DNA of 64,000 nucleotides from an uncultured Alistipes sp. GTDB taxonomy: Bacteria; Bacteroidota; Bacteroidia; Bacteroidales; Rikenellaceae. The stretch is taken from positions 185,540-249,539 of the forward strand of contig CANREN010000001.1 in assembly GCA_947629705.1 (NCBI GenBank), in the 5' to 3' direction. Position numbers and translations under genes: made by a program. The notes beneath the pieces were generated by a model. It had not been told where the DNA came from. It made no database searches and was given only the letters and a program-made list of their open reading frames with translations. This document shows positions 1-64,000 of the stretch, one piece after another. Position 1 is the stretch's first letter; every line of letters starts with the position of its first letter.

Positions 1-623
1 ATGACGGCAACGACGACCGCCATCATCAGAAACTGGTAAAGATTGTACCAACTCTGCACGAAAACCGCGTCGAGCCGCGACATGATGAATTTGTCGTAAA
101 GGCCGCTCACGGCGCCCGTCAACGCCGAAAGGGCTACGAACCAGATCCAACGGTTATGCACGAAATCGACCCCCTCGCGACGGCTCGACCGGCTCAACAG
201 AAAGAGCGAAATCATGGCCAGCAGCACACCGATCCATTGATAGCCGTTCAGCCGTTCGCCGAATACCAGCATCGCGCCGACCAGCACCATCACCGGACGG
301 GTCGCATTGATCGGGCCGACGATCGTGATGGGCAGCTGTTTCATGCCGTAATAGCCGAAAATCCAGGATGTCAGTACGATGACGGATTTGAGTACGACCA
401 GTCCATGCGCATACGGCGTTCCGGGTTCGGTCTCCAAGACAGTCCCGTCGAACCAGCCGAGATGCCACACCGAAGAGACGACCGCCGGAAGAAAAATCAA
501 GGTCGAGAACAACGTATTGAGCAGCAATACGGGCAGGACGGCATTATCCGTGAGCGATCTCTTTTTGGCAGCATCGTATAAACCGAGCAACGCTGCCGAA
601 GCGAATGCCAGCGTGAGCCACAT
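1..623 (-). CDS. EamA/DMT-family membrane transporter (partial, C-terminus outside window)
   Basis: I translated this frame directly from the minus strand. It opens MWLTLAFASAALLG and runs 207 codons to the window edge without a stop, so the C-terminal third is missing. The protein is almost wholly hydrophobic, with about six membrane segments visible. The segment PITIVGPINATRPVMVLVGAML followed by an FGERL turn and another helix is typical of EamA-type drug/metabolite transporters. Substrate cannot be read from sequence. The start at 623 is the first in-frame ATG after an upstream stop; there is no Shine-Dalgarno sequence. It lies downstream of lysA on the same strand but beyond a terminator-like hairpin, so it is probably a separate transcript. 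Confidence 0.8.
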   Translation of the reverse strand, partial: MWLTLAFASAALLGLYDAAKKRSLTDNAVLPVLLLNTLFSTLIFLPAVVSSVWHLGWFDGTVLETEPGTPYAHGLVVLKSVIVLTSWIFGYYGMKQLPITIVGPINATRPVMVLVGAMLVFGERLNGYQWIGVLLAMISLFLLSRSSRREGVDFVHNRWIWFVALSALTGAVSGLYDKFIMSRLDAVFVQSWYNLYQFLMMAVVVAV

Positions 624-673
624 GGTGGAATCGAAAATGAAAAATCAAGGATTCAAAATCACCCATACATGGT

Positions 674-726
674 AAAAAATTCGGGACTCCGAAAAACATG
701 ATTCGGCAGGTCCCCGAAATTTTTCA
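674..726 (-). terminator. Probable terminator of lysA
   Basis: An imperfect inverted repeat pairs ATTCGGG (about 679-685) with CCCCGAAAT (about 712-720). On the minus strand the hairpin is followed by a run of six T. It sits just past the lysA stop codon. Confidence 0.6.
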
Positions 727-743
727 CTTCTCATGTTTAATTT

Positions 744-1907
744 CTACAACTCGTCGCTGTAAACGGCTCCGGGAAGATCATGGAGATTGTAGCGCGAGGC
801 CATCGACATGCCGTAGGCCCCGGCGGATTTGATCGTCAGCAGGTCGCCGCGGCGCGTCTTGCGCAGGCTGACGTTCTCGTCGAAAACGTCCGTCGATTCG
901 CAGGCCGTGCCCACGACCGTATATTTTTCGCTGGGAGCCTCCTCCTCGCGGGCCGTAATGTTCTCGATATTGTGGTACGCGCCGTACATTGCCGGGCGGA
1001 CCAGCTCGGTCATCGAAGCATCGACGATCACCAGTTTGCGGCCCGTGGCGGTGGTCTTGTTGAACAGCACCGTCGTGATCAGCTCGCCGCATTCGGCGAC
1101 GATCGAACGCCCGAACTCGAAGTGAACCTCGCGGTCGCCGATGCGCAGGTGGTTGTGGACGATCGAGAACAACGACGCGAAATTGGGGATCGGCTCGTTC
1201 TCGGGAACGTCGTAGTTGACGCCCAGACCGCCGCCCACATCGACGAAGCGGAACTTGCAGCCTATCTTTTCGAGATTCTCGACGATGACGTTAACCTTGT
1301 TGCACATGTTCTCGAAGACGTGCAGCTCGCGGATCTGCGATCCGATATGCAGGTGCAGGCCGATGATATTGATATGCTTGAACGCCCGGATCTCCGCGGC
1401 GTGTTCGAGCACCTCTTCGTAGGAGATGCCGAACTTGCTGTCGGCCTGGCCCGTGTCGATACAATGGTTGGTCTTGGGGTCGATATCGGGGTTGATGCGC
1501 AGCGCAATGTCGGTTACCTTGCCCATCTCGGCCGAGAAAGCGTCAACGAGCGCCAGCTCCTGAATCGACTCGCAGTTGATGGCGAGGATATTCTGTTCGA
1601 TGGCGTATTTCAGCTCCTTGTCGCGTTTGCCCGCGCCGGCATAGACGATGCCCTTGGGATCGAAACCCGCCTCGACGGCCTTGCGGAGCTCGTTGCCCGA
1701 AGCGCAGTCGATGCCCAGTCCGTATTCGCGGATGATGGCCAGCAGGTGGTCGTCGTAGTTGGCCTTGATGGCGTAATGTACCTTATAACCGTACTTTTTC
1801 GACTCGTAGACGACGCTTTCGAGTGTCTGGCGCAGCAGCGCCGTGTCATAAAGGTAAAAGGGGGTTTCATAGTCCCGGAGCCTGGATGCGATTTGTCTGC
1901 TTAACAT
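744..1907 (-). CDS. lysA: Diaminopimelate decarboxylase
   Basis: Catalyses the last step of lysine synthesis, decarboxylating meso-diaminopimelate to L-lysine with pyridoxal phosphate; cytosolic. The 387-residue product has the alanine-racemase-like barrel with the PLP lysine in VHYAIKAN near the N-terminus, the HIGSQI segment, a GGGLGVNY phosphate-binding loop, and the C-terminal sheet domain with ACESTDVF (cysteine of the partner active site) and SAGAYGMSM. Length fits the family. An ATG at 1934 would add nine residues, but a promoter box at 1932-1939 overlaps it, so the ATG at 1907 (MLSRQIAS) is preferred. Transcribed divergently from lepA. The other lysine-pathway gene in the window, dapB, is 42 kb away. 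Confidence 0.93.
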   Translation of the reverse strand: MLSRQIASRLRDYETPFYLYDTALLRQTLESVVYESKKYGYKVHYAIKANYDDHLLAIIREYGLGIDCASGNELRKAVEAGFDPKGIVYAGAGKRDKELKYAIEQNILAINCESIQELALVDAFSAEMGKVTDIALRINPDIDPKTNHCIDTGQADSKFGISYEEVLEHAAEIRAFKHINIIGLHLHIGSQIRELHVFENMCNKVNVIVENLEKIGCKFRFVDVGGGLGVNYDVPENEPIPNFASLFSIVHNHLRIGDREVHFEFGRSIVAECGELITTVLFNKTTATGRKLVIVDASMTELVRPAMYGAYHNIENITAREEEAPSEKYTVVGTACESTDVFDENVSLRKTRRGDLLTIKSAGAYGMSMASRYNLHDLPGAVYSDEL

Positions 1908-1931
1908 CTTGATCCTAATTTGTTGAGGCTG

Positions 1932-1939
1932 CAAATATA
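1932..1939 (-). promoter_or_regulatory. -7 box of lysA promoter (TATATTTG)
   Basis: Perfect match to Bacteroidota TAnnTTTG on the minus strand, 25 bases before the chosen lysA ATG. It rules out the longer lysA start. No clear -33 TTTG was seen. Confidence 0.75.
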
Positions 1940-1995
1940 AGCAATGTGCGTCATTCCGGCAAATCGGGGGCTTCCCATATATTCAAAAATTTGCG

Positions 1996-2003
1996 TATAT
2001 TTG
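1996..2003 (+). promoter_or_regulatory. -7 box of lepA promoter (TATATTTG)
   Basis: Perfect TAnnTTTG match 20 bases before the lepA ATG. Together with the lysA box it forms a compact divergent promoter region of about 60 bp. Confidence 0.75.
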
Positions 2004-2023
2004 CGACAGATTTTACCTTGTCT

Positions 2024-3814
2024 ATGAAAAACATCCGCAATTTCTGCATCATAGCCCATATCGACCACGGCAAATCGACCCTCGCCGACCGCCTGTTGGA
2101 AAAGACCAACACGCTCAACCAGCGCGAAATGCAGGCGCAGGTGCTCGACGATATGGAACTCGAACGCGAAAAGGGCATCACCATCAAGAGCCACGCCATC
2201 CAGATGGAGTACACGGCGCACGACGGCCAATGCTATACGCTCAATCTGATCGATACGCCGGGGCACGTCGACTTCTCCTACGAGGTTTCGCGCGCCATTG
2301 CGTCGTGCGAAGGCGCCTTATTGGTCGTCGACGCCACGCAAGGCATTCAGGCGCAAACCATCTCGAACCTCTATTTGGCCGTCGCCCACGACCTGGCCAT
2401 CATCCCTGTGCTGAACAAAATCGACATGGATTCGGCCATGATCGACGAGGTGAAAGACCAGGTCATCGACCTGATCGGCTGCAAGGAGGAGGAGATGCTG
2501 CTCGCTTCCGGAAAGACCGGCGCCGGTGTCGAAGAGATTCTGGAAGCGATCGTACAGCGGATTCCGGCACCGCAAGGCGATGAAAACGCTCCTTTGCAGG
2601 CCTTGATTTTCGATTCGGTATTCAATCCGTTTCGGGGAATCATCGCTTACTACCGCGTTTTCAACGGTTCGATCCACAAAGGCGAGCACGTCAAGTTTTT
2701 CAACACGGGAAGCGAATACGATGCCGACGAAGTGGGCGTGCTGAAGCTCAAGATGCAGCCGCGCGACGCGATCCATGTCGGCGACGTAGGGTATATCTGT
2801 TCGGGGATCAAAACTTCGGCGGACGTGAAGGTCGGAGACACGATCACCTCGGTGGCCCGTCCCGCCCGGGAGGCCATCGCCGGATTCGAGGATGTCAAGC
2901 CGATGGTCTTCGCCGGTGTCTATCCGGTCGAAGCCGATCAATACGAGGATCTGCGCGCTTCGCTCGAGAAATTGCAGTTGAACGATGCGTCGCTCACGTT
3001 CGAACCGGAAAGTTCGCTGGCCCTGGGATTCGGATTCCGTTGCGGATTCCTCGGGCTGCTGCACATGGAGATCATTCAGGAGCGGCTCTACCGCGAGTTC
3101 GACATGGATGTCATCACCACCGTGCCCAACGTATCCTATCGCATCACCACCACGCAGGGCGAGGAGCTGGAAGTCCACAATCCGTCGGGGCTGCCGGAGA
3201 TCACCAAAATCGCCAAAATCGAAGAACCTTGCATTCTGGCCCAGATCATCACCAAGAGCGAGTTCCTGGGCAATGTCATCAAACTCTGCATCGACAAACG
3301 CGGCGCGATGAAGAACCAGACATTCATCGCACAGGATCGGGTAGAGGTCAATTTCGACATGCCGTTATCGGAGATCGTGTTCGATTTCTACGACAAGCTG
3401 AAAAGCATTTCGAAAGGGTATGCTTCGTTCGACTATCATCGCACGGGCTACCAGCTTTCGAAACTGGCCAAATTGGACATTCTGTTGAACGGAGAGCCGG
3501 TCGATGCGCTTTCGTCGCTCATCTATGCGGAGCATGCCTACGATTTCGGCCGCAAAATGTGCGAAAAGTTGAAAGAGCTGATTCCGCGCCAACAGTTCGA
3601 CATCGCCATCCAGGCGGCCATCGGCGCAAAGATCATCGCCCGCGAGACGGTCAAGGCCGTCCGCAAGGACGTAACGGCCAAATGTTACGGCGGCGACATC
3701 TCCCGCAAACGCAAGCTGCTCGAAAAGCAGAAAAAGGGCAAAAAACGGATGCGTCAGATCGGCAACGTCCAAGTGCCCCAGTCGGCCTTCCTCGCCGTAC
3801 TGAAAATGGATTGA
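2024..3814 (+). CDS. lepA: Elongation factor 4 (LepA), ribosome back-translocase GTPase
   Basis: Ribosome-associated GTPase of the EF-G/LepA family. At 596 residues it matches the usual length. The N-terminus reads [19 protein letters not shown] (G1 P-loop), followed by the EKGITIKS switch I region, DTPGHVDF (G3), and NKIDM (G4). The LepA-specific C-terminus is present, with the lysine/arginine-rich [23 protein letters not shown] segment. The open frame extends upstream to 1946, but that stretch spans the promoter, so the ATG at 2024 is the start. Seven bases separate it from the downstream acyl-CoA ligase gene, suggesting co-transcription. Confidence 0.97.
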
Positions 3815-3821
3815 CACGTTC

Positions 3822-5735
3822 ATGAAAAAGACCCTGATCGATCTGTTCGAATCCTCCGTCGCGAAGTACGGAGACAAAACGTTCCTATTAGAGAAACGCC
3901 ATCATCGTTTCGAACCCACGACCTATGCCGAAACCCGCGAAGAGGCGATTGAAGTCGGCGCAGGTTTGGCGGCATCGGGCATCGAACCGGGCGACAAAAT
4001 CGCCATTCTCTCCGAAGGATGCAACGCATGGATCATCTCCGAACTGGGGCTGTTTTACGCGGGTGCCGTCAGCGTCCCGTTATCCGTCAAATTGGAGGAG
4101 TCGAACGACCTGCTGTTCCGTCTGCGCCATGCCGAAGCAAAGGCCCTCTTCGTATCGAAACAGCAGCTGGCCAAGATTCGCCGGATCCGCGCCGAGCTGC
4201 CCGAAATAAAGCACATTATCGTTTTCGGCTCCATTCCGCTCGAAGCGGGCGAAACGGCCTACGGCACCCTCAAACGTCTCGGACGCGAATATCTCGCAGA
4301 TCATCGTACCGAATTTCTGACAATCGGACAGGCGATCGAAAACGACACCTATGCGACCATCACCTACACGTCGGGAACGACCTCCGACCCCAAGGGCGTG
4401 ATTCTGACCCATCGCAACTACACGGCCAACGTCGAACAGGCGCTTTCGCGGGTCAGCATTCCGTCGTGGTTCCGGACGCTGATCATCCTGCCGTTGGATC
4501 ATTGTTTCGCCCACGTCGTCGGTTTTTATATCATGATCGCCTGCGGTGCGGCCGTCGCCACCGTACAGATCGGAGCGACGCCGATGGAGACCTTGAAACA
4601 CATTCCGGAGAATATCCGCGAAGTCCGGCCGCACTTTCTGCTCTCCGTTCCGGCATTAGCCAAAAATTTCCGCAAGAATATCGAGAAATCCATTCAGGCG
4701 AAAGGCCGCGCCGCGGAACGGCTTTTCCGATTCGCGCTGCGCGTCGCCTACGCCTACAATGCCGACGGATACAGCCGAGGAAAAGGCTGGCGCGGCCTGT
4801 TGAAACCGTTCGTCGCACGCTTCGACCGGCTCCTGTTCCGCAAGGTTCGGCAGGCATTCGGCGGCGAATTGCAATTTTTCGTCGGCGGGGGAGCGCTGCT
4901 CGACGCCGAGCTGCAACGGTTCTTCTACGCGATCGGCATACCGATGTATCAAGGCTACGGACTCTCCGAAGCGACGCCCGTGATCTCGACCAATTCGCCC
5001 CGCCGACATTGGCACCGGTTCGGATCGTCGGGCAAGATTCTGATCCCCTTGGAGTTGAAAATCATCGACGATGCAGGGCACGAAGTTCCGCACGGACAGC
5101 AGGGCGAAATCATCATCCGCGGCGAGAATGTCATGGCCGGCTACTGGAAGAACCCCGAGGCTACCGCCGAGACCGTGCGCGACGGGTGGCTGCATACGGG
5201 CGACAGGGGCTACGTTTCCGAAGATGAATTTCTGTACGTTCTCGGACGATTCAAGAGCCTGTTGATCGCTGCGGACGGCGAGAAATACAGTCCGGAAGGG
5301 ATGGAAGAGGCGATCGTCGACAAATCGCCTTACATTGCCCAGATTCTGATCCACAACAACCAATCGCCTTTCACCGGAGCTATCGTCGTGCCAGACGGGG
5401 AGGCGTTGAAGCGCGAACTGAACGCACGAGGCATTGCGCCGGAGCGACAGGCGCGGGCCGCCGTCGGAATCATCAGCGCCGAGATCGACCGTTATCGGGC
5501 CGGAGGCACCTTTGCAGGCGAATTTCCCGAGCGATGGCTGCCAACCGGTTTAGTCATCGTCGACGAGGCATTCACCGAACGGAACGGATTGGTCAACAGC
5601 ACGATGAAAATCGTGCGCAACAAAGTGGAGAGCCATTTTGCCGACCGGTTGAACTATCTCTATACGCCCGAAGGACGCAAACCGGATAATCCCGCAAATT
5701 TGGCCTCGCTCGAAAAAATACTGCACGGACGCTAA
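3822..5735 (+). CDS. Long-chain fatty acid-CoA ligase (AMP-forming, ANL superfamily)
   Basis: Predicted to activate a fatty acid with ATP and then CoA, through an acyl-adenylate. The 637-residue protein has the ANL core motifs in order: the phosphate-binding loop YTSGTTSDPKGV near residue 180, YQGYGLSEATPV near residue 375, and GWLHTGDRGY near residue 455 with the adenylate-binding Asp; the C-terminal lid follows, including a lysine-containing MKIVRNKV near the end. Family resemblance is to FadD/FAA1-type ligases rather than acetyl-CoA synthetase. It lies seven bases after lepA, so it is probably expressed from the lepA promoter. Exact chain-length preference cannot be told. Confidence 0.88.
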   Translation: MKKTLIDLFESSVAKYGDKTFLLEKRHHRFEPTTYAETREEAIEVGAGLAASGIEPGDKIAILSEGCNAWIISELGLFYAGAVSVPLSVKLEESNDLLFRLRHAEAKALFVSKQQLAKIRRIRAELPEIKHIIVFGSIPLEAGETAYGTLKRLGREYLADHRTEFLTIGQAIENDTYATITYTSGTTSDPKGVILTHRNYTANVEQALSRVSIPSWFRTLIILPLDHCFAHVVGFYIMIACGAAVATVQIGATPMETLKHIPENIREVRPHFLLSVPALAKNFRKNIEKSIQAKGRAAERLFRFALRVAYAYNADGYSRGKGWRGLLKPFVARFDRLLFRKVRQAFGGELQFFVGGGALLDAELQRFFYAIGIPMYQGYGLSEATPVISTNSPRRHWHRFGSSGKILIPLELKIIDDAGHEVPHGQQGEIIIRGENVMAGYWKNPEATAETVRDGWLHTGDRGYVSEDEFLYVLGRFKSLLIAADGEKYSPEGMEEAIVDKSPYIAQILIHNNQSPFTGAIVVPDGEALKRELNARGIAPERQARAAVGIISAEIDRYRAGGTFAGEFPERWLPTGLVIVDEAFTERNGLVNSTMKIVRNKVESHFADRLNYLYTPEGRKPDNPANLASLEKILHGR

Positions 5736-5751
5736 TTTTATCGCTCCGAAA

Positions 5752-5782
5752 CTTGAAAATTCCAAAAAGCAGTGTAACTTTG
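5752..5782 (+). promoter_or_regulatory. Promoter of tRNA-Gly (-33 CTTG, -7 TAACTTTG)
   Basis: The -7 box TAACTTTG at 5775-5782 is a perfect TAnnTTTG match. It is preceded by CTTG at 5752-5755 with exactly 19 bases between, the spacing expected for Bacteroidota. The tRNA begins 12 bases downstream. Confidence 0.8.
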
Positions 5783-5793
5783 CAGATCGAGAT

Positions 5794-5866
5794 GCGGAAA
5801 TAGCTCAGTCGGTAGAGCATCAGCTTCCCAAGCTGAGGGTCGCGGGTTCGAATCCCGTTTTCCGCT
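5794..5866 (+). tRNA. tRNA-Gly (anticodon CCC)
   Basis: A 73-base cloverleaf can be folded by eye. The acceptor GCGGAAA pairs with TTTCCGC, the D-arm is GCTC/GAGC, the anticodon stem TCAGC/GCTGA encloses loop TTCCCAA (anticodon CCC, reading GGG), and the T-arm has loop TTCGAAT with a G-T closing pair. The discriminator base is T, as usual for glycine tRNAs. CCA is not encoded. Its own promoter and terminator flank it. Confidence 0.93.
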
Positions 5867-5871
5867 CGCGG

Positions 5872-5920
5872 AAAGACAACGGATTGTAACGACCGTTACA
5901 ATCCGTTGTCTTTTGTTTTG
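5872..5920 (+). terminator. Strong intrinsic terminator after tRNA-Gly
   Basis: A perfect 20-bp inverted repeat (5872-5891 with 5894-5913) around a two-base centre, followed by TTTTGTTTT. It starts six bases after the tRNA. Confidence 0.9.
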
Positions 5921-5987
5921 CCCGAACATGCGTCCGAAATATCTCGACCTCCGCAAAACAATACGGAACATTTGTTCTTCACCGCAA

Positions 5988-6030
5988 TAAAAATATCCGA
6001 TCGATTTCGGAACGTGCCGAAACCGATCGG
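5988..6030 (-). terminator. Terminator of the holin-like/YtxH pair
   Basis: CCGATCG and TTCGG at 5997-6010 pair with CCGAA and CGATCGG at 6017-6030, with a two-base mismatch inside the stem. On the minus strand the hairpin runs into ATATTTTTATT. It lies about 35 bases past the stop of the 6064-6408 gene. Confidence 0.75.
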
Positions 6031-6063
6031 ATGCTCTCCGGCAGGGGACCGCTTTCGCGATTC

Positions 6064-6408
6064 CTATTCCGGCCTTTCGCGGAACATGTTCCACAATGCC
6101 CCGATCCAACGCAATTTATCCGCTACCCATTCGTATGCGTTCTGCACCTTTCGGGCCACTTCATAGATCGTTTCGAGGCGTTCACGCATCGCAGCGAGCG
6201 ATCTCCGCACGAGCAGGAAATAAACCGCTGCGGCAATCGCCGCAAACGCACCGCCGAGAATCGACGCCGACCAAACGACCGAATCCAAAACGACCGACAG
6301 CCATACGACTGCCGATACGATCAACAAAAGAATGGCTATTCCGGCCGCAGCGACGAACAGCAGCAGCGATACGAGGAGATGACCGCCGGATGATTTTTGC
6401 GTTGCCAT
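6064..6408 (-). CDS. Phage-holin-like small membrane protein (holin superfamily III type)
   Basis: A 114-residue protein with two long hydrophobic segments (about residues 12-37 and 46-66), a basic turn after LVRRS, then an amphipathic C-terminal helix ending in IGALWNMFRERPE. This layout matches the chromosomally encoded holin-like families (Phage_holin_3_6 type) common in Bacteroidota. Despite the name there is no phage context here; these proteins are usually inferred to act at the envelope, role unknown. Same strand and 24 bases after the YtxH-like gene, with a shared terminator, so the two form a small envelope operon. Confidence 0.7.
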   Translation of the reverse strand: MATQKSSGGHLLVSLLLFVAAAGIAILLLIVSAVVWLSVVLDSVVWSASILGGAFAAIAAAVYFLLVRRSLAAMRERLETIYEVARKVQNAYEWVADKLRWIGALWNMFRERPE

Positions 6409-6432
6409 GAGCGATCCGCGACTTACCTGTTT

Positions 6433-6642
6433 TTAATCCGCGCAGTCGCAGTGGCCGTTCTCGTCGCATTTGCAGCGGAGACGTTCGAACTCCTCCTTCA
6501 CCTTATCCATCTCGTCATCGACGAAATTCTTGATGCGGCGGCGCATTTCCGGGCCCGAATGGGGCGTAAAGAGGAGGGCGACCGCGGAGCCGATCAATGC
6601 ACCGCCGAGCAGCGATGCAACGACAATACCTGTGTGTTTCAT
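6433..6642 (-). CDS. YtxH-like small membrane protein with Cys-rich tail
   Basis: 69 residues. A glycine-rich transmembrane segment (about residues 5-26, VASLLGGALIGSAVALLFTPHSG) is followed by a charged helix with MRRRIKNFVDDEMDKVKEEFERL, the usual arrangement of YtxH-domain proteins. The unusual part is the tail, where Cys57, Cys59, Cys65 and Cys67 plus His64 form two CxC pairs in the last 13 residues, which could bind a metal. Function of the family is not established; stress-related envelope roles have been suggested for relatives. First gene of a two-gene operon with the holin-like gene. Confidence 0.7.
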   Translation of the reverse strand: MKHTGIVVASLLGGALIGSAVALLFTPHSGPEMRRRIKNFVDDEMDKVKEEFERLRCKCDENGHCDCAD

Positions 6643-6700
6643 AATCGAAAATGTTTATTGAAATTCGATCCGGAAAATACAAAGTCCGCGCCAAAATTCG

Positions 6701-6708
6701 TATCTTTG
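6701..6708 (+). promoter_or_regulatory. -7 box for the SLOG gene (TATCTTTG)
   Basis: Perfect TAnnTTTG match 14 bases before the ATG at 6723. It shows that the upstream extension of the open frame to 6651 is not translated. Confidence 0.7.
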
Positions 6709-6722
6709 TTCCTGTTATCGCT

Positions 6723-7241
6723 ATGGACACCGTACCTCTATCTTCGGCCGCTTGCGCCGCATTCACCGGACACCGCACCTACCGCCACGAAGCCGACGAG
6801 CTGCTGCGCCGAACGATAGCGATGCTTCATGCGGCCGGAATCCGCACCTTTTTGAGCGGGATGGCCGTAGGGTTCGATTTAGCCGCAGCCGAGGCCGTCT
6901 TGAGCTGCAAAGCGGCCCATGCAGACCTCCGATTGGTTGCCGTCGTCTCGTTTCGCGGACAGCAACAGCGATTTTCGGCCCATGACCGAGCCCGTTTCGA
7001 ACGAATCCTCGCCGAAGCGGACGAAACGCTCTTTCTCTCCGAATCCTATTCGCGCGGAAGCTATGCCATTCGCAACAACTATTTGATCGCCCATGCCGCC
7101 ACGCTCGTAACCTGGTACGACGGTACGGCGGGCGGAACCCGCTATACGGTCGAACGAGCACGGGCGCAAAATCGGAAACTGATCCATCTGCATCCGGCGA
7201 CCCCGCTCTCGGCCTATCCGGTTCCCGAATTGTTCCGATAA
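6723..7241 (+). CDS. SLOG-family protein (DUF1273/YpsA-like)
   Basis: 172 residues. The N-terminal AFTGHRTYR, then the LSGMAVGFDLAAAEAVL segment and the C-terminal VTWYDGTAGGTRYTVERA are hallmarks of the YpsA/DUF1273 group of the SLOG nucleotide-binding superfamily (Rossmann-like, related to DprA and LOG). The GMAxGxD loop is the expected ligand-binding site. The biological role is not known; SLOG relatives bind nucleotide-derived ligands. The start was chosen by the promoter box 14 bases upstream. It converges on the outer-membrane protein gene, sharing a bidirectional terminator. Confidence 0.8.
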   Translation: MDTVPLSSAACAAFTGHRTYRHEADELLRRTIAMLHAAGIRTFLSGMAVGFDLAAAEAVLSCKAAHADLRLVAVVSFRGQQQRFSAHDRARFERILAEADETLFLSESYSRGSYAIRNNYLIAHAATLVTWYDGTAGGTRYTVERARAQNRKLIHLHPATPLSAYPVPELFR

Positions 7242-7258
7242 GACCCTGACGAAACGAA

Positions 7259-7294
7259 AAAACCGCTCCGACTGCAAACGTCGGAGCGGTTTTC
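7259..7294. terminator. Bidirectional terminator between SLOG gene and outer-membrane protein gene
   Basis: AAAACCGCTCCGAC and GTCGGAGCGGTTTT pair perfectly (14 bp) around a 7-base loop. Each strand has a run of T after the stem, so it can serve both converging genes. Confidence 0.9.
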
Positions 7295-7320
7295 ATCGGT
7301 TTGCAGCCTAATAAGCGGCG

Positions 7321-8154
7321 CTACTTTCCCGCTTTGTCCTTCAACAGACGGACCGTTACCTGAAAATTGATCTGCGGATAGACCTTGAAATCCTTCAAGA
7401 ACTTATTCACATCGCTCAACTCTTCGCTGTTCGTATCCGAAATGTTGTTCGACACGATTTCGGGCTTGCCGTGGAACAAAGCACCCAATTCGAAACGGAA
7501 GCCCACCCGTCTCCGCGGAATGGCACGACCGAAGCCAATTCCTACATACGGCTTTACCGACCGCACCTTCAAATCGGCACTCACCGAACCGTCCGGGTTC
7601 ATCTTGGCTTCGACATCGCCGATCTCGACAGGAATATCCGATAGATTCACGCCACAGTCCGTAAGCTTCTGCATCGCGGCATCATCGAATCTACCGCTCA
7701 CGGTAATCAGCTTTCCCGTACCGAAATAGAGACCTGCCGAGATGAAGAACGAGGAGTTGCCCCGCCGGAACGGGGCGATATCGAACAGCAGATGCGCCGA
7801 GGTCATCTGCAATTCGGCTTTCAGGCCGAGTTCGACGTTCAGATCGGCCACTGACGTTGACGGATCGGGGATTTCCGACAAAATATCGGAGAAATCGAAA
7901 TCGTCATAGGTATAGCTGTAGCTGAACGGCGCTACCGAGAACCCTCCCCGCAACGAAATATGGCTCCAGAGCGGGGTAGCGACCGACGCACCGAAACCGA
8001 CCGTACCGGCATTCACGCCGACAGCGAAATTGCTGAACGGCCGACGCACCGGCAGCTCGCTGCGTTCTTTCGCCTGAACGAACGAAACCGAGCAGATCAT
8101 CGCGACCAGCCACACGCAGCAGGCCGTCTTCGAAAGAATGTTGGACTTGATCAT
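7321..8154 (-). CDS. Putative outer-membrane beta-barrel protein, function unknown
   Basis: 277 residues. Residues 1-28 form a signal peptide ending near SVSFVQA. The mature part consists of alternating polar/aromatic strands with glycine turns (NFAVGVNAGTVGFGASVATPL, then ISLRGGFSVAPFSYSY, and a final INFQVTVRLLKDKAGK), which is the pattern of a small outer-membrane barrel. No specific family or ligand was recognised. It follows the PPi-phosphofructokinase gene by 11 bases on the same strand, so the two are probably co-transcribed, though no functional link is obvious. Confidence 0.7.
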   Translation of the reverse strand: MIKSNILSKTACCVWLVAMICSVSFVQAKERSELPVRRPFSNFAVGVNAGTVGFGASVATPLWSHISLRGGFSVAPFSYSYTYDDFDFSDILSEIPDPSTSVADLNVELGLKAELQMTSAHLLFDIAPFRRGNSSFFISAGLYFGTGKLITVSGRFDDAAMQKLTDCGVNLSDIPVEIGDVEAKMNPDGSVSADLKVRSVKPYVGIGFGRAIPRRRVGFRFELGALFHGKPEIVSNNISDTNSEELSDVNKFLKDFKVYPQINFQVTVRLLKDKAGK

Positions 8155-8165
8155 AAACCGCAGAC

Positions 8166-9401
8166 CTATTTCCAGTTCAGAATCTTATGAAAATCGAACT
8201 CCTCCGGATCAGGCAGATAGGCCTTGGCCGCTTCGTAATCCGCCGGCACGATGGCATTGAGGATATTCTCGACCACCGCGCAGAACTTGTCCGAATGGAT
8301 GTCGACCAGCCGAGGCGGAATCTTGCCCGTCGTCGGATCCTGCAAATCCTTCAGATAGAGCGGCAAAACGTTTCCCTCGGAATTGACATAGACCATACAG
8401 CCCGTCTTGCCCTCCGAAAAGAGTTTGTAAACGCCCAGACCGAGTTCGGAGCAATAGGTCAGGTCATAGGCGATCGGGGTCTGGCAGCGGATTTCGTAAC
8501 CCAGCTCTACGGGACGGCTCTTGACCTTGAGGCCCAACTCTTTGACGCGTTTTTCGATCAATTCGTTGAAAATATGTGCTTTCGACACCTTGCCCAATTC
8601 GGGATGGCCGTGTTCGTCGTAGGTGAAATGCACGCCGCTCTTGCGGATCTCCTCGTCGGAAAGTGCATGGAACACGCCTTCGGAAATCACGGCCGCACCG
8701 TAATCCATGCCCATGATCTTACGCTTGACGATCGACGAAATGACCAACCGCACGATCTTATCGATCGTGATTTCGGTTTTGTCGAACATCTCGGGAATGA
8801 TGATCATCGGGTAGTGGCAGGCCTCGCCGATACCGAAAGCCAAGTGTCCCGCGCTGCGGCCCATAGCGGCCAACACGAACCAGTTGCCGCTGGTACGGGC
8901 ATCGACATAGACGGCACGGGCGATGACGGCCCCCTTGTCTTTAGCCGATTCGTAACCGAATGTCGGCGTTCCGCTCGGAAGCGGCAGGTCGTTGTCGATG
9001 GTCTTCGGCACATGGATATTGGCGATCGGATACTTCTTCGCCTCCAAGAACTTGGCGATGCGATTGGCCGTCGAAGCGGTATCGTCGCCGCCCACGGTTA
9101 CGAGCAGCTTCACATTGTTGTCGGTGAAGAACTTCAGATTGAAGTTGTTTTCGAAATCGGAATCTTTCGGTTTGAAACGGCTCATCTGAAGGAACGAACC
9201 GCCCTGGTTGAAAATTCCATCGGCCATCCGATAGTCGATGTCCACCGTGCGGGGATCGGGAATGAACAGGCCCGTGTAACCCTCGTGCAGTCCGATCACA
9301 CGATAACCTTTGCGCAGAAACGTCTTTGCGACGCTGCCGACCACGGTATTCATACCGGGTGCAGGGCCGCCGCCGGTCAGAATGGCAATTGCTTCTTTCA
9401 T
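8166..9401 (-). CDS. pfp: Diphosphate-fructose-6-phosphate 1-phosphotransferase (PPi-PFK)
   Basis: Glycolytic phosphofructokinase of 411 residues. Two signature positions mark it as pyrophosphate-dependent rather than ATP-dependent: GGDDT, where the second Asp occupies the place of Gly104 of the E. coli ATP enzyme, and PKTIDND, where Lys replaces Gly124. The N-terminal ILTGGGPAPGMN phosphate loop and GRSAGHLAF substrate segment are intact. An upstream extension to 9491 is excluded because a promoter box covers 9489-9496; the ATG at 9401 (MKEAIAIL) leaves a leader of about 80 bases. PPi-PFK allows reversible glycolysis in many anaerobes. Confidence 0.92.
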   Translation of the reverse strand: MKEAIAILTGGGPAPGMNTVVGSVAKTFLRKGYRVIGLHEGYTGLFIPDPRTVDIDYRMADGIFNQGGSFLQMSRFKPKDSDFENNFNLKFFTDNNVKLLVTVGGDDTASTANRIAKFLEAKKYPIANIHVPKTIDNDLPLPSGTPTFGYESAKDKGAVIARAVYVDARTSGNWFVLAAMGRSAGHLAFGIGEACHYPMIIIPEMFDKTEITIDKIVRLVISSIVKRKIMGMDYGAAVISEGVFHALSDEEIRKSGVHFTYDEHGHPELGKVSKAHIFNELIEKRVKELGLKVKSRPVELGYEIRCQTPIAYDLTYCSELGLGVYKLFSEGKTGCMVYVNSEGNVLPLYLKDLQDPTTGKIPPRLVDIHSDKFCAVVENILNAIVPADYEAAKAYLPDPEEFDFHKILNWK

Positions 9402-9488
9402 CTTCGTTGAATTTGGTTTATTGATTGTTTGAATTAAACGGTCTTGCGTCCGAATCCGCCCGTTTTTCTCAAAATCGGAACGAGCGTC

Positions 9489-9496
9489 CAAAGATA
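9489..9496 (-). promoter_or_regulatory. -7 box of the PPi-PFK operon (TATCTTTG)
   Basis: Perfect TAnnTTTG match on the minus strand, 88 bases before the ATG. The implied 5' leader is long for this window. Confidence 0.65.
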
Positions 9497-9603
9497 CGTC
9501 TTTTTTTCGAAATTAGCCGCACGCTTCCATCGAATTTTCGACCGATGAAAAAGGGACGAATTCCGAACCGGAAATCGTCCCCACAGCCTGTACCATCTAT
9601 CGT

Positions 9604-9804
9604 TTACTTAACGACGGTTACATTCACGGCCTGTTCGCCTTTTGCGCCGTCGGCGACCTCGAACTCCACCGTTTGGCCCTCGTTAAGCGACTTGAATCCG
9701 CCTGCAACAATGCCAGAATAGTGCACGAATATCTCCTTGCCACTCTCCTCCGTAATGAATCCGTAGCCTTTCTTGCTATCGAACCATTTCACCGTACCTG
9801 TCAT
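9604..9804 (-). CDS. Cold-shock-domain protein (CspA family)
   Basis: A 66-residue single cold-shock domain binding single-stranded nucleic acid. RNP1 is KGYGFIT and RNP2 is EIFVHYS, both intact, preceded by the usual [10 protein letters not shown]. Length and ends match CspA-family proteins. In most bacteria such proteins act as RNA chaperones. It is monocistronic, between the PPi-PFK promoter region and the divergent rSAM operon, with a 5' leader of about 30 bases if the weak promoter at 9836 is used. Confidence 0.95.
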
Positions 9805-9835
9805 AAAAAAATTGTTTAGTGTTAAAAATACAGGG

Positions 9836-9843
9836 CAAAGTAA
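9836..9843 (-). promoter_or_regulatory. Possible -7 box of the cold-shock gene (TTACTTTG)
   Basis: Seven of eight bases match TAnnTTTG (second base T instead of A), 32 bases before the cold-shock ATG. Confidence 0.4.
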
Positions 9844-9906
9844 CGTAAAAAACCTGCGCCGTCAAAACTTTTCGGCATGTTTTTTCATCTGCGAAATAAA
9901 TTTTTT

Positions 9907-9914
9907 TATATTTG
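9907..9914 (+). promoter_or_regulatory. -7 box of the lipoprotein-rSAM operon (TATATTTG)
   Basis: Perfect TAnnTTTG match, 28 bases before the lipoprotein ATG at 9943. Confidence 0.7.
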
Positions 9915-9942
9915 TCGTATCAAAACCATCGGATACAAGATC

Positions 9943-10203
9943 ATGAACAGGAAACTGAAACTCGCATTGGCGGCCCTTCTGGGATTCTCGGCGGCATGTT
10001 CCACCGTAAAAAACGCTCCGTCGAAAGGATCGGGCGATCCGGAAGCCATGACCGATACAACCCGAATCGACCATCCTTTCATGGTCATGTACGGGGTTCG
10101 CATCCCGGACGCTCCGATCATTTCCAAACCCCTGAATCCCGTCCTGCAGCAGGACAGCACCGTTCAGGTTCCGGAATCGCAGCCGCAGCCGGCCGAAAAA
10201 TAA
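9943..10203 (+). CDS. Small lipoprotein of an rSAM/lipoprotein system
   Basis: An 86-residue predicted lipoprotein: basic start MNRKLK, hydrophobic helix, lipobox SAAC with lipidated Cys19. The mature part is short, proline-rich and has no other cysteine. Around residues 47-55 it reads MVMYGVRIP. Family knowledge (from memory) is that Bacteroidota carry pairs of a small lipoprotein and a dedicated radical SAM enzyme (TIGR04134/TIGR04133), and that those lipoproteins often hold a similar YG(V/T)P stretch. This protein is shorter than many and lacks a C-terminal domain, so it could be a minimal or diverged form. The start at 9943 is set by the promoter at 9907. Six bases separate it from the rSAM gene. 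Confidence 0.75.
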   Translation: MNRKLKLALAALLGFSAACSTVKNAPSKGSGDPEAMTDTTRIDHPFMVMYGVRIPDAPIISKPLNPVLQQDSTVQVPESQPQPAEK

Positions 10204-10209
10204 CCGTTC

Positions 10210-11286
10210 ATGGGTTCCGGCTGCAAATTGGGGCTCCGGAAACGATGGGCCCTCGATCTTTTCTCGAATCTTTACAAGGAAACGGTCGCCGAGCATCGGC
10301 TGAACACGCTCTTTTGGGAGTGCACCTTACGCTGCAATCTTGCGTGCCGACATTGCGGAAGCGATTGTCGGGTGGCTCCCGGTGTGCCGGACATGCCGTT
10401 AGCGGATTTTCTGAAGGTGCTCGACGAACAAATCACGCCCCATGTCGATCCGTACAAGGTGTTCATTATCTTTTCGGGCGGCGAAGTGCTGGTTCGCGAA
10501 GATTTGGAAGAAGCCGGTCGCGAAGTAACGCGCCGCGGGTATCCGTGGGGGATGGTTACCAACGGCATGGCGCTGACACCGCAGCGGTTCGAACGGTTGA
10601 TGCAGGCCGGTTTGCGAAGCATCTCCGTCAGTTTGGACGGATTCGAACAGGAGCACAATTACCTGCGGGGCAATCCGTCGAGCTGCGAACGGGCGATGCA
10701 GGCCATTCGGCTCATCGTGCAAGAACCGGCCTTGGCGTATGACGTTATCACTTGTGCCACAGGCGCCCTTATTCCCCATTTGGAACCGTTCCGCGACCGG
10801 TTGATCGCCGAAGGCGTCGAACATTGGCGCATCTTCTCGATCTTCCCGATGGGACGTGCACGCGACGACGCCTCGCTGCGATTGAACGACGAACAATTCC
10901 GCACGTTATTGGATTTCATCCGCCGCACCCGCCGCGAAAAGTCGATCGACGTCAGCTATGCGTGCGAAGGTTTTTTAGGCGGTTACGAAGCCGAAGTGCG
11001 CGACCATTTCTATCAATGCGCCGCCGGAATATCCGTAGCATCGATACGGGTCGACGGAGCCATATCGGGATGTACCTCCATCCGGGGCAATTTCCACCAA
11101 GGGAATATCTATCGCGATGATTTCTGGGAGGTTTGGGAAAATCGGTTCGGCCCTTTCCGCAACCGCGAATGGGCCCGACAAGGGGAGTGCGCCGGCTGCA
11201 AGATGTTCCGTTACTGTTTGGGCGGCGGTATGCACCTGCACGACGACAACGGGCAGCTGCTGTATTGCCATTACCATAAATTATAA
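10210..11286 (+). CDS. Radical SAM/SPASM enzyme of rSAM/lipoprotein system
   Basis: 358 residues. The radical SAM cluster motif is CNLACRHC (CX3CX2C) near residues 43-50, in the context LFWECTLRCN that I recall as characteristic of TIGR04133-type enzymes. SAM-binding features follow (FSGGEVLVREDLEE, VTNGMAL, SISVSLDG). The C-terminus is a SPASM-type domain, with cysteines at QCAAG, SGCTS, ECAGCKMFRYC and LYCHYH that would ligate auxiliary Fe-S clusters. SPASM enzymes commonly modify a peptide or protein encoded next door, here the small lipoprotein six bases upstream. The actual modification is unknown. Cytosolic; action would precede lipoprotein export. Confidence 0.85.
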   Translation: MGSGCKLGLRKRWALDLFSNLYKETVAEHRLNTLFWECTLRCNLACRHCGSDCRVAPGVPDMPLADFLKVLDEQITPHVDPYKVFIIFSGGEVLVREDLEEAGREVTRRGYPWGMVTNGMALTPQRFERLMQAGLRSISVSLDGFEQEHNYLRGNPSSCERAMQAIRLIVQEPALAYDVITCATGALIPHLEPFRDRLIAEGVEHWRIFSIFPMGRARDDASLRLNDEQFRTLLDFIRRTRREKSIDVSYACEGFLGGYEAEVRDHFYQCAAGISVASIRVDGAISGCTSIRGNFHQGNIYRDDFWEVWENRFGPFRNREWARQGECAGCKMFRYCLGGGMHLHDDNGQLLYCHYHKL

Positions 11287-11314
11287 GGCACCCCCCCAAA
11301 CAAAAATCGAAGCA

Positions 11315-11343
11315 CGCGCACGCAGACAAAAATAACGTGCGCG
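11315..11343. terminator. Possible terminator between rSAM gene and sirtuin gene
   Basis: CGCGCACG (11315-11322) pairs with CGTGCGCG (11336-11343). The minus strand has ATTTTTG nine bases beyond the stem. Weak because the T-run is displaced. Confidence 0.35.
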
Positions 11344-11382
11344 GCTCCGTTGCTCGCTTTCGACTCGCTGCCGCTGAACTTT

Positions 11383-12078
11383 TCAGCGGTATTTTTCGCG
11401 TAACAGCGTTGCTATTTCGGGCATTCCCTCGGCGGCGCGTTTGCGTATAACGGTCAGCGGATTCCGGATGCCGGAGGTATCCGGACGGCCCGGGTCGACC
11501 ACGAAAAGCGGAATCTCCGGACGGACGTAACGCACCAAAGAGGCAGCAGGGTAGACCGCCAACGAGGTACCGACGACCACCATCAGATCGGCTTGCGCAG
11601 CGATTTCCGCCGCCCTTTCGAACTCGGGAACCGCCTCGCCGAAGAAGACGATATGGGGCCGCAGCAGCGAACCATCAGGAGCCGTGGCATCGAGGCGCTG
11701 CTCCCAGCCATCGAGCGGCACGATCAAATCGGGATTACGGGAGGAGCGCAACAGGGTCAATTCGCCATGCAGGTGGGTTACATGGGTCGAACCGGCCCGC
11801 TCGTGCAGATTATCGACATTCTGCGTTACCACCTCGACAGCAAAATCCTGCTCCAAAGCGGCGATCGCACCATGACCCGCATTGGGTTTCGCGGCCAGCA
11901 TTTCACGGCGCCGTTCGTTGTAGAACTTCACGACCGTGGCACGATCCCGCGCCAGGGCCTCGGGCGTACAGACCTCTTCGATCCGATAATTCGCCCATAA
12001 ACCCTCCGCATCGCGGAAAGTCGACAATCCGCTATCGGCACTCACACCGGCACCGGTAAAAACGACCAATTTGTTCAT
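11383..12078 (-). CDS. cobB: NAD-dependent protein deacylase, sirtuin family (zinc cysteines absent)
   Basis: 231 residues, removing acyl groups from protein lysines with NAD. Sirtuin motifs are intact: GAGVSADSGLSTFRD, TQNVDNLHERAG, the catalytic His in HLHGEL, and VVGTSLAVYP. FYNERRRE carries the Tyr and Arg that in CobB/SIRT5 recognise succinyl-type acyl groups. The small domain, which normally holds four zinc-binding cysteines, reads LLRSSRNPDLIVPLDGW with none; the only cysteine in the whole protein is near the N-terminus. So the structural zinc site is missing. Downstream of tRNA-Pro on the same strand but separated by a terminator. Confidence 0.88.
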   Translation of the reverse strand: MNKLVVFTGAGVSADSGLSTFRDAEGLWANYRIEEVCTPEALARDRATVVKFYNERRREMLAAKPNAGHGAIAALEQDFAVEVVTQNVDNLHERAGSTHVTHLHGELTLLRSSRNPDLIVPLDGWEQRLDATAPDGSLLRPHIVFFGEAVPEFERAAEIAAQADLMVVVGTSLAVYPAASLVRYVRPEIPLFVVDPGRPDTSGIRNPLTVIRKRAAEGMPEIATLLREKYR

Positions 12079-12109
12079 ACGGTATCATCCCTCGATTCGG
12101 TATCCGACA

Positions 12110-12144
12110 AAATAAAGATTTCCGCTTTTCCTGCGGAAATCTTT
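12110..12144 (-). terminator. Terminator of tRNA-Pro
   Basis: AAAGATTTCCGC (12114-12125) pairs perfectly with GCGGAAATCTTT (12133-12144) around a 7-base loop. On the minus strand TTTATTTTG follows. It begins ten bases past the tRNA 3' end. Confidence 0.85.
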
Positions 12145-12153
12145 TTCATCTCG

Positions 12154-12228
12154 TCGGGGAGACTGGATTCGAACCAGCGACCTCCAACTCCCGAAGCTGG
12201 CGCGCTAACCGGACTGCGCTACACCCCG
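12154..12228 (-). tRNA. tRNA-Pro (anticodon CGG)
   Basis: A 75-base cloverleaf on the minus strand. The acceptor CGGGGTG pairs with CTCCCCG (one T-T mismatch at the sixth pair), the anticodon stem CCAGC/GTTGG encloses TTCGGGA (anticodon CGG, reading CCG), and the T-loop is TTCGAAT. C1-G72 with A73 is typical of proline tRNAs. CCA is not encoded. Confidence 0.92.
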
Positions 12229-12325
12229 AACGAATACCCTTGTCTTTTAAGAGCGCACAAAGATAAGCCGAATTTCCGAATCCGCAAAATTATTTTCCAC
12301 AAAAATATCGCGAAATACCGCCCGA

Positions 12326-13774
12326 TCACTCCTTCACGCACCGCACCGACAAGCCGTTCGCACGCGCATAGGATACCAGCGGTGCGATTCCGCCCGTTGC
12401 GTTTTTCTTGTCGTACCAGAAATAGAGCGCCGCCGATTTTCGCGCATCGACCGCATCCGCTGACCAATACAGGCCGACCCAGGGTTGCGCCTCCTCCGCC
12501 GAATTGCCGCGCGCGGCGATCGTTTCCGGAGCGGGTTCGGGTTGATAGACGTTCTGAATCTTGCCGTTCAGATAGACCCGGCGTCCGGCCGCCATAAAGA
12601 GCGAACTCGCAGCGCCGTCGGTCAATCTCCATCCGAAAAGATCGTCATCGGCAGCGGTGGGCGTTCCCTCCAACTGCAAACCTCTGAATGCATCCGCCGG
12701 TGCGACCCGCCACCCATGAGGGCAAGGATCGTTCTTCCTGCTCCATCCGGTCTCGGCCGCATTCCACATCCAGTCGTACCCGCTCGCGCTCGTACTCGTG
12801 ATGAAACTCAACGGATGCTGCAAAGCATACTCCTCCGTTCCGGTCTCCTCGGAGGATTCGACGAACATGAGTTTCGTGCTCACATTCTTCGCATCGTAAA
12901 TCGATGCGGAGCTTCCGTTATTCGCCCGATAGCCGGACGGCCCGACGAACGGCTCTTTCCGCCCCCATTGATAGAACAGACCATAGGAAGCGAGCCGTTC
13001 TTCGGCGGTCGCATTGGATTGGTCGAGGGCGCCGAGATTCCGGCCCATCAACCGATAGCCGTTCCACTCGACGACATCCTGCTCCGGATCATACGGCACT
13101 GTCCAGACGTGCCAGCTCCACAACAAGGCTCCCGCCGCATCGTAAGCACCGATCAACGCATTGCCGCGCATGATTTCGTCCGTCCGTTCGGCATCCGCAC
13201 CGACATAGAAGGAAATCCGGTTGTTTTCATCGAGATAGACGTATTGCAGCAGCTTGCTGGCACTTTGCCAAATCACACCGACGCTGGCCGGCTGCACCTC
13301 GGCTCCGTCGCCCCGCACCGGACTGAACGAGTAATGCGTATCTTTTTTATTGGCGATAAAGCTGTTGGCCGGGCCTTCGAGCGATTCTTCGGCAACGACC
13401 CCGACGAACAGCGAAGCGCTCTTGACTTTATTCGCCGCATTATAACCGTTGAGCGTTATCGTTCCCGACAGTTCGACGCTGCCATCCCCGGACTGCGCAG
13501 GAACGACGATCGTCAGCTCCTTTTTCACGGCATCGAGCACCACATTGTCATCGCCCCAACCTTTCGGCTTGCTCGAGATATAGAAGCGTTCGACCCCGAC
13601 CGCCGAAAACGGAACGACGGTTTGCGCCCCCGCACCGGAAAAATAGACCGACGGCACCTCGAACGACAACAGACCGCCGTCCTCCTCGTCTTTGCTGCAC
13701 GAAACAGCCATCGCCGCCATCAGCGTCATCGCTGCGACGGAGCTCCACTTAAAAAAAACTTTCGTATCTTTCAT
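12326..13774 (-). CDS. Surface lipoprotein with fibrobacter-major-domain-like C-terminus
   Basis: 482 residues with a lipoprotein signal peptide (lipobox AVSC, Cys26) followed by an acidic stretch SKDEEDGG, as in exported surface lipoproteins. The N-terminal half looks like beta-sandwich, ligand-independent. The C-terminal half has NGYRLMGRNLGA, YGLFYQWGRKEPF, DPCPHGWRVAPADAF, LYWSADAVDARKSAALYF and a closing LSVRCVKE, the pattern of the fibrobacter succinogenes major paralogous domain found in many Bacteroidota surface proteins. Function is unknown. Start options are 13783 or 13774; the promoter box at 13792-13799 excludes anything further upstream, and 13783 would give an almost leaderless mRNA. 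Confidence 0.75.
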   Translation of the reverse strand: MKDTKVFFKWSSVAAMTLMAAMAVSCSKDEEDGGLLSFEVPSVYFSGAGAQTVVPFSAVGVERFYISSKPKGWGDDNVVLDAVKKELTIVVPAQSGDGSVELSGTITLNGYNAANKVKSASLFVGVVAEESLEGPANSFIANKKDTHYSFSPVRGDGAEVQPASVGVIWQSASKLLQYVYLDENNRISFYVGADAERTDEIMRGNALIGAYDAAGALLWSWHVWTVPYDPEQDVVEWNGYRLMGRNLGALDQSNATAEERLASYGLFYQWGRKEPFVGPSGYRANNGSSASIYDAKNVSTKLMFVESSEETGTEEYALQHPLSFITSTSASGYDWMWNAAETGWSRKNDPCPHGWRVAPADAFRGLQLEGTPTAADDDLFGWRLTDGAASSLFMAAGRRVYLNGKIQNVYQPEPAPETIAARGNSAEEAQPWVGLYWSADAVDARKSAALYFWYDKKNATGGIAPLVSYARANGLSVRCVKE

Positions 13775-13791
13775 ATTCAGCATATTCTGCG

Positions 13792-13799
13792 CAAAGATA
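13792..13799 (-). promoter_or_regulatory. -7 box of the surface lipoprotein gene (TATCTTTG)
   Basis: Perfect TAnnTTTG match on the minus strand. Its G is only nine bases from an in-frame ATG at 13783 and eighteen from the ATG at 13774. Confidence 0.7.
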
Positions 13800-13961
13800 G
13801 CATAATACGGACGCAGAAACAAATTATCGTCATATAAAATCCGCCCCGCGATCATATACTTACTTCCATGTACCCGCGTTTTCGTCCCGAATTTTCAAAT
13901 CCGGCCGTTGATACGCCAATGTAGATAATTATCATCCGTCTCCTGCTTCCGGAATAACCGG

Positions 13962-14774
13962 ATGGAACAATTCTTGCCATCGGTGAACGAACGAAAAACA
14001 GACGGAATTAGTATGCAGCATCCGAAAAACGAAGCAAACGACACCGACGAAACGATCCGCATCGACATATCGGCGCAAGGGCCCTATTTCGTCTACGGGC
14101 GTCCGCCGCTCTCGGCCCAATACATTATGCCGGACGAAAACAACGAAAGCTGGTACTTCCAGGAGGGGCGCCACTTCTCCACCGAGACGGAACCGACCGC
14201 TCTCTGCCGATGCGGTTCATCCCGACGACACCCGTACTGCGACGGCAGTCATACGCAGGCGGAATGGAATTCGCAGCTGACGGCCCCGACCGAGGCGAAT
14301 CCGGATGATACGGAGACGATCGAAGGGGCTGCGGTCGACCTGCTGGATCGTGCCGAGCTGTGCGTTTTCGCCCGATTTTGCCATCCGCACGGCGACGCCT
14401 GGGAGCTGACGGAACACTCCGAAGCACCCGAAGCCCGCCGCTTGGCGATCCGCGAAGCCTCGATGTGTCCGAGCGGACGACTGACCGCCCGAGACCGCCA
14501 GACCTTGCAGCCGTTCGAGTTCCGATTCGAACCCAGCCTCGGATTGATCGAGGATGACGCCATCGGCTCCAGCGGCGGGCTGTGGGTCCGCGGAGGCATA
14601 CCGATCCGCCATCCGTCGGGCGAAACCTACGAAATCCGCAACCGCGTGGTGCTTTGTCGCTGCGGGCAATCGGCCAACAAACCCTATTGCGACGGCACCC
14701 ATGCAGCCGTCAAGTGGCGCGACCGGCTCGAAAGCGAACCGGTCGGCGAGACCCTGCCGGAAAAGGTGCATTGA
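13962..14774 (+). CDS. Double CDGSH iron-sulfur protein with Fer4_19-like domain
   Basis: About 270 residues. Two CDGSH 2Fe-2S binding motifs are present, CRCGSSRRHPYCDGSH (about residues 82-97) and CRCGQSANKPYCDGTH (about 229-244), each with the 3-Cys/1-His ligand set. Between them lies a segment with ELCVFARFCHPHGD and ASMCPSGRL, resembling the DUF1271/Fer4_19 divergent iron-sulfur domain. The order CDGSH-Fer4_19-CDGSH suggests an electron-transfer or iron-sulfur-handling protein, substrate unknown. The first ATG (13962) and a second at 14013 are both possible; nothing in the upstream sequence decides. It converges on floA. Confidence 0.82.
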   Translation: MEQFLPSVNERKTDGISMQHPKNEANDTDETIRIDISAQGPYFVYGRPPLSAQYIMPDENNESWYFQEGRHFSTETEPTALCRCGSSRRHPYCDGSHTQAEWNSQLTAPTEANPDDTETIEGAAVDLLDRAELCVFARFCHPHGDAWELTEHSEAPEARRLAIREASMCPSGRLTARDRQTLQPFEFRFEPSLGLIEDDAIGSSGGLWVRGGIPIRHPSGETYEIRNRVVLCRCGQSANKPYCDGTHAAVKWRDRLESEPVGETLPEKVH

Positions 14775-14867
14775 TTCGAATGTTTCACCAAAACGAACGG
14801 GCCCGGGTTCCCGCACCGGATTGCAAATCCGGCCAAGGATGCTGCGGATGCGAACCATTCGCTCCGC

Positions 14868-15836
14868 CTACTTCTTTTCCGGCCTGGCGATCGTCTCGCG
14901 CATCGACGTATCGGCCATGATATTCTTCATCTTGTAATAGTCCATCACGCCGAGATTGCCGTTACGGAACGCTTCGGCCATCGCCAGCGGCACTTCGGCC
15001 TCGGCCAGGATAACTTTGGCGCGGGCATCCTGCGCCTTGGCCTTGTTTTCCTGTTCGAGAGCGACGGCCATCGCACGACGCTCTTCGGCCTTGGCCTGCG
15101 CGATATTCTTATCGGCCTGCGCCTGATCCATCTGTAATTGAGCGCCGATATTCTTGCCGACGTCGATGTCCGCAATATCGATCGAAAGGATTTCGAAAGC
15201 CGTTCCGGCATCGAGGCCCTTCTCCAATACGACGCGGGAGATCGAATCGGGATTTTCCAACACGATTTTGTGCGTATCGGCCGAACCGATGGACGAAACG
15301 ATTCCCTCGCCGACACGCGCCAGCACCGTCTCCTCGCCGGCACCGCCGACCAACTGTTTGATATTCGCGCGCACCGTCACGCGGGCCTTGGCGATCAACT
15401 GGATACCGTCTTTGGCCACAGCAGCGACCGGCGGCGTATTGATGACCTTGGGATTCACCGACATCTGCACCGCCTCGAACACGTCGCGGCCGGCCAGATC
15501 GATCGCTGTCGCCATCCGGAAATCGAGCACGATACCGGCTTTCTGGGCCGACACCAGCGCATGGACGACATTCGTTACATTGCCGCCGGCCAGATAGTGC
15601 GCCTCCAATTCATTGGGGTTAAGCGAGAGTCCGGCCTTGGTGCTTTCGATCATCGACGATACGATGGTCGAGGGCGGCACCTTGCGCCAACGCATCAGGA
15701 TCAACTGCAACAGGCTGATCCGCACACCGGACACCAACGCCGAGAACCACAGCCCCACAGGGATGAAATAGAAGATGAGCCATACGGCGACGAGGCTCAC
15801 GAAAACAACCAAAGCAAGCATTCCTTGATCCAACAT
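14868..15836 (-). CDS. floA: Flotillin-like protein FloA
   Basis: Membrane scaffold of the FloA (YqfA/UPF0365) family, 322 residues. A short N-terminal membrane region (about residues 7-45) precedes the SPFH-like core with [20 protein letters not shown] and [21 protein letters not shown], then a coiled coil rich in Ala/Glu/Gln ([21 protein letters not shown]). In other bacteria FloA organises membrane microdomains. It is the last gene of a same-strand cluster and follows the NfeD gene by 18 bases; NfeD-flotillin pairing is a widely conserved arrangement. A hydrophobic first helix makes the ATG at 15836 the natural start. Confidence 0.93.
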
Positions 15837-15854
15837 AATCGCATGATTTATTGA

Positions 15855-16316
15855 TTATTCGACTTTTTTGACAATCACACTGAAATTTTCGAAACCGACG
15901 ACCTCCACGTCGCTGCGCGGATCGATATAGACATCCTGCGACTTGGCCTCATAGAGACGGCCGTCGATCATGATTTTTCCCATCGGAGAGAGCCGCGAAA
16001 CGCTCTTCCCGCGCGCGCCGATCTGCACTTCGCCGTCCGGATCGGGCATCGACGACGATCGTATTTCCTGTTTGAGCGAGAAGCGCTGCCACGTTTTGGC
16101 CCGCAGCGAAAAGACGACCGCCACGACCGAAAAAACCACAATCACAAGTACGACGATGAATCCCGTCGACGGGCCGAAATCGCGGAAAGCCAAATAAATC
16201 GAGCTGCCGTAACATACCAACGACAGCAAAGCGCCGATCGACACACCCGGCAGCAACACCAATTCCGCCACTAAAAAAAGCAGCCCGAGAAAAATGAGCA
16301 AGACGATATAAAACAT
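15855..16316 (-). CDS. NfeD-like membrane protein
   Basis: 153 residues. Two to three hydrophobic helices (about 1-25, 30-48 and 58-78) are followed by a soluble beta-barrel OB-fold of NfeD type containing GARGKSVSRLSPMGKIMIDGRLYEA and a closing VEVVGFENFSVIVKKVE. NfeD proteins pair with SPFH/flotillin proteins; this one is 18 bases upstream of floA. An open frame continues to a TTG at 16358, but that overlaps a promoter-like box, so the ATG at 16316 (MFYIVLL) is preferred. This short form has no N-terminal serine-protease domain. Confidence 0.88.
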   Translation of the reverse strand: MFYIVLLIFLGLLFLVAELVLLPGVSIGALLSLVCYGSSIYLAFRDFGPSTGFIVVLVIVVFSVVAVVFSLRAKTWQRFSLKQEIRSSSMPDPDGEVQIGARGKSVSRLSPMGKIMIDGRLYEAKSQDVYIDPRSDVEVVGFENFSVIVKKVE

Positions 16317-16345
16317 GACGCGACGATTGGGAAAATTAACAGGGT

Positions 16346-16353
16346 TAAAGATA
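16346..16353 (-). promoter_or_regulatory. Possible -7 box for nfeD-floA (TATCTTTA)
   Basis: Seven of eight match to TAnnTTTG (final A) 30 bases before the NfeD ATG. It would allow nfeD-floA to be expressed apart from the upstream membrane genes. Confidence 0.4.
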
Positions 16354-16367
16354 ATCAATAATTTCGA

Positions 16368-17942
16368 TTATTGCGGCATTTCGGCTACATTTATTTGCAA
16401 TCGGTCATCCGTATTCCGGACGGTTTCCGCCACGGCATCGGCGACGGCCCGATCGTAAAAGAGCCCCACCACGAAGAGATTTTGGCCGACTTTGGAGATT
16501 TCCGCATCGCCGGCAACGGTCGCAATAGCCGTCCGAACCTCGTCGGAGAGGGCCTCGGCGTTCATTATCTCGACCCGATAGGCCCGGGCATCCGCATCGG
16601 TCGATTCAGCCAGATTGCGATAAATGCCATTGGTCCAGACAACGATCTTCGGACGGATGAATCCCTTTTCCTTGAGTTGTCGCTGCGCGGCTTCCGCTTC
16701 GGCAAGCGTTGCGAAGCCGCCGGCATAATAGTTCCACTTCTTTTCGTCGTCGATCCGATAAGAGAGCGGATAAGCCCCCTTGAAGAGCGAAACCGGCCGT
16801 TTCGTGCTGAACCTGCCGAGCAGAATCCGATAGATCGTGCCGCGTTCGTAGATCCGGCATTCTGGTATGGGGTGTTGAGCCGTATATTTCGGTACCTTCG
16901 AGAAAGCAAGCTCCTCGTAATCCATGAAGAACCGTTCGGCGACCTCGATCTTCGGCACGCGGAAATCGACCGCCTTCAATCGGGCCGCCGCCTGCATGAG
17001 CGAATCGCAAGCCGCATCCAATCCGAGCAGCCGCGCGACCTCCACTTCGAAATCGACCGACACCTGCTTGCGCAGGAAATAGTCGGCCACCTGATCGGAA
17101 GCCGTCTTATCGCGCAATTCGGCCAATTGCAGCATCGCTTCGGAAAGGCGGGTTTCCTGATCCGCCAGCTGCTCTTCGCAGCCGAGTTTATCCAACAGAT
17201 ACCCGTAGGCGTAACTCTTGTTGTCGAAAATATAGTTCCACACTGCGGCAAGCGAATCCGCCAGCGCGCGGTTCGAATCGGCCAGCGCACTGAATCGTGC
17301 ATAAATCGCCCCGGCCTCCTCTTCGGCCGTCGCCTCCGCATACGACCGCGCCAGCATCGACAACGTGTCGTAACGAACCCGATAACGGGTTGCGAACTCC
17401 TCGGCCTGCTTCTCCAAACGCTGCGCCTCGATCAAGGCGGCATAATCGGCTTCCGGCAGATTTTCGCGGAAATAGCCGTTGTAAACCAAGTTGCGCGACT
17501 TCGGTTCTTTGGAAGCGACAAGCACATCCGCTGCCGGTTCCTCCGGCCACGCAGTCTCCCCCAGCGTATCGGAGCCTGCTAATTGGGCCAGCACCCATTC
17601 CTGCTCCAGCGCATTGATCCGGTCGACGACCCGGCTCTTGGCACTCCGAATCTCGAAAATCCGATTTTCCAATTCCAAAATTTCTTCCGAAATACGGCCA
17701 CGCTCTGCGGGATTCGTCCGCAACTGAATCCGCAGATTCTCCATCGCCCGCGCGATCGAATCCTGCTGCGTCTGCAATGCCTTGTCTTCTTCCAAAAGAG
17801 CGACGTATTGCCGATCGTCCTCCAATCTTGCCGGACGCGGTTCCGCCGTCGGCTGCTGGGCATACAACCAGCCCGCGACGGGAAGAACCGCTGCCGCGAA
17901 TGAAATGATTTTACGCAATAGCCAGGTTTTTATCTCCACCAT
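16368..17942 (-). CDS. Exported coiled-coil protein with C-terminal SPOR-like repeats
   Basis: 524 residues. It starts with an N-terminal signal/anchor (LLRKIISFAAAVLPVAGWLYAQ). Residues about 40-130 are coiled coil with many Gln/Glu/Arg. The C-terminal third has two stretches with the SPOR-like pattern: TIYRILLGRFSTKRPVSLF to YYAGGFATLAEAEAAQRQL, and a second around AYRVEIMNAEAL to LFVVGLFYDRAVADAV. SPOR domains bind denuded peptidoglycan, so a periplasmic cell-wall role is plausible but inferred. Its ATG overlaps the end of trkH by 13 bases. Gene-specific function is not recognised. Confidence 0.7.
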   Translation of the reverse strand: MVEIKTWLLRKIISFAAAVLPVAGWLYAQQPTAEPRPARLEDDRQYVALLEEDKALQTQQDSIARAMENLRIQLRTNPAERGRISEEILELENRIFEIRSAKSRVVDRINALEQEWVLAQLAGSDTLGETAWPEEPAADVLVASKEPKSRNLVYNGYFRENLPEADYAALIEAQRLEKQAEEFATRYRVRYDTLSMLARSYAEATAEEEAGAIYARFSALADSNRALADSLAAVWNYIFDNKSYAYGYLLDKLGCEEQLADQETRLSEAMLQLAELRDKTASDQVADYFLRKQVSVDFEVEVARLLGLDAACDSLMQAAARLKAVDFRVPKIEVAERFFMDYEELAFSKVPKYTAQHPIPECRIYERGTIYRILLGRFSTKRPVSLFKGAYPLSYRIDDEKKWNYYAGGFATLAEAEAAQRQLKEKGFIRPKIVVWTNGIYRNLAESTDADARAYRVEIMNAEALSDEVRTAIATVAGDAEISKVGQNLFVVGLFYDRAVADAVAETVRNTDDRLQINVAEMPQ

Positions 17943-19375
17943 TTTATAAAAAAGAGCTGTATCAAACCGAAAATCTCCAAACGTCCGAATAACATCAACA
18001 ACGAATTGGACAACTTGAATGCTGCCGGCAGGGCCGAAAAATTATCCATCGACCCGACGGCGCCGAATCCGGGCCCGACATTGCCGATCGAAGCGATCGA
18101 GGCCGAGAAACTGGTCATCAGATCGACATCGAGCATCGTTCCGAACACCGTACCGATCAAGATCAGCAACAGATAAGTAACGATGAAAACCGGCACCGAA
18201 TGCAACGCTTCCCGATCCTGAATCGCTCCGTCGAGCCGGATGCGGATGATGGCATTGGGATGCTGCTGCTGACTCAACCGCGCCCGAATCATCTTCAGCG
18301 AAAGGATGAGGCGGTTGATTTTCAATCCGCCCGAAGTCGATCCGGCACAAGCGCACACCAACGAGCCGAACAGCAGCAGCACAATCGCGAACGACGTCCA
18401 TTGATTGGTATCGGCCGTCGCGAAACCGACCGTCGTAACCAACGAGACGAACTGGAACAATCCTTCGCGGAAAGCGACGGAAAAGGCAGGGTAGCGGTCT
18501 GCCGCAAAGAGACTCACCGCGATCAGGAATCCGCACAAAAACAACATGCCGAAATACCATCGCGCGACCTCCGACCGGAACAGGTTGTTCCGCCGGCCGG
18601 TTACCGTAGCGAAAATCAATCCGAAATGCAAGCCTGCCGCCGCCATCGCGAAGATCAGCACCCAATCGATCGCCGGACTGTTGAAATAGGCAATCGAGGC
18701 GTTTTTCGTCGAGAAGCCGCTCGTCGCGCAGACCGACATGGCATGGCTCAGCGCATCGAACCAGTTCATGCCGGCCAATTTGAGCAGCAGCATGGAGGCG
18801 GCCGTCAGGCCCACATAAACGCCCAACAGGATCCGCACGATGGTCTGCGTGCGGTAGCGATAGTTGTCCCTGGCCAGCGAGGAGAGCTCCAGATTGGTCA
18901 ACGTCAGCTTATTGCGGCCCATCGAAGGGAGAATCACGAGAACGAACATGACGACCCCGATACCGCCGATCCAGGTCGTCGACATGCGCCAGAAAAGCAG
19001 TCCGCGCGGCAGCGATTCGATATCGTTCAATATGGTCGCTCCGGTCGTTGTAAAGCCGGAGACGCTTTCGAACCAGGCATTGATCAACGAAAATTCGCCG
19101 CCCCAGATCAGATAGGGGAACGTTCCGACGACGCACGCCAGCAACCAAGCCCCGACGACGATGCAGAAGCCCTCTTTGGTCGTCAGCTGTTCCTGCCGTT
19201 CGACGAAAATCAACGGGAAGATGCCCAGCAGCGTCGTCAGCAAGGCCGAAAGCAGCAGCGGATAGAATGCCGAATCCATGTTGTTGAAGTAGGAAATCCC
19301 CGCCGACAGCAGCAGGAACGCCGCGATGAAGAGCATCACGATACCGACATAGCGTAAAACGACATCCAAACGCAT
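17930..19375 (-). CDS. trkH: TrkH-type potassium uptake protein
   Basis: Inner-membrane K+ transporter subunit of 481 residues with four pore loops. The filter turns can be seen as SVSGFTTTGAT, SVCATSGFSTKN, LVTTVGFATAD and SIGNVGPGFG, each centred on a glycine as in the Trk/Ktr/HKT superfamily. Family members need a cytosolic TrkA/KtrA regulatory ring; no such gene is in the window. Located in a tight minus-strand cluster, four bases after the four-helix-bundle protein gene and overlapping the SPOR-like gene. Confidence 0.92.
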   Translation of the reverse strand: MRLDVVLRYVGIVMLFIAAFLLLSAGISYFNNMDSAFYPLLLSALLTTLLGIFPLIFVERQEQLTTKEGFCIVVGAWLLACVVGTFPYLIWGGEFSLINAWFESVSGFTTTGATILNDIESLPRGLLFWRMSTTWIGGIGVVMFVLVILPSMGRNKLTLTNLELSSLARDNYRYRTQTIVRILLGVYVGLTAASMLLLKLAGMNWFDALSHAMSVCATSGFSTKNASIAYFNSPAIDWVLIFAMAAAGLHFGLIFATVTGRRNNLFRSEVARWYFGMLFLCGFLIAVSLFAADRYPAFSVAFREGLFQFVSLVTTVGFATADTNQWTSFAIVLLLFGSLVCACAGSTSGGLKINRLILSLKMIRARLSQQQHPNAIIRIRLDGAIQDREALHSVPVFIVTYLLLILIGTVFGTMLDVDLMTSFSASIASIGNVGPGFGAVGSMDNFSALPAAFKLSNSLLMLFGRLEIFGLIQLFFIKWWR

Positions 19376-19379
19376 GTTT

Positions 19380-20177
19380 TCAGAATTGGGTCTGTTTGGA
19401 GAGGGCGATCAACGTATCGATTTTCTCCTTCAGCTCCAGCACTTCGTCCTTCAGTTCGCCCTTCACGGCAAACGGGATGCGGAACGTCAGGAAATCACCC
19501 AGTCCCTTGTTCATCCGCACAATGGGATGCACGCAATAGATCGACATGAAATAGTAGAGCATCAACACGATGGCGATCATCACGACCAACGAGGTCAAGA
19601 CCGGCGTAACGGCCCGATAGGCATTCTTTTTCATCTGCTCCGCCCGCGGGGCCAGCGAACTCTGGGTCGAAGTCATGTAATTCTTGATGGCTGCCGTCAA
19701 CCGGACGTAAAGCGCTTCGTATTCGTCGTTATACCATCGGCTGCCGGCCGTTTCGCTCCGATCCACCGCGACCGAATCGGGTTCGACATGGGGTTCGACA
19801 CCGCCGAAGGCCAAATAGGAATCGGTCAGCAGCCGCAATTCCGTCGTAGCGAAAGCCAGCGAATCGAGAAACGATTTATCGACCGCCTCCTGTTGTGCGA
19901 TCGACAGCGTATTTTCCAATCGCAGCAGGCTGGCCCGGCACAGACTGTCGTAGGAGCGGTCGCCGAAGACCGAGTAGTGGATCAACGCCACATTCTGCTC
20001 ATGGGCGGCATCGAGCATCTCTTTCGCCAGCGAAATATTCCGTCGATTGGCCTCGAGAATATCGCCCGTATCGCGGCTCAAGTGGCTCAATTCCAAAAAC
20101 GACACCATCCCCGAGAAAAAGAGCAGACAAACGATGCTCAGGAAGCCGACCGTAACCCGTTTATGCAACCCCGTCAT
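19380..20177 (-). CDS. Two-TM protein with periplasmic four-helix-bundle sensor domain
   Basis: 265 residues. TM1 (about residues 8-26) is followed by a helical periplasmic region of about 155 residues, then TM2 (about 190-212) and a short cytosolic helix with HPIVRMNKGLGDFLTF, a HAMP-like stretch. The layout resembles the sensor half of chemoreceptors or histidine kinases (MCP 4HB type), but no kinase, receiver or MCP signalling domain follows. It may therefore act through a partner. First gene of the cluster leading to trkH, SPOR, NfeD and FloA, with its own promoter 60 bases upstream. Ligand unknown. Confidence 0.65.
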   Translation of the reverse strand: MTGLHKRVTVGFLSIVCLLFFSGMVSFLELSHLSRDTGDILEANRRNISLAKEMLDAAHEQNVALIHYSVFGDRSYDSLCRASLLRLENTLSIAQQEAVDKSFLDSLAFATTELRLLTDSYLAFGGVEPHVEPDSVAVDRSETAGSRWYNDEYEALYVRLTAAIKNYMTSTQSSLAPRAEQMKKNAYRAVTPVLTSLVVMIAIVLMLYYFMSIYCVHPIVRMNKGLGDFLTFRIPFAVKGELKDEVLELKEKIDTLIALSKQTQF

Positions 20178-20236
20178 TTTATTATAATTACCTGCGATAA
20201 TATACGTTTAACGTAGCTGCACTTTCGTGCATCATG

Positions 20237-20244
20237 CAAATATA
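20237..20244 (-). promoter_or_regulatory. -7 box of the sensor-trkH-SPOR-nfeD-floA cluster (TATATTTG)
   Basis: Perfect TAnnTTTG on the minus strand, 60 bases before the first ATG of the cluster and just past the mtaB stop codon. Confidence 0.7.
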
Positions 20245-20250
20245 CGAATT

Positions 20251-21549
20251 TTAATCCAAGATTTCGCCTGCCAGGTCATGAAATTCATCCATCGCGCCGA
20301 GCTTCACGCGGCAAATCGTATTGATCCGCGACCGGTCGTAAGGGACTTTCACCCGCCGGTAGCTGCCCGTATAACCGAACATCATGCCATTCCGGCGCGT
20401 GCTTTCAAAGAGCACCGTATCCTCCGAACCGACCGCCGCGGCACAGAAATCGCCATGCAGCCGGCCGCACAACGCTTCGAGCTCCTCGGCCCGACGGGTC
20501 GCCACGGAGGGCTGCACTTTGTCCGGCAGATCGACCGCCGGCGTTCCGGGGCGCTCCGAGAAGGGAAAAATATGCAGAAAAGCGGGGCGCAGATCCGCTA
20601 AAAAACGGTACGTGTCGCGGAAATCCTGCTCCGTCTCGCCCGGGAATCCGACGATGACGTCGATTCCGATGAAGGCATCGGGCATTGCCCGACGCACGGC
20701 CGCGATGCGCTCGGCGAAACGGGCGGTCGTATAACGGCGGCGCATCGCCGCGAGAATCCGATCGGAGCCGCTCTGGATCGGGATATGGAAATGGTGCTGG
20801 AATCGGGGCGACGAAGCGCAGAACGCGATGATCTCATCGGTCAGCAAATTGGGTTCGATGGACGAAATGCGATAGCGTTCGATGCCCTCCACCTCATCGA
20901 GCGCCCGCAGCAGGTCGACGAACCGTTCGCCCGTCGTGCGGCCGAAATCGCCCGTATTGACCCCCGTGAGGACGATCTCCTTCTGTCCGGCTGCCGCGAT
21001 CTGCCGCGCCTCCTTCACTAAATCGGCAATGGGCAGATTCCGGCTCGATCCGCGGGCGTAATGGATCGTGCAGTACGAACAGCAGTAATCGCAGCCGTCC
21101 TGCACCTTCAGAAACGCACGGGTGCGGTCTCCGCTCGAAAAAGCGGCGAAAAACGATGTCAATTCGTCGGTTTCGCAGCTGTACACCTGCGCACGGCCCT
21201 TGCCGGAGAGTGCGCAGACCCGACGGTAAAGTTCGCCCTTGTCGTTGTTGCCCAACACGAGATCGACCCCTTCGATCGCCGCGATTTCGTAGGGTTTGAG
21301 CTGTGCGTAGCAACCCGTTACGGCAATAAGGGCCTGCGGATTGCGGCGGTGGAGCTTACGGATCAGATTACGGCATTTCTTGTCGGCATGTTCCGTTACG
21401 GAACAGGTGTTGATGATGCAAATGTCGGCCGGCGCATCGGGGGAGACCCGTTCGAAGCCGCCCGCCTCGAACTGACGGGCGAACGTGGAACTCTCCGAGA
21501 AATTGAGTTTGCAGCCGAGCGTATGGAAATTGACCTTTCGGGATTGCAT
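20251..21549 (-). CDS. mtaB: tRNA t6A37 methylthiotransferase MtaB
   Basis: Radical SAM enzyme converting t6A37 to ms2t6A37 in tRNAs reading ANN codons. 432 residues. The N-terminal MTTase domain has its three cysteines in LGCKLN, NTCSVTEHAD and TGCYAQ, which hold the second 4Fe-4S cluster. The radical SAM motif is CDYCCSYC (CX3CX2C). A TRAM-like C-terminal region follows. N-terminal start MQSRKVNFHTLGCKLNFSE and the CSYCTIHYARG context are characteristic of MtaB rather than MiaB or RimO. Divergent from the znuB-type permease gene. Confidence 0.92.
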   Translation of the reverse strand: MQSRKVNFHTLGCKLNFSESSTFARQFEAGGFERVSPDAPADICIINTCSVTEHADKKCRNLIRKLHRRNPQALIAVTGCYAQLKPYEIAAIEGVDLVLGNNDKGELYRRVCALSGKGRAQVYSCETDELTSFFAAFSSGDRTRAFLKVQDGCDYCCSYCTIHYARGSSRNLPIADLVKEARQIAAAGQKEIVLTGVNTGDFGRTTGERFVDLLRALDEVEGIERYRISSIEPNLLTDEIIAFCASSPRFQHHFHIPIQSGSDRILAAMRRRYTTARFAERIAAVRRAMPDAFIGIDVIVGFPGETEQDFRDTYRFLADLRPAFLHIFPFSERPGTPAVDLPDKVQPSVATRRAEELEALCGRLHGDFCAAAVGSEDTVLFESTRRNGMMFGYTGSYRRVKVPYDRSRINTICRVKLGAMDEFHDLAGEILD

Positions 21550-21616
21550 GGCGATCGTTGGAAACTGAATCTGTCCGCGAATTTACGCATTTTTTGGAAC
21601 ACCCGCCAAAAAAACG

Positions 21617-21624
21617 TAAATTTG
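21617..21624 (+). promoter_or_regulatory. Promoter -7 box of the permease-lptG-ribBA-fmt operon (TAAATTTG)
   Basis: Perfect TAnnTTTG, 22 bases before the permease ATG. A TTTG at 21593-21596 lies 20 bases upstream and may be the -33 element. Confidence 0.75.
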
Positions 21625-21645
21625 CAGGCTTTACCGAAACGGGTT

Positions 21646-22503
21646 ATGGATTTTTTCAACGATCTGCTCCAATACGGCTATCTGTCCCATGCGTTCGTCG
21701 CATGCGTCCTGTCGGGCATCACCTGCGGGATCATCGGCACCTATATCGTCTGCCGGCGCATGGTGTTCCTCGCCGGAGGGATCACCCACGCTTCGTTCGG
21801 GGGATTGGGCATCGCCTTCTATTTGGGGGCCGATCCCATCGGCGGGGCGATGGTTTTCGCCGTTCTGTCGGCCCTCGGCATCGAATGGGCCGGAAGCCGC
21901 GGCCGCATCCGCGAGGACTCCGCCATCGGCATCATCTGGTCGGTCGGCATGGCGATCGGGGCGTTTTTCATGAGCCTGCGCCCGGGCTACACCTCGGGCG
22001 ACCTCTCGGCCTATCTTTTCGGCAGCATCGTTACCGTAACCCGAAGCGATGTCCTGGCGCTCGCCGGACTGACCTTCGCCATTCTCACAGGGGCCCTGCT
22101 TTGGCTCCGGCCGGTGATGTACGTCGCGTTCGACCGCGAATTCGCCCGCAGCCGGGGCATCCCGACCCGTCTCATCTCCTATCTGATGGCCGTTACGGTC
22201 GCCGTAACCATCGTCCTGTCGATCCGCATCATGGGCATCGTCCTGCTCATCTCGCTGCTGACCATGCCCGTGGTCATCGTCAATGCGCTGTCGCACTCCT
22301 ACCGCACGCTGACCGCAGCGGCCCCCGCCGTCGCCGTCGCAGGCAATGTCGCCGGTCTCGTCGTCAGCTACCGATACGAAGTGCCCCCCGGCGCCGCCAT
22401 CATATTTATCCTCACCGTCGCGCTTATTCTGATAAAGTTATTAACTTTGTCGGGCGCAAACGTCGGCAAGAAACGGAACTCCTCGCATGAAGACCATCCA
22501 TAA
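21646..22503 (+). CDS. znuB: Zinc/manganese-type ABC transporter permease (ZnuB-like)
   Basis: 285 residues, about eight membrane helices, of the ABC-3 permease family (ZnuB/MntB/TroC). Typical features are IVCRRMVFLAGGITHASFGGLGIAF near the N-terminus and the conserved FDREFARSRGIP segment before the last helices. A binding protein and ATPase of the same system (znuA, znuC) are not adjacent; a pair lacking its permease sits at 61.7-63.4 kb. The frame is open far upstream, but that part overlaps mtaB and the promoter, so MDFFNDLL at 21646 is the start. Its 3' end overlaps the next gene by 17 bases. Confidence 0.88.
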   Translation: MDFFNDLLQYGYLSHAFVACVLSGITCGIIGTYIVCRRMVFLAGGITHASFGGLGIAFYLGADPIGGAMVFAVLSALGIEWAGSRGRIREDSAIGIIWSVGMAIGAFFMSLRPGYTSGDLSAYLFGSIVTVTRSDVLALAGLTFAILTGALLWLRPVMYVAFDREFARSRGIPTRLISYLMAVTVAVTIVLSIRIMGIVLLISLLTMPVVIVNALSHSYRTLTAAAPAVAVAGNVAGLVVSYRYEVPPGAAIIFILTVALILIKLLTLSGANVGKKRNSSHEDHP

Positions 22504-23989
22504 ATTCGTACTGAAAGCCTACCTCGGGCCGATGATCCTCACGTTTTTCATCGTGATGTTCGTCCTGCTGATGAATTTCGTGTGGCGTTACATCGACGAA
22601 TTGGTCGGCAAGGGGTTGAGCACGGGCATCATCATCGAGCTGTTCACCTACGCGATGGCCAACATGATTCCGATGGGCCTGCCGCTGGCCATGCTGCTCG
22701 CCGCCATCATGACGATGGGCAACTTGGGCGAAAACTACGAACTGCTGGCCATGAAATCGGCCGGCATGTCGTTGATCCAAATCACCAAACCGTTGATCAT
22801 CCTGACCGGATTCATCGCCGTCGGGAGTTTCTTCATCACGAACAACCTCGTGCCTTACGCCAACCGGAAGATGTTCAGCCTCATCTTCGACATCCGGCAG
22901 CAAAAGCAGGCGCTCGAATTCAAGGACGGACTGTTCTTCAACGGCATCGAAAACATGTCGATCCGCGTGGAACGGCAGGAACCCGACACGCATCTGCTCC
23001 ACGACGTGCTGATCTACGACAACCGTTCCGTCAACGGCAACATGAACACCGTCGTCGCCGATTCGGGATATATCCGCCTGTCGGACGACAAGCGCTATCT
23101 GCTCGTAACGCTTTTCAACGGAGAGACCTACGAACAGACCCGCAACAGCCAGTGGTTCAACAAAAGTTCGCTGCGGCACCACCGGTTCGACATGCAGGAG
23201 CAGAAGATCGCGATGGACGGATTCGCGATGGGGCGCACCGACGCCAGCCTCTTCTCGAACAGCCAGACGAAAAACATCAACGAACTGCAACAGGACATCG
23301 ACTCGTTAGAACGCACCGTGAACGCATCGACAGCACGTTCCTATGAACCGCTGCTGAAGGAGCAGCTTTTCGTTCGCGACAATTCGGTTCTTCCGATCCC
23401 CGACAGCCTTCGTTTCGACAAAAGCGACTTTCGGAATGCACTGATTACCGATTCGCTCGTCGATCTGCCGGTTCGGGAGAAAAACCGCATCTGGAACCGG
23501 GCCAGAACATTGGCCAAGAACTCCCGCAACATGTTCGCCTTCGACGAATCGGCGTCGAAAGAATCGCTCAACCAACTCTACCGCAGCAAGGTGGAGTGGC
23601 ACAAGAAAATTTCGCTTCCGGTCTCCATCATGATCTTTTTCCTGATCGGAGCGCCGTTAGGGGCGATCATCCGCAAAGGCGGATTGGGGCTGCCGGTGGT
23701 CGTATCGGTGATTTTCTTCGTCATCTATTATATAATCAGCCTTTCGGGCGAGAAATTCGCCAAAGAGGGAACGTGGGACGCCGTCTACGGCATGTGGCTT
23801 TCGACGATGGTGCTGACCCCCATCGCCGCCTACCTGACCTACAAGGCAACCAACGATTCCGGCTTGCTCGACACCGATTGGTACATCGGAAAAATCAAAG
23901 CGCTGCGCGAAAAGATCGAACCGCGCATCGTCGGATTATTGCACGTCATAAAACGCAAACACCATGGCAAAAGAGACTGTATTAAATAG
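22487..23989 (+). CDS. LptF/LptG-family lipopolysaccharide export permease
   Basis: 500 residues of the YjgP/YjgQ family, the inner-membrane part of the LPS export bridge (LptB2FG). Three N-terminal helices ([21 protein letters not shown], then [24 protein letters not shown] and the following LIILTGF), a periplasmic beta-jellyroll of about 250 residues, and three C-terminal helices starting at [27 protein letters not shown] are all present. The periplasmic part is longer than in E. coli (LptF/G about 360 residues) and contains a predicted coiled segment. LptF and LptG cannot be told apart here. Overlaps its neighbours on both sides, so co-transcribed. Confidence 0.9.
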
Positions 23990-25196
23990 GGTAGAGGAGG
24001 TCATCGAAGATTTCCGGAAGGGGAAAATCGTCATCGTCGTCGACGACGAGGATCGTGAGAACGAAGGCGATTTCATCGTCGCCGCCGAGAAAATCACGCC
24101 CGAGATCGTCAATTTCATGCTCAAGGAGGGGAGGGGCGTACTTTGCGCGCCGCTTTCGGAAGAGCGTTGCGAGGAGTTGGAACTCAACATGATGGAAGAG
24201 AACAACACCTCGCTGTTGGGAACGCCGTTCACCGTTACGGTCGACCTGTTGGGGCACGGCTGTACGACCGGCGTTTCGATCCACGACCGGGCGGCGACCA
24301 TCCGAGCGCTCGCCGACCCCGCGACCCGTCCGTGCGACTTGGGCCGGCCGGGGCATATCAATCCGCTGCGGGCCCGTCAGAAAGGCGTTCTGCGACGCCC
24401 GGGACATACCGAAGCGGCCGTCGATCTGGCGCAGCTCGCCGGTTTGCAACCCGCCGGAGCCTTGATCGAGATCATGAATCCCGACGGAACGATGGCCCGC
24501 CTGCCGCAGTTGGTCGAGATCGCCCGCCGGTTCGGGCTGAAAATCATCTCCATTGCCTCGCTCATCGCCTATCGGCTCAAAGAGGAATCGTTGATCGAAC
24601 GGGGCGAAACGGCCGACATGCCCACCCAGTGGGGGCATTTCAAGATCACCGCTTTCCGCCAAAAGAGCAACGGACTGGAACACATGGCGATCACCAAAGG
24701 CGAGTGGCGGGAGGACGAGCCGGTTTTGATTCGCGTACACTCCTCGTGCGCCACGGGCGACATTCTCGGCTCCTGCCGCTGCGACTGCGGCGCCCAGCTG
24801 CACGAAGCGATGCAGATGATCGAGAAAGAGGGGAAAGGCGCCATCGTTTACCTCAATCAGGAGGGGCGGGGCATCGGCCTGTTCAACAAAATACGCGCCT
24901 ACAAATTGCAGGAGAAAGGGCTCGACACGGTCGACGCCAACATCGAATTGGGCTTCCGGCCCGACGAACGCGACTACGGGGTCGGAGCGAGCATCATCCG
25001 CGAGTTGGGCATCAAACGGATGCGTCTGATGACCAACAACCCGTTGAAACGGGCCGGCTTGGAGGGTTACGGATTGAGCATCGAGGAGATCGTGCCCATC
25101 GTCATCGCGCCCAATCCGTACAACCTTCACTATTTGGAGACCAAAGAGGAGCGGATGCACCACAAATTGGGATTGCATTGCAAGAGACAGCCATGA
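23964..25196 (+). CDS. ribBA: Bifunctional riboflavin enzyme RibBA (DHBP synthase / GTP cyclohydrolase II)
   Basis: 410 residues supplying both precursors for riboflavin. The N-terminal DHBP synthase half has [12 protein letters not shown], the [12 protein letters not shown] segment and [12 protein letters not shown]. The C-terminal cyclohydrolase II half has the zinc cysteines in [17 protein letters not shown] and the GTP-binding/catalytic [11 protein letters not shown]. Both halves keep their catalytic residues, so the enzyme should be bifunctional. It overlaps the LPS permease gene by 26 bases and the fmt gene by four (ATGA). No FMN riboswitch was seen upstream, consistent with being internal to an operon. 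Confidence 0.95.
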
Positions 25197-26164
25197 ACGC
25201 CAAGGATTTACGCATCGTATTCATGGGTACGCCCGAATTTGCCGTACCCTCGCTCCGGCGACTGGCCGCCGAAGGCTACAACGTCGCGGGCGTCGTTACG
25301 GCTCCCGACAAACCGGCCGGCCGCGGTCGGCAGCTGCACAAAAGCGAGGTGAAAATCGCCGCCGAGGAATTGGGCCTGCCGATATTGCAGCCCGAAAAGC
25401 TCAAAGCGCCGGAGTTCGTCGACGCAATGCGCGCACTTCGACCCGACTTGGGAATCGTCATCGCTTTCCGGATGCTTCCGGAGGTGATTTGGGCCATGCC
25501 CCGCTTGGGAACTTTCAATCTGCACGCTTCGTTGTTGCCCCAATACCGAGGGGCTGCGCCGATCAACTGGGCCATCATCAACGGCGAAACCGAAACGGGA
25601 ATCACCACCTTCCTGCTCAATCACGAAATCGACAAAGGGGCCATTCTCGGGCAGAAACGGGTTCCGATCGCCCCCGAAGAGAACGTCGGCACGCTTTACG
25701 ACCGATTGATGAATTTAGGGCCGGAACTCGTAACGGATACGGTCGAACGGCTTGCCGCAGGAGCGCTCCGGCCCTTGGAGCAGGCGCAGATCGAAACGGC
25801 CGGTCTCAAACCGGCGCCCAAAATTTTCAAGGAGGATTGCCGCATCGACTGGAATTGGAACGGCGAGCGCATCATCAACTTCATTCGCGGCCTTTCGCCC
25901 TATCCGGCAGCCTGGAGCCCGCTATACCGCCAAGGCGCGGAGGCGACCACAGCCAAAATTTTCCAAGCCCGCTTCGAGCCGGCTTCGGCCGCAGCTCGTC
26001 CGGGCGCGATCCGCAGCGATGCGCACGATGAGCTGGCCGTCGCCTGTGCCGACGGTTGGATACAAGTAATCGAAATCCAGTTGGCCGGCAAACGCCGCCT
26101 GTCCGTACACGATCTGCTGCTGGGATTCCGCGAAATCGAGGCCTTCCGGTTCCGCGATCGATGA
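25193..26164 (+). CDS. fmt: Methionyl-tRNA formyltransferase
   Basis: Formylates initiator Met-tRNA with 10-formyl-tetrahydrofolate. 323 residues. The N-terminal Rossmann domain starts [15 protein letters not shown]; the catalytic region has the Asn/His of [22 protein letters not shown]; the C-terminal OB-like domain includes [11 protein letters not shown]. Length matches the family. The start ATG overlaps the ribBA stop by four bases. In Bacteroidota fmt is often found apart from def; no def is in this window. Confidence 0.95.
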
Positions 26165-26210
26165 AAATCCTCCCCGTTCGCTGGCCGCAGGCCGAAACGG
26201 GGAGGATTTT
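26164..26210. terminator. Bidirectional terminator between fmt and peroxiredoxin
   Basis: AAAATCCTCCCCGTT (26164-26178) pairs perfectly with AACGGGGAGGATTTT (26196-26210). The stem overlaps the fmt stop codon and lies ten bases from the peroxiredoxin stop. Confidence 0.88.
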
Positions 26211-26220
26211 CGATTCGCAT

Positions 26221-26928
26221 TCAGGCTTCCACCGGTTGCGGCTTTTCGGCTTTCGTGTCGGCCTGCGGCAGCGGTTTCATGCAGAAATACCATTCATAAC
26301 ATTTCATCCCCTCGGACGATTGTTCCGTACCATCGTAGGTCGTAGGAGCGGGCACCACGATCTCCTCGCCGGGCCGCCAGTCGGCAGGCAATGACACCTT
26401 GTACTTGTCTACCGTCTGCAATCCGACCAATACCCGTTTCAGCTCGTCGAAATTCCGGCCCAACTGCGCCGGATAGCAGATGATCGCCCGCACCGTCGCC
26501 GTCGGGTCGATGAAGAAAACCGACCGCACGGCCGTCGTCGAGCTGGCATTCGGCTGTACCATGCCGTACTTCCGGGCGACCTCCATCGACATATCGGCAA
26601 TCAACGGGAAACGCAGATCGACCTTTTTATGCCCTCGGTATTCGATCCGGTCATGAATCGAGCGCAGCCAGGCGATGTGGCTCGAAAGCGTGCCGACCGA
26701 CAATCCGATCAACCGGCAATTCAGCGCTTCGAACTCTTGCTGCATCGCCCCGAACAGAACGAATTCCGACGTGCATATCGCCGTAAAATCGGACGGATGG
26801 CTGAATAAGATCACCCATTTCCCTTTGAATTCCTGCGGAAAGCGGATTTTTCCCTGCGTGGTCTCGGCTTCGAACGACGGAGCCTTGTCGCCGATAAGCG
26901 GCATCGTGGTACATGTTTGATTTTCCAT
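26221..26928 (-). CDS. Peroxiredoxin, Prx6/archaeal-type
   Basis: 235-residue thiol peroxidase. The peroxidatic Cys52 lies in HPSDFTAICTSEF. The C-terminal extension carries GMKCYEWYFC, similar to the two C-terminal cysteines of archaeal long-type peroxiredoxins, so resolution may be intramolecular. Length and the LPADWRPGEE segment fit the Prx6 subgroup rather than AhpC. The frame is open to 27210, but that overlaps the divergent ferritin-like gene; the ATG at 26928 (MENQTCTT) is used. Divergently transcribed from a ferritin-like gene, a plausible oxidative-stress pairing. Confidence 0.9.
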   Translation of the reverse strand: MENQTCTTMPLIGDKAPSFEAETTQGKIRFPQEFKGKWVILFSHPSDFTAICTSEFVLFGAMQQEFEALNCRLIGLSVGTLSSHIAWLRSIHDRIEYRGHKKVDLRFPLIADMSMEVARKYGMVQPNASSTTAVRSVFFIDPTATVRAIICYPAQLGRNFDELKRVLVGLQTVDKYKVSLPADWRPGEEIVVPAPTTYDGTEQSSEGMKCYEWYFCMKPLPQADTKAEKPQPVEA

Positions 26929-26964
26929 AATCAGAGCGTGTTGTTTTTCCGACTGCCGCTCCTG

Positions 26965-26972
26965 CAAATACA
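26965..26972 (-). promoter_or_regulatory. Possible -7 box of the peroxiredoxin gene (TGTATTTG)
   Basis: Seven of eight match to TAnnTTTG, 37 bases before the ATG. Confidence 0.4.
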
Positions 26973-27055
26973 ATGCCCCGCCGCGAAGTGCCTCCGACCC
27001 GTTTTTTGTGGTATGCAATTTGCCGGACGAGTCAATACACCAAAAATCCGCAACG

Positions 27056-27727
27056 ATGAAAACGTACAACGACGACGAGAAAGAGGTAAAAACCGGCGCC
27101 TCCGGCCGCAAGTCGGAATCGATGAGCGCGACCAAAGCCGGTTCCAGCAAGACGGCCTCCGCGAAGGCCAAAACGACCGGCGCTTCCAAATCGACCGCCT
27201 CGACTGCCAAGAAAAGCAGCTACACGGGCGATGCCGAATCGGACTTCCACACCTTTTTCGTAGAGGCGCTCAAAGACATCTATTGGGCCGAACTGCACCT
27301 GAAAAAGGGGCTGGCCAAGATGTGCAAGGCCTCCACGACCGAGCAGCTGTCGGCCGCATTCGACAAGCATTACGACGAAGGCGACCGACAAATCGCCGAA
27401 TTAGAAACGGTATTCTCCCTGCTGGGCGAGAAACCCGAAGCCAAACGCTGCGAAGCGATGGCCGGTCTGCTCGAGGAGGCGGAATCGATCGTTTCCGACA
27501 CGAAACGCAACAGCTTCGTGCGGGATGCCGGTTTGATTCTGGCTGCCCAAAAGGTCGAGCACTACGAGATCGCCACCTACGGAACGTTGTATGCGTTGGC
27601 CGCCTACCTGCCCGAAAAGAGGGTTCAGGAAGTGCTGGGGACGATCCTGGCCGAGGAGAAAAAGACCGATGCCGCATTGACCGAATTGGCCGAGGAGTTC
27701 ATCAACGAATGCGCAGCGGTGGAGTAG
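27056..27727 (+). CDS. Ferritin-like DUF892 (YciE/YciF) protein with basic N-terminal tail
   Basis: 223 residues. Residues about 60-223 form a four-helix ferritin-like domain of the DUF892/YciF family: FHTFFVEALKDIYWAELHLKKGLAKM begins it, and AAQKVEHYEIATYGTLYALA carries helix residues Glu, His and Glu suited to a di-iron site. YciF relatives are stress-induced. The N-terminal 55 residues are unusual: almost only Lys, Ser, Ala, Thr and Gly, like the tail of histone H1 or of tailed Dps proteins, which suggests nucleic-acid binding (inference). The start at 27056 is the first ATG giving this tail; a longer frame from 27008 begins with a non-ATG-supported stretch. Confidence 0.82.
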   Translation: MKTYNDDEKEVKTGASGRKSESMSATKAGSSKTASAKAKTTGASKSTASTAKKSSYTGDAESDFHTFFVEALKDIYWAELHLKKGLAKMCKASTTEQLSAAFDKHYDEGDRQIAELETVFSLLGEKPEAKRCEAMAGLLEEAESIVSDTKRNSFVRDAGLILAAQKVEHYEIATYGTLYALAAYLPEKRVQEVLGTILAEEKKTDAALTELAEEFINECAAVE

Positions 27728-27788
27728 GCCGCTGAAAGCGCCCGACCGATTTTCAACAAAAATCCATATTCCGCGCTGTTCGCATACG

Positions 27789-27826
27789 AAAAAAGGAGCC
27801 CGATTCGCGAATCGGGCTCCTTTTTT
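27789..27826. terminator. Bidirectional terminator between ferritin-like gene and vor operon
   Basis: A perfect 19-bp palindrome (AAAAAAGGAGCCCGATTCG and its complement) with six T on either strand. Confidence 0.9.
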
Positions 27827-27840
27827 CGTCTTTCAAATCG

Positions 27841-28386
27841 CTATCGAATCTTGCGGATGAGCTCGCCGCCGTGGCGGATGGCCTCCTCGTTGGCCGGCAG
27901 CATCTTCCAGGCACGCTCGGGCAACGATTTTTTCAGACCGATCATCACATTCTCCATCTCGACGACGGGACAAATCTTCAAATATCCGCCCAAAATCATC
28001 GTGTTGAACAACTTCGACTGCCCCATGCGGGCGCACTCGGCCGTAGCGTCGATCGAATACACCGAAATATCCGTCCGCACGGGATGCCGCGTGATGCCGT
28101 TCGTGTCGTAAATCAACACGCCGCCCGGCCGGATCATCGGTTCGAATTTCTCCATGGACTGCTGGTTGAGAATGATCGCCGTGTCGAACTCATGCGCAAT
28201 AGGCGACGAAATTTTCCGGTCGGAGAGGATGACCGTTACATTGGCCGTACCGCCCCGCATCTCGGGCCCGTAAGAGGGCATCCACGTTACCTCGTAATCC
28301 TGCATCACGCCCGAATAGGCAAGAATCTTCCCCATCGAAAGGACGCCTTGTCCTCCGAAACCTGCTATGATCAATGTCTCTTTCAT
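27841..28386 (-). CDS. vorC: 2-oxoacid:ferredoxin oxidoreductase, gamma subunit
   Basis: 181 residues. The N-terminal IIAGFGGQGVLSMGKILAYSG is the glycine-rich signature of gamma subunits of 2-oxoacid:ferredoxin oxidoreductases, followed by the typical VTWMPSYGPEMRGGTAN. With the other three subunits it would oxidatively decarboxylate a 2-oxoacid to an acyl-CoA, reducing ferredoxin. Last gene of a four-gene operon; its start overlaps the beta-subunit stop by four bases. Whether the substrate is a branched-chain 2-oxoacid (VOR) or 2-oxoglutarate (KOR) cannot be decided from sequence by eye. Confidence 0.9.
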   Translation of the reverse strand: MKETLIIAGFGGQGVLSMGKILAYSGVMQDYEVTWMPSYGPEMRGGTANVTVILSDRKISSPIAHEFDTAIILNQQSMEKFEPMIRPGGVLIYDTNGITRHPVRTDISVYSIDATAECARMGQSKLFNTMILGGYLKICPVVEMENVMIGLKKSLPERAWKMLPANEEAIRHGGELIRKIR

Positions 28387-29159
28387 CGTGTCGGATCCAA
28401 TTTTTCGTCTTTAATATCTCCTAACGGATAGTAGGGCAGCATGTGCTGTTCGAGCCACTCGTTCGCTGCCACGGGCGAGAGTTTCCAGCCGCTGTTGCAG
28501 GTCGAGACGACCTCGACCAGCGAAAAGCCCTCTCCGTCCATCGCATGCTGAAACGCCTTTTTGATAGCGGCCTTGCACTTGCGCACGTTGGCCGGTTTGT
28601 GTACGCTCTGGCGCGTGATATAGGTCGCGCCGTCCAGATGAGCCAGCATCTCGGCGATTTTATACGGATAGCCGTTCAAACGCGGATCACGGCCATACGG
28701 CGTCGTCGCCGTCTTCATGCCCAACAGGGTAGTAGGCGCCATCTGCCCGCCGGTCATGCCGTAGATCGCATTGTTGATATAAATCGCCACGACATTCTCG
28801 CCGCGAGCCGCCGCATGGATCGATTCGGCCGTACCGATCGCCGACAAGTCGCCGTCGCCCTGATAGGTGAAGACCATACGGTCGGGATTGAGCCGTTTGG
28901 CCGCCGTAGCGACCGCCAGTGCCCGGCCGTGCGCGGCCTCGATCCAGTCGATGTCGATATAGTTGTAAGCGAAGACCGAACACCCGACGGGCGAAATACC
29001 GATCGTCCGCTCGGCCAGGCCCAATTCGTCGATGACTTCGGCGACCAACTTGTGTACCGTACCATGACTGCACCCCGGGCAATAGTGCATCGTATTATCT
29101 AAAATCAATCGCGGCTTCGCATAGACCCTGTTTTCCGCTTTTATCTCAACCTCTGCCAT
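28383..29159 (-). CDS. vorA: 2-oxoacid:ferredoxin oxidoreductase, beta (TPP-binding) subunit
   Basis: 258 residues. HYCPGCSHGT supplies an Fe-S-type cysteine pair, and the thiamine pyrophosphate motif runs from FTYQGDGDLSAIG to INNAIYGMTGGQMAPTT. These are standard for beta subunits of KOR/VOR enzymes. The subunit order in this operon is ferredoxin (delta), alpha, beta, gamma. It starts six bases after the alpha-subunit gene and overlaps the gamma gene. Subunit naming follows the VOR convention and is tentative. Confidence 0.9.
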   Translation of the reverse strand: MAEVEIKAENRVYAKPRLILDNTMHYCPGCSHGTVHKLVAEVIDELGLAERTIGISPVGCSVFAYNYIDIDWIEAAHGRALAVATAAKRLNPDRMVFTYQGDGDLSAIGTAESIHAAARGENVVAIYINNAIYGMTGGQMAPTTLLGMKTATTPYGRDPRLNGYPYKIAEMLAHLDGATYITRQSVHKPANVRKCKAAIKKAFQHAMDGEGFSLVEVVSTCNSGWKLSPVAANEWLEQHMLPYYPLGDIKDEKLDPTR

Positions 29160-29164
29160 CGTCG

Positions 29165-30259
29165 TTACTTGTTAATAAGTTGTCTTTTAAGCGCTTCCAG
29201 CACCTCGTCGGGATTGAAAAGCATCCCTCCCTGACGTCCGTAATGCGCTACGGGAGCTTTTCCGTTGACCGCGAGCCGGACATCCTCGACCATCTGACCG
29301 GCATTCAGTTCGGCGGAAAGGAATCCCTTCACGCCGCGGGCCGCCAGCTCGGCGATCTGTCTCTTCGGGAAGGGATAGAGCGTGATAGGACGCAACAAGC
29401 CGACTTTCAGCCCCTCGGCACGGGCCATTTCGACCGTCGCCGAGCAGATGCGGGCCGACGAACCGAACGCCACGATCACATATTCGGCGTCGTCGCACGC
29501 AATCGCTTCGTAACGCACCTCGTTCTCCTCCAATTCGCGGTATTTTGCCTGCAACCGCCGGTTGATGATCTCCATCTTCTCGGACTGCAACTCCAACGAG
29601 GTAACGATATTGCGTTCGCGGTCGGCCGGTTTGCCGTAAACGGCCCACGCGCGCGCTGCGGCGCGGGTCTCCTCATCGGTCTTGCGCGGACGCTGCGGAG
29701 CCAGCACCACCTTTTCCATCATCTGGCCGATGGCGCCGTCGGCCAGAATCATCGCCGGATTGCGATATTTGAAAGCCAGATCGAAGGCTTCGGCCACATG
29801 ATCGTGCATCTCCTGCACCGAATTCGGCGCCAGCACGATCAAATGATAATCGCCGTGCCCGCCGCCTTTCGTCGCCTGGAAATAGTCGCCCTGCGACGGC
29901 TGTATCGTGCCTAACCCGGGGCCGCCGCGCTGGCAGTTGATAATCAGACAGGGGAGTTCGGCACCGGCCAGGTAACTGATCCCTTCGGCCATCAGCGAAA
30001 TGCCGGGGCTCGACGACGAGGTCATGACCCGTTTGCCGGTCGCGGCCCCGCCGTAGAGCATGTTGATAGAGGAGATTTCGGATTCGGCCTGCAAGACGAC
30101 CATGCCGGTCGTTTCCCAAGGTTTCATTTCCATCAAGGTCTCCATCACCTCCGACTGGGGCGTGATCGGGTAGCCGAAATAGCCGTCGCAACCGTATCGG
30201 ATCGCCGCATGGGCGATCACTTCGTTGCCTTTCATTAACTTCACCTCTTTCTCTGCCAT
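29165..30259 (-). CDS. vorB: 2-oxoacid:ferredoxin oxidoreductase, alpha subunit (VorB-like)
   Basis: 364 residues. Pyrimidine-binding domain with KGNEVIAHAAIRYGCDGYFGYPITPQSEVMETL at the N-terminus and the TSSSSPGISLMAEGISYLAGAELP segment; domain II with the conserved ERNIVTSLEL-like linker and a C-terminal ALKRQLINK. This sequence type is usually labelled 3-methyl-2-oxobutanoate dehydrogenase subunit VorB in Bacteroidota. Three bases separate it from the ferredoxin subunit gene. An anaerobic energy-metabolism enzyme. Confidence 0.9.
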   Translation of the reverse strand: MAEKEVKLMKGNEVIAHAAIRYGCDGYFGYPITPQSEVMETLMEMKPWETTGMVVLQAESEISSINMLYGGAATGKRVMTSSSSPGISLMAEGISYLAGAELPCLIINCQRGGPGLGTIQPSQGDYFQATKGGGHGDYHLIVLAPNSVQEMHDHVAEAFDLAFKYRNPAMILADGAIGQMMEKVVLAPQRPRKTDEETRAAARAWAVYGKPADRERNIVTSLELQSEKMEIINRRLQAKYRELEENEVRYEAIACDDAEYVIVAFGSSARICSATVEMARAEGLKVGLLRPITLYPFPKRQIAELAARGVKGFLSAELNAGQMVEDVRLAVNGKAPVAHYGRQGGMLFNPDEVLEALKRQLINK

Positions 30260-30262
30260 AGT

Positions 30263-30490
30263 CTATTCGAATTTTTGACGGTACACCGTGATGCAGCTGT
30301 CGGGACAGATCACGCCGCACGAGGCGCAGCCCGTGCAGGCATCGGGATGAGTCATCCGCACGACGGGATAGCCCTTACCATTCACCTCGGACGACAATGC
30401 GAGCACATCGCACGGGCACGAAGCCACACAAACCCCGCATCCCTTGCAGCGTTCGCTGTCGACGACGACCGTACCTTTGATTTTAGCCAT
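30263..30490 (-). CDS. vorD: 2-oxoacid:ferredoxin oxidoreductase, delta (2x4Fe-4S ferredoxin) subunit
   Basis: 75 residues with two classical 4Fe-4S motifs, CKGCGVCVASCP and CTGCASCGVICP. It passes electrons from the TPP/Fe-S core to ferredoxin. The open frame reaches 30547, but a promoter box covers 30517-30524, so the ATG at 30490 (MAKIKGTV) is the start. First gene of the vorDBAC-type operon. Confidence 0.9.
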   Translation of the reverse strand: MAKIKGTVVVDSERCKGCGVCVASCPCDVLALSSEVNGKGYPVVRMTHPDACTGCASCGVICPDSCITVYRQKFE

Positions 30491-30516
30491 AACCTCCTGC
30501 TTTTGATATGATACGA

Positions 30517-30524
30517 CAAATATA
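30517..30524 (-). promoter_or_regulatory. -7 box of the vor operon (TATATTTG)
   Basis: Perfect TAnnTTTG on the minus strand, 27 bases before the ferredoxin-subunit ATG. Confidence 0.7.
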
Positions 30525-30596
30525 AGCATTTTCCGGAAGAAACGCAAAATTTCCGTCGGCCGCCGCCTTTTCCGGGAATGTACTGCGCGGGAGAGA

Positions 30597-30630
30597 TAAA
30601 AACCGTCCCCGAATCCGTGCGGATTCGGGG
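30597..30630 (-). terminator. Terminator of the serC-serA-DUF1015 operon
   Basis: CCCCGAATCCG (30607-30617) pairs with CGGATTCGGGG (30620-30630). On the minus strand the stem is followed by ACGGTTTTTATC. Confidence 0.75.
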
Positions 30631-30655
30631 TGGGATGAAAATGGGGCCTTTTCGG

Positions 30656-31903
30656 CTACTCCTCCGCAAACGAGTGGATCACGATCCCCGAGCGGAGTTT
30701 CGGTTCGAACCAGGTCGTCTTCGGGGGCATGATATTGCCCGTATCGGCAATGTCGATCAACTGCTGCATCGAAACGGGATAGAGCGCGAATGCCGCCCGC
30801 ATCTCCCCGCTGTCGACGCGCCGCTTCAATTCGCCCAACCCGCGGATACCCCCCACGAAGTCGATCCGTTTGGAGGTGCGCAAATCCGTAATACCCAGCA
30901 CCGGCCCCAACACATGATTCGAAAGCACCGTTACATCCAGCACTCCGATGGGGTCATGGTCGTCGAAAGTGCCCGCTTTGGCCGTCAAGCTCCACCAACG
31001 GCCCTCGAAATACATCGAGAAATTGTGGAGCGCCGCCGGACGGTAAATTTCGACGCCCTTGTCCTCGACCTCGAAGTTTTCACGCAGCCGATCCAAAAAC
31101 TGCGCAGCAGTCAGTCCGTTCAGATCGCGGACGACCCGGTTGTAGTCGATGATGCGCAGCTGGCTCGCAGGGAACGTAACGGCCAAAAAGTAAGCGTACT
31201 CCTCGTTGCCCGTATGATGCGGATTTTTCGCCTTGCATTCGGCGCCCACGCGCGCCGCGGCAGCCGTCCGATGGTGTCCGTCGGCAACATACAAAGCCGG
31301 AATCTTCGCGAACAGCTCCGTGATGCGCTCGTTGGTCTTGCGATCCCGAATCACCCACAGCTTATGGCCGAAACCGTCGGCCGCCGTGAAATCGTATTCC
31401 GGAGCCTGGCTCCGCACGATGCCGGCGACGATCGCATCGATCCCGGGATCATCGGGATAGGCGAAAAACACCGGTTCGATATTCGCCTGCTGGTTGCGCA
31501 CATGGATCATGCGATCCTCCTCCTTGTCGGGACGGGTCAGTTCGTGTTTCCGGATGGCTCCCGAAAGATAGTCCTCGAAATGGCAGCACATGGCCAATCC
31601 GTACTGCGTGCGGCCCTCCATCGTTTGGGCATAGATATAATAGTACTCCTCGGGATCCTGCCGAAGCCACCCCTTTTCGCGCCACCGGCGGAAATTATCG
31701 ACCGCTTTCGCATAGACCTCCGGAGCATGTTCATCGGCGATCGGGTCGAAATCGATCTCCGGTTTGATAATGTGCAGCAGCGAACGTTCCGTCGCTTCGG
31801 CCTTGGCCTCGACGGAGTTCAGCACGTCGTAAGGACGCGACGCCACTTCGGAGGCGAGCTCCTTCGGAGGGCGTATTCCGCGGAAAGGTTTGATGCGTAC
31901 CAT
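30656..31903 (-). CDS. DUF1015 family protein (serine-biosynthesis-linked)
   Basis: 415 residues of the DUF1015 family. Start MVRIKPFRGIRPP, the ASRPYDVL segment and YVADGHHRTAAAAR are diagnostic; the last recalls the ParB/Srx-like nucleotide-binding DGHHR motif known from this family. Biochemical function not established. It is the third gene of serC-serA-DUF1015, six bases after serA, an arrangement seen in other Bacteroidota and supporting a role near serine metabolism (inference from context). Confidence 0.85.
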   Translation of the reverse strand: MVRIKPFRGIRPPKELASEVASRPYDVLNSVEAKAEATERSLLHIIKPEIDFDPIADEHAPEVYAKAVDNFRRWREKGWLRQDPEEYYYIYAQTMEGRTQYGLAMCCHFEDYLSGAIRKHELTRPDKEEDRMIHVRNQQANIEPVFFAYPDDPGIDAIVAGIVRSQAPEYDFTAADGFGHKLWVIRDRKTNERITELFAKIPALYVADGHHRTAAAARVGAECKAKNPHHTGNEEYAYFLAVTFPASQLRIIDYNRVVRDLNGLTAAQFLDRLRENFEVEDKGVEIYRPAALHNFSMYFEGRWWSLTAKAGTFDDHDPIGVLDVTVLSNHVLGPVLGITDLRTSKRIDFVGGIRGLGELKRRVDSGEMRAAFALYPVSMQQLIDIADTGNIMPPKTTWFEPKLRSGIVIHSFAEE

Positions 31904-31909
31904 GATTCT

Positions 31910-32833
31910 TTATTTGTTGACCTGGAAACGGGTTACCCCTTCTTTGAAAAAGGCGACGATCTGATCGGCCGCTGCCAAACCGGCATTGATATTCGCTTCG
32001 GCCGTTTCGGCGCCCATCTTCTTGGGGGTGGCGAAGAACCGTTTGCCGAATTGCGCCTCCATCTCCGGCTGAAGGGCCGGAGCGATATCCGTAATGTACT
32101 TCAAATCTTCGCGTTCGGTCATAGCCCGAAGCACGCCCTGTTCGTTGATCACCTCCTTGCGGGCCGTATTGACCAACGTCGCCCCTTTCGGCATCGACAT
32201 GAACAAGTCGTATCCGATGGAATTTTTCGTCTGTTCGGTTGCCGGAATGTGCAGCGAGAGATAATCGGCCCGCTTGTAAAGCTCCTCGACCGTATCCACC
32301 TTTTCCACGCCGTCCGCCTCGAAGAGCTGCGCATCCCGGATGAACGGATCGTAAGCGATCACACGCATCCCCAGCGCCTTGCCCTTGCAGCCGACCAACC
32401 GTCCCACATTGCCGTAGGCATGAATGGCCAACGTTTTGCCGCGCAATTCCGAACCGGTGCCGGGCGTAAAACGGTTGCGGGCCATGTAGATCATCATGCC
32501 GAGCGCCAGTTCGGCCACGGCATTCGAATTCTGGCCGGGCGTATTCATCACCACGATTCCGCGTTCGGTCGCCGCAGCGAGATCGACGTTGTCGTATCCC
32601 GCGCCGGCGCGAACGACGATCCGGAGCTTTTTCGCCGCAGCGATGACCTCGGCCGTTACCTTGTCGCTTCGGACGATCAACGCATCCGCGTCGGCGACCG
32701 CCCCCAGCAGCTGGGCCTTTCCCGTGTATTTTTCCAACAAAGCCAGCTCGAATCCGGCTTTTTCGATGCTTGCGCGAATGCCCTCGACGGCCTCTTTCGC
32801 AAACGGTTTTTCAGTTGCAACAAGAATTTTCAT
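31910..32833 (-). CDS. serA: D-3-phosphoglycerate dehydrogenase, lysine-type
   Basis: 307 residues; oxidises 3-phosphoglycerate to 3-phosphohydroxypyruvate, the first step of serine synthesis. Short form without ACT or ASB regulatory domains. NAD-binding loop is AIHAYGNVGRLVG (first glycine of GxGxxG is Ala), and the substrate Arg is in VNTARKEV. The catalytic His normally in a TPH motif is replaced: the sequence reads TPKKMGAETAEAN. I recall this lysine variant from Bacteroides and Entamoeba PGDHs (called type IIIK). An in-frame ATG at 32935 would add 34 residues abutting serC, but homology starts at MKILVATEKP (32833). Confidence 0.9.
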   Translation of the reverse strand: MKILVATEKPFAKEAVEGIRASIEKAGFELALLEKYTGKAQLLGAVADADALIVRSDKVTAEVIAAAKKLRIVVRAGAGYDNVDLAAATERGIVVMNTPGQNSNAVAELALGMMIYMARNRFTPGTGSELRGKTLAIHAYGNVGRLVGCKGKALGMRVIAYDPFIRDAQLFEADGVEKVDTVEELYKRADYLSLHIPATEQTKNSIGYDLFMSMPKGATLVNTARKEVINEQGVLRAMTEREDLKYITDIAPALQPEMEAQFGKRFFATPKKMGAETAEANINAGLAAADQIVAFFKEGVTRFQVNK

Positions 32834-32935
32834 ACTTTTCAGAATCGTCGTTTCATTCGTTTCGATAGAGTCCCACGCTTCGACTTTGCCGGTCAGCGCA
32901 TCGTAGCCCGCAGGAACTTTCGCATAGGCTGCCAT

Positions 32936-34006
32936 CTATTCGTACTTTTCGGAGAACTCCTGCATACAAGCGATCAACGCCTCGACGCTCTCTTTCGGCA
33001 GGGCATTGTAGCACGATGCGCGGAATCCGCCCACCAGCCGATGTCCCTTGATGCCGACCATGCCCCGCGCCTTGGCGAATTCGAGGAATTCGGGCGCCAG
33101 CTCTTCGTAGCCGTCGGCCATCACGAAGCAGATATTCATCAGCGAACGGTCTTCCTTCTCGACCGTACCGCGGAACAGCGGGTTGCGGTCGATTTCCGCA
33201 TAGAGCAAGGCCGCCTTCTCCTGGTTGCGCCGGTGGATTTCGGGCACGCCGCCGATGGATTTCAGCCACTTCAGCGATTCGCACAAGACGTAAATCGGGA
33301 ATACCGGAGGCGTATTGAACATCGAATTGTTTTCGACGTGCGTCCGGAACGAAACCATCGTAGGCAGTGCGCGCACCTGCCGGTCGAGCATATCCTCGCG
33401 GATAATAGCGAACGTTACGCCCGCCGGAGCCAGATTCTTCTGGGCGCCGCCGTAGATCAGGGCGTATTTCGACACATCGACCGGACGGGAAAGAATATCG
33501 GACGACATATCGGCAACGAGCGGCACCGGAGCGGTCAGATCCTCGTGATATTCCGTACCGTAAATCGTGTTGTTCGACGTGATATGCAGATAATCCAAAT
33601 CCTCCGGAATGGCGAATCCCTTGGGAATGTAGGTAAAATTCCGGTCGTCCGACGAAGCCAGCGTTTCGACCTCGCCGAAAAACTTGGCCTCCTTGATGGC
33701 CTTTTTCGACCAAACGCCGGTATTCACATAACCGGCTTTTCGACCGAGGAAGTTGGCCGGCACTTCGTAGAACATCGTGCTGGCGCCGCCGCCGATGTAG
33801 AAAATCCGATAATTGTCCGGGATATGCAGCAATTCGCGGAACAGAGCGTCCGCATCGGCGACCACGTTATCGAAATCTTTGGTACGATGGGAGATGGAGA
33901 GCAGCGACAGTCCGCTTCCGTTGAAGTCGATGATCGCTTTCGCAGCCTGTTCGATCACTTCCTGCGGCAGAATGGCAGGCCCCGCATTGAAATTGTGTTT
34001 TTTCAT
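32936..34006 (-). CDS. serC: Phosphoserine aminotransferase
   Basis: 356 residues, PLP enzyme converting 3-phosphohydroxypyruvate to phosphoserine with glutamate. N-terminus [31 protein letters not shown] phosphate-binding loop, and the PLP lysine in [13 protein letters not shown] are all intact. A much longer open frame extends upstream to 34225 but spans a promoter, so the ATG at 34006 is correct, leaving a leader of about 52 bases. First gene of the serC-serA-DUF1015 operon. No serB is seen nearby. Confidence 0.95.
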
Positions 34007-34064
34007 ATCCGTTCGGTTTATGAGGTTAGACAATGAATTTCCGTCGTCTGTTACAACGCTAACA

Positions 34065-34072
34065 CAAAGATA
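34065..34072 (-). promoter_or_regulatory. -7 box of the serC operon (TATCTTTG)
   Basis: Perfect TAnnTTTG on the minus strand, 59 bases before the serC ATG. Confidence 0.7.
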
Positions 34073-34135
34073 GGAAAAGCCGAGCACAATACCAAATTTA
34101 TTTTGTTTCGCTCTTTGCCGAGGCGCAGTATTTTC

Positions 34136-34173
34136 GGCCGCAGTCGGGGTGGGCCCCGACTGAATACGCGGCC
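34136..34173. repeat. Nested inverted repeat between divergent serC and yicC promoters
   Basis: Outer arms GGCCGC (34136-34141) and GCGGCC (34168-34173) enclose inner arms AGTCGGGG (34142-34149) and CCCCGACT (34154-34161), with a six-base bulge. Neither strand has a following T-run, and it lies outside both predicted transcripts. Confidence 0.55.
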
Positions 34174-34257
34174 AAAAGGCGCGAAGAACGGCGGCCGGAT
34201 TTGAAAAGCCGGGGCAAAAACGCAAGTACAGATGAAGGATATAATCGCAGTTTTTAT

Positions 34258-34265
34258 TACTTTTG
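34258..34265 (+). promoter_or_regulatory. -7 box of the yicC-gmk-nadD-ddl operon (TACTTTTG)
   Basis: Perfect TAnnTTTG, 24 bases before the yicC ATG at 34289. It excludes the upstream ATG at 34232. Confidence 0.7.
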
Positions 34266-34288
34266 CAGGGAAAAATCGTTCCGTCCTC

Positions 34289-35161
34289 ATGGTAAAATCA
34301 ATGACAGGCTTCGGGAAAGCCGAAGTTACGTTCTCGAACAAAAAGATCACGGTCGAAATCCGGTCGCTCAATTCCAAGCAGTTGGATCTCAATCTGCGGT
34401 TGCCCGCCGTCTATCGGCAGTCGGAATACGAAATCCGCGGCATCATCGCCCGCGCGCTCGAACGAGGCAAGGTGGACGTATTCGTAACGGTCGAGGCGCA
34501 GACCGTCGAGACCTCCGCCCATATCAACCGCGATGCGTTCCGCGAATACCTGCGCCAGCTGACCGATGCGCTCGATTATTCGGGCATCGACGCCGACTAC
34601 GACGCATTGGTACCCTGCATCCTGCACCTGCCGGACGTCGTGGCGACCGAAACCGAAACCATCTCCGGCGAAGAACACGCCGCCTTGCTTGCGGCTGCTG
34701 AAAAAGCCGCCGCCGAATTGAACGCATTCCGCGCCCGGGAGGGAGCGACCCTGATCGCCGACCTGCTGCGCCGCATCGACCTCATCGAGGGGTATAAAAA
34801 CGAAGTGATTCCCTTCGAACAGAGCCGGACGGAGAATATCAAGGCCCGCCTGCTCGAAAACCTGTCGAAACTCAACGCCGAGGTCGACCGCAACCGGCTG
34901 GAACAGGAGATGATCTTCTATTTGGAAAAGCTCGATATCACGGAAGAAAAGGTGCGATTGACCAACCATTGCAACTATTTCCGCGAGGTGGCGGCCTCCG
35001 AGGAGGGCGTAGGCCGCAAATTGGGATTCATCGCCCAGGAACTCGGCCGCGAAATCAATACGATGGGCTCGAAAGCCAATGAAACGAACATTCAGATTTT
35101 GGTCGTCAAGATGAAGGACGAATTGGAAAAGATCAAGGAACAGGTACTGAACATTCTGTAA
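34289..35161 (+). CDS. yicC: YicC-family endoribonuclease
   Basis: 290 residues. The N-terminus [12 protein letters not shown] and the C-terminal [21 protein letters not shown] are the two hallmark segments of the YicC/YloC family, shown in E. coli to act in RNA decay. Central region is helical. yicC followed directly by gmk is a conserved bacterial gene order and is seen here with a three-base gap. First gene of a six-gene plus-strand run to 39.2 kb. Confidence 0.92.
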
Positions 35162-35164
35162 ACG

Positions 35165-35734
35165 ATGGGCAAAGTCGTCATATTCTCCGCACCGAGCGGC
35201 TCCGGAAAAACCACCATCGTCCGGGCCTTGCTGGAACGGTATCCGCAGCTCGAATTTTCGATTTCGGCCACCAGCCGCGCCCCGCGCGGCTGCGAACGGC
35301 ACGGCAAGGACTATTACTTCTTCACGCAGGAGGAATTCATGCAGGCCGTGGCCGAAAACCGGTTCGTGGAGTGGGAGGAGGTCTACCAAGGCACCTGCTA
35401 CGGTACGCTGCGCACCGAAGTGGAGCGCATCTGGGCCAAGGGGCACACCATTCTGTTCGACGTCGACGTCATCGGAGGGCTGAACCTCCGGCGCATCTTC
35501 GGCGACGATGCGTGCGCGATCTTCATCATGCCGCCCTCGATCGAAGAGCTGCGCCGCCGGCTCGAAAACCGCGGCACCGATGCGCCGGAGGTCATCGACC
35601 GGCGGGTCGCCAAGGCGGAATACGAACTGACCAAGGCATCGGGATTCGACCACATCGTACTGAACGACCGCCTCGACGAGGCCGTCGCCGAAACCGCCCG
35701 CATTCTCGAAACCTTCATCGGCATCCGGCAATGA
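35165..35734 (+). CDS. gmk: Guanylate kinase
   Basis: 189 residues; phosphorylates GMP to GDP. P-loop FSAPSGSGKTT, GMP-binding SATSRAPRGCERHGKDYYF, and the FDVDVIGGLNL segment are complete. Length is standard. Its stop overlaps the nadD start (ATGA). Confidence 0.97.
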   Translation: MGKVVIFSAPSGSGKTTIVRALLERYPQLEFSISATSRAPRGCERHGKDYYFFTQEEFMQAVAENRFVEWEEVYQGTCYGTLRTEVERIWAKGHTILFDVDVIGGLNLRRIFGDDACAIFIMPPSIEELRRRLENRGTDAPEVIDRRVAKAEYELTKASGFDHIVLNDRLDEAVAETARILETFIGIRQ

Positions 35735-36549
35735 AACGGCGCATGATGCTTTACTTCGGGTCGTTCAACCCTATCCACAAAGGCCACGTCGCATTGGCCG
35801 AACGGGTCATCGGACTGGACCTGTGCGATGAAGTCGCATTAGTCGTTTCGCCGCAGAATCCGTACAAGGATCCATCGATGCTGGCGCCGGAGACGGAACG
35901 TTTCGAAATGGCCGAAATCGCCTGCAAGGCATCCGCCTATCCCGAACGCATCCGCCCGTCGGTCATCGAGTTCCTGCTTCCGCGGCCGTCATACACGATC
36001 GACACGCTGCAATATCTTTCGGAGCATTACGGCGAGGATATGGAATTTTCCGTCCTGATGGGCAGCGACCAGTTGGAGCGGCTCGACGGCTGGAAAGCGT
36101 ACCGACAGATTCTCGCCTATCCGGTGTATGTCTATCCGCGGAAAGGGTATCTGACGATTCCGACGGAATACGCGGCGCGCATCACCCTTCTGGAAAATGC
36201 GCCGATGCTGGAGGTGTCCTCCACCGAAATCCGACGGCGCATCGAATCCGGCGAGGATACGGCCGATTGGCTGCATCCCGACGTGGCGGCCTATATCCGT
36301 CAAAAAGGGCTTTGGAGCCCGGCTTCACGGTTAGCTGCGCTTACGGCCCGATTGGCCGAGAGGCCCGACGACGTCGCCCTGCTGCTGGAGCATGGCAAAC
36401 TGCACTACCGGCTCAACGAGTGGGGGGCGGCGCTCAACGATTTCAACCGCATTCTGCAAATCGACGCAGCGCATATCGAAGCCCGGCAGTTCGTCGAAAT
36501 GATCCAGGAGATTCTCGCATTCCGCTACAAAGATATTTATAACCCATGA
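35731..36549 (+). CDS. nadD: Nicotinate-nucleotide adenylyltransferase with C-terminal TPR-like tail
   Basis: 272 residues, adenylating nicotinate mononucleotide in NAD synthesis. Catalytic features are YFGSFNPIHKGHVAL (HxGH), the SPQNPYKD loop, GSDQL, and SSTEIRRRI. This core ends near residue 200 (HPDVAAYIRQKGLW), the usual NadD length. A further 70 residues follow with a TPR-like helix pair (LLLEHGKLHYRLNEWGAALNDFNRIL) and end in EILAFRYKDIYNP, a tail I associate with Bacteroidota TPR proteins. Translational overlap of four bases with both gmk and ddl. The tail may be a protein-interaction module; no function is known to me. Confidence 0.88.
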   Translation: MKRRMMLYFGSFNPIHKGHVALAERVIGLDLCDEVALVVSPQNPYKDPSMLAPETERFEMAEIACKASAYPERIRPSVIEFLLPRPSYTIDTLQYLSEHYGEDMEFSVLMGSDQLERLDGWKAYRQILAYPVYVYPRKGYLTIPTEYAARITLLENAPMLEVSSTEIRRRIESGEDTADWLHPDVAAYIRQKGLWSPASRLAALTARLAERPDDVALLLEHGKLHYRLNEWGAALNDFNRILQIDAAHIEARQFVEMIQEILAFRYKDIYNP

Positions 36550-37529
36550 AACGATTGAAAATAGCCCTTTTGGCCGGAGGGGATTCGCCCGAACGGGCGA
36601 TCGCCCTGCAAAGCGCCGCCCAGATCGAACAGGCGCTCGACCACGACAAATACGACATCACGCTGATCGACCTGCATCATCGCAACTGGCACTACACGGC
36701 GCCCGACGGCCGCGAATGGCAGGTGGATAAAAACGATTTTTCGCTGACGGTCGAGGGCGTCCGCAAATCTTTCGATTATGCACTGATCATCATCCACGGA
36801 ACCCCGGGCGAAGACGGCCGGCTGCAAGGCTACCTCGACATGATGGGGATTCCGTATTCGTCCTGTTCGATGCTCTCCTCGGTCATCACCTTCGACAAAA
36901 TCACGACCAAACGCACGTTAGTCGGCCACGTCAATCTGGCCCGCGAAGTTTTTCTCCGCCGGGGCGAGGCCTGCGATCCTGAAAAAATCGTCCGCGAACT
37001 GGGGCTGCCGCTCTTCGTCAAGCCCAATGCCAACGGATCGTCGTTCGGCGTAACGAGGGTGCACACGGCGGAGGAGCTGCCCGCCGCCATTGCCGCGGCA
37101 TTCGCCCAGGGCGACGAGATTCTGATCGAAGAGTGCATTGCGGGGCAGGAGATCGGGTGCGGCGTCATGATCGCCGGCGGGCGCGAATATATCTTCCCCG
37201 AGACCGAAATCGTGCCGAAAAACGACTTTTTCGACTACGAAGCGAAATACACGGCCGGACGTTCCGAAGAGATCACACCGGCCCGCATCGCCCCCGAAAT
37301 ACGTGCGGAACTCAACCGCATGACGCTCGATGCCTACCGAATCTGCCGTTGCAGCGGGGTCGTGCGCGTCGATTTCATCGTTACGCCCGAGGGCAAGCCC
37401 TATTTCATCGAATTGAATTCGATCCCGGGCATGAGCTCCGGAAGCATCGTTCCGAAGCAGGCCCGCGCCATGGGGCTGTCGCTCGGTGCGCTCTATGACC
37501 TGATTATCGCCGACACGTACCGTCCATGA
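36546..37529 (+). CDS. ddl: D-alanine-D-alanine ligase
   Basis: 327 residues, ATP-grasp ligase making the D-Ala-D-Ala dipeptide for peptidoglycan. KIALLAGGDSPERAIAL at the N-terminus, FVKPNANGSSFGV ATP-grasp loop, FDYEAKYTAGRSEEITPA omega loop and C-terminal YFIELNSIPGMSSGSIVPKQA are intact. The omega-loop pattern is of the D-Ala rather than D-Lac type, as far as can be judged. Overlaps nadD and the DUF3109 gene by four bases each, so tightly translationally coupled. Confidence 0.93.
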   Translation: MKRLKIALLAGGDSPERAIALQSAAQIEQALDHDKYDITLIDLHHRNWHYTAPDGREWQVDKNDFSLTVEGVRKSFDYALIIIHGTPGEDGRLQGYLDMMGIPYSSCSMLSSVITFDKITTKRTLVGHVNLAREVFLRRGEACDPEKIVRELGLPLFVKPNANGSSFGVTRVHTAEELPAAIAAAFAQGDEILIEECIAGQEIGCGVMIAGGREYIFPETEIVPKNDFFDYEAKYTAGRSEEITPARIAPEIRAELNRMTLDAYRICRCSGVVRVDFIVTPEGKPYFIELNSIPGMSSGSIVPKQARAMGLSLGALYDLIIADTYRP

Positions 37530-38101
37530 TCGAAATCGACGATAAAATCGTAAGCGCCGACCTGCTGCGCGAATGTTTCGTCTGTGACCTCGCGGCCTGC
37601 AAAGGGGCGTGCTGCGTCGAAGGGAATGCCGGAGCGCCGCTCGAGACGGGCGAAGCGGACACGCTCGAACGCGAATACGAAGCCTACAAGCCCCATATGA
37701 CCCCGGAAGGCATCGCCGCCGTCGAGCGGCAGGGGTTCATGGTCATCGACGAGGAGGGCGACTATACGACCCCGCTCGTCGACGATGCCGAATGCGCCTA
37801 CTCCTGCCGCGAAAACGGCATCACCTTTTGCGCCATCGAACGGGCGTGGAAAGAGGGGCGCACCACGTTCCGGAAACCCATCTCATGCCACCTCTATCCG
37901 ATCCGGCTCGTGCGCTTCTCCAACGGCTCCACCGGCCTCAACTACCATCGGTGGTCAGTCTGCGAGGCGGCCCGCATCTGCGGCAAACGAGCAGGCATAC
38001 CGGTCTACAAGGCGTTGCGGGAGCCCATCGTCCGCAAGTTCGGCGAAGATTTCTACCGGGCGCTCGAAGCGGCCGAAAACCATTTGCATACCACAAAATA
38101 A
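37526..38101 (+). CDS. DUF3109 family cysteine-rich protein
   Basis: 191 residues of the DUF3109 family. Cysteines cluster as CFVCDLAACKGACCVEG near the N-terminus, then CAYSCRENGITFCAIE, SCHLYPIR and VCEAARICGK, a pattern suggesting metal or Fe-S ligation, similar to the YkgJ/zinc-or-iron-chelating groups. Role not established. Overlaps ddl by four bases, placing it inside the cell-wall/nucleotide operon. Confidence 0.8.
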   Translation: MIEIDDKIVSADLLRECFVCDLAACKGACCVEGNAGAPLETGEADTLEREYEAYKPHMTPEGIAAVERQGFMVIDEEGDYTTPLVDDAECAYSCRENGITFCAIERAWKEGRTTFRKPISCHLYPIRLVRFSNGSTGLNYHRWSVCEAARICGKRAGIPVYKALREPIVRKFGEDFYRALEAAENHLHTTK

Positions 38102-38107
38102 CGCAAT

Positions 38108-39181
38108 ATGAACCGATCCATCCTTTCCCTCCTCTTCGCAGCGACGCTGCCGACCCTCGCGGTGCACGGGCAAGCGCCCGAAAACGAAACGTTAGTCGCC
38201 GAAGCGAACGAAGCCGAAACGCAGATCGACCCCCATGCGGCCGACTCCATAGCGGCGCTCCGTCTGCGTTTGGAACGCAAACAGATTCTGTCGAATGCCG
38301 ACACCAACGACCTGACGGCCATCGACACGCTCGATTCAGGCAACGAAGCGGTGCGGGTCGTCCTCTACAGCAACAACACCTGGAAATATATCCTCGACCG
38401 CGAAGTGGCCCGAGACAGCACGATCTTCGAAAAATATTGGGATACGACTACGCTCTTTCCCTATCGCGAAGTCGATCTGTCGGATTTGCCGCAATCCATC
38501 GTCATCGAGCTGCTCGATTCCGTAACGAGCTACCACTGCCCCTATCAGGGAGCCATCCATCCGCACGGAAAATACGGGCCGCGCCGCCGTCGCCAGCACC
38601 AGGGCATCGATCTGCCCTTGAAGACCGGCGACCCGATCTACGCCGCTTTCAGCGGCCGCGTGCGCATCTCGCAATACAACACCGGCGGATACGGCAATTT
38701 AATCATCATCCGGCACGACAACGGATTGGAGACCTACTACGGCCACCTTTCCGAGCGGTTGGTCGAGGCGAACCAATGGGTCGAAGCCGGTCAGATCATC
38801 GGGCGGGGCGGCTCGACGGGCCGTTCGACAGGCCCGCACCTGCATTTCGAAACCCGCTATTACGGACATTCGTTCGACCCCGAACGGTTGATCGATTTCA
38901 AAAACGGAATCCTCTGTCGGGAAACGTTTCTCCTGAAAAAATCGTTCTTCAGCATCTATTCGAATGCCGGTCAGGATTTCGACGATGAATTGGCCAACGA
39001 GGAGGAGGACAAAAAGGAACTCGCCGAACAGAATGCCCGACGTTATCACACGATCCGCCGAGGCGACACGCTCGGCGCCCTGGCCCGCAAGTACGGCACG
39101 ACGGTGAACAACCTCTGCCGGCTGAACGGAATCAAACCGACGACCATCCTTCGGATCGGAAAAACGTTGCGCGTACGGTAG
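38108..39181 (+). CDS. M23 family metallopeptidase with LysM domain
   Basis: 357 residues. Signal peptide (about residues 1-21, ending VHGQA). The M23 (LytM-type) endopeptidase domain has zinc ligands in HQGIDLPL (HxxxD) and HLHFET (HxH), so it should be active against peptidoglycan cross-bridges. A LysM peptidoglycan-binding repeat closes the protein (YHTIRRGDTLGALARKYGTTVNNLCRLNG). Periplasmic or outer-leaflet location. Last gene of the yicC run, six bases after DUF3109. Confidence 0.92.
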   Translation: MNRSILSLLFAATLPTLAVHGQAPENETLVAEANEAETQIDPHAADSIAALRLRLERKQILSNADTNDLTAIDTLDSGNEAVRVVLYSNNTWKYILDREVARDSTIFEKYWDTTTLFPYREVDLSDLPQSIVIELLDSVTSYHCPYQGAIHPHGKYGPRRRRQHQGIDLPLKTGDPIYAAFSGRVRISQYNTGGYGNLIIIRHDNGLETYYGHLSERLVEANQWVEAGQIIGRGGSTGRSTGPHLHFETRYYGHSFDPERLIDFKNGILCRETFLLKKSFFSIYSNAGQDFDDELANEEEDKKELAEQNARRYHTIRRGDTLGALARKYGTTVNNLCRLNGIKPTTILRIGKTLRVR

Positions 39182-39225
39182 GGTGCAGGCCGCACGGCCC
39201 GAAGGGGAATGCAAACGGGTTTCGG

Positions 39226-39918
39226 TCAGTCCTTTTTCAAAGCATAGTTCCGCTCGCCGAAAATCAACGATCCGATGCGCACCATCGTAGCCCCGCATTC
39301 CACAGCGTAACCGTAATCATGGGACATGCCCATCGACAGGATGTCGAACCGTGCGCCGAAATAGGGCTGAAGCAGATCGAAGCAGCGTTTCAATTCGGTG
39401 AAATCGCGCCGAACAGCCTCCGCATCGGTCGTATGGGTCGCAATGCCCATCACGCCCCTCGCACGGACGTTTTCCATCCGTGCGAAAGGAGCCGAACGGA
39501 CATACTGCATCAACTCCGTAAAATCCCAGCCGGTTTTCGTCTCCTCGGCCGCGACCCGAATTTCCAACAGAATGTCGATCGTCCGGCCGCATTTGGCCGC
39601 TTCGCGCTGGATCGCCTCCGCCAAATGGGCGCTGTCGACCGAGTGGATCAACGCGACGAACGGGGCGATCAACTTGATCTTATTGGTTTGCAAATGGCCG
39701 ATCATGTGCCATTCGATCTCTTTCGGCAGGGCTTTCGCCTTTTCGGCCAGCTCCTGGGGACGGCTCTCGCCGAAGATGCGCTGTCCGGCCTCGTAGGCCG
39801 CTTGAAGCGCCTCGATGGGGTGCGTTTTCGACACCGCCACGAGCGTTACGTTCTCGGGCAGGGTCGACCGCACAAGCGACAACTGGCAGGCGATCTTACA
39901 ATTCGATTCGGTGTTCAT
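39226..39918 (-). CDS. YggS/PLPBP family pyridoxal phosphate homeostasis protein
   Basis: 230 residues. PLP lysine in LVAVSKTHP; FGESRPQEL, EWHMIGHLQTNK, LSMGMSHDY and the closing VRIGSLIFGER are the family's conserved segments. Non-enzymatic PLP carrier and amino-acid/vitamin B6 homeostasis factor in other organisms. The frame is open to 39936, but a promoter-like box at 39924-39931 overlaps that extension; starting at 39918 would make the mRNA leaderless. Converges on the M23 peptidase gene. Confidence 0.92.
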   Translation of the reverse strand: MNTESNCKIACQLSLVRSTLPENVTLVAVSKTHPIEALQAAYEAGQRIFGESRPQELAEKAKALPKEIEWHMIGHLQTNKIKLIAPFVALIHSVDSAHLAEAIQREAAKCGRTIDILLEIRVAAEETKTGWDFTELMQYVRSAPFARMENVRARGVMGIATHTTDAEAVRRDFTELKRCFDLLQPYFGARFDILSMGMSHDYGYAVECGATMVRIGSLIFGERNYALKKD

Positions 39919-39923
39919 ACGGA

Positions 39924-39931
39924 CAAAAATA
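39924..39931 (-). promoter_or_regulatory. Possible -7 box of the yggS gene (TATTTTTG)
   Basis: Matches TAnnTTTG on the minus strand; its last base is only six bases from the ATG at 39918. Confidence 0.45.
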
Positions 39932-40059
39932 CGCAAAAATCCTGCAACGGAAAAATCCAGTGCCCATAAAACCGCTCCGAACGGCGCGAAACCGCCGATT
40001 TATTCACGTCGTTCGCATGCCGGACAAACTCTGTTTTTGGCCGTTTGCAAATAGTTTGC

Positions 40060-40067
40060 TATCTTTA
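40060..40067 (+). promoter_or_regulatory. Promoter of the C69 peptidase gene (-7 TATCTTTA)
   Basis: Seven of eight match to TAnnTTTG with a TTTG at 40036-40039, 20 bases upstream. The ATG is 21 bases downstream. Confidence 0.55.
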
Positions 40068-40087
40068 TACCGCAAAAAGCCAAAAGA

Positions 40088-41788
40088 ATGAAAAAAGTAC
40101 GTTCTCTACTCGTTGCGACCGCAATATCCGCTTACGGTGCAGCATCGGCCTGCACCAACTTCATCGTAACCAAAGGCGCCTCGACCGACGGGTCGATCAT
40201 GGTCTCCTATGCCGCCGATTCGCACTCCCTCTATGGCGCGCTTTACCACACCCCGGGCGGCAAACACAAATCCGGCACGAGGATACCCGTTTACGAATGG
40301 GACACGGGCCGTTATCTGACCGACATTCCGCAGGCCGCCGAGACCTATTCCACGATCGGCAACATGAACGAACATTCGCTGATCATCGGGGAAACGACCT
40401 TCGGCGGCCGATCCGAGCTGGCCGATCCGACCGGAAAAATCGACTACGGTTCGTTGATCTACATTGCGCTGCAACGTGCCCGCACGGCTCGCGAGGCGAT
40501 CCGGATCATCGCCGAACTGGCCGACACCTACGGGTACGCATCGTCGGGCGAATCGTTCTCCATCGCCGATACCGAGGAGGCCTGGATCATGGAGCTGATC
40601 GGCAAGGGATACCAAGACGACGGGTCGGGCGACAACCTCCGGAAAGGCATCGTCTGGGTAGCGCGCCGGATTCCCGACGGCTATGTCTGCGCCCACGCCA
40701 ATCAATCGCGCATCACGAATTTCCCGCTCGATGATCCCGAGAACTGTCTGTATGCGCCCGATGTCATTGCGTTCGCCCGCGAAATGGGGTATTACGACGG
40801 AGCGGATGCGGATTTCAGTTTCTGCGATGCCTATTGTCCGGCCGATTTCGGTACCCTGCGCAGTTGCGAGGCTCGTGTATGGGCCTTTTTCCGCACGGTA
40901 GCCGACGGAATGGATGCCTATCGGGATTATGCGATGGGGTACAATCCTGCCAACAGGATGCCTTTGTGGGTCGAACCGCGGACAAAAGTGTCGCCCAAGA
41001 CCGTATTCGATTGTATGCGCGATCATTTCGAAGGCACGCCGATGGATATGACCCGCGATCTCGGAGCCGGCGGCCACGCCTGTCCCTATCGCTGGCGGCC
41101 GATGGAATTCGAAGTCGACGGCGAAACCTACGTCAACGAACGGGCGACCGCTACGCAGCAAACCGGATTCTGGTTCGTGGCGCAGGCCCGTCCGCAACTG
41201 CCTGACGACATGGGGATTTTGTGGTTCGGGGTCGACGATGCTGCCACCTCCTGTCTGACCCCGATCTACTGCTCGACGACCGAAGCGCCGGAATGTTTCA
41301 GCGAAACGAACGGTTCGATGCTCGACTACTCGCCGACCTCGGCTTTCTGGCTGTTCAACCGGACGACGAACTTCGCCTACATGCGCTACGACATGGTTTC
41401 GGCCGATATCCGCAAAGTCGCGGACGACTGGGAAAACAAACAACTGCAAAAACAGCTGCCGCTCGCAGATGCGGAAGCGGCTGTACTTCCGGCGAAAAAA
41501 CGGGCCCGCTATCTGACGGACTATTCCGTCCGTACGGCGCAGAAGCTGTTCTCCCGCTGGAACGAATTGAACGAGTACCTCTTGATAAAATATGTCGACG
41601 GCAACGTGAAGAGCGAGCACGCCGATGTGCTGGATTATCTCGATGGCACGAATCGTGCGGCCCATTTCGCGGATAACGGCAGCGGCCGCCGGATCCCGGA
41701 CAAAATCCGATTCCCGGGATACAACGAAAAGTGGAAACGGGCCGTCGCAGCGGACAATGGAGAGGTGTTGCGCGTACCGAAAAAATAG
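40088..41788 (+). CDS. C69 family dipeptidase (Ntn hydrolase)
   Basis: 566 residues. The signal peptide (about residues 1-20) ends in SAYGAASA followed directly by CTNFIVTKGASTDGS, so cleavage would expose the N-terminal nucleophile cysteine typical of C69 (PepD-like) Ntn hydrolases. The core has YYSTIGNMNEHSL-like and GETTFGGR segments and the C-terminal WFGVDDAATS region. Exported, so it likely degrades dipeptides or small peptides in the periplasm. Monocistronic or followed by lpd (10 bases downstream on the same strand). Confidence 0.9.
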   Translation: MKKVRSLLVATAISAYGAASACTNFIVTKGASTDGSIMVSYAADSHSLYGALYHTPGGKHKSGTRIPVYEWDTGRYLTDIPQAAETYSTIGNMNEHSLIIGETTFGGRSELADPTGKIDYGSLIYIALQRARTAREAIRIIAELADTYGYASSGESFSIADTEEAWIMELIGKGYQDDGSGDNLRKGIVWVARRIPDGYVCAHANQSRITNFPLDDPENCLYAPDVIAFAREMGYYDGADADFSFCDAYCPADFGTLRSCEARVWAFFRTVADGMDAYRDYAMGYNPANRMPLWVEPRTKVSPKTVFDCMRDHFEGTPMDMTRDLGAGGHACPYRWRPMEFEVDGETYVNERATATQQTGFWFVAQARPQLPDDMGILWFGVDDAATSCLTPIYCSTTEAPECFSETNGSMLDYSPTSAFWLFNRTTNFAYMRYDMVSADIRKVADDWENKQLQKQLPLADAEAAVLPAKKRARYLTDYSVRTAQKLFSRWNELNEYLLIKYVDGNVKSEHADVLDYLDGTNRAAHFADNGSGRRIPDKIRFPGYNEKWKRAVAADNGEVLRVPKK

Positions 41789-41798
41789 ACAATCTGTT

Positions 41799-43175
41799 AT
41801 GAAATACGACATTATCGTGGTAGGAAGCGGGCCCGGCGGCTATGTGTCAGCCATACGGGCGGCCCAATTAGGCAAAAAAGTCGCCCTTGTCGAACGGGCG
41901 GAACCCGGGGGCGTCTGCCTCAACTGGGGGTGTATTCCGACGAAAGCCCTGCTGACAAGCGCACAAGTCTATGCCGATTGTTCCGCCGCCGCCCGCTACG
42001 GAATAGAACTTTCGGGAGAAATTCGACCCGATTTGGAAAAGATCGTCGCACGGTCGCGCGAAGTCGCCCAAACGATGTCGAAAGGCATCCGGTTCCTGCT
42101 CGACAAAAACGGAATCGAGCTGATCCAAGGATTCGGACGGCTTACGTCTCGGGGCCATCTGGATGTCGATGGCGTCGATTACGAAGCCGAACACATCATT
42201 CTCGCCACAGGAGCCCGCCCGCGAGAAATGCCATTCATGCGAATCGACGGCGAGCACGTCATCTCCTCGAAACAGGCGTTGACACTCATGAAATTGCCGC
42301 AGTCGATGATCGTGATCGGATCGGGGGCGATCGGAATCGAATTCGCCTGGTTCTACGCCACGTTAGGCGTGAAAGTTACCGTCGTCGAATACCTGCCGCG
42401 CATCCTGCCGCTCGAAGACGACGAAGTGTCGAAAGTCATGGAACGCACATTCCGCAAACTTCGGGCGACGGTGCTCACCTCGACAACGGTCAAACAGGTC
42501 GAGGTTTCGCCGGACGGCGTCTGCCGGGTGGAAATCGAAGGCAAAAAGGGCAAGGAGACGCTCGCGGCCGACCAAGTGCTTGCGGCAATCGGCATTCAGG
42601 CGAATATCGAGGGCATCGGATTGGAAGAGGTCGGCGTGGAGGTCGAACGCGGCAAAATCAAGGTCGACGAATACTACCGCACCCATATACCGGGCATCTA
42701 TGCGATCGGCGACATCGTACCCGGGCCAGCCTTGGCGCACGTAGCCTCGGCCGAGGGCATCTGCTGCGTCGAACATATCTGCGGGCTGAATCCGCAGCCG
42801 GTCGATTACACGACCATTCCGTCGTGCATCTTCACCACGCCGGAGGTCGCATCGGTCGGCGCGACCGAACAGCAGCTCCAAGAGCAGGGGATCGAATACA
42901 AAGTCGGCCGTTTTCCTTTCACGGCCTCGGGCAAGGCGACCGCGACGGGCGACCGCGACGGATTCATCAAATTGCTTTTCGGGGCGGATGAACGACTGCT
43001 CGGAGCTCACATGGTCGGTGCGCACGTTACGGAGATGCTCGGCGAAGCTACGGTCGCTAAAACGCTCGGGGCCACGGCCCACCGAATCGCCCGCACCATT
43101 CATGCGCATCCGACGATGAACGAAGGGATCATGGAGGCGGCCGAAGCCTTCCTCGGCGCAGCGATTCATCTGTAA
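41799..43175 (+). CDS. lpdA: Dihydrolipoyl dehydrogenase
   Basis: 458 residues, FAD/NAD enzyme reoxidising dihydrolipoamide. FAD-binding IIVVGSGPGGYVSAIRAAQLG, redox disulfide GGVCLNWGCIPT, NAD-binding IVIGSGAIGIEFAWFY and the C-terminal His-Glu of HAHPTMNEG are intact. The redox motif has Trp (CLNWGC) rather than the commoner Val. No 2-oxoacid dehydrogenase or glycine-cleavage gene is adjacent. Start MKYDIIVVG at 41799 chosen because the upstream frame is inside the C69 gene. Ends before a large hairpin. Confidence 0.94.
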   Translation: MKYDIIVVGSGPGGYVSAIRAAQLGKKVALVERAEPGGVCLNWGCIPTKALLTSAQVYADCSAAARYGIELSGEIRPDLEKIVARSREVAQTMSKGIRFLLDKNGIELIQGFGRLTSRGHLDVDGVDYEAEHIILATGARPREMPFMRIDGEHVISSKQALTLMKLPQSMIVIGSGAIGIEFAWFYATLGVKVTVVEYLPRILPLEDDEVSKVMERTFRKLRATVLTSTTVKQVEVSPDGVCRVEIEGKKGKETLAADQVLAAIGIQANIEGIGLEEVGVEVERGKIKVDEYYRTHIPGIYAIGDIVPGPALAHVASAEGICCVEHICGLNPQPVDYTTIPSCIFTTPEVASVGATEQQLQEQGIEYKVGRFPFTASGKATATGDRDGFIKLLFGADERLLGAHMVGAHVTEMLGEATVAKTLGATAHRIARTIHAHPTMNEGIMEAAEAFLGAAIHL

Positions 43176-43188
43176 TCCGAGCTCCACG

Positions 43189-43236
43189 GACAACACGGAA
43201 TGGGCCGAAAATGCTTTCGGCCCATTCCGTGTTGTC
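43189..43236. terminator. Large hairpin after lpdA (terminator-like, no T-run)
   Basis: A 22-bp perfect stem, GACAACACGGAATGGGCCGAAA and its complement, around a four-base loop. No T tract follows on the plus strand, so factor-independent termination is uncertain. Confidence 0.55.
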
Positions 43237-43284
43237 ATCGCCGCAACCGGCGCCGAAAAAGATCGGCAATCGAAGCGCGGCGGA

Positions 43285-44046
43285 TCAGCGCCAACGCCGT
43301 TCGAAAAGATCGGAAGGGTAGCGTATATCGTTGAGAAACAAGCCCTGCGCAGGCGCTCCACCGCTCGAACGGGACAAATCGCGGGCCGCTACGATCTCAC
43401 GGAATTGCTCCGGCGTATAACGTCCCCGACCGACATCGACCAATGTTCCGACGATCGCCCGCACCATATTGCGCAGAAACCGGTCGGCCCGAATCGTGAA
43501 ACACAACATACCGGAGGGTTCCGTCTGCCAGTCGGCCCGCAAAAGGCGGCAAATGTTCGTATGGTTGTTCGAATTGAGTTTGGCGAACGACGTGAAATCA
43601 TCGAACTCCAGCAGCCGGGCCGCCGCTTCGTTCATGCGCGGCACGTCCAACGGCACGTAATACTGCCACGAACTGCGGCTCGTGAAGGGATTTTTGTGCG
43701 GTTCGATGAAATAACGGTATTCCCGTTCGCGCGCGCTGAAGCGGGCATGAGCCTCATCGGAAACCGGCGTCAGCGTCCCGACCGCAATATCGGGCGGCAG
43801 CAGATAATCGAGTTTGTATAAAATCTGCCGAGGATCGGCGATCGGCTCTGCGACATCGAAATGCGCCACGAAATACGAAGCATTGACCCCCGTATCGGTA
43901 CGTCCGGCACCGGTCAGCTCGATCGGCGTCCGCAACAGGGTGGACAACGCCCGTTCGAGCGTCTGCTGCACGGTAGGCTGATCGGGCTGCCGCTGCCAGC
44001 CGCAATAAGCGGCTCCATCGTATTTCAATTCCGCGAAGTACCTCAT
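43285..44046 (-). CDS. truA: tRNA pseudouridine synthase A
   Basis: 253 residues; isomerises U38-U40 of tRNA anticodon arms. N-terminal RYFAELKYDGAAYCGWQRQ, catalytic Asp in GAGRTDTGVNA, and C-terminal FLRNMVRAIVGTLVDVGRGR are all present. The frame continues upstream to 44094, but a promoter box at 44055-44062 excludes it; the ATG at 44046 is then only nine bases past the box. Short, complete family length. Confidence 0.95.
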   Translation of the reverse strand: MRYFAELKYDGAAYCGWQRQPDQPTVQQTLERALSTLLRTPIELTGAGRTDTGVNASYFVAHFDVAEPIADPRQILYKLDYLLPPDIAVGTLTPVSDEAHARFSAREREYRYFIEPHKNPFTSRSSWQYYVPLDVPRMNEAAARLLEFDDFTSFAKLNSNNHTNICRLLRADWQTEPSGMLCFTIRADRFLRNMVRAIVGTLVDVGRGRYTPEQFREIVAARDLSRSSGGAPAQGLFLNDIRYPSDLFERRWR

Positions 44047-44054
44047 TTTTAGGC

Positions 44055-44062
44055 CAAAGATA
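44055..44062 (-). promoter_or_regulatory. -7 box of truA (TATCTTTG)
   Basis: Perfect TAnnTTTG on the minus strand, ending nine bases before the truA ATG, which predicts a leader of zero to two bases. Confidence 0.65.
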
Positions 44063-44168
44063 CTGTGCCTCGGCAAAAAAAGCAAACAAATCAAGCGGAT
44101 TTCGCAGCGGAAGCGAGGATAAGCGCAGAAAGCAAGCTAACAGACTGCCGCGCTAATAAAAATTTTTG

Positions 44169-44176
44169 TATCTTTG
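44169..44176 (+). promoter_or_regulatory. Upstream -7 box of dapB (TATCTTTG)
   Basis: Perfect TAnnTTTG, 76 bases before the dapB ATG. A small hairpin, CCGAATAAAATTCGG, lies directly after it, near the expected start of transcription. Confidence 0.65.
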
Positions 44177-44217
44177 CCGAATAAAATTCGGCACGAAGCA
44201 GTCATCGCGACTTGCAT

Positions 44218-44225
44218 TATCTTTG
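44218..44225 (+). promoter_or_regulatory. Downstream -7 box of dapB (TATCTTTG)
   Basis: A second perfect TAnnTTTG, 49 bases after the first and 27 bases before the ATG. Confidence 0.65.
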
Positions 44226-44251
44226 TGCAGTCATGCATGTAGACAAACGAC

Positions 44252-44989
44252 ATGAAAACAGCGATCATAGGATACGGCAAAATGGGACGCGAGATCGAAA
44301 AGATGCTCGCCGAACGCGGTCATGAAATAGGGCTCATCATCGACGTCGACAACCAAGCGGATTTGGATGCCCGGCACCTTGCGGGAATCGACGTGGCTTT
44401 GGAATTTACGACACCCGCCACGGCTTACGAAAACATCCGCCGCTGCATCGACTGCAGAACGCCCGTGGTGAGCGGAACGACCGGCTGGACGGCCCGGCTG
44501 CCGGAGTTGGAAACCCGCTGCCGGGAAAAGGGCGGGGCATTGTTCTATGCCTCCAATTTCTGTTTGGGCGTCAATCTGCTGTTCCAGCTCAACCGCCAAT
44601 TAGCCGCCATGATCGACCGTGTAGGCGGTTACGAAGTCGAAATCGAAGAGATCCACCACACCCAAAAGAAAGATGCGCCGAGCGGCACCGCCATCACGCT
44701 GGCCGAAGGGATCATCGAGCATCTGCATACGAAACGCAGTTGGGTGAACGATTGCCCTGCGGCTCCCGATCAAATCGAAATCCGTTCGGTTCGCGAAGGG
44801 GACATTCCGGGCATCCATACCGTCCGCTACGAATCGGCCGACGACCGGATCGAACTGCGGCACGCCATCAAAAACCGGCGCACGCTGGCGCTCGGCGCCG
44901 TCATCGCCGCCGAATTTCTCTGTGGCAAACGGGGCGTTTACACGATGAAAGACTTACTCGGAAACAATCACACCAAAACCGATGAATAA
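44252..44989 (+). CDS. dapB: 4-hydroxy-tetrahydrodipicolinate reductase
   Basis: 245 residues, NAD(P)H-dependent reductase of the diaminopimelate/lysine pathway. N-terminal AIIGYGKMGREIEKML nucleotide loop, VSGTTGW, catalytic EIHHTQKKDAPSGTA (His-His and Lys) and C-terminal FLCGKRGVYTMKDLL are intact. It serves both lysine and peptidoglycan synthesis. Two tandem promoter boxes precede it. Its 3' end overlaps lepB by eight bases. Confidence 0.95.
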   Translation: MKTAIIGYGKMGREIEKMLAERGHEIGLIIDVDNQADLDARHLAGIDVALEFTTPATAYENIRRCIDCRTPVVSGTTGWTARLPELETRCREKGGALFYASNFCLGVNLLFQLNRQLAAMIDRVGGYEVEIEEIHHTQKKDAPSGTAITLAEGIIEHLHTKRSWVNDCPAAPDQIEIRSVREGDIPGIHTVRYESADDRIELRHAIKNRRTLALGAVIAAEFLCGKRGVYTMKDLLGNNHTKTDE

Positions 44990-46340
44990 AGAGAAAATCA
45001 AACGGTTCCTACGAAACAAGTGGGTGGGGTTCACGCTGGCTGCCGTGCTCTACACCCTGTGGTTCGTGATTTGGACGGGCAATCCGTGGATGCTGTTGGG
45101 CTTGCCGATCCTCTATGATTTTTATATCACGCGCTATTTCTACCGTTTCGTATGGCACCGCAATGCCGAAATGTGCGAACGCAGCAAAACCTACAAAATC
45201 GTCTACGAATGGGTCAATGCCATTGTGTTCGCCACGGTCGTCGCCTCGCTCGTCCATATTTTCTTCTTCCAGATGTACGTCATCCCCACCTCGTCGATGG
45301 AAAAATCGCTGCTTGTGGGCGACTACCTCTATGTCAGCAAGGTAACCTACGGGCCGCAAATGCCCAACACGCCGGTATCCTTCCCGTTCGTCCACCACAC
45401 GATGCCGTTCTCGAAAACCCGCAAGTCGTTCTCCGAAATCATCCGATGGCCCTATCACCGGTTGAAGGGTTTGCGGAAAATCCGCCGCAACGACGTCGTG
45501 GTCTTCAACTTCCCGGCCGGCGACACGGTCTTGCTCGAGAACCAGGCCGTCAGCTATTACGACGTGCTGCGCGGATACGAGAGCTCCTACGGGAAGGAAC
45601 AGGCCCGCGAAGAGCTGGCCAAGGAGTACACGGTCATCAGCCGCCCGGTCGACAAGCGGGAGAACTATATCAAACGCTGCGTCGCCATTCCGGGCGATAC
45701 GCTCGAAATCCGCGACGGACGGGTCTGGGTGAACGGTTCGCCGCAGGAACCTATCGAAGGGTTGCAATACATGTATATCGTGCAGACGTCGGAGCCCTTT
45801 TCGCAGTATGCGGTCGACAAGCTCGAAATCACCGAATACAGCGGCAACGGATCGGTCTACTACATGTATCTCACGGACGAAGCGGCCGACAAGATTCGCG
45901 AATTGAAAAACGTCTTGTCGCTGCGCCGTTACGTCTACACGCCCAACACCGACGTCTTCCCGCAATGGGAGATGCCGCGCTGGAGCCAAGATAACTACGG
46001 CCCGATCTGGATTCCGAAAAAGGGTGCGACCGTACAGCTGACGGCCGACAATCTGCCGCTCTTCCGCCGCGTCATCGAGACTTACGAAGGTCATTCGCTC
46101 GAAGAACGCGACGGGCGCATCTATATCGACGGCAAGGAGACGGACGAATACACCTTTGCGATGGACTACTACTGGATGATGGGCGACAACCGCCACAATT
46201 CGGCCGATTCGCGGTTCTGGGGCTATGTGCCCGAGGATCATATCGTCGGCAAGGCCTCTTTCATCTGGCTGTCGCTCGATGCGAACCGGTCGTTCCCCTC
46301 GAACATCCGCTGGAAGCGTCTTTTCCGAAAAGTGCAATAA
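44982..46340 (+). CDS. lepB: Signal peptidase I (large Bacteroidota form)
   Basis: 452 residues, inner-membrane serine protease removing signal peptides. Hydrophobic segments near residues 15-48 and 80-98 anchor it. The catalytic Ser is in VIPTSSMEKSLLVGDY (about residue 106) and the catalytic Lys in NYIKRCVAIPGD (about residue 230). The distal MMGDNRHNSADSRFWG box is present. Compared with E. coli LepB (324 residues) there is a long insertion between the Lys region and the GDN box, usual in Bacteroidota. Overlaps dapB and is followed four bases later by the yigZ-type gene. Confidence 0.93.
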   Translation: MNKEKIKRFLRNKWVGFTLAAVLYTLWFVIWTGNPWMLLGLPILYDFYITRYFYRFVWHRNAEMCERSKTYKIVYEWVNAIVFATVVASLVHIFFFQMYVIPTSSMEKSLLVGDYLYVSKVTYGPQMPNTPVSFPFVHHTMPFSKTRKSFSEIIRWPYHRLKGLRKIRRNDVVVFNFPAGDTVLLENQAVSYYDVLRGYESSYGKEQAREELAKEYTVISRPVDKRENYIKRCVAIPGDTLEIRDGRVWVNGSPQEPIEGLQYMYIVQTSEPFSQYAVDKLEITEYSGNGSVYYMYLTDEAADKIRELKNVLSLRRYVYTPNTDVFPQWEMPRWSQDNYGPIWIPKKGATVQLTADNLPLFRRVIETYEGHSLEERDGRIYIDGKETDEYTFAMDYYWMMGDNRHNSADSRFWGYVPEDHIVGKASFIWLSLDANRSFPSNIRWKRLFRKVQ

Positions 46341-46344
46341 CGGC

Positions 46345-46947
46345 GTGGCGGAAGACTGTTATCTGACCCTTGCCGCACCTGCCGAAGCGGCCCTGCGCGA
46401 ACGAAGCAGCAAATTTCTCGCATTCGCTTGGCCGGTGCGGGACGAAGAGGAGATTCGGACGCACCTCGAAGCGCTGCGCAAACGCTACTTCGACGCGACG
46501 CATCACTGTTACGCCTGGCGATTGGGAGCGGACGGAGCGTCCTGGCGGGCCAACGACGACGGCGAACCTTCGGGAACGGCCGGAAAACCCATCCTCGGGC
46601 AAATGTTGTCGCGTTCGGTTACGAATTGTCTCGTCGCAGTCGTCCGTTATTTCGGCGGGACGAAACTCGGCGTTCCCGGGCTGATCGCCGCCTACAAAGA
46701 GACGGCGGCGGCCGTGTTGGAAGCGGCCGAAATTGTCGAACGAACCGTCGATCGGATCGTTCGGGTCGATTTCCCCTATTTAGCGATGAACGAAATCATG
46801 CGGGTCGTCAAAGACGAACAGCCCGACTTGCTGCGGCAATCGTTCGACAATCTGTGTACGATGGAGTTCGCCATCCGGGCGAGCAAGGCGGATCGGCTGA
46901 TCGAAAAACTGAAAAAAGCCGGGGGCAGCATCCCCGAAAAGGAGTAG
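46345..46947 (+). CDS. yigZ: YigZ/IMPACT family protein
   Basis: 200 residues. Family signatures are KFLAFAWPV, FDATHHCYAWRLG, DDGEPSGTAGKPIL and VVRYFGGTKLGVPGLIAAY, with the C-terminal ferredoxin-like domain. Cellular role not settled; relatives are linked to translation regulation. The best start is a GTG at 46345, four bases after the lepB stop, because the frame upstream lies entirely within lepB. Confidence 0.88.
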   Translation: MAEDCYLTLAAPAEAALRERSSKFLAFAWPVRDEEEIRTHLEALRKRYFDATHHCYAWRLGADGASWRANDDGEPSGTAGKPILGQMLSRSVTNCLVAVVRYFGGTKLGVPGLIAAYKETAAAVLEAAEIVERTVDRIVRVDFPYLAMNEIMRVVKDEQPDLLRQSFDNLCTMEFAIRASKADRLIEKLKKAGGSIPEKE

Positions 46948-47138
46948 ATAGAAGCATACATACCTTTCCGTACCGACGAACCGATCTTTCGATTTCGTTC
47001 GGCATACCGACCGAAGACCCTGGTTCGGGGATGGGGTAGAAACCGAACCCGCCCCAGCAGGCGGCGAATCGCAATATCCGGACTTGAAAATCGAGGGCGG
47101 AAGTACAGGGACCTAAACAGAGAAACGCGAACGAACCG
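46948..47138. other. Intergenic region before uvrA
   Basis: 191 bases without an open gene. It holds a weak promoter-like TACCTTTC at 46961-46968 (seven of eight to TAnnTTTG) and an inverted repeat GGTTCGG/CCGAACC near 47022-47052. No SOS-type operator was recognised. Confidence 0.5.
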
Positions 47139-49931
47139 ATGGCATACGAAAATTCGATCCATATCAAAGGTGCGCGGGTGCACAACCTCAAAAATATCGA
47201 GGTCGAACTGCCGCACGACAAACTGATCGTCATCACGGGACTTTCGGGCTCCGGAAAATCGACCCTGGCGTTCGACACCATCTTCGCCGAGGGCCAGCGG
47301 CGTTACGTCGAAAGCCTGTCGGCCTATGCCCGGCAGTTCCTCGGAAAGATCAGCAAACCCGATGTCGACCTCATTACGGGCATCGCCCCGGCCATCGCCA
47401 TCGAACAGAAGGTCAACACGCGCAATCCCCGTTCGACCGTCGGAACGACGACCGAAATCTACGACTACCTGAAGCTGCTGTTCGCCCGCATCGGCCATAC
47501 CTTTTCGCCCGTATCGGGGCAGGAGGTGCGCTGTTACAGCGTCGACGACGTGGCGGATCGCATACTCGCCGCAAGGGCAGGCAGCCGCATCCTCATTGCG
47601 GCGCCGCTCCGGATAGTCGAAGGGCAGGGCCTCATCGAAAAACTGACCCTGCTGCTGTCGGACGGATTCATGCGCGTATGGACAGGCGGACAGACGCGGC
47701 TGATCGAAGACCTCCTGCCCGAAGTCGGCCCCGAAACCCGAGCGGACGCGATCGCGGTCGTCATCGACCGGCTGAAGGTCGCCGACGATGACGATACGCA
47801 AACCCGCATCCGCGATTCGGTCGCCCGGGCCTTCTCCTATGGCGACGAAACCTGCATCGTGATCGACGAACAGGGGGCGACGGAGTATTCGGCCCGATTC
47901 GAAGCCGACGGCATCCGTTTCGAGCCGCCGACGGAATATCTTTTCAGTTTCAACAATCCGCTGGGGGCTTGTCCGCGATGCGAAGGATACGGCAAAATCA
48001 TCGGAATCGACGAAGATTTAGTCATTCCGGACAAAGGCAAAACCATCTACGAAGGGGCCATCGCCTGCTGGCGGGGAGAAAAGATGAGCCGCTGGAAAGA
48101 CGAATTGGTCGGCAACGCCTCGAAATTCGATTTTCCGATCCACACGCCCTATTACGAACTGACGGACGACCAAAAACGGCTGCTTTGGAGAGGAAACGAA
48201 TATTTCCACGGATTGGACGACTTCTTCGCCTATATCGATTCGAAGCGGCACGAAATCCAGTACCGGGTCATGAAATCGCGCTACACGGGCAAAACCCGCT
48301 GTCCCGAATGCAACGGCAGCCGGCTGCGCAAAGAGGCGCTTTATGTCCGGGTGGGCGGCAAGACCATCGCCGATTTGGTCGTCATGCCCGTCGACGATCT
48401 GCTCTGTTTCTTCCGCGAGCTGCAATTGGACGAGCACGACACGAAAACTGCGGCCCGCATCCTGGTCGAAATCCGCAACCGGCTGCAATATCTCTCCGAT
48501 GTCGGATTGGGTTATCTGACGCTCGACCGGCTGTCGTCGACCCTCTCGGGGGGCGAAAGCCAGCGCATCAACCTCTCCACCTCGTTGGGCAGCAACCTGA
48601 CCGGTTCGCTCTACATTCTCGACGAACCCTCCATCGGGCTGCATCCGCGCGATACGAACCGGCTGATTAAGGTGCTCGGGCAACTGCGCGATTTGGGCAA
48701 TACGGTCATCGTCGTCGAACACGAAGAGGAGGTCATTCGGGCGGCCGACTGGATCGTCGACATGGGCCCCGAAGCGGGCGATCTGGGCGGCGAGGTGGTC
48801 TTCAGCGGCCCGTTCGCCCAACTGTTGAAAAGCCGGAAAAGCCTGACCGCCGATTATCTGACCGGCCGGAAGCATATCGCCGCCCCCGCCGTCGCACGCG
48901 GTTGGAGCCATTCGATCACGGTCAAGGGGGCCCGCGAAAACAATCTGCGCAACATAGACGTGAAGATTCCGCTGGGGGCCATGACCTGCATCACGGGGGT
49001 CAGCGGCAGCGGCAAATCGTCGCTGACTCGCGGCATCCTCTACCCGGCCTTGCGCCGTATGCTCTGCGACGCGGGGGTGAAACCGGGCGATTTCGACGGA
49101 ATCGAGGGCGATATCGGCCTGCTCAAATCGGTCGAAATGGTCGACCAGAATCCTATCGGCAAGTCGATCCGTTCGAATCCGGTAACCTATATCAAAGCCT
49201 ACGATGAGATACGCAAACTCTTTGCGGATCAGCCTTATGCCCAACACACGGGGCTCAATGCGGCCCGATTTTCGTTCAATGTCGCCGGAGGCCGCTGCGA
49301 GGAGTGTCAGGGCGAAGGCGTCATTAAGGTTTCGATGCAGTTCATGGCCGACGTCGAGTTGGTGTGCGAGGCCTGCGGCGGCAAACGTTTCCGCGATGAA
49401 ATTCTGGAGGTCCAATACCGCGGCAAGAACATTTGCGAGGTACTCGACCTGACGGTCGACGAAGCCCTCTCCTTCTTCGGCGAAGAGCAGAAAACCAATG
49501 CGACCTGCCGGCGGATCGTAGAGCGGCTGCAACCGCTGCAAGATGTCGGATTAGGCTATATCAAACTCGGACAATCGTCGTCGACCCTCTCGGGCGGCGA
49601 AAGCCAACGGGTGAAACTCGCTTCGTTCCTGACCAGGGAGCATGCCGACGGAGGCGTGATATTCATCTTCGACGAACCGACGACGGGCCTGCATTTCCAC
49701 GACATATCGAAACTGCTGGCGGCGTTCCATGCCTTGATCGAACGCGGACACACCCTCGTGATTGTCGAACACAACATGGATATCATCAAATGCGCCGATT
49801 GGGTGGTCGACCTCGGGCCCGAAGCGGGTCGCGACGGCGGCCGCATCGTCTTCGAGGGCACACCGCACGACCTGGAACAATGCGCCGCGAGCCACACCGG
49901 CCACTATCTGAAACTGCGCGAAAGACTTTGA
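47139..49931 (+). CDS. uvrA: UvrA, excinuclease ABC subunit A
   Basis: 930 residues; DNA damage sensor of nucleotide excision repair. Two ABC modules: Walker A GLSGSGKST (about residue 35) and GVSGSGKSS (about 622), ABC signatures LSGGESQR (about 470 and 817), Walker B ILDEPSIGLH and FIFDEPTTGLH. The zinc finger pairs CPRC...CPEC and CEEC...CEAC are present, as are the UvrB-binding region (about 125-245). This form is the size of the canonical UvrA rather than the shorter UvrA2. Followed by a peptidase gene with a start overlapping its stop region. Confidence 0.96.
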   Translation: MAYENSIHIKGARVHNLKNIEVELPHDKLIVITGLSGSGKSTLAFDTIFAEGQRRYVESLSAYARQFLGKISKPDVDLITGIAPAIAIEQKVNTRNPRSTVGTTTEIYDYLKLLFARIGHTFSPVSGQEVRCYSVDDVADRILAARAGSRILIAAPLRIVEGQGLIEKLTLLLSDGFMRVWTGGQTRLIEDLLPEVGPETRADAIAVVIDRLKVADDDDTQTRIRDSVARAFSYGDETCIVIDEQGATEYSARFEADGIRFEPPTEYLFSFNNPLGACPRCEGYGKIIGIDEDLVIPDKGKTIYEGAIACWRGEKMSRWKDELVGNASKFDFPIHTPYYELTDDQKRLLWRGNEYFHGLDDFFAYIDSKRHEIQYRVMKSRYTGKTRCPECNGSRLRKEALYVRVGGKTIADLVVMPVDDLLCFFRELQLDEHDTKTAARILVEIRNRLQYLSDVGLGYLTLDRLSSTLSGGESQRINLSTSLGSNLTGSLYILDEPSIGLHPRDTNRLIKVLGQLRDLGNTVIVVEHEEEVIRAADWIVDMGPEAGDLGGEVVFSGPFAQLLKSRKSLTADYLTGRKHIAAPAVARGWSHSITVKGARENNLRNIDVKIPLGAMTCITGVSGSGKSSLTRGILYPALRRMLCDAGVKPGDFDGIEGDIGLLKSVEMVDQNPIGKSIRSNPVTYIKAYDEIRKLFADQPYAQHTGLNAARFSFNVAGGRCEECQGEGVIKVSMQFMADVELVCEACGGKRFRDEILEVQYRGKNICEVLDLTVDEALSFFGEEQKTNATCRRIVERLQPLQDVGLGYIKLGQSSSTLSGGESQRVKLASFLTREHADGGVIFIFDEPTTGLHFHDISKLLAAFHALIERGHTLVIVEHNMDIIKCADWVVDLGPEAGRDGGRIVFEGTPHDLEQCAASHTGHYLKLRERL

Positions 49932-49936
49932 GAAAA

Positions 49937-51154
49937 GTGATCGAATTCCACACCTATACGCTGCCGAACGGCATCCGCGGCATCCACCGGCAGGTCAGGA
50001 GCACCGTGGCGCATTGCGCGCTGGTCATCAATGCCGGAAGCCGCGACGAACAGCCCGACCAATACGGGCTGGCGCATTTCGTCGAACATGCGTTCTTCAA
50101 GGGAACCGAGCATCGGCGCGCCTGGCAGGTCAACTGCCGATTGGAAAACCTCGGCGGCGAACTGAACGCATTCACCACCAAAGAGGATACGACCCTCCAC
50201 GCGACGACCCTGCGGGGCGATTTCGCCAAGGCGGCCGAACTGATCGCCGACATTGCATTCCATTCGACCTTCCCGGCCCGCGAACTGGATCGCGAAAAAG
50301 AGGTCATCTGCGACGAAATCAACACCTACAAGGATTCGCCCGCCGATCTGATCTACGACACGTTCGAGGAGCTGCTTTTCGAGGGTTCGGAATTGGGGCA
50401 CAACATTCTGGGGCGCAAGGCGTCGTTGATGCGCTACAACAGCGAGGATTTGCAGCGGTTCACCGCACGCACGCATACGACCGACCAGATGGTCTTCTCG
50501 ACGATCGGCCATTTTTCGGTCGAAACGGCAAAGACGATCGCGAACCGCTATTTCGGCCGGCAGCCCGCCACCCGACGCACGTTCGAGCGAATCGCCCCCG
50601 GCCCCTATCGCGCCTTCGAAAAGAGCATCGCCAAACATACCCACCAGACCCACTGCATCATCGGTGGACGAGCCTACGGCCTCGGCGAACGGAACCGGCT
50701 GCCGTTGGCGCTGGTCGTCAATCTGCTCGGCGGCCCGAGCGCCAATTCGCTGCTCAATGTCAGCATCCGCGAAAAACACGGCTTGTCCTACAACATCGAG
50801 GCGACCTACACGCCTTACGGCGATACGGGGATCGTGGCCATCTATTTCAGCTCCGACCATGCGAATGCCGACCGGTGCATCGAGCTGATCGAACGGGAAT
50901 TGAAACAGCTCCGCACGACGCCGCTCACGTCGCGCCGCCTTTCGATGACGAAAAAACAGTTCATCGCCCAGTTAGCCATATCGAGCGAAAGCAACGAAAG
51001 CTATATGCTCGGTGCCGGCAAGAGCCTGCTGACGCGCGAGCCGATCGACACGATGGAGGAGGTCTGCGCCAAAATAGAGGCACTCACCGCCCGGCAACTG
51101 ACCGAGGTGTCCGAAGAAATCTTCACCGGAATGTCCCGCCTGGTCTACCGATAG
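49937..51154 (+). CDS. M16 family zinc metallopeptidase
   Basis: 405 residues, single M16B-type unit. The inverted zinc motif HFVEH (HxxEH) with the third ligand Glu in VICDEINTYKDSP is complete, so it should be active. Likely cytosolic since no signal peptide is seen. The start is a GTG at 49937, five bases after the uvrA stop; an alternative TTG at 49928 overlaps that stop (TTGA). No ATG fits the homology start VIEFHTYTLPNG. Probably translated from the uvrA mRNA. Confidence 0.88.
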   Translation: MIEFHTYTLPNGIRGIHRQVRSTVAHCALVINAGSRDEQPDQYGLAHFVEHAFFKGTEHRRAWQVNCRLENLGGELNAFTTKEDTTLHATTLRGDFAKAAELIADIAFHSTFPARELDREKEVICDEINTYKDSPADLIYDTFEELLFEGSELGHNILGRKASLMRYNSEDLQRFTARTHTTDQMVFSTIGHFSVETAKTIANRYFGRQPATRRTFERIAPGPYRAFEKSIAKHTHQTHCIIGGRAYGLGERNRLPLALVVNLLGGPSANSLLNVSIREKHGLSYNIEATYTPYGDTGIVAIYFSSDHANADRCIELIERELKQLRTTPLTSRRLSMTKKQFIAQLAISSESNESYMLGAGKSLLTREPIDTMEEVCAKIEALTARQLTEVSEEIFTGMSRLVYR

Positions 51155-51160
51155 CCGAAA

Positions 51161-51808
51161 ATGGATGCGCTTGAAAAATACCTGCACGAACACACGGCCC
51201 CCGAGGAGCCGCTGCTTCGCGAACTCGACCGCGAAACGCACATGCGCGAAGTGGCGCCGCGGATGCTTTCGGGCCACCTGCAAGGCCGTTTGTTGGAGCT
51301 GTTCGTGCGGATGATCCGGCCGCAGACGGTACTGGAAATCGGCACGTTCACGGGCTATTCGGCGCTGTCGATGGCCGCAGGGCTGACCGACGGAGCCGTA
51401 TTGCACACCATCGAAGTGGATGACGAACTGGAACCGCTCGCACAATCCTATTTCGACCGTTCGCCGCACGGACGAAAGATCCGGCTGCATATCGGTTCGG
51501 CGCTCGCCATCGCCCCGACGCTCGGCTGCCGGTTCGACCTCGTATTCATCGACGGCGACAAGCGCGAATACCCCGATTACTACCGGATGCTGATGGGCGA
51601 CGGCGGAGGCGAGCCGCTGGTACACAGCGGTTCCGTGCTGATTGCCGACAACATTCTCTGGTCGGGCAAGGTACTGCAACCCGCAGCCCGCAACGACCGC
51701 CATACGCAGGCCCTCGTTGCGTTCAACCGCATGATAGCGGATGACCCGCGGGTCGAAAACGTCATCGCGCCGCTGCGGGACGGGCTGAATCTGATATATG
51801 TAAAATAG
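51161..51808 (+). CDS. O-methyltransferase, SAM-dependent (class I, catechol-OMT-like)
   Basis: 215 residues of the methyltransferase_3 family. SAM-binding LEIGTFTGYSALSMA, acidic IEVDDELEPLA, and the metal-binding VFIDGDKREYPDYY are conserved. Substrate unknown; relatives methylate small catechol-like or tRNA substrates. Third gene of the uvrA run, seven bases after the peptidase gene. Confidence 0.88.
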   Translation: MDALEKYLHEHTAPEEPLLRELDRETHMREVAPRMLSGHLQGRLLELFVRMIRPQTVLEIGTFTGYSALSMAAGLTDGAVLHTIEVDDELEPLAQSYFDRSPHGRKIRLHIGSALAIAPTLGCRFDLVFIDGDKREYPDYYRMLMGDGGGEPLVHSGSVLIADNILWSGKVLQPAARNDRHTQALVAFNRMIADDPRVENVIAPLRDGLNLIYVK

Positions 51809-51870
51809 GTGGAAATCGAAGCATTGCGACAACGGGTCGGCGAATGGATCCGAACCCGCCGAGCCTGACC

Positions 51871-51904
51871 AAAAATCCCGTCGTCCGAAAGGGCGACGGG
51901 AAAA
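51871..51904 (-). terminator. Terminator of the phosphoglucomutase gene
   Basis: CCCGTCG (51877-51883) pairs with CGACGGG (51894-51900). On the minus strand ATTTTTGG follows the stem. Confidence 0.75.
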
Positions 51905-51938
51905 GAATCTCCATAATAATACGAGGAGCGAAAATGCG

Positions 51939-53681
51939 CTATTCGAGTTTCAAATCCTTTTTGATGGCCTCGATCTTGGCATCCAACTGCGCCTGCACGT
52001 GCTCGAAGTCGGCAACCGATGCAAGCGGAGCCTTGACGCCGAAATAGAACTTGATTTTCGGTTCCGTACCCGACGGACGCACCGAAACGATCGTACCGTC
52101 CTCGGTGAACCATTGCAGCACGTTGCTCTTGTCCTGCTCGATCGGCGTTTTGGCACCCGTTTTCAGACAGGCGGTTTCGAGCGTCAGATAATCGTTGATC
52201 TTCACGACCGGCGAACCGACGATCGTCCTGGGCGGATTCGCACGGAAATCGACCATCATCTGCTGGATCAATTCGGCGCCCTCCTTGCCTTTGCGCACGA
52301 CGGAGACGAGCCCCTCACGGTAGAATCCGTACTTCACGTAGAGCTCCTGCAACCACTCGTAAAGCGTCAGGCCCATCGTCTCCCTGGCCCATGCGGCCGC
52401 CTCGGCAGCCAACGAACAAGCCGAAACGGCATCCTTGTCGCGCACGTAGTCGCCGCCGAGATAGCCGAACGACTCCTCGCCGCCGCCGATGTATTTCGTC
52501 TTGCCCTCGTTCTCGCGAATGATCTTGGCGATATACTTGAAACCGGTCAGGCAATCGTAGCACTTCACCTTGAAATGCTCCGCCACGGCATTGGCCATCT
52601 GCGAGGTAACGATGGTCTTCACGACATACTGCTTGCCGTCCAATCTGCCCAGTTCGGCCCAGCGCGTCAACTGATAGCTCATCAACAGCACGAGCGTCTG
52701 GTTGCCGTTCAACAAGACATATTCGCCCTTCCTGTTGCGCAGGGCGACCCCGATGCGGTCGGAATCGGGATCGGTGGCCAATACCAGATCGGCCCCCTCC
52801 TTGGCGGCCAGGTCGATCGCCATCGACATTGTTTTCCGCTCTTCGGGATTGGGCGATGCCACGGTCGGGAAATTACCGTCGACCACAGCCTGCTCGGGCA
52901 CCAATTTCACGTTGGTGAACCCGAATTTCTTCAACGAAGCAGGCACCAGACGCACGCCCGAACCGTGAATCGGCGTATAGATGATCTTCATGTCGCGGTG
53001 CTTCTTCACGCACTCGGGCGACAGCGACAGCTCATGTATCTTATTCAAATAGATTTCGTCGAACTTCTCATCGAGAATCGTGATGTTCTCCGGATGCCGG
53101 CCGGTCAGAATCATATTCACGTCGGTAATTTTGTTCACCTCCTCGATGATGTTCTTGTCATGCGGCGGAGTAACCTGCGCGCCGTCCGTCCAATAGGCTT
53201 TATAGCCATTGTACTCCTTCGGGTTGTGCGAAGCCGTTACGACTACGCCCGAATGGCATTTGAGCTCGCGTATGGCGAAGCTCAACTCGGGGGTCGGACG
53301 CAGCGCATCGAAGAGATAAACCGTAAACCCGTTCGAAGCGAAAATATCCGCCACGTGTTCGGAGAAAAGACGCGAATTGTTTCGGCTGTCATGGCCGATG
53401 GCGACCCGGATCTGTTCGCCGGCGAAATTCTTCTTCAGGTAGTTGGCCAGACCTTGCGTAGCCGCACCCACCGTATAGATATTCATCCGGTTCGTACCCA
53501 CGCCCATGATGCCGCGCAACCCGCCTGTACCGAATTCGAGGTCCTTGTAGAAGCTCTCGACAAGTTCCTTCATATCGTTGTCGATCAGATATTTGACTTG
53601 CTTTTTCGTCGCTTCGTCGTAATGCCCGTCGAGCCACATCTGGGCCTTTTTCAAGACCATTTTTTCTAATTCGTTTGCCAT
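51939..53681 (-). CDS. Phospho-sugar mutase (phosphoglucomutase/phosphomannomutase)
   Basis: 580 residues of the alpha-D-phosphohexomutase superfamily. Active-site phosphoserine loop VVVTASHNPKEYNGYK, metal-binding DLVLATDPDSDRIGVA, sugar-binding GGGEESFGYLGG, and C-terminal phosphate-binding RPSGTEPKIKFYF are intact. The large size fits the PgcA-like group that interconverts glucose-1- and glucose-6-phosphate, but substrate cannot be fixed by eye. Divergent from dnaA; the ATG at 53681 lies in an AT-rich region. Confidence 0.92.
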   Translation of the reverse strand: MANELEKMVLKKAQMWLDGHYDEATKKQVKYLIDNDMKELVESFYKDLEFGTGGLRGIMGVGTNRMNIYTVGAATQGLANYLKKNFAGEQIRVAIGHDSRNNSRLFSEHVADIFASNGFTVYLFDALRPTPELSFAIRELKCHSGVVVTASHNPKEYNGYKAYWTDGAQVTPPHDKNIIEEVNKITDVNMILTGRHPENITILDEKFDEIYLNKIHELSLSPECVKKHRDMKIIYTPIHGSGVRLVPASLKKFGFTNVKLVPEQAVVDGNFPTVASPNPEERKTMSMAIDLAAKEGADLVLATDPDSDRIGVALRNRKGEYVLLNGNQTLVLLMSYQLTRWAELGRLDGKQYVVKTIVTSQMANAVAEHFKVKCYDCLTGFKYIAKIIRENEGKTKYIGGGEESFGYLGGDYVRDKDAVSACSLAAEAAAWARETMGLTLYEWLQELYVKYGFYREGLVSVVRKGKEGAELIQQMMVDFRANPPRTIVGSPVVKINDYLTLETACLKTGAKTPIEQDKSNVLQWFTEDGTIVSVRPSGTEPKIKFYFGVKAPLASVADFEHVQAQLDAKIEAIKKDLKLE

Positions 53682-53862
53682 AAACTATCAGTTATTTTTA
53701 TAGGTTGATTTTTGTCTGCCACAAAATTTCTATACGCAAATTTAATAAATAAAAATCAATTATTCACTATCAGGCACTTAAAAATTAGTGTCCCGAAATC
53801 CGCTTTTTCTATAATGAAAAAAAGAACATTTCCAACTGAAATCGGGAGATATTTTCGAGAAA

Positions 53863-53877
53863 TTATTCACACCTTTG
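53863..53877 (+). promoter_or_regulatory. dnaA promoter region with DnaA-box-like site
   Basis: TTATTCACA at 53863-53871 fits the DnaA-box consensus TTATNCACA. It overlaps a promoter-like CACCTTTG (53870-53877, seven of eight to TAnnTTTG) 30 bases before the dnaA ATG. A near match, TTATTCACT, lies at 53760-53768. This could be autoregulation or part of an origin. Confidence 0.5.
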
Positions 53878-53906
53878 TGCTGTCGGATTTATGTGAAATC
53901 AGTTCC

Positions 53907-55325
53907 ATGTTGACCAACACACAGACAAACAATGACATTTGGCAAAGCTGCCTCGACTCGATCAAATCCTGCATTCCGTCGGAGGAGTTCGAGAAGTGGT
54001 TCGAGCCCATCGTTCCGTTGCGCTTCGACGGGACGACGTTGCGTCTGTGCATTCCCAACAAGAGCTATTACGACAAGATCGAGAAGGACTATATCTCGTT
54101 CCTGCGTCCGATCATCTCCCAGTTCTACGGCCAGCAAACCAAGCTGTACTACGCCGTGCAACGCCCCGCGATGCCGGCGGCGAACGCAACGACGGCCTCC
54201 GCAGAGGCCGACATGACCGCGATCTCGCATTTCAACACGCAGACCAACACGGAAAATATCAAAAATCCGTTCGTCATCCCGGGGGTCAAGAAAATCATCA
54301 TCGATCCGCAGCTCAATGCGAATCTGACGTTCGATACTTTCATCGAGGGCGAATGCAACCGGCTGGCCCGCTCCGCCGGCATGTCCGTCGCCGTCAATCC
54401 GGGCAACACGCCGTTCAACCCGCTCTATATCTGGGGCGATTCGGGATTGGGCAAAACCCACGTCATGCAGGCCGTCGGACACGAAGTCCGGCAGCGTCAT
54501 CCCGAGCTGCGCGTGCTCTATGTCTCGATGAACAAATTTCAGGCGCAGTTCCAGACCGCCTATAAAAAGGGCGAAATCCCCGATTTCATCCATTTTTACC
54601 AGATGATCGACGTGCTGCTCATCGACGACATTCAGGAGCTGACGGGTAAGACGGGAACGCAAAATGCGTTTTTCAATATCTTCAACCATCTGCAATTAGC
54701 CGGCAAACAACTCGTTCTCACGTCGGATAAGCCGCCCGTAGAGCTGAAGGAGATCGAAGAACGGCTGTTGACCCGTTTCAAATGGGGGCTTTCGGCCCAG
54801 ATCGGGCAGCCCGACTACGAAACGAAGGTGAAGATCATCCGCGCCAAAGCCAAAAAGTTAGGAGCCGACATTTCGGACGAGGTCGTAACTTTCCTGGCGA
54901 ACAACATTTCGGCCAACGTGCGCGAAATCGAAGGAGCCCTCTCGCTGCTGTTGGCGAACGTCTCGTTCCTCGGTCGGAAGATCACCATTTCGCTCGCCAA
55001 AGAGATTCTGAAAGTGTATGTGCAACTCTACCAGAAAGAGATCACCATCGACCATATCATCGAGGTGGTATGCGACTACTTTCATATGGATTTCGACCGG
55101 TTCAACTCGACGGAACGCACGCGCGAAATCGCCCAAGCCCGTCAGATCGCCATGTATTTGGCCAAGCAGCATACGAAAGCGCCGCTTACGACGATCGGAG
55201 CGGCGATCGGAGGGCGCAACCATGCGACGGTGCTGCACTCGTGCAAGGCAGTCTCCAATCTGCTCGATACGGACAAAAATTTCCGTCGGCAGGTCGAGGA
55301 GATCGAAAAACTCGTGCTCGCCTAA
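53907..55325 (+). CDS. dnaA: Chromosomal replication initiator DnaA
   Basis: 472 residues. Domain I starts WQSCLDSIKSCIPSEEFEKWF; domain III AAA+ ATPase has Walker A GDSGLGKTH (about residue 176) and Walker B VLLIDDIQ (about 236); the arginine-finger region follows near LLTRFKWGL; domain IV ends with the DnaA-box-binding signature IGGRNHATVLHSCK (about 432). The open frame runs upstream to 53712, but those 65 codons are AT-rich and cross the promoter; the ATG at 53907 (MLTNTQTNN) is the start. The adjacent AT-rich region with DnaA-box-like sites makes a nearby oriC possible. Confidence 0.96.
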   Translation: MLTNTQTNNDIWQSCLDSIKSCIPSEEFEKWFEPIVPLRFDGTTLRLCIPNKSYYDKIEKDYISFLRPIISQFYGQQTKLYYAVQRPAMPAANATTASAEADMTAISHFNTQTNTENIKNPFVIPGVKKIIIDPQLNANLTFDTFIEGECNRLARSAGMSVAVNPGNTPFNPLYIWGDSGLGKTHVMQAVGHEVRQRHPELRVLYVSMNKFQAQFQTAYKKGEIPDFIHFYQMIDVLLIDDIQELTGKTGTQNAFFNIFNHLQLAGKQLVLTSDKPPVELKEIEERLLTRFKWGLSAQIGQPDYETKVKIIRAKAKKLGADISDEVVTFLANNISANVREIEGALSLLLANVSFLGRKITISLAKEILKVYVQLYQKEITIDHIIEVVCDYFHMDFDRFNSTERTREIAQARQIAMYLAKQHTKAPLTTIGAAIGGRNHATVLHSCKAVSNLLDTDKNFRRQVEEIEKLVLA

Positions 55326-55384
55326 CCTCCGCATTCCGCCGGAAACAGGGTGCAAAAGGTTTTCCCGTGCATGACACGACAACT

Positions 55385-55413
55385 CCTTTCCGTTCGAATC
55401 GGAAAGGTTTTTT
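55385..55413 (+). terminator. Terminator of dnaA
   Basis: CCTTTCCG (55385-55392) and CGGAAAGG (55400-55407) form a perfect stem around a seven-base loop, followed by TTTTTTG. Confidence 0.88.
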
Positions 55414-55533
55414 GTATGCAGCGACCCCTTTTTTTCGTCCTCCTTCGACCGGTCGAATGCGCCTATAACGGAATATCCGACCGCCGCGCCTACAAAAATC
55501 GCATGCGACAGATGCAAATCCATAAAAATTTGC

Positions 55534-55541
55534 TAACTTTG
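55534..55541 (+). promoter_or_regulatory. -7 box upstream of recA (TAACTTTG)
   Basis: Perfect TAnnTTTG, 253 bases before the recA ATG. No closer match was found. Confidence 0.6.
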
Positions 55542-55794
55542 AGTGAAATTTTTCCGATCGGGCAACCGGTATCGGTCGATAAAAATTTCGGATAAGAAGA
55601 AAGGTCGGGGCCATGCAATTCCGAATCCAAACCACGAAAGGAAAGCGTTTCCGATGGACGATCGCGGGGCTATGCTGTGCGGCATCGTAACCGCACAACA
55701 GAGAGCAGGGTGTCGCCGAGCGGACAAATTAAACGCTAACAACTCGATAAGCAGATCAATTAGAGTAATCATTCAGATAAAACGATAAACAAAA
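55542..55794 (+). other. Long predicted recA leader
   Basis: About 245 bases between the promoter box and recA. It has a hairpin near its start (CCGAT and ATCGG arms with an inner CGG-GCAA-CCG, about 55554-55577) and a short T-poor 3' part. No convincing coding sequence; no known riboswitch was recognised. Overlapping ATG frames are short and unsupported. Confidence 0.5.
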
Positions 55795-56811
55795 ATGGCA
55801 GAGAAGACACAAGTGAACGCAGACAAGCTCAAAGTGCTGAATGCGGTAATGGAAAAGATCGAAAAGGATTTCGGCAAAGGTTCCATCATGCGCATGAACT
55901 CCACGGAGATCGCCGATATTCCGGTCATTCCGACCGGATCGATCACCCTCGACATGGCGCTCGGCGTGGGCGGTTATCCCAAAGGCCGCGTCATCGAGAT
56001 TTACGGTCCCGAATCGTCGGGCAAGACGACTTTGGCCATCCACGCGATCGCCGAAGCGCAAAAAGCGGGCGGCATCGCCGCATTCATCGACGCCGAACAC
56101 GCATTCGACAGTTTCTATGCCCAGAAATTGGGGGTGGATGTCGACAATCTGCTGATTTCACAGCCCGACAACGGTGAACAAGCCCTCGAAATCGCCGATT
56201 CGCTGATCCGTTCGAGCGCTATCGATATCATCGTCATCGACTCGGTGGCCGCGCTTACCCCGAAAGCCGAAATCGAAGGCGAAATGGGCGATTCGAAGAT
56301 GGGGTTGCAGGCCCGACTCATGTCGCAGGCCCTGCGCAAACTCACGTCGAGCATCTCGAAGACCAAAACCGTCTGCATCTTCATCAACCAGTTGCGCGAC
56401 AAGATCGGCGTCGTCTACGGCAATCCGGAGACGACGACGGGCGGCAATGCGCTGAAATTCTATGCCAGTGTGCGAATCGACATCCGACGCGTCTCGGTCA
56501 TCAAGGACGGCGAAGAGCAGCTCGGAACCCGCACGCGCGTGAAGATCGTGAAGAACAAGGTGGCGCCTCCGTTCAAACGCGCCGAATTCGACATCATGTT
56601 CGGCGAAGGCATCTCGAAGATCGGAGAGATCATCGACCTCGGCGTCGATTACGGCGTAATCAAAAAAGCGGGTTCATGGTTCTCTTACGACGACAAGAAA
56701 ATCGGGCAGGGCCGCGATGCGGTAAAGGATTTGCTGAAAAACGATAAAGCATTGGCCGCCGAAATCGAACAGAAAGTGCGCGAAGCGATGAAAGCCCCGC
56801 ACGAAGAATAG
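55795..56811 (+). CDS. recA: Recombinase RecA
   Basis: 338 residues, homologous-recombination and SOS co-protease ATPase. Walker [10 protein letters not shown], Walker B-type [12 protein letters not shown], the [23 protein letters not shown]2 region and the C-terminal DFEKVR-type acidic end ([13 protein letters not shown]) are present. Fourteen bases separate it from the relA/spoT gene, suggesting co-transcription. The start at 55795 (MAEKTQVN) is the only one that gives the family N-terminus. Confidence 0.98.
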
Positions 56812-56825
56812 GCAACCGGAATCGA

Positions 56826-59090
56826 ATGTCGGCGCAACAGCCGAAAGTGTACCAACGTAAAGCGCTTTTTATGGGATATTCTGCCGAGGACGAGGCCCTT
56901 ATCAAGGAAAAATGGGACGACCTGCTGCTGTCGTGTACCAAAATATGCAAGAACGATGAAGACTGGAACTTCATCAAACGGGCATTTTTCCTTGCCAAGG
57001 AGGCGCACGAAGGGGTCAGACGCCGGTCGGGCGAACCGTATCTGCTCCATCCGATCGCCGTGGCCAAGATCGTCATCGATGAGATCGGATTGGGCGTAAA
57101 GTCCGTCGTCGCAGCCTTGCTGCACGACGTCGTGGAGGATACGGAATACACCGTAGAGGACATGGAACGCATATTCGGTGCGAAAATCGCCTCGATGGTC
57201 GACGGGCTCACCAAAATGTCGGGCGTATTCAATGCCGACACCTCCGAACAAGCCGAGTATTTCCGCAAAGTGCTGCTGACCTTGTCGGACGACGTTCGCG
57301 TCATCCTGATCAAGATCGCCGACCGGCTGCACAACATGCGCACGCTGGGGTCGATGCCGCTCAACAAGCAGATCAAAATCACGGGAGAGACCATCTACCT
57401 GTTCGCGCCGTTAGCCTATCGGTTAGGGCTTTATTCGATCAAGAGCGAGCTGGAAGACCTCTGCATGAAATACCGTTTTCCGCAGCAATACGCCGAAATC
57501 TCCCAAAAATTGCAGGAGAGCGAAGCGACCCGACAGGAGTTCATCAACAAATTCAATGCGCCGATCATCGCTGCGCTCAACCGCGACAATATCGACTACG
57601 AGATTTCGGGCCGCGTGAAAAGCATCTATTCGATATGGAGCAAAATGCAGCGCAAGCAGATTCCATTCGAAGAGATTTACGATCTTTTCGCCATCCGCAT
57701 CGTATTCAATCCGCTGCCGTTCCCGTCGGCAAAGACCCAGTGCTGGCAGATTTACTCGACGATCACCGACATCTATACGCCGAAACCCGATCGGTTGCGC
57801 GACTGGATTTCGATGCCCAAGGCGAACGGCTACGAAGCGCTTCATTCGACCGTGATGGGGCCGGACGGCGTGTGGGTAGAGGTGCAAATCCGCACCCGGC
57901 GCATGGAGGAGATCGCCGAACGCGGATTCGCCGCCCATTGGAAGTACAAGAAAGCGACCATTTCACAGGACGAAGACGAATTCGACAAGTGGCTGAAACA
58001 GATTCGGGCCGCGCTGAACAGTCCGACGGAAAGCGCCGTCGACTTCCTCGACAACTTCAAGTTATCGCTTTATACATCTGAAATAGTGGTATTTACGCCG
58101 AAAGGCGAATCCCGAAAAATGCCATACGGAGCAACCGCTCTCGACTTTGCCTACGACATTCACTCGAAAATCGGCAACCGGGCGATCAGTGCGAAAATCA
58201 ACCACAAATTAGAGCCGATCACCACGCAGATCAACAGCGGCGATCAGATCGAGATCATCACGGCCGAAACGACGCACCCCAAACCCGAATGGTTAGAGGT
58301 CGTAACCACGGCCAAGGCCAAACAAGCGATCAAGAATTTCCTGAAACGGGAACGTCAGAACAATATCGAACGCGGCCAACAGATGCTCGAGGAGCAGATG
58401 AAAGCGCTGAATATCAATTTGAGCGGTAGGGTATTACGCAAAATCATACCGATCTACGAAAGCAACAACAAAGACGAACTGTACAGCAAAATCGGCGCCG
58501 GTATCATCTCGTTGGACAATTTAGACAAGATTCTGAAGAGTAATTCCCGAAACAAGCTGCTCAAATTCTGGACGCTTTTCATCCCCAAAAAGGAAGGCGA
58601 CGAGGCCGAAGAGCATGTAGCCGCCGGCGACGAATTATCGGAGCCGAAACCGCCCGAAACCCCGCAGCAATTCGTGATCGCCGAATGTTGCAAACCCATA
58701 CCGGGCGACAAGGTCGTAGGGTATCGGGATCCGGCGACGGACAATATCATCGTTCACAAAGCCAACTGCGATGAACTCAATCGATTGGCTTCGCAATTCG
58801 GGAAAAACATCGTCAAGGACGAAATCAAATGGTCGCAGCACAAGGCCATGTCCTATTTGGTAACCGTCGAGCTGCGGGGGCTCGACCGCCTGGGGTTATT
58901 GCTCGATTTGGCCACAGTGGTCAGCGGCGATTTCAATATCAATATCCGTGAAATCAATATCCACAGCCACGACGGCATCTTCGAAGGCGGCATCAGCCTG
59001 TATGTCAAAGATGCGGAGAGCCTGCAAGCCGTCATGGATCGCCTGCGCAAGATCAAAGGAATAGAAACCGTGAAACGCACAATGAATTAA
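56826..59090 (+). CDS. Bifunctional (p)ppGpp synthetase/hydrolase RelA/SpoT
   Basis: 754 residues, stringent-response enzyme. Hydrolase HD domain: RSGEPYLLHPIAVAKIV, ALLHDVVEDT and KIADRLHNMRTL, with its metal ligands intact. Synthetase domain: RVKSIYSIWSKM, PKANGYEALHSTV and AERGFAAHWKYK, also intact. Then TGS (about 395-460), a helical/zinc-finger region and a C-terminal ACT domain. Both catalytic halves keep key residues, so it should make and hydrolyse (p)ppGpp. ATG at 56826 or at 56871 (MGYSAED) are both possible. Downstream of recA. Confidence 0.95.
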   Translation: MSAQQPKVYQRKALFMGYSAEDEALIKEKWDDLLLSCTKICKNDEDWNFIKRAFFLAKEAHEGVRRRSGEPYLLHPIAVAKIVIDEIGLGVKSVVAALLHDVVEDTEYTVEDMERIFGAKIASMVDGLTKMSGVFNADTSEQAEYFRKVLLTLSDDVRVILIKIADRLHNMRTLGSMPLNKQIKITGETIYLFAPLAYRLGLYSIKSELEDLCMKYRFPQQYAEISQKLQESEATRQEFINKFNAPIIAALNRDNIDYEISGRVKSIYSIWSKMQRKQIPFEEIYDLFAIRIVFNPLPFPSAKTQCWQIYSTITDIYTPKPDRLRDWISMPKANGYEALHSTVMGPDGVWVEVQIRTRRMEEIAERGFAAHWKYKKATISQDEDEFDKWLKQIRAALNSPTESAVDFLDNFKLSLYTSEIVVFTPKGESRKMPYGATALDFAYDIHSKIGNRAISAKINHKLEPITTQINSGDQIEIITAETTHPKPEWLEVVTTAKAKQAIKNFLKRERQNNIERGQQMLEEQMKALNINLSGRVLRKIIPIYESNNKDELYSKIGAGIISLDNLDKILKSNSRNKLLKFWTLFIPKKEGDEAEEHVAAGDELSEPKPPETPQQFVIAECCKPIPGDKVVGYRDPATDNIIVHKANCDELNRLASQFGKNIVKDEIKWSQHKAMSYLVTVELRGLDRLGLLLDLATVVSGDFNINIREINIHSHDGIFEGGISLYVKDAESLQAVMDRLRKIKGIETVKRTMN

Positions 59091-59096
59091 ATTAAT

Positions 59097-59444
59097 ATGG
59101 ATGATATATTAAGTATTGCATTAGCTGCTTTCATCGGATTTTCCATATACAGAAACTGCTTGAAGCAAATGAAGCCGGCAAAACCGGTCGACCAAAAGCC
59201 CGAGGATACGCCGGCGAATTACGCAGATAAAATCCGTCCATACAAGGAAAACCATAGCAACCGAACGTTAAAAAAATCCAGACACATGTATCCGATCCGA
59301 AAAGAATCACCCGCTCCTCACGATAGCGAAATCAACGTGCCGGAAGCAGAAAAAACAGCCGAAAAGAGCGAAAATCCGCAGGGTTTCGACCTTCGGGCGG
59401 CCATTATCTACTCGGAGATCCTGAAACGGAAATTCGAAGAATAA
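59097..59444 (+). CDS. Small membrane-anchored protein of unknown function
   Basis: 115 residues. One N-terminal hydrophobic helix (about residues 4-20) followed by a charged, proline-rich stretch likely to be disordered, and a C-terminal amphipathic helix (LRAAIIYSEILKRKFEE). It begins six bases after the relA/spoT stop and 31 bases before the HIT gene. No family was recognised. The end resembles a short interaction helix; codon use is slightly more AT-rich than its neighbours. Confidence 0.65.
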   Translation: MDDILSIALAAFIGFSIYRNCLKQMKPAKPVDQKPEDTPANYADKIRPYKENHSNRTLKKSRHMYPIRKESPAPHDSEINVPEAEKTAEKSENPQGFDLRAAIIYSEILKRKFEE

Positions 59445-59475
59445 CAGACGAATACGCATTAATAACATCTTTATC

Positions 59476-59862
59476 ATGGCATCCATCTTTTCACGCATCA
59501 TTGTCGGCGAAATCCCTTCCTACAAAGTAGCCGAAGACGAAAATTACTACGCATTCCTCGACATCAACCCGCTTACGAAAGGGCATACGCTGGTCGTTCC
59601 GAAAAAGGAGGTCGACTATCTATTCGATCTCGACGACGAAACGCTGGCCGGCATGATGGTCTTTGCAAAAAAAGTAGCCATCAAAATCAAGCAGAAAATA
59701 GCGTGCGCAAGGGTAGCGGTCGTCGTTTTGGGCATGGAAGTACCCCATGCACACATCCACTTGATCCCGATACAAAGTGAAACCGACGTCGATTTTCGTC
59801 GTCCGAAGCTCGAATTGACACCGGAAGAGTTCAAAAAAATCGCCAGTGAAATAGCAGGGTAG
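59476..59862 (+). CDS. HIT family nucleotide hydrolase
   Basis: 128 residues. HIT motif HAHIHLIP near residue 95, with the upstream FLDINPLTKGHTLVVPKKE that precedes it in Hint/HinT-type proteins. Expected to hydrolyse purine nucleotide phosphoramidates or similar. Same strand as relA/spoT. A terminator follows. Confidence 0.93.
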   Translation: MASIFSRIIVGEIPSYKVAEDENYYAFLDINPLTKGHTLVVPKKEVDYLFDLDDETLAGMMVFAKKVAIKIKQKIACARVAVVVLGMEVPHAHIHLIPIQSETDVDFRRPKLELTPEEFKKIASEIAG

Positions 59863-59894
59863 AGCAACATTTACAAATCTATAATCAGCTCGAA

Positions 59895-59940
59895 AACAGG
59901 CAGATCGATTTCATATCAATCGGTCTGCCTGTTCTTTGTT
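59895..59940 (+). terminator. Terminator after the HIT gene
   Basis: AACAGGCAGATCGATT (about 59895-59910) pairs with AATCGGTCTGCCTGTT (59918-59933) with one G-T pair, followed by CTTTGTTT. Confidence 0.8.
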
Positions 59941-60405
59941 TAACATAATATATAGCAGCAAGGCCGCAAAAACAAAATGATTTGGATCATCCGTAATAAT
60001 CGAAATTCATTCGAAAAAATCGATCAAGAGGGTAGTAGCGTTACAAATGTAAACAACAATACAACAGGGATAATTTATACTTGTAATTAATCGGATTGCT
60101 TCACGTGTGTTGATAGTTGGATTTGTAAATTATTGATGGTAGAAATGTATCGAGGCCAAAAGCATCTCCAAAACGATGATTAAACGGTTGAATATACAAC
60201 AATATTGTATTAAAAGCTACGAATTTATACGATTTATTTAGAATTTCAATGCAAGTATTCAACCGAAAATAGGGTTGTTGCGTGCAATAAACCTATATTC
60301 TGGTTATTCACACATATAAATCGCTGTAAGCAACGTGTATTAATCATTTATATAACTTTTTTATTTATATAAAATCAATCGCCACGATTTAACGATAAAT
60401 TGTAA
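59941..60405. other. AT-rich non-coding region upstream of the HTH gene
   Basis: About 465 bases, markedly more AT-rich than the rest of the window, without a plausible open frame on either strand. It contains GTTACAAATGTAAAC (60040-60054), ATTTGTAAAT (60121-60130), and a DnaA-box-like TTATTCACA (60304-60312). Two minus-strand promoter-like boxes just to its right point into it. Confidence 0.6.
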
Positions 60406-60496
60406 TTTACAAATATAAACTGAATGTGGATTTATTGACATTTTACAAATATACAAACAGTTTGCTTTACAAAAGAAAATCGTTTATATTTGTAAA
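60406..60496. repeat. Operator-like TTTACAAAT repeat cluster before the HTH gene
   Basis: Copies at 60406-60420 (TTTACAAATATAAAC), 60442-60458 (TTTACAAATATACAAAC), 60466-60475 (partial, TTTACAAAAG) and an exact inverted copy at 60482-60496 (GTTTATATTTGTAAA). Outlying copies are at 59870, 60041 and 60121. The boxes TATATTTG on the minus strand (60410-60417, 60446-60453) and plus strand (60485-60492) are embedded in them, so a bound repressor would block all three. Confidence 0.65.
60485..60492 (+). promoter_or_regulatory. -7 box of the HTH regulator (TATATTTG)
   Basis: Perfect TAnnTTTG, 17 bases before the ATG at 60509 and lying inside an inverted TTTACAAAT repeat, consistent with autoregulation. 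Confidence 0.75.
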
Positions 60497-60508
60497 AAAA
60501 TTACAGCC

Positions 60509-60991
60509 ATGAAGGAGAAATTGCAATTATTGATGGAACGGCTTCAATTGAAGCCCGGACAATTCGCTCGAATGCTCGACATCAATCCAGCGATTATCTC
60601 CCACATTCTCGCAGAACGAAACAAACCGGGCGTTGATCTGCTCCAGCGGATTCTCATCAACTTTCCGCAGGTCAATCCGGATTGGCTGTTGCTCGATTCC
60701 GGAGAGATGTTTCGGAATCCTCTGCCTGACAAAAATTCGATACCCTCCGAACGACACTCATCCGATCGATCCGAACAAACACTATTTGCGCCAAACGCAC
60801 AAACCAACGAACAATTCGGAACGCACCCGAATTCGGCCGACGTATCGAACGGCACCGAGCATGCCGACCTGACGCAGCTTTCTACCGAGGTTCATCCAGC
60901 GACACCGAATAAAGCGGTTACCCATGTCGTGCTTTTCTATGCCGATGGCACCTTCGACAGCTTTATCCCGACAAACGACAAAAACAGATAG
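60509..60991 (+). CDS. Helix-turn-helix transcriptional regulator (XRE/phage-repressor type)
   Basis: 160 residues. Residues about 1-68 form an XRE-type HTH domain: LKPGQFARMLDINPAIISHILAERNKPGVDLLQRIL, ending NPDWLLLDSGEMF. This matches a common Bacteroidota regulator group. A low-complexity Ser/Thr/Asn/His-rich linker (about 75-135) leads to a short conserved end VVLFYADGTFDSFIP, seen in relatives. No peptidase (LexA-type) domain. It is alone in an AT-rich pocket, preceded by operator-like repeats. Target genes unknown; autoregulation is likely. Confidence 0.8.
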   Translation: MKEKLQLLMERLQLKPGQFARMLDINPAIISHILAERNKPGVDLLQRILINFPQVNPDWLLLDSGEMFRNPLPDKNSIPSERHSSDRSEQTLFAPNAQTNEQFGTHPNSADVSNGTEHADLTQLSTEVHPATPNKAVTHVVLFYADGTFDSFIPTNDKNR

Positions 60992-61130
60992 GCTCGATCA
61001 TTCACCTTTATATAATAGGTAGAGTTGATTTGAGCGGAGTTTAGCCGCAAAAAGATACGGCGACGCGATTCAAGCGAACCGTACCGAGGCATCAAATCCT
61101 GGATTTGTCGATTACCAAATAGGGCGACAC

Positions 61131-61159
61131 AAAGACGAGGATTTCCTGCGCCGTCTTTT
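61131..61159 (+). terminator. Possible terminator downstream of the HTH gene
   Basis: AAAGACG (61131-61137) pairs with CGTCTTT (61152-61158) with an inner AGGA/TCCT pair, followed by TTG. The T-run is short. Confidence 0.4.
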
Positions 61160-61262
61160 GGGCTCCGACCCAACGAGCAAACACGGATGAATGGGTGAGT
61201 ATATTTATTCCTACCAAATATTTAACATAATATATATATTAATTCATATATACGACGATACG

Positions 61263-61436
61263 ATGACTGCACTAACAAAGATCGCAGACGGTCGCCCGAT
61301 TTTCGATATCAGGTTTGACCGGCAGACGAATAACTGGCGGGAGGCTTACGACCGTGTTTTGTCGATCTCTAAAAAGCTCAACCAGTCGAGAATCTATCGG
61401 CGTGAATCATTACGGACAGTTGCGGACACAAAATAG
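61263..61436 (+). CDS. Possible small protein of unknown function
   Basis: 57 codons starting MTALTKIADGRPIFDI, basic C-terminal half (KKLNQSRIYRRESLR). GC content is near that of the rest of the genome, unlike the AT-rich flanks. No promoter box, no recognised family; it could be a remnant of a longer gene. Confidence 0.3.
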   Translation: MTALTKIADGRPIFDIRFDRQTNNWREAYDRVLSISKKLNQSRIYRRESLRTVADTK

Positions 61437-61703
61437 GCACAATAAATGCTTACGTATTCGACTACGTGGGGGCCGTTTTCGTTGAACGGTTGTCATCGAA
61501 CACACTTGTACACAACGTTTAACCAAACCTATCGAATCATGCGAAACACCCGAACCCGAACACCGCGCCCTCGCCCGCCGGAGTGGCGGCATCCGCTCCG
61601 CGGGCCGTGCGCTCACACCCGAACACCGAGGAAAATGATCGGCTCTCGGCTCACCGGACAAAATATCGTCGGCTTTTCCATCTATCTATTGCATATATTT
61701 TCT
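61437..61703. other. Intergenic region before znuA
   Basis: About 267 bases. It contains a GC-rich stem CGGAGTGG/CCGCTCCG (about 61579-61600) and two copies of ACACCCGAAC on either side of it. No supported gene. No obvious Zur-type palindrome was recognised. Confidence 0.45.
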
Positions 61704-61711
61704 TAACTTTG
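61704..61711 (+). promoter_or_regulatory. -7 box of znuAC (TAACTTTG)
   Basis: Perfect TAnnTTTG, 29 bases before the znuA ATG. Confidence 0.7.
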
Positions 61712-61739
61712 CACCCTTAATGCCTTTGTCAAGTTCATT

Positions 61740-62621
61740 ATGATAAATCGAAGAATCTATCATTCGCTTGCTGTCCTGTCGGCTGCGCTCGTGCTGTTCA
61801 CGGCCTGCAAACCGAAAGAACCGGCCCCGCAAGAGACCATTTTCGTATCCATCCTGCCGCTGCGAAGCCTCATATACGATCTTGTCGGCGACGACTTTCC
61901 GATCGAGGTGCTCGTTCCGGCCGGAGCCAGTCCGGAGACCTTCGAACCGACGCCCCGACAATTCGCCAAGCTCGATCGGGCCCGGTTCGTCTTCAACGTC
62001 GGGTTGCTCGACTTCGAGACTACCCTACTCGGAAAACTCGAAAACCGGCAGCGAATCGTCAACCTCAACGAAGGGATCGGCCTGATCGCCGGCTCCTGCT
62101 CGCACACGTCAGCATCCGATGGAGACGCCCATCATCATGCACATGGAATCGATCCGCATATCTGGCTTTCGCCCAAGGCTTTGCGGCGCATGACGGCAAA
62201 CGCTTACGAGGCAATCCGCAAGGCCTGCCCCGACTCGGCGAAGTACGAACGCAACTACCGGCAGTTGGATGCCCGACTGGCCGAATTGGATCGCCGAACG
62301 GCCCTGCTGATCGATGAAAGCGGCGTCGACCGGTTCATCATCTACCACCCTGCCCTCACCTACTACGCCCGGGACTACGGATTGCAGCAGATCGCCATCG
62401 AGACGGACGGCAAAGAGCCGTCGGCCCGTCATCTCGCCCGCCTGATCCAGCAAGCCAAAGAGCATCGGGTTCATAAGTTGTTCTATCAGAGCCAATTTCC
62501 GGTATCGACCGTAGAGGTCATTGCCGATGACATCGGAGCCGAGACCGTTCGGATCGACCCGTTGCGGGAAGATGTCATTTCCAATATTGAGGAGATAACC
62601 CGTTCAATCACAGCACAATGA
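61740..62621 (+). CDS. znuA: Zinc-type ABC transporter substrate-binding lipoprotein
   Basis: 293 residues of the cluster A-I (ZnuA/TroA) family. Lipoprotein signal with lipobox FTAC (Cys23). Metal ligands typical of the family appear in PHIWLSPK and YHPALTYY. A His-rich loop, DAHHHAHG, after a CSHTSASD stretch is characteristic of zinc-specific members. Its stop overlaps the ATPase start by four bases. The permease expected third in such operons is not here. Confidence 0.9.
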   Translation: MINRRIYHSLAVLSAALVLFTACKPKEPAPQETIFVSILPLRSLIYDLVGDDFPIEVLVPAGASPETFEPTPRQFAKLDRARFVFNVGLLDFETTLLGKLENRQRIVNLNEGIGLIAGSCSHTSASDGDAHHHAHGIDPHIWLSPKALRRMTANAYEAIRKACPDSAKYERNYRQLDARLAELDRRTALLIDESGVDRFIIYHPALTYYARDYGLQQIAIETDGKEPSARHLARLIQQAKEHRVHKLFYQSQFPVSTVEVIADDIGAETVRIDPLREDVISNIEEITRSITAQ

Positions 62622-63394
62622 ATTTAGTAACACTGCACGACGTCAGCGTCCGGTACGACGGTTACGAGGCTTTGCAGCAGGTCGATCTGACGATTGCCGA
62701 CGACGATTTTTGGGGCGTCATCGGCCCCAACGGTGGCGGCAAAACCTCGCTCGTCAGGGCGATCCTCGGAGCGGTTCCCTATACGGGCAAAATCGAGTTC
62801 GCGCCGGAGCTATTTCGAGGGAAAGAACGATTGATCGGTTACATGCCGCAAATCATGAACTTCGACCGAGCCTTTCCGATTTCGATTGCCGAAGTCGTGC
62901 GCTCCGGATTGCAGGGGCGACGAGGCATCACGGCTCGTTTTACCCGTTCCGACCGCAAAAAGATCGATGAATTATTGGACATGGCCGGAATCGGATCGTT
63001 CGCCGATTGTCCGGTCGGGGCGGTCTCGGGCGGACAGTTGCAGCGGGCGCTTCTCTGTCGGGCGGTCATCTCCGAGCCGAAGCTGCTGATTCTCGACGAG
63101 CCGACGAATTTCGTCGACAACCAGTTCGAAAAAGAGTTGTACGGGATGCTGTCGGAATTGAACCGGCGCATGGCCATTCTCATGGTGTCGCACGATATCG
63201 GCACCATCACGAGCGTGGTGAAAGAGATCGTGTGCGTCAACCGGCACGTGCACCGGCATCATTCGAATGTGTTGACCGAGGAGCAGTTACGGAATTACGA
63301 CTGTCCGATACAGATCATCTCGCACGGACGCATCCCACACACTGTACTGGAACATCACACCGGCGACGGATGCCGTTGCTGCAACAACGATTGA
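62618..63394 (+). CDS. znuC: Zinc-type ABC transporter ATPase
   Basis: 258 residues. Walker A GPNGGGKTS, signature SGGQLQR, Walker B LLILDEPTNFVD and switch His in MVSHDIGTI are intact. The C-terminus is extended by a His/Cys-rich tail with HTVLEHHTGDGCRCC, which may sense or bind zinc. Translationally coupled to znuA (ATGA overlap). The next gene downstream is on the opposite strand. The missing permease may be the one at 21.6 kb. Confidence 0.92.
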   Translation: MNLVTLHDVSVRYDGYEALQQVDLTIADDDFWGVIGPNGGGKTSLVRAILGAVPYTGKIEFAPELFRGKERLIGYMPQIMNFDRAFPISIAEVVRSGLQGRRGITARFTRSDRKKIDELLDMAGIGSFADCPVGAVSGGQLQRALLCRAVISEPKLLILDEPTNFVDNQFEKELYGMLSELNRRMAILMVSHDIGTITSVVKEIVCVNRHVHRHHSNVLTEEQLRNYDCPIQIISHGRIPHTVLEHHTGDGCRCCNND

Positions 63395-63512
63395 ATGCGG
63401 CGCACAGTTTCTCCCAGTCGATTTTACCCTCATCGAAAATTTCGGGCATAACCGATTGTAATATCTTGATACGTTCCTCTTTGGGAGTCTGAGAATATCC
63501 GTCCATAGTCAT
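63388..63512 (-). pseudogene. 5' remnant of a type III restriction-modification methylase gene
   Basis: Minus-strand codons from 63512 read MTMDGYSQTPKEERIKIL, then VMPEIFDEGKIDWEKL, which resembles the N-terminus of adenine-specific methylases of type III R-M systems (Mod), where a similar PE-F-EGKIDxEKL stretch precedes the catalytic domain. The similarity ends near 63388, about at the znuC stop; beyond it the frame continues only as antisense of znuC and stops at 63315. No DPPY or FxGxG motif is present. An intact promoter box lies upstream. Interpretation is from memory of the family. Confidence 0.5.
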
Positions 63513-63538
63513 AAAAACACTTTATCCAATATAATTTA

Positions 63539-63546
63539 CAAAAATA
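63539..63546 (-). promoter_or_regulatory. -7 box of the methylase remnant (TATTTTTG)
   Basis: Matches TAnnTTTG on the minus strand, 27 bases before the remnant ATG. Confidence 0.5.
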
Positions 63547-64000
63547 ATAATATTTATGAATATAGGCAACCATTGGGTAGCATATTTTTCGGGCCGTCTA
63601 ACAATAATTTGTTATTTATTAGCTTATTATCGTCTTTCACACAAAAAACGAGCAATGCAATAAGATGGTTCAAAGATTGGACATAGATACAACGAATCCG
63701 TAGAATAGTAATTCACCATTTTAGCCATTGGAAAATATCGGTATATTTACCTATTTACAGCCCGACAATAGTCGGGGGAGCCTAATATCCATTACCATGA
63801 AAACAAGAGCCAAACAAATGAAAATAAAACAGGTAATATAGTGTTATTTCGGCGTTTATAAAAATAGGGTGCTTTCGGTCTGTTTCCTTAAAAATCACAT
63901 TTCGGATCTCTTTTTGTTACTCATTTTGTCGCTCGTTTCGGAAAATTATTCAAACCTTTGCAGCAGAGAAACGGTTGTGAAACAATGCGAAAAAAAGGGA
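63547..64000. other. AT-rich terminal region without supported genes
   Basis: About 450 bases with no plausible gene. It holds a short hairpin CCCGAC-AATA-GTCGGG near 63762-63777, a 14-codon ATG frame at about 63797-63841, and a promoter-like AACCTTTG at 63953-63960 preceded by AATTATTCAAA, closely similar to the sequence before dnaA. A gene probably starts beyond the window. Confidence 0.5.

Follow-up and report, generated by a model that had tools for sequence, protein, structure and literature searches.

A short Alistipes lipoprotein with an X-Tyr-Gly motif and its TIGR04133 radical SAM/SPASM enzyme: a candidate splicease-like pair

Among the described systems closest to the gene pair considered here are the splicease PlpXY of Pleurocapsa and the TIGR04133/TIGR04134 pairs, in which a radical SAM enzyme accompanies a lipoprotein. 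PlpXY converts the residue X of an XYG sequence, natively at MYG and LYG (PMC10533398; also PMC11002830), and its tags read GAVAAGYGVVFPG and PIRPLYGLPI, while a PlpA3-derived tag reads YGVVFP (PMC10533398). PlpX has PlpY as its partner and acts on precursors whose leaders are nitrile-hydratase- or Nif11-like (PMC11002830), splicing is context-dependent, only two FtsZ variants among those tried being spliced (PMC10533398), and the spliceotide products are protease inhibitors (PMC11117315). The TIGR04133 model carries the status of 'hypothetical equivalog', with no named reaction; the literature search found no paper naming TIGR04133 or TIGR04134, and none on the present pair among the matches listed. 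The family given for PlpX is IPR026482 (PMC11002830), which we take to be equivalent to TIGR04103, so that PlpX presumably belongs there. A TIGR04103 enzyme (853 bits, cut-off 725) is encoded on a Nostoc plasmid; its neighbours are a Nif11 precursor with IALYGLPPELF at its end and a protein of 71 aa.

The pair lies on the forward strand of the window, that is the whole stretch of 64,000 nucleotides that was analysed, which comes from the genome of an uncultured Alistipes sp. (1.59 Mb, 26 contigs, 94.95% complete). The first gene (9943..10203, ATG at 9943, stop codon at 10201-10203) encodes a short lipoprotein of 86 aa, the predicted substrate, and after a spacing of 6 nt it is followed by the ATG of the gene for a 358-aa radical SAM/SPASM enzyme (10210..11286), assigned to TIGR04133 by profile score, Pfam domains and predicted fold. 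The sequence TATATTTG (9907..9914, forward strand) ends 28 nt before the lipoprotein start codon and is a putative Bacteroidota-type -7 promoter element, judged against what we take to be the consensus, TAnnTTTG; the sigma-70 scan found no promoter of the E. coli type. Both flanking genes, for a cold-shock protein and a Sir2-like protein (named by eye), are on the opposite strand and the pair is therefore a two-gene unit; a third operon gene was considered, and none is present beside the two. The pair occurs once in the source genome, which contains no TIGR04134 lipoprotein at E <= 10. It is confirmed as genuine and not a product of chance, since relatives of the lipoprotein are abundant (148 of 150 candidate proteins from the protein database matched it at E <= 1e-3) and both genes are conserved together. 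A phage origin was rejected, the enzyme being matched by only 4 of 50,697 phage records, all at less than 60% identity.

The enzyme scores 593.7 bits against TIGR04133 (curated cut-off 425) over profile positions 1-349 of 350. The second-best NCBIfam family, TIGR04103, reaches 116 bits, far below its own cut-off of 725. The earlier note had named a better score to an unrelated SPASM family as a result that would speak against its assignment, and there is no such score. Pfam finds the Radical_SAM and SPASM domains. The sequence LFWECTLRCN, given in the earlier note as the context of an enzyme six bases behind an 86-residue lipoprotein, occupies residues 34-43, and the coordinates agree with that description. 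The alignment places the CX3CX2C cluster motif at Cys42, Cys46 and Cys49, followed by Gly50-Ser51 (10333..10362, forward strand), and by Pfam and alignment the SPASM region extends from Cys270 to Cys353 (11017..11268, forward strand), with invariant cysteines at 270, 288, 327, 330, 336 and 353. The AlphaFold model has a mean pLDDT of 82.5, and its fold is similar to those of radical SAM enzymes that mature peptides and proteins, among them SkfB, SuiB, the 5why sactipeptide enzyme, ChlB and an anaerobic sulfatase maturase; no solved splicease structure was named among 12 sequence-search matches or among the best 50 matches of each fold comparison.

The lipoprotein consists of MNRKLKLALAALLGFSAAC, which is the signal peptide together with the lipobox cysteine, and 67 further residues with a high content of Pro, Ser, Asp and Gln, which by eye look unstructured. 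By its sequence and by the script's lipobox rule it is a predicted bacterial lipoprotein, with Cys19 (9997..9999, forward strand) in the lipobox SAAC, and the predicted cleavage would leave 68 residues. Neither NCBIfam nor Pfam gives a match at E <= 1, TIGR04134 (curated cut-off 39.8) included, and the Pfam search at the same threshold found no Nif11- or nitrile-hydratase-like leader. The earlier note was thus right that 68 mature residues remain and that a second cysteine and a C-terminal domain are absent, while its filing of the pair under TIGR04133/TIGR04134 holds for the enzyme but not for the lipoprotein. Cys19 is the sole cysteine, as in 34 of 36 aligned short relatives, and it is needed for lipid attachment. 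This bears on thioether (sactionine or ranthionine) formation of the kind performed by SkfB or the 5why/5wgg sactipeptide enzyme: although these are among the closest solved folds (among the matches listed), the lipoprotein lacks the free cysteine of a sactipeptide or ranthipeptide substrate, for which reason this chemistry was set aside as very improbable.

The short form is known from 48 loci (L001-L047 and L051), 36 of which were aligned, the other 12 being omitted only to keep the list short. Across the 36 the columns have a mean identity of 26%, and seven columns are invariant (G14, F15, C19, M49, Y50, G51 and P55) and another seven nearly so (K6, L12, L13, S16, A18, S20 and V52). These fall into two blocks, so that selection preserves the signal peptide around LLGFSxACS and the MYGVxxP stretch. 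The first block contains Leu12-Leu13-Gly14-Phe15 (9976..9987, forward strand), a candidate recognition element for the enzyme, of which Gly and Phe are unchanged in 36/36. The second contains the X-Tyr-Gly core, Met49-Tyr50-Gly51-Val52-Arg53-Ile54-Pro55 (10087..10107, forward strand), within VMYGVRIP at residues 48-55; M, Y, G and P are the same in 36/36, MYG is present in all 48 loci, and the protein has no tyrosine other than Tyr50 (10090-10092). As one of only two strongly conserved blocks, YG-V-P is a natural modification site, and it is likely, judging from the sequences, that the enzyme modifies the lipoprotein there. The earlier note's choice of MVMYGVRIP as the candidate site is thereby strengthened; the check it proposed, of whether YG-V-P is the sole conserved part, shows two strongly conserved blocks, the other being that of the signal peptide.

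The short form was also described in the earlier note as a reduced model of the system, and this description calls for revision: it is the usual Alistipes form and not a stripped-down copy, and its partner enzymes make up one well-supported clade (8 sampled rows, support 100/100). The lipoprotein profile gave 22 matches at E <= 1e-5 in 61 related genomes, one per genome, and each of the 22 adjoins a TIGR04133 gene; this count does not take in the weaker matches, at E 1.7e-4 to 0.0036. One genome of the same genus (G019, 99% complete) has neither the lipoprotein nor the enzyme. The pair occupies a fixed chromosomal place, and in 42 of the 48 short-form loci it lies near the phosphofructokinase gene and/or the cold-shock gene found in the window at 8166-9804 (both named by eye); since the same neighbours are kept, it is mostly inherited with the chromosome. 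Its closest named relatives are the uncultured Alistipes 'Lapin' isolate genomes, whose enzymes are 94-95% identical. Outside this group the enzyme is rarer, being found in 3 genomes, the source genome itself among them, of an even sample of 395 across the phylum.

How far the motif accompanies the enzyme was followed in 116 loci where tblastn (E <= 1e-60) had located a TIGR04133-like enzyme; of these loci 104 are distinct after removal of identical enzyme genes. Adjacent lipoproteins were defined by script, by the lipobox rule only and within 400 nt upstream of the enzyme, which gave 109 ORFs in total; the spurious-looking ones of L040 (538 aa), L067 (44 aa) and L111 were retained in the counts. 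At least one such ORF is present in 94 of the 104 distinct loci (that of L111 seems spurious). Eight loci have an LLGF-type lipoprotein farther off, upstream in L055, L057, L065, L066, L072, L075 and L078 and downstream of the enzyme in L116, and in two none was found, L113 and L102, the latter lying at a contig edge with about 400 nt of upstream sequence. The earlier note had regarded enzymes lacking an adjacent lipoprotein as evidence against the pairing, and this result favours the pairing. The sequence YG occurs in 105 of the 109 adjacent ORFs, long TIGR04134 members included; the residue before the first YG is M (69), E (18), C (12), A (3), L, V or F (1 each). M, E, C, A or L before YG, with P within four residues, is found in 97/109 adjacent ORFs versus 18/129 control ORFs, which are lipobox ORFs from other parts of these loci; of the 18, 16 are, in our reading, TIGR04134-like neighbours, and when they are excluded the motif remains in 2/113. 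A broader LLGF-type pattern is likewise present in 99/109 versus 35/129. Clustering of the enzymes at 80% identity gave 37 clusters, and 34 of them include an adjacent lipobox ORF; the motif is in at least one member of 34/34 and in every member of 33/34, and at 90% identity it is in 66/70. The exceptions have YA for YG (CYACPD in L059, CYAPYD in L057 and L072) or CYG with no near proline (L060, L067, L076 and L109).

The partners fall into several classes: the short Alistipes forms (VMYGVRPP), with the motif about 26-49 residues behind the cysteine; long TIGR04134 forms (EYGTPHVNF and similar), in which a CarboxypepD-like domain comes next; forms such as CVACYGTPY, where the motif directly follows the lipobox; and tiny forms of 51-69 aa. 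When ten partner lipoproteins of other TIGR04133 enzymes were scanned against TIGR04134 (cut-off 39.8 bits), seven passed (L115 207.1, L054 128.2, L070 101.3, L053 88.5, L081 86.8, L068 81.1 and L117 43.7 bits), L060 (22.3) and a 56-aa protein of L068 (19.3) fell below, and L058 gave no match. Two copies of the motif are present in 8/109 adjacent ORFs, for example VMYGVRRP and VMYGVRVP in L045 and MYGPAPMYGP in L073; L056, L064 and L071 have EYG plus MYG in one ORF, and the second copy in L068 (AYGGFWP) is probably due to chance. Repeated copies are expected of a modification site and resemble multi-core precursors. One may ask if YG could instead be a binding or sorting signal, e.g., for lipoprotein surface export, with the enzyme acting elsewhere. 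The first YG does lie 1 to 49 residues behind the lipobox cysteine in 104 of the 105 YG-bearing ORFs, a region where sorting signals can lie; such a signal is nevertheless improbable, as the short-form lipoproteins occur only beside the enzyme (the 22 genomes above), the other lipobox ORFs of the same loci are devoid of the motif apart from the 2/113, and the motif varies in its distance and can be duplicated.

Several neighbouring arrangements were seen in the same census. Locus L117 (3598-5074) lies outside Bacteroidota, on a 424-kb plasmid of Treponema saccharophilum, where a TIGR04133 enzyme with a CYGMP lipoprotein (the 43.7-bit match above) adjoins an invertase-like recombinase gene. Locus L065 (321-3973) contains two TIGR04134-like lipoproteins of 28.2 and 25.1 bits, both below the cut-off, a 182-aa protein and, directly upstream of the TIGR04133 enzyme, a second SPASM protein of 348 aa whose best profile is PqqE at 94.8 bits, far below the cut-off. 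A further radical SAM match lies near the TIGR04133 gene in three genomes (G011:C45, G017:C6 and G022:C6).

Compared with the TIGR04133/TIGR04134 pairs, the window pair is alike in enzyme family, gene order, LLGF-type signal peptide and a YG with nearby proline behind the lipobox; it differs in that the lipoprotein has no CarboxypepD-like domain or TIGR04134 match, and its motif stands 31 residues behind the cysteine, whereas in the long forms the distance is for the most part 6 to 17. With PlpXY it shares the pairing of a small precursor with a radical SAM enzyme of the SPASM type, an X-Tyr-Gly core (here M49-Y50-G51, as in splicease substrates) followed by proline, and a common clade in the enzyme tree. 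In relation to the PlpXY tags, YGVRIP has the same YGVxxP spacing as YGVVFP, and the YGTP/YGVP of TIGR04134 matches YGLP. The window pair is unlike PlpXY in having no Nif11- or nitrile-hydratase-like leader and no adjacent PlpY-like partner gene, and in that the predicted substrate carries a signal peptide and is a lipoprotein. The best explanation is, at chances close to even, that the TIGR04133 enzyme is splicease-like, splicing the backbone at Tyr50 by excision of tyramine and leaving a ketoamide. Points against it are the shortfall of the enzyme at the TIGR04103 cut-off, profile scores that do not single out that family, the missing PlpY-like partner and leader, the YA loci and the CYG loci with no near proline, and the dependence of PlpX splicing on context; so short a motif as YG might also be used by a different reaction. 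That YG is the modified site and that the reaction is tyramine excision are both inferred, and the substrate motif is a stronger argument for the splicease link than the family placement of the enzyme.

Regarding this placement, the enzyme tree comprised 45 enzymes. A clade of 26 TIGR04133, 9 TIGR04103, 3 GDL and 2 related enzymes (support 100/99) is opposed across its branch by NirJ, a NirJ2-like enzyme, TIGR04347, TIGR04053 and MftC, and trees in which TIGR04133 was forced together with the NirJ2-like or the TIGR04053 row were rejected (p-AU 0.003 and 0.009). G50 (HCGS at the cluster motif) and S290 in the SPASM region are common to TIGR04133, TIGR04103 and GDL and absent from the five other rows; the three families also have in common, without being alone in it, S51 and S158 (S in MftC as well) and T181 (T in TIGR04053 as well). 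The tree program flagged places where long branches meet, the one between TIGR04133 and the remaining enzymes included. After TIGR04103, the window enzyme scores 112.3 bits against TIGR03913, 111.8 against AhbD, 108.3 against NirJ2 and 103.8 against TIGR04053, and among 21 TIGR04133 members the best E-values for TIGR04053 (4.7e-41) and AhbD (8.6e-40) are better than that for TIGR04103 (1.2e-37); profile scores alone do not separate the TIGR04103 link from AhbD. The sequences therefore lend no more than moderate support to a link of TIGR04133 with the PlpX-type and GDL enzymes, because of the long branches, the lack of AhbD in the tree and AhbD and TIGR04053 profile scores that equal those of TIGR04103.

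The main rival to splicing is another radical SAM reaction centred on YG, for example a mycofactocin-like decarboxylation or cross-linking of tyrosine, an epimerisation, or hydroxylation of Tyr50 or of a residue near it. Profiles of AhbD, NirJ2, TIGR04053 and the mycofactocin maturase match all 21 TIGR04133 members scanned, the predicted fold is close to those of enzymes with differing activities, which include thioether formation, the maturation of sulfatases and the epimerase EpeE, and conservation of the motif fits any Tyr-Gly-centred reaction. Still, X-Y-G plus P is the pattern of splicease substrates, in the tree the enzyme groups with TIGR04103 and GDL, apart from MftC, NirJ and the NirJ2-like enzyme, and the C-terminal Val-Tyr of the MftA compared here is absent. 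Such other chemistry is possible but less likely than splicing.

The GDL maturases (TIGR03913), found with DUF1843 peptides, share the tree clade, and their peptides begin XYG, XYA or XYM, with starts such as MLYGGAMTEA and KPYGVAISDA; they differ in that the peptides have about 54-70 aa and no signal peptide and the enzymes are longer (516 aa in L118). Peptides of this type stand with TIGR03913-type enzymes at L118:2028-2743, L119:308-763 and L121:1647-2360, where the sequences MLYGGA, KPYGVA, RPYGPA, PMYAAS and RPMYMAT occur, and it may be, from these sequences, that the GDL family is splicease-like too. On a Tropicibacter oceani plasmid (L122:2171-5862), an enzyme near both TIGR03913 (430.9) and TIGR04103 (427.6 bits), below either cut-off, adjoins a trypsin-like peptidase and an M23 peptidase, with no precursor annotated beside it.

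If splicing at Tyr50 is the reaction, the course of events might be as follows. Since no leader-binding partner gene lies beside the pair, modification would precede export and take place in the cytosol, the signal peptide serving as leader. The enzyme would meet the new lipoprotein there and grip the signal peptide, through its invariant Gly-Phe, in place of a leader-binding domain; a candidate contact is the N-terminal helix 9-28 of the AlphaFold model, with invariant Arg10 and Leu15. Hydrogen abstraction near Tyr50 would be followed by splicing out of tyramine, so that most of the tyrosine is removed and a reactive ketone (ketoamide) remains, as with the cyanobacterial splicease PlpX. The calculated mass change is a loss of C8H9NO, 135.07 Da, and the Tyr50 tryptic peptide of residues 42-53, IDHPFMVMYGVR, would go from 1463.71 Da unmodified to 1328.64 Da after splicing (hand arithmetic). 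After export and lipidation at Cys19 the spliced product would sit in the outer membrane, where a flexible tether of about 30 residues would separate the ketoamide from the lipid. A ketoamide is a known protease-inhibiting group. The likeliest use of the tethered one would be as an anchored inhibitor, or as reactive bait that catches a protease or another nucleophile, since spliceotide products are protease inhibitors (PMC11117315); variation of X (M, E, C, A) would tune the target.

The link between X-Tyr-Gly and known splicease chemistry was drawn in this analysis, and if this reading of the motif holds, an 86-residue protein with a single tyrosine could reveal the reaction of the TIGR04133 family. 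A wider proposal is put forward tentatively, at somewhat less than an even chance: TIGR04133 would be a third splicease branch, and Bacteroidota gut bacteria would carry encoded ketoamide (alpha-keto-beta-amino acid) residues on membrane-anchored lipoproteins whose signal peptide doubles as leader, with Tyr50 spliced before export and the tethered electrophile inhibiting proteases from its anchored position; the short Alistipes lipoprotein would be among the smallest natural forms. A two-gene, one-tyrosine system that needs no partner protein would also be a handy tool for placing ketone handles in proteins. If the proposal is true, backbone splicing extends to an inherited envelope protein of gut bacteria, a lipoprotein signal peptide is used as a RiPP-type leader, and reversible protease-inhibiting groups would be displayed on the cell surface.
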